A stretch of DNA of 38,243 nt from a virus, in IMG/VR virus record IMGVR_UViG_3300025828_000061, positions 1-38,243 of that record; one strand, given 5' to 3'. The notes beneath the pieces are model-generated. The model searched no databases, was not told the origin of the DNA, and saw only the letters and a program-made list of their open reading frames with translations. A program made the position numbers and the translations under genes. Shown piece after piece: positions 1 through 38,243 of this stretch. How positions within the stretch are numbered: the first letter of the stretch is position 1; each line of letters opens with the position of its first letter.

Positions 1-107
1 TTTATATTGCACAGACTGGTGTAGTTGCTGCGTACATGGGAGCTACAGCTTATATGGCAGGTAAGCCTATGGGCAACAAAGTGGCAATGAGTAAGGATAT
101 GAGATAA
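1..107 (+). CDS. 3' end of a small hydrophobic protein, possible holin (partial)
   Basis: An open frame enters from the left edge and stops at 105-107, giving the last 34 residues of a protein. The visible part is rich in Ala, Gly, Val and Met (IAQTGVVAAYMGATAYMAG) and could be a membrane helix, followed by a short tail with Lys and Arg. The stop TAA shares its last base with the ATG of the endolysin, so the two are translationally coupled. A small membrane protein directly before an endolysin and a spanin candidate suggests a holin, but the N-terminus is outside the window. The reading frame is clear; the holin role rests on position alone. Confidence 0.4.
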   Translation, partial: YIAQTGVVAAYMGATAYMAGKPMGNKVAMSKDMR

Positions 108-574
108 TGGGATTTAGTTTAAGTAGTCGTTCACTAGGTAAACTAGAGGGTGTTCACCCTGATATGGTAGCAGTTGTTAAACGTGCTATTGAACTGACGG
201 ACGTTGACTTTGGTGTGACGTATGGAGTCAGAACTTTAGCAGAGCAAGAAGAACTGTATAACTCTGGACGATCACAGACTATGAAATCCAAACACCTTAT
301 TCAGGAAGATGGTTATTCACATGCCGTAGACCTCGTAGCCTATTTTGGTTCTAACGTAAGTTGGGAACTAAATGTTTACGATAACATTTGTGATGCTATG
401 GCACAGGCAGCGGAAGAACTAGAGGTGCCTATCAAATGGGGTGCAGCTTGGTCAGAGGGTGACATTCGTTACTACGATGACACTGCAGAGGACGCAATGA
501 ATGCATACATTGACCTACGTAGATCACAAGGTCGTAGACCCTTCATTGATGCTCCACATTTTGAGATGATGTAA
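107..574 (+). CDS. Endolysin, M15-family L-alanyl-D-glutamate / D-Ala-D-Ala type peptidase
   Basis: A 155-residue zinc peptidase of the VanY/T5 endolysin type, expected to cut the peptide part of host peptidoglycan at lysis. The family metal-site pattern is visible: SKH at residues 61-63, HAVD at 72-75 and a C-terminal PHFEM with H151, so H63, D75 and H151 are the likely zinc ligands. The stretch between H63 and HAVD is longer than in the compact HLTGHAVD form common in phage enzymes. There is no signal peptide, which fits a holin-released cytoplasmic endolysin. Start and stop overlap the neighbours by one base (TAATG on both sides). Length is normal for the family. Confidence 0.88.
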   Translation: MGFSLSSRSLGKLEGVHPDMVAVVKRAIELTDVDFGVTYGVRTLAEQEELYNSGRSQTMKSKHLIQEDGYSHAVDLVAYFGSNVSWELNVYDNICDAMAQAAEELEVPIKWGAAWSEGDIRYYDDTAEDAMNAYIDLRRSQGRRPFIDAPHFEMM

Positions 575-915
575 TGAGATGGTTAGTTCTGGCCTTATTG
601 TTATCTAGTTGTGGTTTAACTTCACTGTTACCTACAGGCGGTACTAATGTAGCTGCTAATACACAGTTAGGTAAAGAAAACAAACAGGCTGTAGTTACTT
701 ACGAAGAAGAAGAAACTAATAACGCAGGACGTGACATCATTACAGAAACAAAAGAAGTAGAAGCAGGTCCAGTAGAAAAGCTAATGATTAGTAATCAGAA
801 TATTCCCCCTTGGGTTATAATGCTGCTACTACTAGGATGGCTACTTCCTACCCCGACACAAATAGGTCAATCAATAGCAAACTTTGTGCTTGCATTGTTT
901 AGAAGAAAGAGTTAA
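574..915 (+). CDS. Candidate unimolecular spanin (lipoprotein with C-terminal membrane segment)
   Basis: The 113 residues begin with a short hydrophobic signal ending in a lipobox-like LLSSC, so C13 is a likely lipidation site. A polar, Glu-rich middle (about 25-75) follows, then a hydrophobic segment at 79-94 (PPWVIMLLLLGWLLP) and a second apolar helix with a basic RRKS end. An outer-membrane lipid anchor plus a C-terminal inner-membrane anchor in one chain is the architecture of unimolecular spanins such as T1 gp11, which fuse inner and outer membranes in the last lysis step. It lies directly after the endolysin with a one-base overlap. No family was confirmed; another phage lipoprotein is possible. 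Confidence 0.5.
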   Translation: MRWLVLALLLSSCGLTSLLPTGGTNVAANTQLGKENKQAVVTYEEEETNNAGRDIITETKEVEAGPVEKLMISNQNIPPWVIMLLLLGWLLPTPTQIGQSIANFVLALFRRKS

Positions 916-916
916 A

Positions 917-1288
917 ATGGCACGAGCATTAACAGAAAAACAACAGAAACTACTAGCTGTCTTATTTGATGAGGCTGGTGGTGACATTGTAGCTGCAAAA
1001 AAGATTGCAGGGTATTCGGATGCTACTTCATCTACTGAGATCATTAACTCTTTGAAAGAAGAAATACTAGATGCTACATCTGCTTACATGGCACGTAATG
1101 CACCTAAAGCTGCAATGGCTATGGTAGGTGCTTTGTACGATCCTACTGAACTAGGTATTCGTGATAAGATGTCAGCGGCAAAAGAACTACTAGATCGTAC
1201 TGGCCTAGTTAAAACAGAAAAGATGCAAGTAGAAGCTAAAGGTGGAGTAATGCTAATGCCACCAAAACAAATGGATGAAGATGACTAA
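917..1288 (+). CDS. Terminase small subunit (putative)
   Basis: A 123-residue protein starting MARALTEKQQ. An N-terminal helical region (about 5-45) looks like the DNA-binding helix-turn-helix of small terminases, and the central MSAAKELLDRTGLVKTEK segment is typical of small terminase and terminase-associated proteins. It would recognise phage DNA and hand it to the large subunit. An upstream in-frame ATG at 884 exists, but it lies inside the spanin candidate; the ATG at 917 has an AGAAAGAG ribosome site just upstream and starts one base after the previous stop. It overlaps the next frame by a few bases. Assigned from position and pattern, without a search. Confidence 0.62.
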   Translation: MARALTEKQQKLLAVLFDEAGGDIVAAKKIAGYSDATSSTEIINSLKEEILDATSAYMARNAPKAAMAMVGALYDPTELGIRDKMSAAKELLDRTGLVKTEKMQVEAKGGVMLMPPKQMDEDD

Positions 1289-1706
1289 ACCATTAAAACA
1301 ATGGAAGTTACCCCAACCAACTGATATAAAAGAAGACAATGAATGGGTTCCTATTCCCCGTATATCTAGGACCATTCCATTCGGCTATGAAGTAAATCCA
1401 GATGACCCTGATGTACTGCTGCCTATTGACCATGAGCTTGATATGCTTGAACAGGCACAAAGGTATCTTAAACAGTACTCATATCGTGAAGTAGCTAATT
1501 GGCTTACACGAAATACAGGTAGAGATATATCTCACGTAGGTTTACGTAAACGGTTGGAAAATGAGCGAAGAAGAAAAAACAAAGCTGCAAGCTTACGCCG
1601 ATGGGCAGACTATGCGAAAAAGGCAATCGCCAAGGCGGAAGAAATTGAACGCACAAGGCTCGGAGCAAAAGCAGACGAAGAAGACATCAGCGAGGCCAAA
1701 GCCTGA
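1275..1706 (+). CDS. HTH-containing DNA-binding protein of the packaging region
   Basis: A 143-residue protein, or 141 if it starts at the second ATG (1281). Residues about 63-95 (SYREVANWLTRNTGRDISHVG) look like a resolvase-type helix-turn-helix, followed by a very basic, Ala/Arg/Lys/Glu-rich helix to the end. A role in DNA recognition during packaging, perhaps as a second small-terminase-like factor, is plausible from its place between terminase genes. The last 146 bases overlap the N-terminal part of the large terminase frame, so the same DNA encodes two charged, probably disordered or helical tails. It starts inside the end of the preceding gene. Confidence 0.6.
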   Translation: MKMTKPLKQWKLPQPTDIKEDNEWVPIPRISRTIPFGYEVNPDDPDVLLPIDHELDMLEQAQRYLKQYSYREVANWLTRNTGRDISHVGLRKRLENERRRKNKAASLRRWADYAKKAIAKAEEIERTRLGAKADEEDISEAKA

Positions 1707-3141
1707 ACCTGCAAAGATTATAAGTGAAATTCCAATTGAGGAACAACACAACGTAATCTTTAAACCTAATGAGGGACCACAGACAGAGTTTCTTGCTGCA
1801 GGTGAACGTGAAGTATTATATGGCGGCAGTGCAGGTGGCGGTAAATCCTATGCCATGTTAGCAGACCCCTTACGTTACATGGGGCATCCTAGTTTCTCAG
1901 GACTATTGCTACGCCATACTACAGAAGAACTTAGGGAACTTATATTTAAGTCTCAAGAAATGTACCCTAAGATATGGCCTGGAATTAAATGGTCAGAAAG
2001 AAAGATGCAGTGGACTGCGCCATCTGGTGCACGATTGTGGATGTCCTACCTTGACAGGGAAGATGACGTTCTGCGTTACCAAGGTCTAGCTTTTAGTTGG
2101 ATAGGCTTTGACGAGTTGACACAATGGGCTACCCCGTTTGCATGGAACTATATGCGATCTCGTCTACGGTCCACTGCACCCGACTTACCTATCTTTATGA
2201 GGGCAACTACCAACCCAGGGGGTAGAGGTCACCATTGGGTTAAGAAAATGTTTATTGACCCTGCCCCTTCTGGAAAGGCTTTTAATGCAACTGATATTGA
2301 AACAGGTGAAGAGCTTAAATATCCTGCAGGACACGCAAAGGCAGGAAAGCCTTTGTTCAAACGTAGGTTTATACCTGCACGTCTTTCAGACAATCCTTAC
2401 CTAGCAGAACAGGGTGATTACGAGGCAATGCTACTATCGTTGCCTGAACAACAACGTAGACAATTGTTAGAGGGTGACTGGGACATCAAAGAAGGTGCAG
2501 CCTTCACAGAGTTTGATAGGAATGAACATGTCATTGAGCCTTTTAACATCCCTAGTAATTGGGTTAAGTTTAGAGCATGTGATTATGGGTATGGTTCTTA
2601 CAGTGCTGTCGTGTGGTTTGCCGTTGCGCCTGATGAGCAACTTATCGTATATAGAGAATTGTACGTCAGTAAAGTTCTAGCTACTGATTTAGCAGACATG
2701 GTGCTTCAGCTAGAAGCAGAAGACGGAAACATTAAGTATGGAGTTCTTGACTCTTCTTTGTGGCATAAGCGTGGTGATACTGGCCCTAGTCTTGCTGAAC
2801 AGATGATTAGTCGAGGATGCAGATGGCGTCCATCAGATCGTTCTAAAGGTTCACGTGTAGCAGGTAAGAACGAAATACATAGACGTTTACAGGTAGACGA
2901 GTTTACAGAAAAACCCAGACTAGTATTCTTTAACACTTGTACTAATATGGTAGCACAGTTACCAGCAATTCCACTGGACAAAAAGAATCCAGAAGATATT
3001 GATACACACTCAGAAGACCACTTGTACGATGCTTTACGTTATGGTATAATGTCAAGACCACGGTTTAGTTTATTTGACTATGACCCACATTCTACAAGAT
3101 CATCTGGAATGCGAGTGGCAGATTCAACATTTGGCTATTAA
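1561..3141 (+). CDS. terL: Terminase large subunit (packaging ATPase and nuclease)
   Basis: A 526-residue motor that translocates DNA into the prohead and cuts it. The ATPase domain has a Walker A motif GGSAGGGKS at 88-96, a Walker B-like IGFDEL with D184 and E185, and a coupling-type motif ATTNPGG at 215-221. The C-terminal RNase H-like nuclease shows RACDYG (D341), GVLDSS (D397) and HLYDALRYG (D490), the expected acidic triad. The first 60 residues are basic and low-complexity and overlap the previous gene. The start is uncertain: ATG at 1561 or ATG at 1612, neither with a good ribosome site. A ribosomal frameshift from the preceding frame is a formal alternative. Confidence 0.95.
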   Translation: MSEEEKTKLQAYADGQTMRKRQSPRRKKLNAQGSEQKQTKKTSARPKPEPAKIISEIPIEEQHNVIFKPNEGPQTEFLAAGEREVLYGGSAGGGKSYAMLADPLRYMGHPSFSGLLLRHTTEELRELIFKSQEMYPKIWPGIKWSERKMQWTAPSGARLWMSYLDREDDVLRYQGLAFSWIGFDELTQWATPFAWNYMRSRLRSTAPDLPIFMRATTNPGGRGHHWVKKMFIDPAPSGKAFNATDIETGEELKYPAGHAKAGKPLFKRRFIPARLSDNPYLAEQGDYEAMLLSLPEQQRRQLLEGDWDIKEGAAFTEFDRNEHVIEPFNIPSNWVKFRACDYGYGSYSAVVWFAVAPDEQLIVYRELYVSKVLATDLADMVLQLEAEDGNIKYGVLDSSLWHKRGDTGPSLAEQMISRGCRWRPSDRSKGSRVAGKNEIHRRLQVDEFTEKPRLVFFNTCTNMVAQLPAIPLDKKNPEDIDTHSEDHLYDALRYGIMSRPRFSLFDYDPHSTRSSGMRVADSTFGY

Positions 3142-3151
3142 GGAAAAATAA

Positions 3152-5299
3152 ATGGCAGAAGATAATGAAGTATTCATTGAGGATGATGCAGTTATCCTTG
3201 AGGACACAGATAACTCAGTAGAAGAAGACGCAGATACTTCTAAGATTATTCCGTTTATTATGGAACGATACGCCCGTGCTGAAGACTACCGCCGACAAGA
3301 TGAAGAACGTTGGCTACGTGCTTATCGTAACTATCGTGGCATATATGGCCCAGAGGTACAATTTACAGAGGCAGAAAAGTCTCGTGTGTTTATTAAAGTA
3401 ACTAAGACAAAAACACTGGCTGCTTATGGTCAGATTGTAGATGTACTATTTGCAAAGAATAGTTTTCCACTTACAGTTGATCCTACAGAACTTCCAGAAG
3501 GAGTTGTTGAGAATGTCAGTTTTGATCCTGCTGTTCCTAAAGAGTTACAAGAAGACCGAAGAAGTGATCCAGTATCACCTTACGGTTTTAAAGGTGACGG
3601 TAAAGAGCTTCCTGCAGGGGCTACGGCGAAAACGTTAGAAGAGTTACTTAACCCTGAACTACGTGAAAAGCTAGAGCCTATTGAAGGTATTAAAGAAGGT
3701 ACAGGCGGTACGCCTACATCTGTTACATTTAGCCCTGCTATGATTGCAGCTAAAAAGATGCAGAAGAAAATTCAAGACCAGCTTGATGAAGCATCAGCGT
3801 CTAAACATTTACGCAGTACAGCATTTGAAATGGCTTTGTTTGGTACTGGTGTAATGAAAGGTCCATTTGCTGTAGATAAAGAATATCCTAACTGGGATGA
3901 CGATACAGGTGAGTATTCACCTATCTTTAAAACAGTACCCCAAGTATCCCATGTATCTGTGTGGAACTTTTATCCTGACCCAGATGCTAACAACATGGAA
4001 GAAGCACAGTATGTTATTGAACGTCATAAGATGTCACGTTCACAACTACGTGCACTAAAGAAACGTCCATACTTCCGTAGTCAAGTTATTGATGAAGCAA
4101 TTTCTATGGGCGAAAACTACGATAAAGAATATTGGGAAGACGATCTTTCTGATTATGCACCAGAGCATGGCATTGAACGTTTTGAAGTCCTAGAATATTG
4201 GGGCATGGTAGATGTTGAAATGCTTATGGATCAAGGTGTAGACATTCCTCGTGAGTTACAAGATACAGACGAACTACAGGCAAACGTTTGGATTTGTAAT
4301 GGTAAACTACTACGTATGGTACTTAACCCATTCAAACCTGCTCGTATTCCTTACATGGCATCACCTTATGAACTAAACCCATACTCATTCTTTGGTGTAG
4401 GTATTGCCGAAAATATGGACGATACGCAAACGTTGATGAATGGTTTCATGCGAATGGCTGTTGACAATGCTGTATTATCTGGTAACCTTTTGATTGAGGT
4501 AGATGAAACTAACCTAGTTCCAGGCCAAGACTTATCAGTATACCCAGGCAAAGTATTCCGTAGACAAGGTGGTGCACCAGGACAAGCTATCTTCGGTACT
4601 AAGTTCCCCAATGTTGCAGGTGAAAACTTACAGCTATTTGATAAGGCACGAGTGCTTGCAGATGAATCTACTGGCTTCCCTTCCTTTGCACATGGACAGA
4701 CAGGTGTCATGGGTGTAGGCCGTACTGCTAGTGGCATTAGTATGCTAATGGGTGCTGCAAGTGGTACTATTAAGAATGTTATTAAAAACGTAGACGACTA
4801 TCTGCTTCGCCCACTAGGTGAAGGACTGTTCCGCTTTAATATGCAGTTTGACTTTGATCCTGAGATTAAAGGTGACTTAGAAGTTAAGGCACGTGGAACA
4901 GAATCACTTATGGCTAACGAAGTACGTAGCCAAAGACTTATGCAATTCTTGCAAGTATCATCTAACCCTGCACTTGCGCCGTTTGCTAAGTTTCAATACA
5001 TTATTCGTGAGATTGCAAAGTCTCTTGATCTTGACCCCGAAAAAGTTACCAACAATATGAATGAAGCTGCAATTCAAGCTGAACTAATGAAACAGTTCCA
5101 GCAAGAACAGCAAGCACAACAACCTCAACAAGGTGGTCCAGCAGGTGCAAACCCAATGGACACATCAGGAGCAGGTGGTGGAACTATAGGTGTAGGACAA
5201 GCACCGACACCACAAGAACAAGGATTTAGTGGTAATGCAGGACAAGGAGCACCTCAGCAAGCTCAAGGGGCTGGTCAGCAACCAAGCCCAATGGTCTAA
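3152..5299 (+). CDS. Portal protein
   Basis: A 715-residue protein in the place where short-tailed phages carry the portal, straight after the large terminase. The dodecameric portal forms the DNA entry and exit channel and the docking site for terminase and tail. It has an acidic N-terminus, a helical region with RAEDYRRQDEERWLRAYRNY (about 42-61), a long middle typical of P22-type portals of marine podoviruses, and a Gln/Gly/Pro-rich tail after residue 640. AAGGA lies upstream of the ATG. The tail overlaps the start of the next small gene in another frame. The family call rests on size, position and general resemblance. Confidence 0.85.
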   Translation: MAEDNEVFIEDDAVILEDTDNSVEEDADTSKIIPFIMERYARAEDYRRQDEERWLRAYRNYRGIYGPEVQFTEAEKSRVFIKVTKTKTLAAYGQIVDVLFAKNSFPLTVDPTELPEGVVENVSFDPAVPKELQEDRRSDPVSPYGFKGDGKELPAGATAKTLEELLNPELREKLEPIEGIKEGTGGTPTSVTFSPAMIAAKKMQKKIQDQLDEASASKHLRSTAFEMALFGTGVMKGPFAVDKEYPNWDDDTGEYSPIFKTVPQVSHVSVWNFYPDPDANNMEEAQYVIERHKMSRSQLRALKKRPYFRSQVIDEAISMGENYDKEYWEDDLSDYAPEHGIERFEVLEYWGMVDVEMLMDQGVDIPRELQDTDELQANVWICNGKLLRMVLNPFKPARIPYMASPYELNPYSFFGVGIAENMDDTQTLMNGFMRMAVDNAVLSGNLLIEVDETNLVPGQDLSVYPGKVFRRQGGAPGQAIFGTKFPNVAGENLQLFDKARVLADESTGFPSFAHGQTGVMGVGRTASGISMLMGAASGTIKNVIKNVDDYLLRPLGEGLFRFNMQFDFDPEIKGDLEVKARGTESLMANEVRSQRLMQFLQVSSNPALAPFAKFQYIIREIAKSLDLDPEKVTNNMNEAAIQAELMKQFQQEQQAQQPQQGGPAGANPMDTSGAGGGTIGVGQAPTPQEQGFSGNAGQGAPQQAQGAGQQPSPMV

Positions 5300-5450
5300 G
5301 TTTGAAGCTTACTTAGACATGATAATCAATCAACAGCATCGTGTTATGGAACAAACAAATGAAGTTGTTGCTGTTCATAGAGCACAAGGTGCTATCTATC
5401 AGTTACGTAGACTAAAGTTATTACGTGACGAAGTATTAAAATCTCAGTAA
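5235..5450 (+). CDS. Small helical protein overlapping the portal gene end
   Basis: About 71 residues, beginning MQDKEHLSKLKGLVSNQAQW, then a helical part that ends YQLRRLKLLRDEVLKSQ. Similar short helical genes sit after the portal in marine podoviruses; their function is not known to me. The frame begins inside the last 65 bases of the portal gene. I prefer ATG 5235 because AAGGA lies 11 bases before it; GTG 5229 would add two residues. A later ATG at 5319 would avoid the overlap but would cut off the KLKGLV...WSKFEAYL part, which looks like genuine protein. It is followed after 10 bases by the next gene. Confidence 0.6.
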   Translation: MQDKEHLSKLKGLVSNQAQWSKFEAYLDMIINQQHRVMEQTNEVVAVHRAQGAIYQLRRLKLLRDEVLKSQ

Positions 5451-5460
5451 GGAAATTACT

Positions 5461-7602
5461 ATGGAAGAACAAATGGAACTCTTTGAAGACGGTGGTCTAA
5501 AAGATGAAGGTGGCATGGTAGACGAAGAATCAGGAAATGAAGTTCCTAGTGGTAGCACTAAAAAAGAAGTACGTGATGACATTCCTGCTATGCTAAGTGA
5601 AGGTGAGTTTGTTCTACCTGCTGATGTTGTACGTTATCATGGACTAGAAAAAATTATGCAGCTTCGTGATGAAGCTAAGTTTGGCCTAAAGAAAATGGAA
5701 GCTATGGGTCAAATGGGTAACTCTGACGAAGCTACATTAGATGATGACGTTCCATTTGGTCCTGCTGATCTTATTATTGTAGGTGCAGAACCTATGGAAG
5801 ATGAACCACGTGAGATGTATCAAGGTGGTATGGTGTACGCACAAGAAGGTACATTTGTAAAACCTTCTACAGGTATTGCTGGTTATCAACCTTCTATCTA
5901 TCAAGGTCAACAAACAACGGGAGCATATACTCCACCACCTAGTTCTGTTGCACCCCCTATTCCTGCACCTTCTCCTGCAGGTGGCTATGTGCCTAAGTTT
6001 GTTTCAAGTGGGCAAATACCTGTTGGTGTAGCTCCACCCCCTGTAACTCCAGCATCAAGTACTGATACTTCTGCAGTTAGCACAGCATCAACTGAAGATA
6101 AACCATTTGTTCCAACTGTAAGTGATGTATATACAAGTGTAGAGTACATTAATCCTGAAACGGGCGAACGTAGAATGTTTAACTTCTACAATGGGGCAGT
6201 AGTAAACGGTCCTATTCCAGAAGGGTTTATTCCTGTTACAGAATGGGAAGCTTCACAGACAGACACAGGAACAACCACTACAACAGGAACAGGTACTGAT
6301 GATACATCTGTAGCAACTACACAAGTTACAACAGATGATGGTGGTGCTCAAACTATTCGTGAGTTACAACAAAAACAACAGCAAAGAGAGTCTCAAGAAC
6401 TTAGCATTCAAAAAACAAATCTTTTACAAAAAGGTTCTGCTAATGATCTAGTAAGTGCATGGCTAGATAATAAACGTGTTCTTGGTGCAGGAAACGTAGG
6501 ATCATTCTTTAGTCCTCTTATAGGTGCGTTTACTACCGCAGCAGGACTAAAACAACAACGAGATTTAGAATCAGCTTTAACAGAACGATTTGGTGAAGAT
6601 TGGAAAACTACTGCTAAATTAACTGATGAAGTTAAAAAAGAACTTACTGAGTATGAAGAATCAGGAAAACTTCGTAATACTAAATTGTTTGGAAATAAAC
6701 TATTTGAAGATGTAAAGGCTGCAGTTTCTGGAATTAAAAATAGTTTTACTGAAGAAGGAAGACAGTCTTACTATGAAAATTATGCGTCTAGTGGACCTGT
6801 ACATAATGTAGCTGACAACACTTTGTCTGGTGGGGTTACAGGATTTGAAGCTGTAACAGACAGTAGTGGTGCTCTACAAATGAATCAACATGGTATGCCA
6901 CAGTCTTCAGGAAACCTATCTCTTAAAGAACAACAATCTTACGACAATGCAGTAAGAGATGGCAATGCCTCAGTAGCAAATCACCATGCAATTATTGCAG
7001 CGCATCGGGATAGACAAAACCAATATGCAGATGCACTTGCACGGGGTGATACATCCGCAGCCGCTGCTATTGGTGCAAATATGTCTGCTCAAAGTAGAGA
7101 TCAAGCGGAACGTTTTGGTGGCAGTGTGCATCGTGCATCAGAAAGTGGTACGGCATCAAAGAATACTTCATCTGGTCTTCAGTTTTTTTCTAAGTTTGTA
7201 CCCAATAATGACAATGATGGTGGCAGTGATACTGATAGTGATTCAGGCTCAAATACAGGAGGCTATAGCTGCTATGTAGCTACGGCACTTAATAATAAAG
7301 GATACTGGCCTACAGTTAAAAAGATGAAACTTATCAAGTGGTGCATGGATGCAAAACCAGAAGATAAATTTGATACAAAACTATGGCGCAATGGCTATAC
7401 AGTATTTGGTAAAACAGTTATTGCGCCTCACGTAGACAATAAAATTATTCAGTGGTTATCTGATGGTTTTTATGATTCCAGAGTTAAAAACAAAAAAGAC
7501 ATAAAATCTTTTACTGGCCTCTTATTTTTCTATATTCCATCATATACAATTGCACTATATAAAATGCTACGTAATGATCTAGTAGATATTGAAAGGACTT
7601 AA
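5461..7602 (+). CDS. Large virion-associated protein of unknown function with a CYVATAL C-terminal module
   Basis: The 713 residues fall into three parts. Residues 1-110 (GGLKDEGGMVDEESGNEVPS, then DDIPAMLSEGEFVLPADVVRY) form a conserved region I recognise from many uncultured marine phages. Residues 110-560 are low-complexity, rich in Pro, Thr, Ser, Gln and Gly, with a short MFNFYNGAVVNGPIPEGF motif at 239-256 also found in the 1087-residue protein at 23024. The C-terminus from C604 (CYVATALNNKG) is a Trp/Lys-rich globular module reminiscent of the CFIATAAYG-type tails of bacterial proteins. Its position between portal and scaffold suggests a head-associated role. The final 300 bases are AT-rich. 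AAGGA precedes the ATG. The function is unknown. Confidence 0.75.
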   Translation: MEEQMELFEDGGLKDEGGMVDEESGNEVPSGSTKKEVRDDIPAMLSEGEFVLPADVVRYHGLEKIMQLRDEAKFGLKKMEAMGQMGNSDEATLDDDVPFGPADLIIVGAEPMEDEPREMYQGGMVYAQEGTFVKPSTGIAGYQPSIYQGQQTTGAYTPPPSSVAPPIPAPSPAGGYVPKFVSSGQIPVGVAPPPVTPASSTDTSAVSTASTEDKPFVPTVSDVYTSVEYINPETGERRMFNFYNGAVVNGPIPEGFIPVTEWEASQTDTGTTTTTGTGTDDTSVATTQVTTDDGGAQTIRELQQKQQQRESQELSIQKTNLLQKGSANDLVSAWLDNKRVLGAGNVGSFFSPLIGAFTTAAGLKQQRDLESALTERFGEDWKTTAKLTDEVKKELTEYEESGKLRNTKLFGNKLFEDVKAAVSGIKNSFTEEGRQSYYENYASSGPVHNVADNTLSGGVTGFEAVTDSSGALQMNQHGMPQSSGNLSLKEQQSYDNAVRDGNASVANHHAIIAAHRDRQNQYADALARGDTSAAAAIGANMSAQSRDQAERFGGSVHRASESGTASKNTSSGLQFFSKFVPNNDNDGGSDTDSDSGSNTGGYSCYVATALNNKGYWPTVKKMKLIKWCMDAKPEDKFDTKLWRNGYTVFGKTVIAPHVDNKIIQWLSDGFYDSRVKNKKDIKSFTGLLFFYIPSYTIALYKMLRNDLVDIERT

Positions 7603-7603
7603 A

Positions 7604-7996
7604 ATGGAAGAGGAAGAACTAGTACGAGGTATGGAATCTTCCATGCGGTCAGCCGAAGACATGACTGTTAATGAGTACACAAACACTTTAGTTGATCGTA
7701 TAAATAATTTAACAGACAAGGAAAAAGTTTCTTTACTAGATATGTTTGGTTCTGAAGAATTTCAACTTATCGGTAGGATACTTGGACCTGAAGTTACAAA
7801 AACAGTTGGAAAGCAGATAAACTTTTTTGCAGAGGAAGCTATAATGAACCCTGAAGGAGTTCAACCCGTAAAAGAGCTTGAAGGCCGTATGCAACGAGAA
7901 GAAACTGAAGATCAAACAGAACAAATGTTTAGACAAGCACCTCCAGAAATGCGTGTACAGGAAGAACTAGAAGATCAACCTGACACACTTGTGTAG
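7604..7996 (+). CDS. Small acidic protein of unknown function, upstream of scaffold
   Basis: A 130-residue acidic protein (MEEEELVRGMESSMRSAEDM). It has a helical middle (TLVDRINNLTDKEKVSLLDM) and a Glu/Gln-rich end. It is not recognised as a known family. In-frame ATG 7589 lies inside the previous gene, whereas ATG 7604 is preceded by GAAAGGA with about 7 bases spacing and starts one base after the previous stop, so 7604 is preferred. It lies between a probable head-associated protein and the scaffold, so a head role is possible but unproven. Confidence 0.65.
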   Translation: MEEEELVRGMESSMRSAEDMTVNEYTNTLVDRINNLTDKEKVSLLDMFGSEEFQLIGRILGPEVTKTVGKQINFFAEEAIMNPEGVQPVKELEGRMQREETEDQTEQMFRQAPPEMRVQEELEDQPDTLV

Positions 7997-8068
7997 TAAC
8001 AACACATTAACTTGTTACATTAGACTGGCCTACCCATCCCCCTACCAACAGGCTACGGTGGCCCCAGT
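7996..8068 (+). promoter_or_regulatory. Two hairpins between the 130-residue gene and the scaffold gene
   Basis: The first is a perfect 7-bp inverted repeat, GTAACAA (7996-8002) and TTGTTAC (8012-8018), beginning on the stop codon. The second pairs ACTGG with CCAGT (8024-8028 and 8064-8068), with additional inner pairs CCTACC/GGTGG and a long loop. Neither is followed by a T run, so they look more like RNA-processing or stability elements, or translational control of the scaffold gene, whose AAGGA site starts directly after the second hairpin. Confidence 0.4.
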
Positions 8069-8080
8069 AAGGAAACTAAA

Positions 8081-8953
8081 ATGTCAGAGAACATGGAAGT
8101 AATGGCTTCAGAGGTTGAAGCACCAAAAAAAGTAGCATTTGCCAATCGTAAGTACTCAAATGCAGATCGTATTAAAAAAGAAGAAGAAGAACTAGAACAG
8201 CTTATTGCTGAACAAAAAGGTGAAGCAGTTCAACAAGAACCACAAGAAGCTGAACCTGCTAATGCTGAGGAAAAAAGTTTTAAGAAACGTTACGGTGACC
8301 TACGTAGACACCAACAACAAAAAGAAAAAGAATACGAAGATCGTATCAAAGCTCTTGAAACACAACTAACTCAGGCAACTAATAGTGAGATTAAACTACC
8401 AAAGTCTGATGAAGACATTGAAGCTTGGGCAACTAAGTATCCAGATGTAGCTGCTATCGTCGAAACTATTGCAATTAAAAAAGCAAAAGAACAAGCACAA
8501 GGTCTTGAGGATCGTGTTCGTGAGATCGACGAAATGAAAGCAAATGCAGCACGTGAGAAAGCAGAAGTAGAACTTCTAAAGCTGCATCCAGATTTTGGTA
8601 CTATTCGTGACAGTGATGACTTTCATGAGTGGGCAGAAGAACAACCTAAGTGGGTTCAAGATGCTCTTTATGAAAATGATGCAGATGCACGTTCTGCTGC
8701 ACGAGCAATTGATTTGTATAAAGCAGACCGTAACATTACAACTAAAAAGTCTGCTACAGCAAAAGATGCTGCACGTTCTGTGGGAGCACGGAATGAACGT
8801 AGTAAGCCGAACTCAGACGCAATGAGTGGGGCTATCCGAGAATCCGATGTCCAAAAGATGTCGGCTACCGAGTACGAAAAGAATGCTGACGATATCATGG
8901 AAGCTATTCGTACAGGTAACTTTATTTACGATTTATCTGGTTCAGCCCGATAA
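8081..8953 (+). CDS. Scaffolding protein
   Basis: A 290-residue, highly charged and mostly helical protein directly upstream of the major capsid gene, the usual place of the podovirus scaffold. It has long Glu/Lys/Gln-rich stretches with coiled-coil character (about 28-45 and 75-105), a middle with ELLKLHPDFGTIRDSDDF typical of phage scaffolds, and a C-terminal basic region before a short Tyr/Ser/Arg end. It would guide procapsid assembly and then leave the head. AAGGA lies 8 bases before the ATG. The assignment is based on composition and position. Confidence 0.82.
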   Translation: MSENMEVMASEVEAPKKVAFANRKYSNADRIKKEEEELEQLIAEQKGEAVQQEPQEAEPANAEEKSFKKRYGDLRRHQQQKEKEYEDRIKALETQLTQATNSEIKLPKSDEDIEAWATKYPDVAAIVETIAIKKAKEQAQGLEDRVREIDEMKANAAREKAEVELLKLHPDFGTIRDSDDFHEWAEEQPKWVQDALYENDADARSAARAIDLYKADRNITTKKSATAKDAARSVGARNERSKPNSDAMSGAIRESDVQKMSATEYEKNADDIMEAIRTGNFIYDLSGSAR

Positions 8954-8959
8954 AAAGTA

Positions 8960-8987
8960 TTGACATATAAGTTATTTATGATATAAC
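8960..8987 (+). promoter_or_regulatory. Sigma-70-type promoter upstream of the major capsid gene
   Basis: A perfect TTGACA (8960-8965), 16 bases, then TATAAC (8982-8987) in a very AT-rich stretch. Transcription would start near 8994, about 220 bases before the capsid ATG. It lies just after the scaffold stop, in the largest intergenic gap of the window, which supports a real role in raising capsid expression. Confidence 0.7.
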
Positions 8988-9003
8988 TATATATGTATAG
9001 TTT

Positions 9004-9051
9004 AACTGCTACACCTCAATATATGACTACTGTAGCAGTTTCACATTTTTT
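9004..9051 (+). terminator. Hairpin with T run in the capsid leader (terminator or attenuator-like)
   Basis: A perfect 10-bp inverted repeat, AACTGCTACA (9004-9013) and TGTAGCAGTT (9031-9040), with a 17-base loop, followed 5 bases later by six T (9046-9051). It would form within the first 50 bases of a transcript from the promoter at 8960. It may end transcripts coming from the scaffold gene and from this promoter, releasing a short RNA, or it may protect the capsid mRNA 5' end. The long loop and the T-run offset make it weaker than a textbook terminator. Confidence 0.55.
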
Positions 9052-9101
9052 AGCAAACAATATGACTTTACGGATTACCTAATACGTATGGCCCATATAA
9101 C

Positions 9102-9130
9102 ACATTTTGTAACTGATCATTACATTTTGT
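9102..9130 (+). repeat. Pair of direct repeats in the capsid leader, possible operator
   Basis: The 9-base word ACATTTTGT occurs at 9102-9110 and 9122-9130, 20 bases apart, each followed by GATC (directly or after AACT). GATCA and TGATC around the second copy also form a small inverted repeat. Spacing near two helical turns would suit a DNA-binding protein. The function is not shown. Confidence 0.35.
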
Positions 9131-9216
9131 GATCTATATGCACCCATAGACGATTAGCCTCTATACTAAGTAATAAAGTTTTGCATCTGTAATCTAAATG
9201 CTAAAGGAGTTTTATC

Positions 9217-10287
9217 ATGGCATTCGGAGTCGCATCAGGCTATACAAACTTGCCAAATGGCAATTTCTCGCCTGTAATTTATTCCAAACAGGTGCAACTT
9301 GCATTCCGCAAAGCATCTGTCACTGACGCTATCACTAATAATGACTATTTCGGTGAAATCGCTAACATGGGCGATACCGTTAAAATCATTAAAGAACCTG
9401 AGATTTCAGTATCTGCATACCTACGTGGTACAACAATCGCACCACAAGATTTGACAGATAACGATTTCTCTCTAGTCGTAGACCAAGCAAACTATTTTGC
9501 CTTCAAGGTTGACGACATTGAAGAAGCACACAGCCACGTCAATTTCCAAAGCTTGGCGTCTGATCGTGCGGCTTATCGTTTGGCTGACCAGTATGACCAA
9601 GAAGTTCTTGGCTACCTATCTGGTTATGACCAGTCTGCTCTACATGCAAATGCCGATACAGTTAACACAACTGTTAACGGTACTAAAGCAAACTCAGCAG
9701 CAGGTTCAGACGAACTTCTAGCAGCTAACAAGTTGGACATGACCGATTTTGGTAACATCACAACTGTTGGTAGTGCTGGTGACTCTATTCCAGTTGCTGC
9801 TCGTCTACCAGGTGCTACAGCATTGCCAACAGCATATGCTTCACCTGCAATGATCTTGTCACGTATGGCACGTATCATGGATGGTCAGAATGTTCCTACA
9901 ACAGGTCGTTGGATTGTTATTTCACCTGAGATGATGGAAATCCTACGTGACGAAGATTCACGTCTTCTAAACGCAGACTACGGTGGGTCTGGCCTACAAA
10001 ACGGTTTGGTTCTTAACAACTTCCATGGTTTCCGTGTACACGTTTCTAACAACCTACCATCAGTTGGTACTGGTCCTGCAACTACAGGTACAACAGCACA
10101 GTCAACTAACTACGGTGTAATCGTAGCTGGTCATGACTCAGCGGTTGCGACTGCAGAGCAGATCAACAAAACTGAAACATACCGTGATCCAGATTCATTC
10201 GCTGACATCGTTCGTGGTATGCACCTATATGGTCGCAAAATCTTGCGTCCAGAAGCTCTTGTAACAGCACGTTACAACCTAGCTTAA
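9217..10287 (+). CDS. Major capsid protein
   Basis: A 356-residue protein directly after the scaffold, beginning MAFGVASGYTNLPNGNFSPV. The N-terminal half has features common to coat proteins of marine podoviruses: VQLAFRKASVTDAITNNDY, GDTVKIIKEPEISVSAY and a QANYFAFKVDDIEEAHSHV stretch. Later parts (WIVISPEMMEILRDEDSRLL and NFHGFRVHVSNNLP) fit the core of HK97-fold capsid proteins. It assembles into the icosahedral head. A strong AAAGGAG (9203-9209) lies 7 bases before the ATG, and the gene has its own promoter and leader. Codon use is notably regular, with frequent C-ending codons, consistent with high expression. Confidence 0.92.
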   Translation: MAFGVASGYTNLPNGNFSPVIYSKQVQLAFRKASVTDAITNNDYFGEIANMGDTVKIIKEPEISVSAYLRGTTIAPQDLTDNDFSLVVDQANYFAFKVDDIEEAHSHVNFQSLASDRAAYRLADQYDQEVLGYLSGYDQSALHANADTVNTTVNGTKANSAAGSDELLAANKLDMTDFGNITTVGSAGDSIPVAARLPGATALPTAYASPAMILSRMARIMDGQNVPTTGRWIVISPEMMEILRDEDSRLLNADYGGSGLQNGLVLNNFHGFRVHVSNNLPSVGTGPATTGTTAQSTNYGVIVAGHDSAVATAEQINKTETYRDPDSFADIVRGMHLYGRKILRPEALVTARYNLA

Positions 10288-10299
10288 TAATAGCTAACT

Positions 10300-10325
10300 A
10301 AGGGGGCTGCTTCGGTGGCCCTCTT
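10300..10325 (+). terminator. Stable UUCG-capped hairpin after the capsid gene
   Basis: An 11-bp stem, AAGGGGGCTGC (10300-10310) and GTGGCCCTCTT (10315-10325), with a TTCG loop closed by C-G, the exceptionally stable cUUCGg form; three pairs are G-U. No T run follows, so it is probably a partial terminator or a 3'-end stabiliser that lets capsid RNA exceed downstream RNA. Confidence 0.6.
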
Positions 10326-10351
10326 ACGCATATCTAAAAGAAAGATATTCT

Positions 10352-11080
10352 ATGGCAACTACATACATTACACTAGTAAATGATGTGCTAAGACGTTTAA
10401 ATGAAGTCACACTTGATATTGCAGGTGATGGCTTTGATACTGTACGTAACGTTCAAGCTCTTGCCAAGGATGCAGTAAACAATAGTATTCGTCTTATCTT
10501 ACAAGACGGTCAGGAATGGCCTTTTTTAAAAACAACATATACTCAAACACTGACAGCAGGAACAGGTACATATTCTTTTCCTTCTAATATGGGTTCAGTA
10601 GATTGGGATACGTTCTTTCTAAAAAAGACTAGTGGACTAAGTGTTAGCCCTAAACATTTAAAAGTAATTAACTATAACGACTATGTACAGAACTACAGAG
10701 TTGGTGATGAAGAAGGAGATCAGGTAAACGGTATTGGTGCTCCTGTTGTTGTATTTCAGACACAAGAAAATAAATTTGGAATTACCCCTTTACCTAACGC
10801 TGCATATGAAGTAGAATATGTGTACTTCACATACCCCAGTGATCTAAACCTTTATGATGATACAACAATAATTCCTGATAGGTTTAAACATGTAATTATT
10901 GATGGTGCAGTTATGTACATTATGAGATTCCGTAGTAATGAACAGAGTGCAGCTATTCACCAACAAAACTTCCAAAGTGGTATTAAGGCAATGCGTAGAT
11001 TACTATTAGATGATAATCTATATGTACGGTCTACAGTAATTGAACGTGCAAGTGTTTCTAGTTTTAACAGTGCGGTATAA
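10352..11080 (+). CDS. Head-tail adaptor / tail tubular A-like protein
   Basis: A 242-residue protein of a type common after the capsid gene in marine podoviruses, similar in size and layout to T7 gp11 (tail tubular A) and P22 gp4-like adaptors. It begins MATTYITLVNDVLRRLNEVT, has a helical part (QALAKDAVNNSIRLILQDGQ) and a WPFLKTTYTQTLTAGTGTY beta-rich region, and ends with a helical C-terminus. It probably forms a ring below the portal. AAAGAAAG precedes the ATG, and the stop overlaps the ATG of the next gene (TAATG). The role is inferred from order and general resemblance. Confidence 0.75.
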   Translation: MATTYITLVNDVLRRLNEVTLDIAGDGFDTVRNVQALAKDAVNNSIRLILQDGQEWPFLKTTYTQTLTAGTGTYSFPSNMGSVDWDTFFLKKTSGLSVSPKHLKVINYNDYVQNYRVGDEEGDQVNGIGAPVVVFQTQENKFGITPLPNAAYEVEYVYFTYPSDLNLYDDTTIIPDRFKHVIIDGAVMYIMRFRSNEQSAAIHQQNFQSGIKAMRRLLLDDNLYVRSTVIERASVSSFNSAV

Positions 11081-12624
11081 TGGCAGACAATTTAGCATCC
11101 TTCAAAGTATTCTGCCAAGGCGGTCTAAACACTAGTCGTGATGTGTTGTCACAAGGTGAGACTCAACCAGGATCAGCTATTGCCTTGATTAACTATGAGC
11201 CATCCGTTACAGGTGGTTACAGAAAGATCAACGGGTTTAGTAACGACTACGGTACAGTTACAGGTCAAGCTAATACACCAGTGCTAGGTGTTTGTGTTGC
11301 TAATGGTATCAACGATGGTATTCTAGCTTGCCGTGAACCTTCTAGTGGCTCTGACTACTTACACTATTGGGATACAGCTACAGAGGCTTGGGTTGCAGTA
11401 ACTACTTCTGGTTCGCCTACAATGTCTGGTGTAACCAAAGTACGCTTCACTAAGTACAACTGGGGTAGTTCTAAAGTTTTACTTACTGATGCTATCAACC
11501 CTGCAGCTACGTATGATGGTACTACTTACACACAGATTACACATACTGACGCACCCAGCGCACCAAGACTGTCACACGTATTTAAGAACCACATGTTCCT
11601 AGCAGGTGACCCTAGTGAGAACACGAATCTTTATTTTAGTGCACCTTACGATGAGACTAGCTTTGCTCCTGCTGATGGTGCTGGTGTTATTAACGTAGGC
11701 TTTCCTGTTGTAGCTATCAAGTCTTTCCGTGATGTGTTGTACATCTTTGGTAGCAATAACATCCGTAAGCTTGTTGGTGATAACATCTCTAACTTTGTAT
11801 TACAAGAAGTTACAGATGACCTTGGATGCCTAGCTACAGACAGTGTTATTGAGATTGGTGGTGACCTACTCTTCTTATCACAAGATGGCTTACGTCCTGT
11901 TAGTGGTACAGACAAGATTGGTGACGTTAACCTAGAGACAGTATCAAAAGACATTCAGTCTATCTTTACTGACATCGTGTTTGACATTGACCTAGAAACA
12001 CTGAACGCAGTAGTCATCAGGCAGAAGACACAGTTCCGTTACTTCTTTGGTGCAGCAGACTCACAAGGTGTTATCGGTGGCTTCAGACAAACTCCTAACG
12101 GATTACAGTTTGAGTATAGTCAGATGCTAGGTATTACAGCTACTTGTGCTGATAGTGGATACATTGGGCAGAACGAGTTTGTTATTCACGGTACGCAAGA
12201 TGGTAAAGTACACAGACAAGAACGTGGTAATGACTTTGATGGTGAAGACATCTTTAGTGTATTCCAAACACCGTTCTTCCATATGCAAGACCCAGAACAA
12301 CGTAAAGTGTTCTATACTGTAGCTACATATCTACGTGCTGAAGGTGACAACGAGATCGTTATGTCTGCTTTGTATGACTACGAAGACATTGACACACTAA
12401 GCCCAACAAACTTTACACTAACAACAACGGGTGCTGCAGCTTACTATAATGAAGCCTTATATAATAGTACAGCAATCTTTGACGGTAACCCTGCCCCTGT
12501 TAAAAGAACAAACATCTCAGGTTCAGGTAAGTCAGCATCATTTAAGTTCGTAACTAATGATTCCAATGCATCACACAGTATTCAGGGTCTAGTGATTACA
12601 TTCGGAGTAGGAGACAGGTTATAA
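11080..12624 (+). CDS. Tail nozzle / P22 gp10-like stabilisation protein
   Basis: A 514-residue beta-rich protein beginning MADNLASFKVFCQGGLNTSR, a pattern I associate with P22 gp10-type (Phage_stabilise) proteins and tail tubular B analogues, which form the tube end of short tails. Sequence throughout shows repeated short beta strands (for example HYWDTATEAWVAV, MFLAGDPSENTNLYFSAPYD and DVLYIFGSNNIRKLVGD), consistent with a propeller-like fold. It overlaps the previous gene by one base and is followed one base later by the first fibre gene, so the adaptor, nozzle and fibre are coupled. It is unlikely to be anything but a tail component. Confidence 0.78.
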   Translation: MADNLASFKVFCQGGLNTSRDVLSQGETQPGSAIALINYEPSVTGGYRKINGFSNDYGTVTGQANTPVLGVCVANGINDGILACREPSSGSDYLHYWDTATEAWVAVTTSGSPTMSGVTKVRFTKYNWGSSKVLLTDAINPAATYDGTTYTQITHTDAPSAPRLSHVFKNHMFLAGDPSENTNLYFSAPYDETSFAPADGAGVINVGFPVVAIKSFRDVLYIFGSNNIRKLVGDNISNFVLQEVTDDLGCLATDSVIEIGGDLLFLSQDGLRPVSGTDKIGDVNLETVSKDIQSIFTDIVFDIDLETLNAVVIRQKTQFRYFFGAADSQGVIGGFRQTPNGLQFEYSQMLGITATCADSGYIGQNEFVIHGTQDGKVHRQERGNDFDGEDIFSVFQTPFFHMQDPEQRKVFYTVATYLRAEGDNEIVMSALYDYEDIDTLSPTNFTLTTTGAAAYYNEALYNSTAIFDGNPAPVKRTNISGSGKSASFKFVTNDSNASHSIQGLVITFGVGDRL

Positions 12625-12625
12625 A

Positions 12626-14635
12626 ATGGCAGGTTATACACGACAGTCCGTAGCTGATATTATTGCTAACGCAGTCATTAAAGCTGCACCAGTTAACGCT
12701 GAGTTCAATGCTATACGTGACGCATTTGCTTTATCAGGTGGACACAAACACGATGGTACATCAACAGAGGGTGCTTACGTTCCTCTGATTGCTGATGTAG
12801 ATGCTTTAAACAAAGTTGTAGTAGACACAGGTAACAACCGCATTAGTTTCTACTCTGAGGTGTCAGGTTCTGCAGTTGAGCAAGTCCGTATCCAAGACGG
12901 TGCTATTGTTCCTGTAACAGATGATGACATTGATCTTGGTACAGCTTCCCTGAAGTTTAAAGACTTGTACATTGACGGTGTAGGTTACATTGATGATATT
13001 ACTGTAACTGGTACATCAACATTCTCTAACGTAGACATTAACGGTGGTGCTATTGATGGTGTCACTATCGGTGCTGCCTCTGCAGGTGCAGGTACATTTA
13101 CTGATCTGACTGCTACAGGAACTACTACAATAAGTACTGCTGACATTAATGGTGGCAACATTGATGCTACTACTATTGGTGGCACTACTCCTGCAGCAGG
13201 TACATTCACAGATGTTACAGCTACAGGTACAACTACTGTAACAACTGCAGATATTAATGGTGGTAACATAGATGGTACAGTTATTGGTGCTAGTAGTTCT
13301 GCTGCAGGTAGCTTTACTACTGTATCGACATCTGGACAGGCTACCTTGGCGACTGCTGATATTAATGGTGGTACTATTGATGGTACTATTATTGGTGCAA
13401 CAACTCCAGCAGCTATCACAGGCACGACAGTTACAGCAACTTCTTTTGTCGGACCTGTCACAGGTAACATCACAGGAAACGTTACAGGCAACGTAACTGG
13501 TGATCTGACAGGTGATGTAACAGGTAATGTTACTTCTACAGGCACCTCTACATTCTCAGATGTAACCATTAATGGTACACTGAATATGAATGCAGGTACG
13601 ACTGCTACTATTACTAACCTAACAAGCCCGACTAACACAAACGATGCAGCTACTAAAGGGTATGTAGATACTTCTTTAGCTAACCTTGTAGACTCAGCCC
13701 CAGGTACACTAGATACACTAAACGAACTAGCTGCTGCTCTAGGTGATGACCCTAACTTCTCTACAACTATTACAACAAGCATAGCAACCAAGCTCCCACT
13801 AGCAGGTGGTACGATGACTGGTGCTATTGCTATGGGTACAAACAAGATCACTGGACTAGGTGATCCTACTGCTAACCAAGATGCAGCAACTAAGAACTAC
13901 GTAGACACTAATGCTCTTCTTCTATCTGGTGGCACTATGACAGGTGACATCAACATGGGTGGGTCTACTCAGTTGACTAACTTACCTAGCCCTACTTTAG
14001 GTGGACAAGCAGCAAACAAGACATATGTTGATAGCATTCTAGGATCAGCTACTGCTGCCTCTGCAAGTGCTGCTGCTGCAGCTAGTTCAGCTACTAATGC
14101 TGCAACAAGTGAGACTAACGCAGCTAACTCAGCTACTGCTGCAGCTTCAAGTGCTACATCTGCTGCTGCATCATATGATGACTTTGATGACAGATACTTA
14201 GGGGCTAAAGCTACTGCTCCTGCTACTGACAATGATGGTGATGCTCTTATTATCGGTGCATTGTACTTCAATACTACAACAGCTATTATGTACGTGTACA
14301 GTTCATCTGGTTGGGTTGCTGCAGGTTCATCAGTTAACGGTACATCAGACAGAGTAACTTATACTGCCACAGGCGGTCAAACTACCTTCGCAGCTACATA
14401 TGATGTGGGGTACGTGGATACCTACCTTAACGGTATCAAACTATTAGCAGGTACAGATTTTACTGCTACATCTGGCACAGCAGTTACGCTGACTGTTGGT
14501 GCTACTGCAGGAGATATTGTAGACATCGTAGCTTACGGTTCTTTCTCTTTAGCAGATCATTATACTAAAACCCAAAGCGATGCACGTTATGCACTAGCAG
14601 ATGATGCACTTGCTTTAGCTATTGCGTTAGGATGA
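12626..14635 (+). CDS. Tail fibre with DINGG repeats and TMTG segments
   Basis: A 669-residue trimeric-fibre-type protein. Residues 1-125 are probably the virion-attachment part. Residues 137-280 carry four 36-residue repeats starting DINGG, and 279-303 have TGNV-type four-residue repeats. Two LPLAGGTMTGAIAMG / LLSGGTMTGDINMG segments with AATKxYVDT spacers (about 341-470) are typical of phage fibre repeats. An Ala/Ser-rich helix (473-516) comes before a C-terminal domain with GALYFNTTTAIMYVYSSSGW and a beta-sandwich (571-640). It ends LALAIALG and is followed closely by the next gene. A role in reaching or binding the cell surface is inferred. Confidence 0.85.
   Translation: MAGYTRQSVADIIANAVIKAAPVNAEFNAIRDAFALSGGHKHDGTSTEGAYVPLIADVDALNKVVVDTGNNRISFYSEVSGSAVEQVRIQDGAIVPVTDDDIDLGTASLKFKDLYIDGVGYIDDITVTGTSTFSNVDINGGAIDGVTIGAASAGAGTFTDLTATGTTTISTADINGGNIDATTIGGTTPAAGTFTDVTATGTTTVTTADINGGNIDGTVIGASSSAAGSFTTVSTSGQATLATADINGGTIDGTIIGATTPAAITGTTVTATSFVGPVTGNITGNVTGNVTGDLTGDVTGNVTSTGTSTFSDVTINGTLNMNAGTTATITNLTSPTNTNDAATKGYVDTSLANLVDSAPGTLDTLNELAAALGDDPNFSTTITTSIATKLPLAGGTMTGAIAMGTNKITGLGDPTANQDAATKNYVDTNALLLSGGTMTGDINMGGSTQLTNLPSPTLGGQAANKTYVDSILGSATAASASAAAAASSATNAATSETNAANSATAAASSATSAAASYDDFDDRYLGAKATAPATDNDGDALIIGALYFNTTTAIMYVYSSSGWVAAGSSVNGTSDRVTYTATGGQTTFAATYDVGYVDTYLNGIKLLAGTDFTATSGTAVTLTVGATAGDIVDIVAYGSFSLADHYTKTQSDARYALADDALALAIALG
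13034..13465 (+). repeat. Four 108-bp tandem repeats inside the fibre gene
   Basis: Each repeat encodes 36 residues beginning DINGG (residues 137, 173, 209 and 245 of the fibre), with a core ID..xIG and PAAGTF. The DNA copies have diverged but keep exact length. They are followed by 12-bp repeats encoding TGNV. Such repeats can change number by recombination and set fibre length. Confidence 0.8.
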
Positions 14636-14646
14636 GGAAATAAAGA

Positions 14647-14979
14647 ATGGCTAACACTTTTAAAAACGCAGTTAGTTCAGCAATAGGCACATCCCAAACA
14701 AGTGTTTATACTGTACCTGCGTCTACGACTACAACAGTTATTGGTTTAACTGTAGCAAACATTACAGCATCAGCTATTGCAGTCGATGTAGTTATTACTG
14801 ACACTTCTGGTGGAACAAGTGTGTACCTAGTTAAAGGTGCTACTGTTCCTGTAGGAGGTGCCTTAGTCCCTGTTGGTGGTGATCAAAAGATCGTACTAGA
14901 GACAACGGACATCATTAAAGTTACGAGTGACACAGCATCCAGTGCAGACGTTATTGTGTCCGTACTAGAACAGTCATAA
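14647..14979 (+). CDS. Small beta-rich structural protein
   Basis: A 110-residue protein (MANTFKNAVSSAIGTSQTSV) made almost entirely of predicted beta strands with Val, Thr and Ser. I recognise the pattern from cyanophage and other marine phage structural proteins located among fibre genes; the biochemical role is unknown. It may be a fibre accessory, decoration or linker protein. The ATG is preceded by GAGGAAATAAAG and lies 11 bases after the first fibre gene; a second fibre-like gene follows in 12 bases after GGGAG. Confidence 0.65.
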   Translation: MANTFKNAVSSAIGTSQTSVYTVPASTTTTVIGLTVANITASAIAVDVVITDTSGGTSVYLVKGATVPVGGALVPVGGDQKIVLETTDIIKVTSDTASSADVIVSVLEQS

Positions 14980-14991
14980 GGGAGAACACAG

Positions 14992-15759
14992 ATGCCTTAT
15001 ATTGGTAATCAACCTGCACCACAAAACGTTGGCTCAGATAATATTACAGATGGTAGCATTGTCAATGCAGACATTAATGCTAGTGCAGCTATTGATATTA
15101 CAAAACTTTCTACTACGGTAGTACCTACATCTGGTGCGACTCTCACAGGTGCGTTAAACTTTGGTGATAATGTTAAAGCACAGTTTGGCACTGGGTCTGA
15201 CCTTCAGATTTATCACGATGGCACCAGTTCTATAATTTCAGACCAAGGCGTAGGGCCATTATTGTTGAGGGCCACTGATTTTCAAATGACAAATTCTGCT
15301 GGGTCGCAGTATATAATACAAGGCGTAGACGGTGGTGCAGTAACTTTATACCATGCTGGTTCTGGAAAAGTGGCCACAACCTCAGTAGGCGCAGACGTAA
15401 CAGGCGAACTAATTGCCGACAGCTACAACGAAACCTACGCAGCGGTCACGTCATCCTCTAACGCCACTACGGTCAACTGTGAGGCGGGTAACGCATTCAG
15501 CCACACACTGACAGAGAACACCACGTTTACGTTCTCCAACCCCCCTGCCAGTGGCACTGCGTATAGCTTCAGCATTGAGATCATTCAGGATGCCTCTGCG
15601 TCTGGGTTCACGGTCACTTGGCCTAGCTCAGTAGACTGGCCTTCGGCAACTGCACCTACACTGACAGCGACAGCATCAGCTAAGGATGTGTTCGTATTTA
15701 CTACTCGTGACGGTGGTACTAACTGGTACGGATTTACTGCAGGTCAAGCATTAGGATAA
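14992..15759 (+). CDS. Fibre-like protein with cyanophage-type N-terminal and GC-rich C-terminal module
   Basis: A 255-residue protein. The N-terminus MPYIGNQPAPQNVGSDNITD and the segment GTGSDLQIYHDGTSS (about 64-78) are familiar from marine phage fibres. Residues 145-255 form a beta domain (TFTFSNPPASGTAYSFSI, TVTWPSSVDWPSATAP, GGTNWYGFTAGQALG) found at the ends of many fibre-like proteins. The DNA for that last domain is much richer in G+C than its surroundings (34 of 60 bases at 15541-15600 against 21 of 60 at 15841-15900), so it may have been acquired as a module. A GGGAG site precedes the start. Confidence 0.7.
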   Translation: MPYIGNQPAPQNVGSDNITDGSIVNADINASAAIDITKLSTTVVPTSGATLTGALNFGDNVKAQFGTGSDLQIYHDGTSSIISDQGVGPLLLRATDFQMTNSAGSQYIIQGVDGGAVTLYHAGSGKVATTSVGADVTGELIADSYNETYAAVTSSSNATTVNCEAGNAFSHTLTENTTFTFSNPPASGTAYSFSIEIIQDASASGFTVTWPSSVDWPSATAPTLTATASAKDVFVFTTRDGGTNWYGFTAGQALG

Positions 15760-15765
15760 GCTAAC

Positions 15766-18438
15766 ATGGCAACTAAAAAGAAACTCTTACAAGCTGCTGC
15801 AGGTAGTGCAGGTGGTGCTGCTGCGCTTAACGTAGAAGATGTGTTCTCCACCTATCTCTATGAAGGTAGTGATGGTTATAAATTTATTGAAAACGGCATT
15901 AGTCTCGGTGAATCTGGTGTTGGTGGTTCTGCGGAGTTTAATAACAACAACACACTTATCGTACCAGACAGCACAGACTTTCAATTTGGGGGTGGTGATT
16001 GGACTGTAGAGGCTTTTGTTTACGCTTACAGAGGTACTGACGATTTTGTTATAGCTGGATGGGGTGAGGATGCCGATAACAGGTTTGATTTCGGTTGGCA
16101 AAGTTCTACAGCACCAAGGATACGAGTAGGTCAAAACGCTATTACATATGAGGCTACGGCAAGTTCAAGCTTTGCTCTTAGTAATTATGCAGGTTCTTGG
16201 GTACATGTAGCGTGTGTCAGGTATAATAACGTACTAACACTGTGGATTGATGGAGCAGAAGCTTGTTCTATCTCTTATTCAGTAGCAGATTTTCCACAAC
16301 CATCAACTGGCGGTGTCGGGATAGGATCACGTTGGTACACAACTAGAACAGGGCTAACCAATGAGGCGTTGGGCCATATTAGTAATTTTCGTATTGTTAA
16401 GGGTACGGCTGTTTACACGTCAGCATTTACTGCACCAACGTCTGAATTGACAGCCATTACAAATACAACTTTATTGTGCCTACAAGGTAGCGATCCGTTA
16501 ACAGATGTTTCTGGCAATTCACATTCTATTACTCAAAGCGAGTTTAATGCTGCAAGTAACTATACTGAACACGTAGATGTTGTAGCTTCTTCCTTTGGCC
16601 CTTTTGATTCTGATACAACAAGTGATGGAGGCATGGTCTGGACTAAAGATCGTGTCAACGGTGGTTCAAGCGTTTATCATCACATAATGGACACAGAAGG
16701 CACTGGCCTAAATAAAACTCTGTGGCCCAACGATACATCTGCTTTGTATTCTAGCTATGGTGCGTCAGCTTGGCACTCTAACGGCTACACAGTAAACATG
16801 AGTGGCACGAGTGGTTTAAGTCATATTTCTGGTTCTTATGTTTCTTGGACTTGGAAAAAAGCCCCTAAGTTCTTTGATGTGCAAACATTTACGTCAGCTT
16901 CATCTGGAAATACTACGTTTAACCATAACTTAGGTAGCACTCCAGCTTGCGTAATCATAAAGAACACGCAGACATCAGACCCTTGGCTTATTTATCATGT
17001 AGAAACAGGTAACGATAAGTACTTGGCTTTTGATACAAGTGCGGCAGGTACTTTAAGTGGTTCTTTTTCTGTAAACAGTACATCTGTGACGGTAAGTTCT
17101 TCTCTAATGTATACAAGCCAGTCATATGTAGCCTACCTATTCGCCCACAACGATGGTGACGGTGAGTTCGGCCCTGATGGTGATCAAGATATCATCAAGT
17201 GTGGTGTTGTATCACATACGCAAAGCAATGGCTATGATAGTGAAGTAAACCTTGGTTTTGAACCTCAATGGTTATTAATTAAAAACTCAAATACTTCAGG
17301 GTATGCTTGGGCAATTTTTGATACTATGAGAGGTTGGACAGTTCAATCTGAAGATAGCTATTTAACGGCAGAAAGTTCTAATGCAGAAGGCACTACTGTT
17401 TCAGGTACTGGTTGGATTGATGTAACGTCTACTGGTTTTAAAATACAGGATGCTATGTTTGGTACAGGTGACTACATCTACATAGCCATTAGACGTGGCC
17501 CTATGGCTGTGCCGACTGATGCGACTGATGTGTTTCAACCACATATTTATACAGGTGATGGCAGCACGTTAATTTATGATCTGTCTCTAACCCCTGATAT
17601 GGTCATCAACATGAGTAGAACTGTTGAATTTGACGCAAATGCTATTAATGATAGATTGAGGGGTTCTGGCCGTGAGATGTATACGGATCAAACTGGCGAT
17701 GAGTATAATGCAACTACTGCGGGTATGGAGTTTGACTATACTAACCAAATAGAGGTTCAAGAATATAGAAGAATAAGCGGTGAAAACTATTTAAACTTAT
17801 GTTGGAAACGTGCCCCCTCGTTCTTTGATGTCGTTGCTTACACCGGGAACGGAACAGCAGGGCGTACTGTAAGCCATAATCTTGGTGTTGCACCTGAGTT
17901 ATTTGCTGTAAAGCGCAGAGATACCACAGGAAACTGGAATGTATATTTTAACACAGGTAATCCATCTGTAAACAATGGTTTGGGTCTGTTAAGGTTTAAC
18001 ACATATGATGGAGACTTAAACGGCACAACTTTCTGGAACAATACGCATCCGACAGATAGTGTCTTTACAGTAGGGTCACACAGCCAAGTAAACGCCTCTG
18101 GCGGCACCTACATAGCCTACCTATTCGCAAGCCTAGATGGTGTGTCTAAGGTGGGGAGTTATACTGGGAATGGCACAAGTCAGACGATTGACTGCGGGTT
18201 TAGCAGTGGTGCTAGGTTTGTGTTAATTAAAGGTAATGATACAGGTTATGATTGGCTTGTTTTTGATACAGAAAGAGGAATCGTTTCTGGGAATGATGCT
18301 AGACTTCATTTAAACAATACTTCTGCTGAATCTAGCATTAACGATTGGATAGACCCAGCTTCATCAGGCTTTACTGTCACAAGTGAAGGTGAAGTAAATA
18401 ACAGTGGTACAGAATACATCTTCTACGCAATAGCGTAA
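15766..18438 (+). CDS. Large tail fibre / adhesin with a LamG-like domain and six tandem modules
   Basis: An 890-residue protein. Residues about 50-240 form a laminin-G/concanavalin-like lectin domain (SAEFNNNNTLIVPDSTDFQF, DWTVEAFVYA, WVHVACVRYNNVLTLWIDGA, HISNFRIVKGTAVY). Then six related units of about 95-105 residues follow (from about 269, 368, 474, 590, 685 and 793), each with a xxHNLGxxPxxxIxK or similar core and ending near YVAYLFA or YIFYAIA; they resemble DUF7483-type phage modules. The whole is probably a receptor-binding or sugar-binding fibre. It starts 6 bases after the previous gene. The long gene is free of frame breaks. Confidence 0.82.
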   Translation: MATKKKLLQAAAGSAGGAAALNVEDVFSTYLYEGSDGYKFIENGISLGESGVGGSAEFNNNNTLIVPDSTDFQFGGGDWTVEAFVYAYRGTDDFVIAGWGEDADNRFDFGWQSSTAPRIRVGQNAITYEATASSSFALSNYAGSWVHVACVRYNNVLTLWIDGAEACSISYSVADFPQPSTGGVGIGSRWYTTRTGLTNEALGHISNFRIVKGTAVYTSAFTAPTSELTAITNTTLLCLQGSDPLTDVSGNSHSITQSEFNAASNYTEHVDVVASSFGPFDSDTTSDGGMVWTKDRVNGGSSVYHHIMDTEGTGLNKTLWPNDTSALYSSYGASAWHSNGYTVNMSGTSGLSHISGSYVSWTWKKAPKFFDVQTFTSASSGNTTFNHNLGSTPACVIIKNTQTSDPWLIYHVETGNDKYLAFDTSAAGTLSGSFSVNSTSVTVSSSLMYTSQSYVAYLFAHNDGDGEFGPDGDQDIIKCGVVSHTQSNGYDSEVNLGFEPQWLLIKNSNTSGYAWAIFDTMRGWTVQSEDSYLTAESSNAEGTTVSGTGWIDVTSTGFKIQDAMFGTGDYIYIAIRRGPMAVPTDATDVFQPHIYTGDGSTLIYDLSLTPDMVINMSRTVEFDANAINDRLRGSGREMYTDQTGDEYNATTAGMEFDYTNQIEVQEYRRISGENYLNLCWKRAPSFFDVVAYTGNGTAGRTVSHNLGVAPELFAVKRRDTTGNWNVYFNTGNPSVNNGLGLLRFNTYDGDLNGTTFWNNTHPTDSVFTVGSHSQVNASGGTYIAYLFASLDGVSKVGSYTGNGTSQTIDCGFSSGARFVLIKGNDTGYDWLVFDTERGIVSGNDARLHLNNTSAESSINDWIDPASSGFTVTSEGEVNNSGTEYIFYAIA
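16570..18438 (+). repeat. Six tandem protein modules encoded in the 890-residue fibre
   Basis: Units start at about residues 269, 368, 474, 590, 685 and 793. Shared landmarks are FFDV or an equivalent strand at the start, HNLG/NLGF/CGFSSG in the middle, a W-x-V/I-F/Y-D/H core, and a final Y(I/V)AYLFA-type strand. Two units are joined by WKKAP or WKRAPSFF. The DNA copies are strongly diverged, so the repeats are old. Confidence 0.65.
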
Positions 18439-18465
18439 TCAAACTCATATGAAAGGATCAATCTA

Positions 18466-18966
18466 ATGAGTGAATACAGAAACAGAACAACAGGTGTCGT
18501 AAAGACCCAAGGGCAGTGGCGCAATGAGTTCGCCAACATGTCCCTGCCTCGTGTATGGAAAGCAGCAACCCTAGACGCACTAGACCTAGACCCAGTGCTA
18601 CGCAGTCCAGCGGCTACCGTAGGCGACTATCAGGTGTCTGTGCGTGATGGTGTTGAGCAAAACGCAAACGGTGATTGGGTAGAGAAATACGTTGCCCGTG
18701 ACATGTTCGCAGACACCACAGAGGATGGCGTTACGACAACCAAGGCAGAGCATGAGGCGGCTTATCAGGCTACGCTAGACGCTGCTACAGCAGAACGTAA
18801 CCGTGCTACTCGTGATGCTAAACTAGCTGAAACAGACTTCTATGCACTCTCAGATGTAACTATGTCTGCTGAGATGACTACTTATCGTCAGGCTCTACGT
18901 GACATCACAAGCCATGCTAACTGGCCTAACCTAGAAGAAGCTGACTGGCCTACGAAGCCTGAGTAA
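18466..18966 (+). CDS. Tail fibre assembly chaperone-like protein
   Basis: A 166-residue protein between two fibre genes. The C-terminal half matches the Phage_tail_APC pattern: RDAKLAETDFYALSDVTMSA, then EMTTYRQALRDITSHANWPN and WPTKPE at the end. Such proteins help fibres fold and may dock on them. The first part (RTTGVVKTQGQWRNEFANMS) often precedes that domain in marine phages. The gene is GC-richer than its neighbours (31 of 60 bases at 18481-18540), suggesting recent exchange together with a fibre. AAAGGA lies before the ATG. The client is presumably one of the adjoining large fibres. Confidence 0.75.
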   Translation: MSEYRNRTTGVVKTQGQWRNEFANMSLPRVWKAATLDALDLDPVLRSPAATVGDYQVSVRDGVEQNANGDWVEKYVARDMFADTTEDGVTTTKAEHEAAYQATLDAATAERNRATRDAKLAETDFYALSDVTMSAEMTTYRQALRDITSHANWPNLEEADWPTKPE

Positions 18967-18993
18967 TAAGATATACATTAGAGGATATACGTA

Positions 18994-21900
18994 ATGAGTA
19001 AGGCAAGAGATTTAGCAGACTTTATTTCCACTGGAAGTATTCTCTCTGATGGTACTATTGAGTCTACTGAGATCAGTGGTGTTACTGCTGATGCTACAGA
19101 GATTAACAAACTAGATGGACTGACTGCAGATACAGCAGAGTTGAACAAACTAGATGGTGTAACAGCTACTACAACTGAGTTGAACAAACTAGCTGGTACT
19201 ACTGCTACAACATCTGACTTTGACAAACTGTCTAACGTTACTGCTTCAGCTACTGAGTTGAACTATATGAGTGGTGCTACTAGTTCTGTTCAGGATCAGC
19301 TAGACAACATCAGTGTCACATCTGGTAGCCTTACCAAGTCATTTACGAATGGTGAGACAGCAAGCATTACTCTAAGTTCTGCACTCTCTACTGCCCCTGT
19401 TGTTGGTGTTACTAAGGAAGTAGCACAGACAGGTATTTCCTCTAAGGGTGCTTGGGATGTAAATGCTACAGCGTCTAACTATGAACTGCATAACACTGCG
19501 TATGATACTACGTTGGCTAAGAGTAGTGTTGCTGTAGCAAATATTTCTGACTTTACAGACGCAAGTAAAAACTTTCAAACTAGTACGTTTGGTGCTTCCC
19601 CTAATCCTTTCTTTAAAACAGATGGTACAAAAATGTACATTTGTAGCAGAGCAAATGCTTTTGTGTATCAATACTCATTATCAACAGCTTGGGATGTTAG
19701 CACTGCTTCTTATGATAACAAATCCTTTTCAACTAATGCACAAACTAGCGAGGGTGATCCTACTGACCTATTCTTTAAACCTGATGGCACTCTTTTATTT
19801 GTAGTAGGCCAAGGTAATGATCAGGTGTATGCGTATAGTCTTACAACAGCTTGGGATATAAGCACTGCATCTCCTACTGCGTCTAATTTTATGTCTACAG
19901 CTTCACAAGAAACTGCACCTAGAGGCATATTCTTTAAGTCAGATGGAACTGTTATATACGTTGTTGGTGGCAACGGGAATGCTACTTTCTACTACACTAT
20001 GTCAACTGCTTGGGATTTATCTACAGCTAGTTACACAGGTAGCATTAATACTGCTACAGAAGATAACGGCCCTAATGGTATTAACTTTAATTCCTCTGGA
20101 ACTAAAATGTATCTATTAGGCGGTAGCAGCGGAAATGGAAAGATATTCCAATACAATTTAACGACAGCTTGGGACTTAACAACTGCATCTTATAGTAGTA
20201 ACTTTTTAGATATAACTGGTTATACCAGTGGCGGTGTTGCAAAAGGTATTGCTTTAGTTGACAACGACACAAGGCTTTACTTTGGGGCGGGTACATCTAA
20301 CCCTGCTTACGTTCATCAACTTGATGGCTTCTCAAATGCCCTTGCCCTAGGCACAGGCTCCTTTGCTTCCACAGACGTAGGCAAACGCATTCAAGGTAAT
20401 GGCGGTGATGTAATTCTTACAAGCACTGCGGGTGCGTATGACATTACAGGTGGATCAGACTTTACTGACACTAGCACTATTGCGTCAGGCTCTTGGACTA
20501 TGCATGGGCTAAAGTCTGCGGGTGCTACTGATGGGCTTACTATTACAAGTATAACTGGGGCGGGTTATGATGTAGCAAATGCTAGTTACACAAACAATTA
20601 CTATGACACTCCAGACTCTAACTCATTACAGGGTATTTTTGTAAACGAAGCTGGCACTAGGCTTTACAAAAATGATAACTCAGCAAATGACCTTTGGGAG
20701 TACTCATTAAGCACTGCACATGATATTACTACGGCAAGTCAGACAGGTAATAGAATTGCTTATAGTGGTGTTGGGCCTGGTGAATCAGATATGAGGGGTA
20801 TGAGTTTTAAGCCAGATGGTACACGTTTGTATTTAAGTGGCTCTGACCACCACAGAATTTATATGTATAATATTACAACTGCATTTGATTTAACCGTCAA
20901 TGCCTATGCAGGTAGTGCTTATGTTAATACCTCACATCAATTTCCAGGTGGCATTGCATTAAAACCAGATGGTACAAAACTATTTCACACTTCAGGTGCA
21001 AGTAACCAAGTAGCACAATATACACTAGGTAATCCTTGGGATTTTAGTAATAATGTAACCTTTAACGGTGCTTACAATGCGGGAGCACAATTAAGCTCTC
21101 CATCTGACGTTAAGTTTAATGATGATGGTACTAAAATGTATGTACTTGATGCTACAAGTAAACGCTTAGGTATATACTCTCTATCAACAGCGTACACTAT
21201 TACAAGTGGTGTAACACACGATGGCAATTTAGATTTAAGCACACACGCAACAAATCTATTTGGTTTATCATTTAGTGACTCTGGTGCAAATATGTATATA
21301 GGTGGTAGTAATGGTAATGTTTATCAGTATGCCACACAAGAAGTAACAGCCCCCACATCCTCATACCACATAGCAGCCACTAACTCAGGTGGACAAATCA
21401 GTACTGAATACTGGACTGACATCAACAGCATGACAGCCGATCAGTCGCTTGGTGATGGTGAAGCATACTATGCAGTATCCACAGATGATCGCACTACTTG
21501 GTCAGTCGCAAAGGCAAGCGATGGTGTTCGTCCTATTGTGAGAAATAATGCGGGTACTTGGCAGTATAATAGTGATGCGGGAAGCACTACAACTTATGAT
21601 ATTTCTTCTCCTACTCATGTGCAAGATTTTGATATAAGTGGATATAGTACTGACCCTTACGGATTAACTTTTAAACCAGACGGCACTGTAGTTTACATTG
21701 CAAGTGATAGTGGCAATAGAGTTATCCAACAGAATTTAACTACTGCTTGGGATTTGAGTACTATGACTGCGGCCTCACATGGCGGCATATTATCAACAAA
21801 TTCTCAAGAAACTGCGCCAAGCGGAGTTCAACTAAGTTCCGATGGAACAAAAGCATATGTTATTGGCACTGCTAGTGATACCATATACCAGTATACCTTG

Positions 21901-22725
21901 ACTAACGCTTGGGATGTTTATCCTAGCTCATATGCAAATAAATCTTTTAGTGTATCTAGTGTAGGAGAAACTTTACCTAATGATATTTTCTTTAAGCCTG
22001 ATGGAACAAAATTGTTTATGGTAGGTAAAACTACCGACAAGGTTCATGAGATTACTTTAACTACAGCTTGGGATATAGATACAGCAAGCTTTTCTGGTAA
22101 TGACTTTAGTGTTGCTTCCTACGAGACTGGGCCGCAAGGTTTATCATTTAGTTCTGATGGTACTAAAATGTTTACCGTAGGAATAAACTATGTAACTGAG
22201 TGGGCGTTAAGTACAGCTTGGGATATAACAACAGCTTCATATGTAAGAGCTTATGATTCAAGCGCACAAGAGACAGACCCACACGCAATAGCATTTAAAT
22301 CAGATGGTACAAAAATGTATATCATGGGTTCAGTGCAAGATAATATAAGTGAATACAATGTAAGCAATACTTCTTACACCACCTCAACAACATGGACTAA
22401 CGCCACAACTAACGATGAGTTCTATGCATTACAGCAAGCACTAGGTGCAACTGAGTTTAACCGCATGGACAAGACGCAGCTAGACGCAGTAGCAGATGGC
22501 TCTCACTTCACGTTAGGCGATACGTTGGACTTGGCTATTGCACTCAAGCAAGACACTGCATCAGCATCACTGCCTACGTCTGACGGTGTAAGCATTAACT
22601 ATGATGCAGAGGCACTCAACCAAGGTGCTGTACTAGGGACAGACTACGACTATGACTTCCCTGATAGCACAACGGTTCGTATCACTTCTAATGCAGCACA
22701 GAACTTGAAGATACGTGTAGTATAA
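18994..22725 (+). CDS. Giant tail fibre with three groups of five propeller-like blades
   Basis: A 1243-residue protein. Residues 25-100 hold ATELNKLDGVTA-type repeats found in cyanophage fibres, then a beta segment (115-195). From 204 onward there are fifteen blades of about 50 residues with the pattern F(K)xDGTxxYxxG...VYQYxLxTAWDxxTAS, in three groups of five (204-445, 545-785, 887-1125). Between groups lie two non-propeller inserts, one with DVGKRIQGNGGDVILT (461-476) and one with TDINSMTADQSLGDGEAYY (808-826). A GC-richer C-terminal domain (1130-1243) closes the protein. The blades probably present ligand-binding surfaces for host recognition. It is the last gene of the adhesin section. 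Confidence 0.83.
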   Translation: MSKARDLADFISTGSILSDGTIESTEISGVTADATEINKLDGLTADTAELNKLDGVTATTTELNKLAGTTATTSDFDKLSNVTASATELNYMSGATSSVQDQLDNISVTSGSLTKSFTNGETASITLSSALSTAPVVGVTKEVAQTGISSKGAWDVNATASNYELHNTAYDTTLAKSSVAVANISDFTDASKNFQTSTFGASPNPFFKTDGTKMYICSRANAFVYQYSLSTAWDVSTASYDNKSFSTNAQTSEGDPTDLFFKPDGTLLFVVGQGNDQVYAYSLTTAWDISTASPTASNFMSTASQETAPRGIFFKSDGTVIYVVGGNGNATFYYTMSTAWDLSTASYTGSINTATEDNGPNGINFNSSGTKMYLLGGSSGNGKIFQYNLTTAWDLTTASYSSNFLDITGYTSGGVAKGIALVDNDTRLYFGAGTSNPAYVHQLDGFSNALALGTGSFASTDVGKRIQGNGGDVILTSTAGAYDITGGSDFTDTSTIASGSWTMHGLKSAGATDGLTITSITGAGYDVANASYTNNYYDTPDSNSLQGIFVNEAGTRLYKNDNSANDLWEYSLSTAHDITTASQTGNRIAYSGVGPGESDMRGMSFKPDGTRLYLSGSDHHRIYMYNITTAFDLTVNAYAGSAYVNTSHQFPGGIALKPDGTKLFHTSGASNQVAQYTLGNPWDFSNNVTFNGAYNAGAQLSSPSDVKFNDDGTKMYVLDATSKRLGIYSLSTAYTITSGVTHDGNLDLSTHATNLFGLSFSDSGANMYIGGSNGNVYQYATQEVTAPTSSYHIAATNSGGQISTEYWTDINSMTADQSLGDGEAYYAVSTDDRTTWSVAKASDGVRPIVRNNAGTWQYNSDAGSTTTYDISSPTHVQDFDISGYSTDPYGLTFKPDGTVVYIASDSGNRVIQQNLTTAWDLSTMTAASHGGILSTNSQETAPSGVQLSSDGTKAYVIGTASDTIYQYTLTNAWDVYPSSYANKSFSVSSVGETLPNDIFFKPDGTKLFMVGKTTDKVHEITLTTAWDIDTASFSGNDFSVASYETGPQGLSFSSDGTKMFTVGINYVTEWALSTAWDITTASYVRAYDSSAQETDPHAIAFKSDGTKMYIMGSVQDNISEYNVSNTSYTTSTTWTNATTNDEFYALQQALGATEFNRMDKTQLDAVADGSHFTLGDTLDLAIALKQDTASASLPTSDGVSINYDAEALNQGAVLGTDYDYDFPDSTTVRITSNAAQNLKIRVV
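19603..22368 (+). repeat. Fifteen propeller-blade repeats (3 x 5) within the giant fibre
   Basis: Blade starts at about residues 204, 256, 309, 360, 414; 545, 600, 651, 703, 755; and 887, 942, 995, 1047, 1096. The fifth blade of each group lacks the TAWD end. The DNA repeats are diverged, with short identical runs coding DGTKMY and TAWD. Confidence 0.75.
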
Positions 22726-22727
22726 TC

Positions 22728-22756
22728 TTGACAAATAAGCATTTATGAGTTAAACT
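22728..22756 (+). promoter_or_regulatory. Possible promoter before the small membrane protein gene
   Basis: TTGACA (22728-22733) with TAAACT (22751-22756) 17 bases further. The stretch resembles the capsid promoter: both have TTGACA, then ATAAG, then ATTTATGA. The -10 is weak (4 of 6), and it ends directly before the next ATG, so transcripts would start inside that gene and would mainly serve the ejection genes from 23024 on. Confidence 0.4.
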
Positions 22757-23011
22757 ATGAGTGACATCAAACTTTCTCCAGAAGAAATAGAAGATATGCT
22801 AGATCGTGCAGCTAGGCGTGGGGCTAAAGAAGCCCTACGTTCTATTGGCTTACTAGACGATGATGCACATAAAGATATTACAGAGATGCGTAGCTTGTTG
22901 GAAGCATGGCGTGACACTCGTAAGTCTATCTGGTCTACAATAGTAAAATTAGCTACCGTTGGAGTCCTGACATTTATTGCAGGTGCGGTATGGATGACAA
23001 TGGGTAAGTAA
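22757..23011 (+). CDS. Small membrane protein, DUF6127-like
   Basis: An 84-residue protein. The N-terminus is acidic and helical (LSPEEIEDMLDRAARRGAKE), followed by GLLDDDAHKDITEMRSLLEA and one hydrophobic segment at about 60-80 (WSTIVKLATVGVLTFIAGAV). This plan matches the DUF6127 family of small phage-associated membrane proteins common in alphaproteobacterial phages and gene transfer agents. A holin or a membrane anchor for ejection is possible; the family has no established function I know. There is no clear ribosome site before the ATG. It lies between fibres and ejection proteins. Confidence 0.65.
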   Translation: MSDIKLSPEEIEDMLDRAARRGAKEALRSIGLLDDDAHKDITEMRSLLEAWRDTRKSIWSTIVKLATVGVLTFIAGAVWMTMGK

Positions 23012-23023
23012 AGGTAAAGTATT

Positions 23024-26000
23024 ATGGCAGAAGATAACAACATTCCAGCATGGGTAGACCCTGACTACGGATATAATCCTGCTAGCCCACGTAAGCCTAA
23101 CATGCGTGAGATGATGGAGATGATCGCAGGTAAATCTGTGGAAGAAATCTACGCTTCTGGTGAAGACTATAGTGACATAACCCGTTTAGCTTCTGATTTA
23201 TTGTATGGTAGTGTAGGCTCTAACGAAGATACTCGTGACTTTACTAAGATTACTGAAGTAGCTACTGATCCTGCAACTGGACAGATTGATGCAGATAAGT
23301 TTGTAGCTGCTACACAAATTGCTACATCACAAATGTATGGTGGTACTACAGTTAAGTATCAATCAGGTGGCTATGAAACAGACGAAGCAGGTAATACTGT
23401 AATTGATGATGCGGGTAATCCTGTAGAGCTACCACCTAGTTTATATATTGTGGGTGGCAATGGTACAATTTTACGTGGTTTGTCTGGTAATGCAGAACAA
23501 ATGACTAAACAGTTGACTACCTTTGGTGTACAAACAACTGATTGGACTGGTGATGCAATGAATGCAATGCAACAGTCTGGAATAGATCAAGATAAACTAC
23601 AAACTTATTTAAATACATTTGGTGAACTTACTAACACATATACTCCTTGGGATAACTACCAAGATATATGGGCAGAGGAAGGTTTAGTTAGTGGTGTTGC
23701 ACCTATGATAAATAACTTTCAGATTGTGTCTGGGCAAACTCTTAGTGGTACAAGTACAGGTACACAAACTACGCAAACAGGTACTAGTGCTACACAAGTA
23801 ACAGGTGATCAGACACAACAACAAACAGGTACAGATACAGATGCTGTGTCTATGGCTGCTAATCAAGCTGTAACTACACCTCAACAACTACCTCAGACTG
23901 TATCTTACCAAATGCCACAAGGTTATCAAGGCTCAGGATTTATGCCTACGTACATGGATCAAACAGGTATGGGTATGCAAACTCTTACAATGTCACCTAC
24001 GACAGGTACAGGCATGATGAATTATCAGCCTACACAAACATATACTATGGGTCAACCTATGATACAAGCACCTCAAGTTACACAACCTCAACAAGCAGAA
24101 GTACGCATGTATCGTAATAATGCGGGTATGACTACTAGTATTACATTTGTAAATGGACAACCACAGACACCAATTCCGTCTGGGTTCTATCCTGTAGATC
24201 AACAACCTGCAGGGCAGATGCCATATCAACCACAGGTTCCTCAAGTGCAAGCACCTACACCACAACCAGTAACACCTTACACACCTCAGTTTAACATGAA
24301 CCAAGGGGGTATTGTACCACCAATCCCTACACCTTCAGGTAATAAGTTTGGTGGATTTAAACCAGAGGCATTGCAACGTATTGCACAGAACCTTGGTTAC
24401 TCAGGTGACATGGGTGGCTTTGATCAATACTTGAATGATAATCCAGATAAGAAACAAAAGATGGATAACTACACTACTCGTGCTCGTCAAATGGCAGAGG
24501 GTGGTATGGTTAAGAAGTATGCAAATGGGGGTGACACTACAACTGTAGACATACAACAGTACGATCCTCGTGTACTAAATCAACAGTATATTCCACAACA
24601 ACCTGACTTAACAGGCTTAGATTTACCACAAGTACAAGCACAGTTAGCTAAAACACCAGGGTTACCTACTGGTGCAACTGTAGTTCCAACTGGTACTCAG
24701 CTAACTGCAGGTCAACTTGTATCACCTTACTCAGGTCAAGTAGCAGGATCACTAGCACTACCTACTGCACTAGCTGCAACTCAACAAGCTATGATGCCTA
24801 TGACAGGACAGGCAGCTTTGATGTCACCAGTAGAAGCTGCAGGTGCTGTTGGTGCAACTGTAGATCAAACACAGGCGGCACAGTTACAGCAAATTGCAGG
24901 TATTACTGCAGCACAACAGCAAGGTACATCTGTAGCTAATGTAGAAGCTGCACAGGGTACAGGTATCTTGATGGATAATCCTGTACAACGCCAGATACAG
25001 AATGGTGAACTTATTTCTGGTGCAGCTAATGCACAAACTGCTGCTGCATTTAACGAAGAGATACAAGCCGCAACTGCTACACCTACTAAACAAGCTACTG
25101 TACAAGGTCAGCTAGAAACATTAATGGCTCAGTTTGAAGGCGGTGAAACACCTGCATGGGCAGCAGGGTCAATGCGTAATGCAATGGCTACATTGTCTGC
25201 ACGTGGGTTGGGAGCATCTAGCTTGGCAGGTCAAGCTGTAATCCAAGCTGCTATGGAATCTGCATTGCCTATTGCCCAGATGGATGCACAGGTAACTGCA
25301 CAGTTTGAACAACAGAACTTGTCTAATCGTCAGCAACGTGCTATACTTGCTGCACAACAACGTGCAACATTTATGGGCATGGAATTTGACCAAGCATTCC
25401 AAGCTCGTGTAGCTAACGCAGCTAAGGTTAGTGATGTTGCAAACATGAACTTTACTGCTGAACAACAAGTAGCATTAGAGAACTCACGTATTGCAAATAC
25501 AATGAACCTAAACAATCTGGCTAACTCACAGGCTGTAGTTATGGCAGAGGCAGCGGCACTAGCCAACATGGATATGGCTAACCTTAGCAATCGTCAACAA
25601 GCTGCTGTACAGAATGCTCAGAACTTCTTGCAAGCTGATCTTAGCAACTTGTCTAATCAACAACAGACAGAATTGTTTAAGGCACAACAACGTGTTCAGT
25701 CACTGTTCACTGACCAAGCTGCACTTAATGCTGCACAGCAGTTTAATGCTACGTCACAAAACCAAGTTGATCAGTTCTTTGCAAGCTTACAGAGTAACAC
25801 TGCACAGTTCAATGCTGCACAATCTAATGCACAGGCTCAGTTTAATGCAGGTCAGGTCAATGTTATTGAACGATTTAATGCAGAGATTAACAACCAACGT
25901 GATCAGTTCAATGCACAGAACCGTTTGATTATTGATCAGTCAAATGCTCAGTGGCGTAGAGAGATTGCTACAGCAGATACAGCAGCGGTTAACCGTGCTA

Positions 26001-26287
26001 ACGAGATTAATGCTCAAGCATTGCTAGGATACTCACAGTCTGCGTATAACAACTTGTGGCAATACTATGCAGATAATATGGAATGGGCATGGACATCTGC
26101 CGAGAATGAAAAAGCTAGAATTATGAACTTGGCTATAGCACAAATGAATGCAGACTCACAGGCTGATCTTGCAAAAGCAAAAGCTGATTATGAATCATCT
26201 GCAGGTATTGGCTCTCTTGTAGGCAAAGTTCTTACATCTGACTTAACAGATACACTAGCTGGTAAAATTCTAGGTGGAATATTTTAA
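23024..26287 (+). CDS. Large Gln/Asn-rich virion protein, putative ejection protein
   Basis: A 1087-residue protein. Residues 1-240 look globular (MREMMEMIAGKSVEEIYASG). Residues 240-540 are Gln/Thr/Pro/Met-rich and disordered, with a MYRNNAGMTTSITFVNGQ motif (about 361) shared with the 713-residue protein and GGIV/GGMV motifs. Residues 765-982 are a continuous run of 11-residue repeats rich in Ala, Gln and Asn. The C-terminus ends in an apolar stretch (IGSLVGKVLTSDLTDTLAGK). Its size, helical repeats and position next to two more large internal-type proteins suggest an ejection protein crossing the envelope during infection, although a head-inner or tail role is possible. AAGGTAAAG lies upstream of the ATG. 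Confidence 0.7.
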   Translation: MAEDNNIPAWVDPDYGYNPASPRKPNMREMMEMIAGKSVEEIYASGEDYSDITRLASDLLYGSVGSNEDTRDFTKITEVATDPATGQIDADKFVAATQIATSQMYGGTTVKYQSGGYETDEAGNTVIDDAGNPVELPPSLYIVGGNGTILRGLSGNAEQMTKQLTTFGVQTTDWTGDAMNAMQQSGIDQDKLQTYLNTFGELTNTYTPWDNYQDIWAEEGLVSGVAPMINNFQIVSGQTLSGTSTGTQTTQTGTSATQVTGDQTQQQTGTDTDAVSMAANQAVTTPQQLPQTVSYQMPQGYQGSGFMPTYMDQTGMGMQTLTMSPTTGTGMMNYQPTQTYTMGQPMIQAPQVTQPQQAEVRMYRNNAGMTTSITFVNGQPQTPIPSGFYPVDQQPAGQMPYQPQVPQVQAPTPQPVTPYTPQFNMNQGGIVPPIPTPSGNKFGGFKPEALQRIAQNLGYSGDMGGFDQYLNDNPDKKQKMDNYTTRARQMAEGGMVKKYANGGDTTTVDIQQYDPRVLNQQYIPQQPDLTGLDLPQVQAQLAKTPGLPTGATVVPTGTQLTAGQLVSPYSGQVAGSLALPTALAATQQAMMPMTGQAALMSPVEAAGAVGATVDQTQAAQLQQIAGITAAQQQGTSVANVEAAQGTGILMDNPVQRQIQNGELISGAANAQTAAAFNEEIQAATATPTKQATVQGQLETLMAQFEGGETPAWAAGSMRNAMATLSARGLGASSLAGQAVIQAAMESALPIAQMDAQVTAQFEQQNLSNRQQRAILAAQQRATFMGMEFDQAFQARVANAAKVSDVANMNFTAEQQVALENSRIANTMNLNNLANSQAVVMAEAAALANMDMANLSNRQQAAVQNAQNFLQADLSNLSNQQQTELFKAQQRVQSLFTDQAALNAAQQFNATSQNQVDQFFASLQSNTAQFNAAQSNAQAQFNAGQVNVIERFNAEINNQRDQFNAQNRLIIDQSNAQWRREIATADTAAVNRANEINAQALLGYSQSAYNNLWQYYADNMEWAWTSAENEKARIMNLAIAQMNADSQADLAKAKADYESSAGIGSLVGKVLTSDLTDTLAGKILGGIF
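25316..25969 (+). repeat. About nineteen hendecad (11-residue) repeats
   Basis: Twelve in-phase 11-residue units run from residue 765 to 896 (NLSNRQQRAIL, AAQQRATFMGM, EFDQAFQARVA and so on), then a 9-residue unit, then seven units from 906 to 982 such as QFNATSQNQVD, QFFASLQSNTA, QFNAAQSNAQA, QFNAGQVNVIE and RFNAEINNQRD. The period implies a long amphipathic or right-handed coiled-coil helix. Confidence 0.8.
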
Positions 26288-26299
26288 AGGGTAAGTAAA

Positions 26300-26497
26300 A
26301 TGTATAACGTAGGATTTCAAACAATGAATAATCTAGTCTTGCCTCGTGAGGAAAAGACACAACAAGAAACAAGTACGGGTTTACTTGCACGTAATATGCC
26401 CAGTAAACCCAAGACAAGTGAGCAACAAGTAAGACAACGTGTTGCAAACTATGTTTCTCAAATACGTAAAGCAAGAATGGAATTAAAAAATGGTTGA
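26300..26497 (+). CDS. Small basic protein of unknown function
   Basis: A 65-residue protein starting MYNVGFQTMNNLVLPREEKT, with a polar, probably disordered N-terminal half and a basic helical C-terminus (RQRVANYVSQIRKARMELKN). I know no function for it. Its stop overlaps the start of the next gene by 8 bases, and it sits between the large Gln-rich virion protein and other virion candidates, with AAAGGGTAAG upstream. The frame is supported by tight packing rather than by family knowledge. Confidence 0.6.
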   Translation: MYNVGFQTMNNLVLPREEKTQQETSTGLLARNMPSKPKTSEQQVRQRVANYVSQIRKARMELKNG

Positions 26498-27005
26498 TAC
26501 TCCTAGCCCAATGCTTGACGCACCTATTGCAGGTCAATCTCTTACTGCAGAGTTAGGTAATAGACCTTGGCAACAGCCTCCACAGTACACAACTGTAGAA
26601 GAGGCACTAGAGTTTTACGTACCTCGTTTAGCTAACCCTGAAACACTAGATGATTTATTTGACGTAATGGAAACTGGCGTACCTTTAACCACCATTGCTA
26701 ATGCAATGCAAAGTGCGGGTGTTATGGAAGGTAAGCATAGCCTTGATGTAGGCATTCTTATCATGCCTGTGCTTATTGAAACTATGGCATACTTAGCTGA
26801 AGAAGCTGAGGTAGAATACACTGCAGGTTCTAACGTTGAGGTGGGTGCAGATAAACCTTCACAACCCGCTGTTGCTCTTGCACTGTCTAAAGTACGTGCA
26901 GAACAGGGTCAAGAGCCTGAAGAAGAACCAATGCCTGAAGAGTCAGAGCAAATGGAAATGGAATTAGAGCCACCCAGTGGTGGTTTGATGTCACGGAGAA
27001 CATAA
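26490..27005 (+). CDS. Conserved marine phage protein of unknown function
   Basis: A 171-residue protein. The pattern PIAGQSLTAELGNRPWQQPP, then TTVEEALEFYVPRLANPETL, VMEGKHSLDVGILIMPVLIE and a final GGLMSRR is familiar from many marine podovirus and cyanophage genomes, where the protein lies in the structural region without a known role. It is acidic, helical in the middle (45-110), and has a Glu/Met-rich disordered C-terminal part. The overlap with the preceding gene and the one-base gap to the next one show cotranscription. A virion component or assembly factor is plausible. Confidence 0.72.
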   Translation: MVDTPSPMLDAPIAGQSLTAELGNRPWQQPPQYTTVEEALEFYVPRLANPETLDDLFDVMETGVPLTTIANAMQSAGVMEGKHSLDVGILIMPVLIETMAYLAEEAEVEYTAGSNVEVGADKPSQPAVALALSKVRAEQGQEPEEEPMPEESEQMEMELEPPSGGLMSRRT

Positions 27006-27006
27006 G

Positions 27007-28206
27007 ATGGCGTTTAATTTTGGTGCATTTTTAGGTGGTATGTCACGACAAATTGTCAAAGGCATAGAGGAAGAAGAAGAACGTCAGTTTAAGTTTGATA
27101 TGCTTGCTGAAGAAGAAGCTACACGTATGCGTTTGTCACGTGCCAGTGAACGTAGGGCAGAACGTAAGGCACAAAAAGAGCAAGCTGGTTTACTTAAAGC
27201 AATGGGGTTTTCAGATGCTAAAGCTGCATGGATCATGAAGGGTGGTGCTGCTGCAGTAAACAAATATGTAGATTACGCAACTGCTGCACAGACAAGGGGC
27301 ATTGATCCTGATACAATGTTAGACAGTAGTCTATTTTCATCTGACCAAGAAGACCCTCGTAATGAGGCAGCTATGGCTGCAAGCCTTGGACAACCACGTA
27401 AATACGATACCACTGAACCTTTTAGTATTGACACCGATATAATGACAAGTGTTCTTGGTGAAATTAAAAAGCCAGAGAAACCAAAAGAATATAGTAGTCT
27501 TGAAGCAGGACACGCAGGTACATTTAGCTTGTTACAGGCAGCTAAAGCAGATGGTGATACGGCAGAGGTAACACGACTAGAAGGTGTACTAAAAGAATGG
27601 CAAGCTAAGATTAATGAAGCTAACCCTGAAGTAAAAGACGAAGTATCTTGGTTCAATGAGGATTCACGTTCACGTGTTATACGTGACTCACTTGCTCTTG
27701 CTAGACAGGATCAAGAGTTTAGTGTGGATATGGATGGTAATATTACAAGTAAGTTACAAGGCCGTGAAGGACCAGCAGCTATTGCGAAATTAAATGCTGC
27801 AGCAGACATTGCAAACATTGCTAATGTTGCTGATGGAGTAGTAGATGAACGTCTTATGTCGCAAGCAAATCAACTAAAGTCTTCTGCTTTCAATGCACTA
27901 GATAGATTTGGTCAACGAGTTGCCAGTACTGCAGGTGAAGCTAAAGATATTTCAAGCTATGGATATTTTAAAACTACTAAATCAGAATCTGGTGAAATGC
28001 AAACACAGCCATTTCTTGCTGAGATACAAAAAGCTAATCGTGGTGCCTACAAAGCAGGTGATGTTGTTCTAGTACAACAAAAAGTAAACGGGGTAATGAC
28101 TACTCGTATTAAAGTTTACACAGGCATACCTGTAGCAACAGTACAATATCAAAATAGAACTTTGTATGATTACTTCCATGACGCAGGTGAGTATATAACA
28201 GATTAA
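27007..28206 (+). CDS. Putative internal virion (ejection) protein, 399 residues
   Basis: It begins MAFNFGAFLGGMSRQIVKGI, then a charged helix (EEEEERQFKFDMLAEEEATR, about 22-41) with coiled-coil character and basic Arg/Lys-rich continuation. A Gly/Ala segment MGFSDAKAAWIMKGGAAAVN follows at about 66-85, and the rest is mixed helical. The N-terminus with a Gly-rich apolar start resembles internal virion proteins. It is sandwiched between two large probable ejection proteins and has close gene spacing. I do not recognise a specific family. Confidence 0.55.
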   Translation: MAFNFGAFLGGMSRQIVKGIEEEEERQFKFDMLAEEEATRMRLSRASERRAERKAQKEQAGLLKAMGFSDAKAAWIMKGGAAAVNKYVDYATAAQTRGIDPDTMLDSSLFSSDQEDPRNEAAMAASLGQPRKYDTTEPFSIDTDIMTSVLGEIKKPEKPKEYSSLEAGHAGTFSLLQAAKADGDTAEVTRLEGVLKEWQAKINEANPEVKDEVSWFNEDSRSRVIRDSLALARQDQEFSVDMDGNITSKLQGREGPAAIAKLNAAADIANIANVADGVVDERLMSQANQLKSSAFNALDRFGQRVASTAGEAKDISSYGYFKTTKSESGEMQTQPFLAEIQKANRGAYKAGDVVLVQQKVNGVMTTRIKVYTGIPVATVQYQNRTLYDYFHDAGEYITD

Positions 28207-28215
28207 AGGCACAGT

Positions 28216-31200
28216 ATGGCTGATATAAATCCTTTCTTTTCTCGTGAAAAGACAGAACCTACACTAGGTGCAAAACGTGAAACACAACAGGTTAATCCTT
28301 TTCTTACACGAGAAGGAAACACTAGTGGTTTGCCTACATTAAATATTGAAGATATTTCTGGTGGCAATGCTGTAGCTGAAGCTAGTGAAGAAGAAGTTAT
28401 AGAAACAAAACTAGAACCTGTAGGCACTACTGACTTTGATGATGCGGCACGGTTTATTCGGGACGTAGGTGAGTTACGTGGTGACACAGTAAACATACAA
28501 GAAGAACTTATTAACATTGCTGATCCTGATGTTGAGTTTTCTCAAGAGTACTTAGATGAAAACATTGAAAGACTTCTGCCCCCCGAAGTTCCTGCAGAAG
28601 AACTTGCAGATGTATCCGAGCCTACACCTGAACCTGTATCTGAACCCCCTGTAACGGATGACCTTGAGGCCGCAGAACCTACTGTTGAATTAACGTTTGA
28701 TGAACGTTTAACTACACTACTTGATGCTGAGTATGATCGTATTGAGGAAGATGAAAAGTTTCAACAGGTAATTGAGGCAGAAGCAAAATATCTCTTAGGT
28801 TTTTATGAAAACTATATTCCTAATATACAAAGACGAGTTACAGCAGGTGTTATTACCCAAGAAGAGGCAGATAGACGTATAGCTGAAGGAATGAAAAACT
28901 TCCAAGAACAAGAAGGTTTAGGTATTGCAACTGTTGCATCTAATATTGAAGACGCACGTGAGCTAGTACGTAATAAATACTATGACAGGGCAAACAAACT
29001 AAAAGCTAAGACACTAGCTCGTCTTGAAAACCGTAATGTTGTAACGAGAAACTTATCCAGTACTCTATTAGAACAGGTAGAAGACGGTAACCTTACATTA
29101 AACCAATTAAATCTTATTGTTGGATTAGACGAATGGTTTGATCCAGTCACTACTGCTGTAGAAATACCACACAACTTTGCAGATGTACAAGAAAGTATTC
29201 GTGATGGTGACTTAAAAGGTGCTGCAGTAAATAGTGGTATAGGAGTACTAAACATTGTTGCGTCTATTCCACTTGCTAAACTATTTACTAAAGGTATCAG
29301 TAGTGGTTGGAAAGCATTAAGTGGTGGCAGGGGTGCATATCACGATGTGCAAGAGGCTCTTGCCAGAGAAACAGATCGTGCCATTGAGATACGTAAAGTT
29401 GCCGCAGACACTGCCAATAAAAACAAAGACATTCGTAACCAACTAATCAGAGAGTTTGAAGAACGTTTTAAAGTTACTATCTCTCAAGCAGATGAGGCTG
29501 GTGATCTTACGGTTGACCCACAACTAGTACGTGAGACAGGCAAGAAGAAAGTCAGTGAATACTATAGTGACATGGGTTATGTAGGCAATGATGGTAAGAC
29601 TGTCAAACTTACAGACTATGCAATCAATGATGACTCACTTGCTATACCTATCCTTGATCCAGAAAAGATGGATATGTTTGTGGCTACAGTCGCAGGGCTA
29701 AAGAATAACCCTGAGTTTGCTAAAGCATTACAAACAACTGGAGATGAACGTCTTGTAGATAAGTTATTTGACTTAACATTAAACAAAGAACTATTAGGAT
29801 CAGAGGAACTTCTTAGTGAACTAACAAAGAATGGTCTGTCATTTGAAGAATACGTTCTTGGTGTTGTTGGATCAGGATCACAAGCTGGTAAGTTACTTAA
29901 CCAGTTGTCGCAGATTAAACGTTACAAACCTGCAAGTGTAAAAGAAGCACAAGAAGTACGTGCTAAAGTAGAAACACAGAAAGCATTAGGTAAACTGTGG
30001 GCAAGTACGGTATTACGTACAGAAAATATTCGTCGTGGCCTTATGGTTTCGTCACTAGCTACTGCTGCTCGTAACCTTCAGTCAGCAGGTATTCGTGCTC
30101 CTATGGAATCACTAGCAGATGTAATGGACACTGCTATCATTACTTATGGTAAGGCTCGTACCTCTGGTAAGACACGTGCAGATGCAGTCGCAGACTTTGC
30201 AAGTTCCATCAATCCACTTGTACGTGACGGTACATGGTCAGGTGCATTCAACAACATGCGTTATATGTTCATGGAACAAGGACGTGCAGAAGAGTTTACT
30301 AATTACATTCTTGATCGTCCTGAACTTGCAGAACAGTTTGAACGTATGTTCAACAACATTAATGAAATCCAAGAATATACAGGCCGTGGTCAGGCACAGA
30401 CACTAGTAGGTAAAGGCGCAGATAACGTTGCATCACGTGTGGAAGATTTTGTGTGGGCAGTCAATGGACCTAACCGTTGGCAAGAACACATGGTACGCCG
30501 TGCTACATTCCTTGGTGAACTAGAACGTCAGGTTAAACTTAACTGGGACATGGACTTACAGACTGCCTTGAAAGAAGGTAAGATACAGGACATGCTAAAC
30601 GATGCATCTAATGTTCGTCCTGAAGGTGGTACATCGTTCTTGACTATGGTTGAGACTGCTACAAACAAAGCACTGGATGTTACGTATGCCAAGCAGCCTG
30701 ACTTTGCACCATTCAAAGCTACGTCAGAGGCTATAACTAAATCTGGCCTTACTGTTGTAGTACCCTTCCCTCGTTTTATGTTTAACTCAATGGAATACAT
30801 GGCACAGAATGCAGGTGGTGCATTGCTTGTACCTATTCGTAAGGCTGTAAGTAAAGAGTCACGTGCTGCAGGGCTTACTGCTCGTGATCGTCAAGACATC
30901 ACACGTAACTTGGTAGGCATTGCGACTATGGCATCTTACTATCAGGTACGTAAAGAGTTTGGTACTGAGGATTACACATCTGTAACCTACGAAGATCAAC
31001 AGGTTGACTTATCTGCACAGTATCCTATGCGACAGATTGGTTGGGTTGTTGAGTTTGAAAGACGTAGACAGGAAGGTACTCTAGAAACATGGTACGGCAT
31101 GGACATGGAAGAGATTACCGAAACATGGCTAGGTACTAACGCACGTACAGGTACAGGTAACGTATTCCTTGAAGAGATCATGGCAGGTATACGTGGCACT

Positions 31201-31986
31201 GAGGACATTATTGACGATGAAAAACGTTCTAAAGCAATCGGACGTTTTGTTGGTCAGTATGCAAACACTTTCTTGACACCCATATTCCAGATGGCAGAGG
31301 CACAACGTATCCAAGGCATTCGTGGTGAAGAAGCTAAAGACTTCAAAGGAAGTATCACACGTGAAGCTGATCTGCCTTATGCAGGTGAGTCAGCATTTGT
31401 CCGTTCATTCTATGAACAGATGGCACAACGTGGGTTAGCTGCACCGTCATTTGAGGAAGAGCTACCACAACGTGTATCCATTGATCAAGGTAAAGTACAA
31501 CGCCCAGATAGTGGTGCGAGGCTATATGCGGGTCTTACACTACGGGAACGTGATTCAGATGTACGTGAGTACCTGAGAGAGATTGGCTACTCTGACGCAA
31601 CGTATCAGCTTGGTAGTAAGTCACGTATACCAGAGAATAAAATTGCTGAGAATGAATTTATCAGTAACATATTCCCTACAATGGTAAACTTAGCAAAAGA
31701 ATTTGCTACTTCTGAAGGTAAAACTAAAAAAGAGCAGCATATTATTGCACGTAAGTTTATCAAAGAGGCAGCTACAGATTTACGTGAAGAGTTTAATGAC
31801 CCTGCACTGGGTGGTGCATCACCACTTGCGATTGTTGCGGATCAGCTAGGACGTTTATCTAAAGAAGATCGTGCCTACGGTATACAAATGTTTAAATCGT
31901 ACAACGAAGGACGACTGCCTGACATAACTAGCTTACAGAATATGAATGCAGTATTAGAATACAGTAAAATGTCATTCTTAAAGTAA
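28216..31986 (+). CDS. Very large internal virion / ejection protein
   Basis: A 1256-residue protein at the end of the structural module, the usual place and size of the largest ejection protein in short-tailed phages (T7 gp16 is about 1300). The N-terminal 170 residues are acidic and disordered and repeat a NPFFSREK / NPFLTREG motif (6-13 and 27-34). Long helical regions follow, with an apolar stretch at about 335-365 (NSGIGVLNIVASIPLAKLFT) and another at about 840-880 (SGLTVVVPFPRFMFNSMEYM), possibly membrane-inserting. I see no transglycosylase or peptidase motif. It ends at the bidirectional terminator. The role is inferred from place and size. Confidence 0.65.
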   Translation: MADINPFFSREKTEPTLGAKRETQQVNPFLTREGNTSGLPTLNIEDISGGNAVAEASEEEVIETKLEPVGTTDFDDAARFIRDVGELRGDTVNIQEELINIADPDVEFSQEYLDENIERLLPPEVPAEELADVSEPTPEPVSEPPVTDDLEAAEPTVELTFDERLTTLLDAEYDRIEEDEKFQQVIEAEAKYLLGFYENYIPNIQRRVTAGVITQEEADRRIAEGMKNFQEQEGLGIATVASNIEDARELVRNKYYDRANKLKAKTLARLENRNVVTRNLSSTLLEQVEDGNLTLNQLNLIVGLDEWFDPVTTAVEIPHNFADVQESIRDGDLKGAAVNSGIGVLNIVASIPLAKLFTKGISSGWKALSGGRGAYHDVQEALARETDRAIEIRKVAADTANKNKDIRNQLIREFEERFKVTISQADEAGDLTVDPQLVRETGKKKVSEYYSDMGYVGNDGKTVKLTDYAINDDSLAIPILDPEKMDMFVATVAGLKNNPEFAKALQTTGDERLVDKLFDLTLNKELLGSEELLSELTKNGLSFEEYVLGVVGSGSQAGKLLNQLSQIKRYKPASVKEAQEVRAKVETQKALGKLWASTVLRTENIRRGLMVSSLATAARNLQSAGIRAPMESLADVMDTAIITYGKARTSGKTRADAVADFASSINPLVRDGTWSGAFNNMRYMFMEQGRAEEFTNYILDRPELAEQFERMFNNINEIQEYTGRGQAQTLVGKGADNVASRVEDFVWAVNGPNRWQEHMVRRATFLGELERQVKLNWDMDLQTALKEGKIQDMLNDASNVRPEGGTSFLTMVETATNKALDVTYAKQPDFAPFKATSEAITKSGLTVVVPFPRFMFNSMEYMAQNAGGALLVPIRKAVSKESRAAGLTARDRQDITRNLVGIATMASYYQVRKEFGTEDYTSVTYEDQQVDLSAQYPMRQIGWVVEFERRRQEGTLETWYGMDMEEITETWLGTNARTGTGNVFLEEIMAGIRGTEDIIDDEKRSKAIGRFVGQYANTFLTPIFQMAEAQRIQGIRGEEAKDFKGSITREADLPYAGESAFVRSFYEQMAQRGLAAPSFEEELPQRVSIDQGKVQRPDSGARLYAGLTLRERDSDVREYLREIGYSDATYQLGSKSRIPENKIAENEFISNIFPTMVNLAKEFATSEGKTKKEQHIIARKFIKEAATDLREEFNDPALGGASPLAIVADQLGRLSKEDRAYGIQMFKSYNEGRLPDITSLQNMNAVLEYSKMSFLK

Positions 31987-31988
31987 AT

Positions 31989-32024
31989 AAAAAGGGCGGC
32001 TTAATTGCCGCCCGATTAGTTTTT
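31989..32024. terminator. Bidirectional intrinsic terminator between convergent modules
   Basis: A perfect GC-rich stem, GGGCGGC (31994-32000) and GCCGCCC (32007-32013), with loop TTAATT. Toward + the T run comes a few bases later (32020-32024); toward - the stem is immediately followed by five T (from A at 31989-31993). It lies 8 bases after the last + gene, and its right edge meets the stop of the - strand MazG gene, so it ends both transcripts. Confidence 0.9.
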
Positions 32025-32388
32025 ACCGCTTGTCTCCACTACCAGAGAGGACACCCCTTACCTTTCGGTCATGTAGCTTACGTAAATTATTCCTCGCAAG
32101 CTCAGTCATGTCTACATTTAGATCACGACATAGTGCAGCAATGTACCACAGACAATCTCCCACTTCGTCTGCTATTGCTTCACGATCAAACTTCCCATCA
32201 CGTAAAATCTTTTTGACTTTATTAGCAACCTCACCTGCCTCTGCCGCCAAACCTAGTGCAGGATAGATTACTTGATGTTCATGTTTATAGATCGCAGTCT
32301 CCGATGCCATATCTTGATATGACTTGAAGTTTAGGTTTTCATATTTACTTTCCATAAATGCTCTAGCCTCTTCCTGTAAGTTGTTCAT
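32023..32388 (-). CDS. MazG-like nucleoside triphosphate pyrophosphohydrolase
   Basis: A 121-residue all-helical NTP-PPase domain. The metal-binding motifs are clear: LAAEAGEV with E50 and E53, and DEVGDCLWY with E75 and D78. Phage MazG enzymes hydrolyse (d)NTPs, and roles in clearing unusual nucleotides or affecting ppGpp have been proposed. The start at 32388 is the first ATG after AAGGAG, but with only one base between; ATG 32355 (residue 12) is an alternative that keeps the whole domain. It is the last gene of the - strand module and overlaps the preceding small gene. The stop lies at the terminator. Confidence 0.88.
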
Positions 32389-32587
32389 ACTCCTTCACCC
32401 GTTTTAACTGCTCGTAGTAGGCTTTGTTAAACCCACGTTCCCACTCCCTGTATTGCATTGTATCATCAGGGAATGGATTAACGACACGCCCCTGTCGAAA
32501 ATCTTTATAGCCTTTCTCGTGTTGAAATTTTAACGGTGCATCATATTTGCCAAGGCCACGTTCTTTGCGAGTTAGTTGTTTTTTCAT
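32363..32587 (-). CDS. RMF-like small basic protein
   Basis: 74 residues, starting [20 protein letters not shown]. The core [20 protein letters not shown], then [14 protein letters not shown], follows the ribosome modulation factor pattern (RGYxxGxxG...xPY...R..WxxGWxxA). In bacteria RMF binds ribosomes and makes inactive 100S dimers. A phage copy might steer host ribosomes, or it might only share the fold. The ATG at 32587 is chosen because GGAG lies 7 bases upstream; the ATG at 32593 is just one base from it. It overlaps the MazG gene by 26 bases. The family call is by eye. Confidence 0.6.
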
Positions 32588-32598
32588 ATGCATTCTCC

Positions 32599-33045
32599 TT
32601 ATGCTACGTTGATTAGTTCTGCTTCTGTATATGGAATGTGGTAGAACAGTTCACCCTTCAGGATGTTACGTCCATGTGCCTCACGTAGACGATCCTCTGT
32701 CAGGCTTGTATCCTTGATACGCCAAGCTTGCTTCATATCTTTACGGAAGATATAGAAGTTAAGCACTCCATTCTCCCCCTCATACTTTGCAAGTAAACGT
32801 CCCTTACGTTCAGGAATACGAATGTCCTTCCAGTGTGTAGGCCACTCCTCTTTCCATGCCAGTTTAACCTCTGCCTCATTGAAATATGTATAATCATTTT
32901 TCTTTGAGACAATATCTACATTGTAATCCTCTTGTGCATTTTCAATATCATGCCCTGCACTAACTAGGTATTCCACTAGTTTATCTTTTGCAGGGGCATC
33001 ATATGCTTCATACAATGCACGGCTAAATTGCTTACGAGTTCCCAT
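32599..33045 (-). CDS. PD-(D/E)XK nuclease-like protein
   Basis: A 148-residue protein with a possible nuclease core: YNVDIV (D44) and NEAEVK with E59 and K61, which fits the D...ExK pattern of PD-(D/E)XK nucleases. After it comes RIPERKGRLLAKY, a basic stretch likely to contact DNA. The protein resembles small proteins in marine phages lacking a defined function. GGAG lies 7 bases before the ATG. It overlaps the end of the glutaredoxin gene and is followed by the RMF-like gene. Structural membership in the family is an inference from three residues. Confidence 0.5.
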   Translation of the reverse strand: MGTRKQFSRALYEAYDAPAKDKLVEYLVSAGHDIENAQEDYNVDIVSKKNDYTYFNEAEVKLAWKEEWPTHWKDIRIPERKGRLLAKYEGENGVLNFYIFRKDMKQAWRIKDTSLTEDRLREAHGRNILKGELFYHIPYTEAELINVA

Positions 33046-33262
33046 TTAAATACTCCTTCAGTTCTGTGTACCCACCGATATGATCACCATTGTGAAATAT
33101 CTGAGGTACTGTTGTTATACTTGATCGTTTCAGTAAATACAATAGCCATTTACTTGATGGCGATTGAATGTTGTATTCCACAAAGGTTTGGTTATGTCCC
33201 TGTAGTAAAGCTTTTGCATCATCACAAAAGTTACATTGATCACGGCTAATTATCGTCCACAT
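33032..33262 (-). CDS. Glutaredoxin
   Basis: A 76-residue thiol oxidoreductase. The redox motif CNFC is at residues 10-13, the cis-Pro motif TVPQIF at 51-56 and the GGYTEL glutathione-site motif at 63-68. It probably re-reduces the phage ribonucleotide reductase encoded two genes upstream. I choose ATG 33262, preceded by GGAG with 5 bases spacing; a TTG-started frame from 33283 would add seven residues without need. The gene overlaps both neighbours (17 and 14 bases). The length is short but complete for a glutaredoxin. Confidence 0.93.
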   Translation of the reverse strand: MWTIISRDQCNFCDDAKALLQGHNQTFVEYNIQSPSSKWLLYLLKRSSITTVPQIFHNGDHIGGYTELKEYLNGNS

Positions 33263-33443
33263 CTTTTCTCCATAATAGTTCAAACAATAGTTTCTTTTGT
33301 TCGTACTCTGACATGATCATCCAATTACGTATCTCGTCAATAGTACGATAACACCCTGTGCAGTATCCATCGTTACCAATCCGACAGACCTTTACACAGG
33401 GTGAAGGTATAGTGCCTATGCTCCGATGTCCACGATTTCGCAT
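33246..33443 (-). CDS. DUF1289 protein with four-cysteine motif
   Basis: A 65-residue protein. Residues 13-44 (PSPCVKVCRIG then GYCTGCYRTIDEIRNWMIM) match the DUF1289 pattern SPCxxxC...CxGCxRTxxEIxxW, a small proteobacterial family with an unproven metal or Fe-S binding role. C16, C20, C28 and C31 are the candidate ligands. Its ATG lies inside the end of the RNR gene (28-base overlap), and it overlaps the glutaredoxin gene, so it is part of a redox cluster. An accessory in redox or metal handling is an inference. Confidence 0.8.
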   Translation of the reverse strand: MRNRGHRSIGTIPSPCVKVCRIGNDGYCTGCYRTIDEIRNWMIMSEYEQKKLLFELLWRKDVDDN

Positions 33444-35329
33444 GAGTCACCAGTACAAGCAAATGTCTGACTTGACTTTGTGCTATCTTCTTTTTCGTAT
33501 GCGGATAGCTTAGTCCAATCAATCTTCTTCGGCATCTCCTTTAGTAATGCCTTATACTCGTCAACAGTGCAATCCTGATAAGGTGCTTGCTGATAAGTAT
33601 GATCTGAGTGTGGCAAGAATGACACACCTGACATTTCATCAAAGTGTTTGTACACAAAGGCACCCACTTCTAGCCATTCCTCGTCACGAACTGTGCAAGT
33701 CACCGATGGTTTGTGCTCACACCAGTGTCGTTGATACGCAAGCCATGTTTCTAACTGCTCAATAGCTGACATATCGTTACGTGTAACCGCAGCCCGTGGT
33801 GACTTCACAGGGAAGCTGAACACCGTAGTGGTGTCTGGATTGAATACGCATGGTTCAGCAGGAATACCCTGATCTTTCATCATGGTTGTAAGGGGATCGT
33901 TGTTATCTCCTCTAACGGTTCTAATGTAATAGTCGTTATGTCGTGCATGGATTCCACTTGCGGAGTCCACCAACTGGGACACAGTGCCTGATGGTTTGTT
34001 GCAAGTAATAGCAGTACTAGGATTAATTCCAAGACGATCAGCCCACTCAGCATTAGTATCAACAGCCACTTTACGAAGGTGAGAAAGTGTTTCATTTAGT
34101 CCTTTGTTCCTTAATGTCATAAGAGGATTGTCCATTACCCCCGTGAGAGACACACCAAGCAATCGTTCTTCCTCAGTATTGTCTCGCCACATCTTTCGCA
34201 GATATGGGAACTTAGTGTAGGTGGATTGGATAGTACCCAGAATTGTTGCCAGACGGACTTTTCTTTGAAGACTTTCAATATCATCCGTGGCACGTACAAC
34301 AATTTCTGTAAGGTTGCACACTTGCCCAGATCGCAATATGATTTCACTGCACGGGTTCGTCCCGAACTCATGGTTAGGATCACGTCTGCCATACTTCTTA
34401 GCTTGGTTCTTAGATGCTTCACGATTAAATACTCCTCGTTCACCTGACTTACTCTCAACCAGTGACAACCATTCACGCATGAATGTCTCTGCATCTGGCT
34501 TCTCTGTGTACGACACACTGTTGTTTGCTAGTGCACGATAAGCTGCTTCGTTCCACCACTGTCCTGACTTAGCATGACGCATACGATCATCACTCAGGTT
34601 AGACAAACTAATCATTGCTGAACGGCGTACACCACCCACTACAACGATCTGTCCAATGAAACACATGATGTCATGGCATTCAATTGATGATAGCTTACGG
34701 CCTTGTGCATTCTTGAATGTCTGTACAGTGAAGTTGAATAGATCAACTAGTGGTGCAGGACCACTTGCACGTCCACCGAATGTCTTTAGTCGTGAACCTG
34801 CAGGACGTACCTTGCTGACATCCCACTTAGGAATCTCTCCTGCCCACAACAGTGACAACACCTGACGGTAAGCCTTAGCCCAACCCTCTTTACTGTCTTT
34901 CACTACCACTGTAGTATCACTCTCGTACAGTTCAGGTACTTCAGGTAGCTTAGACACGAACTGACGTTCAACACTAAAGCCTACACCTGTACCACACAAC
35001 AACACAAACATCGCTTCGTCAAAAGCAAATGGGTGATCAACGTGAATGTATGAACAGTTGTACATACAAATGTTATCACGTGCTGCTGCTGCACCTGCAG
35101 TCATCATAGCTCTCATGCTTGGCATGATCTCTAGGTTAAGGATTGCATTTTCAATCTCACCATAGACACTCAAATCTGAACCCTTATCCAGTAGAGGTGC
35201 TACAATGTTCTCCATATAACGAGTCACTGTTTCAGGCCATGACTCACGCCGTTGTTCACCATCCAACCACCGTGCATACCGTGATGTGTGAATGAATGAT
35301 TGATAGTCTGTAGGTAAAAAATTGTTCAT
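33416..35329 (-). CDS. Ribonucleotide reductase, class II (adenosylcobalamin-dependent), monomeric type
   Basis: A 637-residue enzyme converting ribonucleotides to deoxynucleotides for phage DNA synthesis. The active site GTNPCSEI has N325, C327 and E329; the redox pair is C92 (YNCSY) and C338 (VCNL); the C-terminal shuttle is CTGDSC (C625 and C630), a CX4C as in Lactobacillus leichmannii RTPR. PSGTVSQLVDSASGIH (446-461) fits the phosphate-binding part. No radical-generating small subunit or activase gene is near, which agrees with a B12 enzyme; the host must supply cobalamin. ATG 35329 follows GGAG by 5 bases; the GTG at 35335 is too close to it to use that site. Confidence 0.95.
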   Translation of the reverse strand: MNNFLPTDYQSFIHTSRYARWLDGEQRRESWPETVTRYMENIVAPLLDKGSDLSVYGEIENAILNLEIMPSMRAMMTAGAAAARDNICMYNCSYIHVDHPFAFDEAMFVLLCGTGVGFSVERQFVSKLPEVPELYESDTTVVVKDSKEGWAKAYRQVLSLLWAGEIPKWDVSKVRPAGSRLKTFGGRASGPAPLVDLFNFTVQTFKNAQGRKLSSIECHDIMCFIGQIVVVGGVRRSAMISLSNLSDDRMRHAKSGQWWNEAAYRALANNSVSYTEKPDAETFMREWLSLVESKSGERGVFNREASKNQAKKYGRRDPNHEFGTNPCSEIILRSGQVCNLTEIVVRATDDIESLQRKVRLATILGTIQSTYTKFPYLRKMWRDNTEEERLLGVSLTGVMDNPLMTLRNKGLNETLSHLRKVAVDTNAEWADRLGINPSTAITCNKPSGTVSQLVDSASGIHARHNDYYIRTVRGDNNDPLTTMMKDQGIPAEPCVFNPDTTTVFSFPVKSPRAAVTRNDMSAIEQLETWLAYQRHWCEHKPSVTCTVRDEEWLEVGAFVYKHFDEMSGVSFLPHSDHTYQQAPYQDCTVDEYKALLKEMPKKIDWTKLSAYEKEDSTKSSQTFACTGDSCEIVDIGA

Positions 35330-35331
35330 GT

Positions 35332-35490
35332 TCACTCCGTTATTATTTTAATTGCTTTGATTGACATACCATCAATGTCATAAATAAATTCCTGCAAACT
35401 TTGGTCAATCTCTTCATCAACTTCTCCGTCTACAGGAACTGGGTATTCGTCTTCATCTATGTTCAGGGTTAAGAATACTTTAACTATCAT
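35332..35490 (-). CDS. Unlisted 52-residue acidic protein
   Basis: This frame translates to a short protein beginning MIVKVFLTLNIDEDEYPVPV, then acidic DGEVDEEIDQSLQEFIYDID, ending SIKAIKIITE. The alternation of strand and helix (beta, acidic helix, beta) looks like a small folded domain, and I have seen similar short proteins in marine phages. GAGGAAG lies just before the ATG inside the preceding DUF3310 gene (11-base overlap), and the stop is 2 bases before the RNR start, with the RNR ribosome site inside its last codons. It therefore fills what would otherwise be a 150-base gap in an operon without gaps. The function is unknown. Confidence 0.72.
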   Translation of the reverse strand: MIVKVFLTLNIDEDEYPVPVDGEVDEEIDQSLQEFIYDIDGMSIKAIKIITE

Positions 35491-35695
35491 CTACTTCCTC
35501 AATAAGCTTGGTCAAATACCACTGTGCCTTCTTCAAGTCCTCTACTCCATTCTTGTATCGGTATCGCCACAGATACTTCATAATGTTTCCCTGTAGATAG
35601 TGCTCGTATCCATCACCAGTGGCGGCACGAATGGCATCAATGCATTCAATACCTGCTTGATTATAGTGTGGTGGGTTGTTTACATTGTCTACCAT
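35480..35695 (-). CDS. DUF3310 protein
   Basis: A 71-residue protein with the full DUF3310 pattern: NPPHYNQAGIECIDAIRAAT, YLQGNIMKYLWRYRYKNGVE and DLKKAQWYLTKLIEE. The family is common in phages next to nucleotide metabolism genes; its activity is not established. AAGGAG lies 6 bases before the ATG. It starts the sub-operon that includes the 52-residue gene and RNR, so a link to dNTP supply is possible. Confidence 0.88.
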   Translation of the reverse strand: MVDNVNNPPHYNQAGIECIDAIRAATGDGYEHYLQGNIMKYLWRYRYKNGVEDLKKAQWYLTKLIEEVDDS

Positions 35696-35708
35696 TCGTA
35701 TCTCCTTT

Positions 35709-36029
35709 CTAAAAGTTTACTTTAACTACGTTACCGTCACGTTCTTCTATTAACGGCTTCTCTTCTGCCATTTCATCAGCATCAATCTGATCAACTAGCT
35801 TGAACAGCTTACGCCTTACATCATGATCCTGTTCCATTAAAGGTATAGCAGCAATCAACATGTCGGTCAACACTTTCAGATGTGCAAAGTCATCTGTTTT
35901 CATTGTGTTATCATCTGTTGTCAGCATACCTACTGTAAGGTCACCTGTCCAATCTCCATTGTCATCCATTTCTGGTGAAATACGGATAACGAAATCGTTA
36001 GGGTTAAAGTTTATTAGTGAGTTTAGCAT
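35709..36029 (-). CDS. Conserved phage protein of unknown function, 106 residues
   Basis: Residues 1-40 form beta strands (FVIRISPEMDDNGDWTGDLT), 45-85 are helical (LKVLTDMLIAAIPLMEQDHD), then Glu-rich. It resembles short early proteins common in marine podoviruses, of no known function. GGAG lies 8 bases before the ATG, inside the end of the endonuclease gene. It sits between the resolvase and DUF3310 genes. Confidence 0.65.
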   Translation of the reverse strand: MLNSLINFNPNDFVIRISPEMDDNGDWTGDLTVGMLTTDDNTMKTDDFAHLKVLTDMLIAAIPLMEQDHDVRRKLFKLVDQIDADEMAEEKPLIEERDGNVVKVNF

Positions 36030-36033
36030 ATGT

Positions 36034-36486
36034 TTAGCTCCTTTTTATTTTGTCATAAGGAAATACTACTAAGTCTGGATGATTGTCAACACCTTTCTCT
36101 TTCAACCATTCTTCTGGAATAACCCTATCTGCATATAAGAATTTATTTCTTTCACACCATATGGCGTATGTTGTCTTTGCCCCTTTGCTTAACTTACGTT
36201 TACTGTTTTCAAATACAAATCGTATGTCAAGATCAGGGTGCTGCTTCTTTACTGCTACGTGTTTGCGTCTATCATCTGATGTGAACCTTCCTTTCACTTC
36301 TACGATGATACCATTTGCAAGTATAAAGTCAGGGGTATAGGTGCGGTACATCAAATCTTCCCATTCAATCTTGATGGCTTCATACTTGAACTTGACTTTC
36401 TTCTCCTTCAAGTAATCTTTTACTTTGATCTCTAGCCCACTCCTATACCCATGCTTTAACGCAGCCTTGAACTGCTTACCGTTCAT
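36034..36486 (-). CDS. Endonuclease I-like Holliday junction resolvase (T7 gp3 type)
   Basis: A 150-residue nuclease. The catalytic residues of T7 endonuclease I (E20, D55, E65, K67) find direct counterparts in E19, D53 (YTPDF) and E63/K65 (VEVKG), at nearly identical spacing. The enzyme cuts branched DNA, helping to debranch replication intermediates before packaging and to break down host DNA. The N-terminus FKAALKHGYRSGLEIKVKDY fits the family. It overlaps the upstream gene by TAATG. Its place beside an exonuclease and SSB supports a recombination role. Confidence 0.9.
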   Translation of the reverse strand: MNGKQFKAALKHGYRSGLEIKVKDYLKEKKVKFKYEAIKIEWEDLMYRTYTPDFILANGIIVEVKGRFTSDDRRKHVAVKKQHPDLDIRFVFENSKRKLSKGAKTTYAIWCERNKFLYADRVIPEEWLKEKGVDNHPDLVVFPYDKIKRS

Positions 36487-36692
36487 TAGATAAACGGATG
36501 CCAGTTCACACGGCGTACACCTAATGCCTTGAGTTCTTCACTCAATAGCTGATCTGCTTCCTTACGTGCTTCCATTGCTGCACGTAAACCTGCGTATCGT
36601 TTCTCACTGAGTTCACGTTTACGTTCACGCAGTTGTTCTTCAAGCATTTTGATTTCATCTTGAAGTTCTTTAATTTCATCATCACCTAACAT
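36486..36692 (-). CDS. Small coiled-coil protein
   Basis: A 68-residue protein that is almost wholly charged helix (KELQDEIKMLEEQLRERKRE), with heptad-like Leu spacing at about 9-35, and ends RRVNWHPFI. GAGG lies 7 bases before the ATG, in the end of the exonuclease gene. The stop overlaps the resolvase start. It could be a partner subunit or regulator of the flanking nucleases; this is inferred from position only. Confidence 0.65.
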   Translation of the reverse strand: MLGDDEIKELQDEIKMLEEQLRERKRELSEKRYAGLRAAMEARKEADQLLSEELKALGVRRVNWHPFI

Positions 36693-36694
36693 AA

Positions 36695-37546
36695 TTAATC
36701 CTCTATGTATGCCACCGTCTTGGGGTCTTTTGCTTTACTTACCCGTGATGGTTCTTCAACCATGTTGGGCCAACACTCGTATCTGAAATCACAGAAACGA
36801 CAATTATCATTTAGTACCTTATTCCCTGTGGGTTTACCACGGAAGAACTCGGGTACAGGACTGAAGCAACGTTTGAACTCATTGTTGTTCACCGTTTCAA
36901 CAGTTGACTTAATTTTATCAAGTTCTTTGTCGAGGTCAAGACCATCAGCAGGTACGTATTTAAACTCACCATTGCCTTTGTTCACGACCCACCATCCACC
37001 TACACGTTTGCCAGATGCTTTGGCATAACCTGCAAGCTGCCCTACATAACCAAATCCGTCACCCTTTGCTAGTGTGTCAAAGGAATCAAACTTGTTTGCG
37101 TAAGACCAAGGCGATGCTGACTTCACGTCATCAACAGCACCATCTAGTACAAGATCATAAGAGCCAGAAACCCTAGTATCATTACTATCTCCCACTGTAA
37201 GGCTAACTTTATCAGTGTCTTCAAACTCCACGTTAGCAGCTTTAAGCAGACCTTTAAAAACAGCCTCAACAATGTCTCCTATCATCATGTTCATTACAAA
37301 TGTAGTCGGCTTAGGTAATGCCTTATCGGGTTGGTTCTTTTGAAACCAGAGTTGACAAGTAGGACGCCCAATGTTGGACATCCTAAGTGTAAACTCATCC
37401 CGTGACTTACCACTGCCGAACTGACGAAGTACTGCATCAGCGACCTCTGCACCAATATCCTTAGCTTGTTCCTCAGTGAACGTACTCTTTCCATTGGCAG
37501 CATCAGTCATAAACTGGTGCAGCTTTAGTTCAGCAGGGTGGTTCAT
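36695..37546 (-). CDS. Cas4/RecB-like exonuclease with probable Fe-S cluster
   Basis: A 283-residue PD-(D/E)XK exonuclease. The core has D131 (GSYDLVLDG), D140-V-K142 (VDDVKS) and the RecB-type QLAGY (Q170, Y174). Four cysteines, C64 (RPTCQLW) and C249, C252, C258 (NCRFCDFRYEC), are placed as in Cas4 and AddB proteins, one before the nuclease core and three after, and probably bind a 4Fe-4S cluster. It would resect DNA for recombination or degrade host DNA. Its start overlaps the stop of the SSB-like gene (TAATG). Confidence 0.85.
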   Translation of the reverse strand: MNHPAELKLHQFMTDAANGKSTFTEEQAKDIGAEVADAVLRQFGSGKSRDEFTLRMSNIGRPTCQLWFQKNQPDKALPKPTTFVMNMMIGDIVEAVFKGLLKAANVEFEDTDKVSLTVGDSNDTRVSGSYDLVLDGAVDDVKSASPWSYANKFDSFDTLAKGDGFGYVGQLAGYAKASGKRVGGWWVVNKGNGEFKYVPADGLDLDKELDKIKSTVETVNNNEFKRCFSPVPEFFRGKPTGNKVLNDNCRFCDFRYECWPNMVEEPSRVSKAKDPKTVAYIED

Positions 37547-38243
37547 TACACGAAATCCTCTGCGTCAATGTCTACAAATGACTCAACAGTATCTGTATCT
37601 GTGTCATCATTCTTGTACGCATTGTCATTCCAAGCACCCTTGATGTACTCGTTGTAATTCTCCACCCATGCTAGGAAGTTGGCGAATGTTTCTTGCTCTG
37701 CGTCTTGCACATCAAGTGTTTCGTTCAGATCAAGAGCCAATGTAGGCAGATAGAACTTACTACCATTAGGTAATGCACGTTCTTCAGTTGCAGCTTTGAT
37801 GTTGTGCTGCACTGGCAAACGGCGCATCTTGCCTAGCTTGTTGAACAGTGTCCCTGCAGTTTTAAATGCATCACGGTTTTCAATCTCCCAGATGAATGCC
37901 TGTTCATCTAGTTCGACTGGATTACCTTGTGCGTCTGTAACATCATGCAGTTGCACTGTACCGAACATGACACGAACACGTTTGATCTGACGGATCAACT
38001 CTTGTGTTTTCTCAGGCAATGCTTTGAAGTCCTCAATGTAACCCGCAGGTTTACCACAGTTGAAGCCACCATCATTGTCCTTCATGTCATTGTTCAGATC
38101 GTTAGCCATCAGAGTTTTGACATAACGGTTAGGTGTTGTGTCGTTACCCTTGATGAAACGCTTGTACATGAAGCGTTGTAGGTATGGACGAATAGTCGCA
38201 GTGGATGCATAGTAAGTTGGCCCATCAGGGATTTCCAACTTGT
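37546..38243 (-). CDS. Probable single-stranded DNA-binding protein (partial, 5' end outside window)
   Basis: At least 232 residues; the open frame continues past the right edge with no stop, so a TTG at 38238 is not likely to be the real start. The C-terminus is strongly acidic and ends in Phe-Val (ESFVDIDAEDFV), as in phage and bacterial SSB proteins that recruit partners through an acidic tail, for example T7 gp2.5. The body is beta-rich in places (VRVMFGTVQLHDV, EQAFIWEIENRDAF). It adjoins the exonuclease and the resolvase. No sequence family was confirmed. Confidence 0.6.
   Translation of the reverse strand, partial: KLEIPDGPTYYASTATIRPYLQRFMYKRFIKGNDTTPNRYVKTLMANDLNNDMKDNDGGFNCGKPAGYIEDFKALPEKTQELIRQIKRVRVMFGTVQLHDVTDAQGNPVELDEQAFIWEIENRDAFKTAGTLFNKLGKMRRLPVQHNIKAATEERALPNGSKFYLPTLALDLNETLDVQDAEQETFANFLAWVENYNEYIKGAWNDNAYKNDDTDTDTVESFVDIDAEDFV

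Follow-up and report, generated by a model that had tools for sequence, protein, structure and literature searches.

The window, meaning the whole stretch of DNA that was analysed, is a 38-kb virus record (38,243 nucleotides). Its gene order is that of an HMO-2011-type podovirus, an abundant type of marine virus infecting bacteria, of which it is a fragment. The gene under study is an ORF of 1087 aa (23024..26287; all coordinates written with two dots are on the plus strand), which was assigned by homology and by three conserved anchors to the family of Roseobacter phage CRP-1 gp35 and Puniceispirillum phage HMO-2011 gp25. The encoded protein, here termed the array protein, is 96% identical to CRP-1 gp35 over the full length and carries all three anchors; HMO-2011 gp25 is its counterpart from about residue 441 on. 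For relatives from named phages the annotation is "hypothetical protein" or an uninformative name. For the window array protein, PHROG and Pfam searches gave no family above cut-off and a PDB sequence search gave no significant match.

The protein begins with a variable, Gln/Thr/Gly/Pro-rich extension (residues 1-440, 23024..24343), delimited by homologues that align from about residue 441 and missing in HMO-2011 gp25 and many relatives. It is followed by a linker (residues 441-690, 24344..25093), conserved in the homologue alignment but of low complexity, which includes EGGMVKKYANGG and is modelled with low pLDDT over the portion covered (641-690). A helical N-domain (residues 691-761, 25094..25306; PAWAAG...RGLGASS...ALPIA) has conserved columns, an invariant anchor and a pLDDT of mostly about 90. 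The N-array (residues 762-893, 25307..25702) comprises six putative 22-residue helix-loop units, delimited by autocorrelation, an N-cap profile, the model of a relative and length steps. A conserved junction (residues 894-918, 25703..25777; LFTDQAALNAAQQFNATSQNQVDQF) contains the middle HMM anchor, found in 242 ORFs. The C-array (residues 908-1006, 25745..26041) holds nine QFNA-type hendecads, assigned to one continuous helix by autocorrelation, a comb of covariation peaks and the spacing of the last two anchors. A long C-terminal helix was predicted for residues 1005-1071 (26036..26236; pLDDT about 62-85), with a conserved W...WxW, and a short Gly/hydrophobic tail ends the protein (residues 1072-1087, 26237..26284). 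In some relatives a Peptidase_S74 or other module stands in place of this tail, and C-terminal modules seem to be swapped among array-protein relatives. The C-terminus of HMO-2011 gp25 is a different, Trp-rich module (CWVAREVYG...). A 713-aa ORF elsewhere in the window (5461-7602) has a terminal module (CYVATALNNKGYW...) that recalls this alternative C-terminus, and has no Pfam match.

Upstream of the array gene lies a gene for an 84-aa DUF6127 protein (22757..23011; Pfam DUF6127, 4e-24), which is not a constant partner, with a homologue in 21 of 200 loci. Before it, a 1243-aa tail-region protein (window 18994-22725) shows repeated beta-propeller-like blocks (FKPDGTKMY...) with weak SGL/propeller Pfam matches; in CRP-1, the genes at this position differ in size. 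Downstream, a 65-aa gene from the ORF list (26300..26497), in the same order in CRP-1, separates the array gene from a gene for a 171-aa protein (26490..27005). The 171-aa family has no annotation (consensus GQSLTAELGxRPWQxPPQY...GVMEGKH). Since a homologue of it follows in 209 of the 210 loci with enough flank, it is a likely partner of the array protein; co-occurrence thereby names a near-obligate partner. Next come a 399-aa protein placed by synteny (27007..28206; about 400-930 aa elsewhere, homologue in 92/183 loci) and a 1256-aa protein (28216..31986; homologue in 57/66 loci), a candidate large ejection protein whose homologue in Slicky01 matches virion structural PHROGs. TALE-repeat matches of the 399-aa profile were rejected: the total E was about 1e-7, no single stretch was significant, and the similarity lay in a short GFSxAxxxxIxxGG-like motif. 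The recurring order is tail genes, array protein, small gene, and proteins of about 170, 400-930 and 800-1400 aa. Phages infecting SAR11, Vibrio, Aeromonas, Pseudoalteromonas and Rhizobiales share it, some of them carrying additional genes within it.

An earlier note, made from the letters of this DNA, had described an unbroken array of about nineteen hendecads at 25316-25969. This segment corresponds to residues 765-982 of the ORF, and its 11-residue periodicity was borne out by autocorrelation. With BLOSUM scores, z values of 5.9, 7.7, 4.4 and 6.5 were obtained at lags 11, 22, 33 and 44, and identity autocorrelation peaked likewise at these lags. Each peak was reached by no more than 1 of 1000 shuffles that kept the composition, and by none at lags 11, 22 and 44. 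Lags 10, 12 and 13 were lower than the shuffle mean, and residues 1-700 had no comparable autocorrelation peak.

Periodicity was then compared across 235 ORFs carrying all three HMM anchors, which are PIA of the N-domain (residue 749), QFNA of the junction (residue 908) and WRR (residue 977). The first anchor distance equalled 5 mod 11 in 235/235 ORFs; for the second, 234/235 gave 3 mod 11. The total anchor distance took 16 values from 151 to 778 residues, which are not all independent events, related phages sharing lengths. Spacing between the last anchor and the stop codon served as the control and took 51 values scattered over all eleven classes mod 11. The phages that follow the rule infect Roseobacter, SAR116, SAR11, Vibrio, Aeromonas, Pseudoalteromonas and Rhizobiales. 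The array protein contains two repeat arrays that share one 11-residue register and differ in length by whole units only; the sole exception among the 235 ORFs (L110) carries a single additional residue close to the C-array end. This residue lies at about residues 583-594 of the L110 array ORF (NSNLAIEQ).

A biased Ala/Gln/Asn-rich composition might fake such repeats. Composition is indeed biased here, but shuffles of the same composition never match lags 11, 22 or 44, and the register is conserved in 235 homologues while the control tail is scattered. Because the register is kept across the family the periodicity is not chance, and a low-complexity artefact is refuted, its probability being negligible.

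A 9-residue skip at residues 897-905 had been read as a phase break between two halves. A conserved Asn column occupies positions 765 + 11k up to 996 in a single register, and Asn peaks at the same phase in 235/235 homologues, so that residues 897-905 are no phase break; the apparent skip arose because NLSN was aligned with QFNA two residues apart. Two halves do meet at a junction there, differing in repeat type and not in phase.

In the N-array the repeating unit is 22 residues long. Family-wide identity was 0.27, 0.23 and 0.26 at lags 22, 44 and 66, and 0.16, 0.14 and 0.16 at lags 11, 33 and 55. The consensus is NL(S/D/N/T)NxQQAA(L/V/I)xNAQxxxxMDMA. In the 22-residue profile, the N-cap residue is Ser/Asp/Asn/Thr in 93%, preceded by Leu/Phe in 86% and followed by NxQQ; Gly reaches 13% at one position of the predicted loop and at most 3% elsewhere, and Pro is not found. 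Of the 14 length classes of the N-array, 13 have an even number of hendecads.

AlphaFold2 models were obtained for single chains of the window fragment 641-1087 and of a long relative with 31 N-units (L228); as monomer models they carry no information on oligomeric state. In the window model the N-domain is confident (about 90) and the array all-helical at low confidence, with pLDDT in the N-array mostly 36-70. The relative was modelled as 16-residue helices and 6-residue loops per 22 residues, with a pLDDT of about 70-93 across some 550 residues and a shorter helix in every fifth unit. The helices of the window model at 790-806, 812-824, 856-869 and 878-896 match the register of this model. 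Short helices and loops at a fixed period, as in an alpha-solenoid, are thus seen in the prediction for the relative and in the sequence profile, the model of the window itself being of low confidence. Profile and models together give good support to describing residues 762-893 as six predicted 16-residue helices joined by 6-residue loops, better than as one helix, and the N-array as a solenoid-like stack of such units. Fold searches of the PDB returned nothing significant (best E for the solenoid 5e-3, a designed protein).

The C-array differs from this pattern. Family-wide identity was 0.25, 0.24, 0.24 and 0.24 at lags 11, 22, 33 and 44, as for a true 11-residue repeat, and its lengths include odd as well as even hendecad numbers. 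Within the window's length class (84 sequences, effectively about 40), covariation as a function of residue separation had a period of 3.75 residues (0/5000 permutations); the period was 3.65 in the next length class (p = 0.002). In the C-array, peaks were found at separations 4, 11, 18, 22, 26, 30 and 33, and the comb of 11, 18, 22, 26, 30 and 33 suggests one continuous hendecad helix. In the N-array of the same class peaks appeared at 3, 4, 7 and 14 with no clear comb beyond, and pooling of classes gave weaker peaks at 11 and 22. Covariation between neighbouring helices was too weak to separate parallel from antiparallel packing. A single continuous hendecad helix is accordingly well supported by sequence and model for residues 908-1006. 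The helical nature proposed in the earlier note is supported, and its hendecad coiled coil fits this part; its unbroken 218-residue helix is not supported, as the 22-residue unit, the N-caps and the helix-loop model point elsewhere for residues 762-893. An 11-residue periodicity does not necessarily mean one long helix.

Several other structural readings were discarded. A beta-solenoid, raised by a 2.75-residue Fourier peak, conflicts with the covariation period of 3.65-3.75 and with both models, which are all-helical. Helical wheels of the whole array (two uncharged stripes, a Gln-lined side, a barrel-like arrangement) were dropped because they combine N-array residues from helices with others from loops and the hydrophobic moment is nil. 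The pooled array has no hydrophobic face (moment p = 0.99), which speaks against an amphipathic membrane helix for the whole array, as had been considered; in the C-array, F, L/N and I/V share one side of an 11/3 helix, which is suggestive only (moment p = 0.09). Hairpin pairing between both arrays was rejected because the N-array varies ten-fold in length and the C-array is mostly constant.

Repeat number does vary among homologues, from 12 to 69 hendecads. Computed from anchor distances, the N-array holds 2, 3, 4, 5.5, 6, 9, 11, 14, 16, 19, 21, 24, 26 or 31 units of 22 aa per protein. Two series with a step of five can be recognised (6, 11, 16, 21, 26, 31 and 4, 9, 14, 19, 24), with 2, 3 and 5.5 outside; the N-array changes almost solely by 22 residues, often by 110. 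Most arrays of at least 21 units have an identity of 0.37-0.61 at lag 110 versus about 0.28 at lag 22, and because of this excess their growth looks like duplication of 110-residue blocks. Tandem 110-residue blocks 44-61% identical were seen in L228, L197, L161 and other long-array loci with 26-31 N-units. If five helices form one superhelical turn, which is a guess, length would change only by whole turns and the ends would not be rotated relative to each other.

It had been argued that the helix, at 33 nm, could span the Gram-negative envelope. This argument fails because array length follows neither host nor genome size: it varies five-fold at similar genome size and differs within one host strain. 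Records of 52-58 kb cover most of the array-length range, array lengths differ widely even among genomes of 52-56 kb, and a genome tape measure is out. Among phages of Roseobacter strain FZCC0040, CRP-3 and CRP-212 have 3 units and CRP-207 has 5.5, and a host-envelope ruler is likewise out. Array length would instead be set by unit duplication, not by a fixed host or capsid distance.

The same data bear on the proposal that about 19 hendecads form one helix of 33 nm, and that this builds a tube or lining through which DNA enters, like phiX174 H. The H protein contains hendecads and heptads and forms a 170 A tube in which 18 of 23 lumen residues are N/Q/R (PMC7354561), and is a precedent. The array is also amide-rich, its Gln residues cluster on one side when drawn on an ideal wheel (p = 0.034), and its second half looks like a continuous hendecad helix; judged by what H displays, such a helix is indicated for 908-1006 and not for 762-893. 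An N-cap every 22 residues, the loop Gly, the 22-residue unit, the lack of a clear covariation comb past about 14 and the helix-loop model of the relative argue against a single helix through both arrays. As straight helices, 12 hendecads would measure about 20 nm and 69 about 114 nm, longer than heads of 70 nm (PMC8528129). We consider a tube of this kind from the whole array quite improbable; by analogy, an H-like DNA tube from the C-array is possible.

The position of the gene bears on function. In order and sizes, the cassette resembles the P22 7-20-16 and T7 14-15-16 cassettes. No homology of the array family to P22 gp7 or T7 gp14 was detectable (hhalign probability 0.1-0.3%), and the cassette neighbours that were compared with P22 gp20 and T7 gp16 showed none either. 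For lack of detectable homology the array protein was not filed under the gp7/gp14 family. The earlier naming as an ejection protein is upheld in that cassette order and partner probably fit an ejection-type virion cassette, and falls short where homology to gp7/gp14 is concerned. The array protein probably resembles an ejection protein in its mode of action and in its place.

A Peptidase_S74 C-terminus is present in the array-protein relatives from CRP-3 (locus L092, 3395-5254), CRP-738 (L096, 1783-4197) and CRP-212 (L098, 2131-3915). This domain is common on tail fibres, as PHROG tail-fibre matches indicate, and the array gene comes after tail-fibre genes. The arrays might accordingly be the coiled-coil shaft of an external trimeric fibre, stalk or tail needle, capped by S74 in some phages. 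Fibre shafts often differ in length by whole repeats. However, Pfam found no Peptidase_S74 domain in the window protein, and most named-phage members scanned are likewise without it; no receptor-binding domain was seen, and the downstream cassette is like ejection cassettes in order and sizes. Moreover, gp7-type ejection proteins carry S74 tails too. AH02 gp11 shares 32% identity with P22 gp7 when four sequences are aligned, directly precedes a P22-like injection translocase and, once S74 is removed, matches phrog_598 ('DNA ejection', 7e-14). Matches of CRP-3-type relatives to phrog_4287 ('DNA ejection') and phrog_6121 vanish on removal of S74 and were not taken as homology. Overall, a fibre appears unlikely, though it deserves some weight.

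An internal assembly or scaffold factor, organising the core or portal vertex and not ejected into the host, would also suit the near-obligate neighbour (209/210 loci), which suggests a complex; solenoid scaffolds bind partners. A scaffold-like ORF already precedes the coat gene (8081-8953), and we rate this reading as rather improbable.

We infer a virion location, an oligomeric state and a function for the array protein. It would be carried inside the virion as one component of an ejection-type cassette, its gene filling the slot of P22 gp7 and T7 gp14, with the 171-aa protein bound to it. Its hendecad helix and C-terminal helix would oligomerise in parallel, possibly as a trimer, because the C-terminus of some relatives is a Peptidase_S74 chaperone, known examples of which are trimers. 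The helix-loop stack could then serve as an extensible scaffold or sleeve of an internal core or DNA-delivery conduit. This joint account, of an in-register stack and hendecad helix in an ejection-type virion cassette, forming a parallel oligomer and an extensible scaffold or sleeve, has in our judgement an about even chance of being correct. The bolder version, a DNA-delivery protein built as an alpha-solenoid extensible by five-helix (110-residue) blocks and continuing in register into a hendecad coiled coil, is rather improbable. In either case, the strict length rule provides a natural variant set (12 to 69 hendecads) for testing the role of length in a putative virion protein.

Among known systems, CRP-1 gp35 and HMO-2011 gp25 are closest, with arrays as in the window (6 N-units, and 6 hendecads between anchors) and a similar cassette; unlike the window protein, HMO-2011 gp25 is without the 440-residue N-terminal extension and has a different C-terminal module. 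The array gene shares with P22 gp7 and T7 gp14 a slot ahead of one mid-size and one large cassette protein, but its product is much longer. An S74 C-terminus is shared by some array-protein relatives and some gp7-type proteins (AH02 gp11, Salmonella phage 7-11 gp20), whereas no such repeat arrays were seen in P22 gp7, AH02 gp11 or 7-11 gp20. In order, the array cassette is also like SU10 gp20-24, five consecutive ejection genes whose proteins are present in full virions and absent after genome release (PMC9509320). The predicted stacking of short helices is shared with designed helical repeat proteins and natural alpha-solenoids, from which the N-array differs by its 22-residue one-helix unit and 110-residue super-repeat. 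With phiX174 H the array protein has in common a hendecad helix, a richness in amides and a proposed DNA-delivery context; it differs in that half of the array consists of predicted helix-loop repeats, in lacking a PDB sequence match and in the phage types, which are unrelated.
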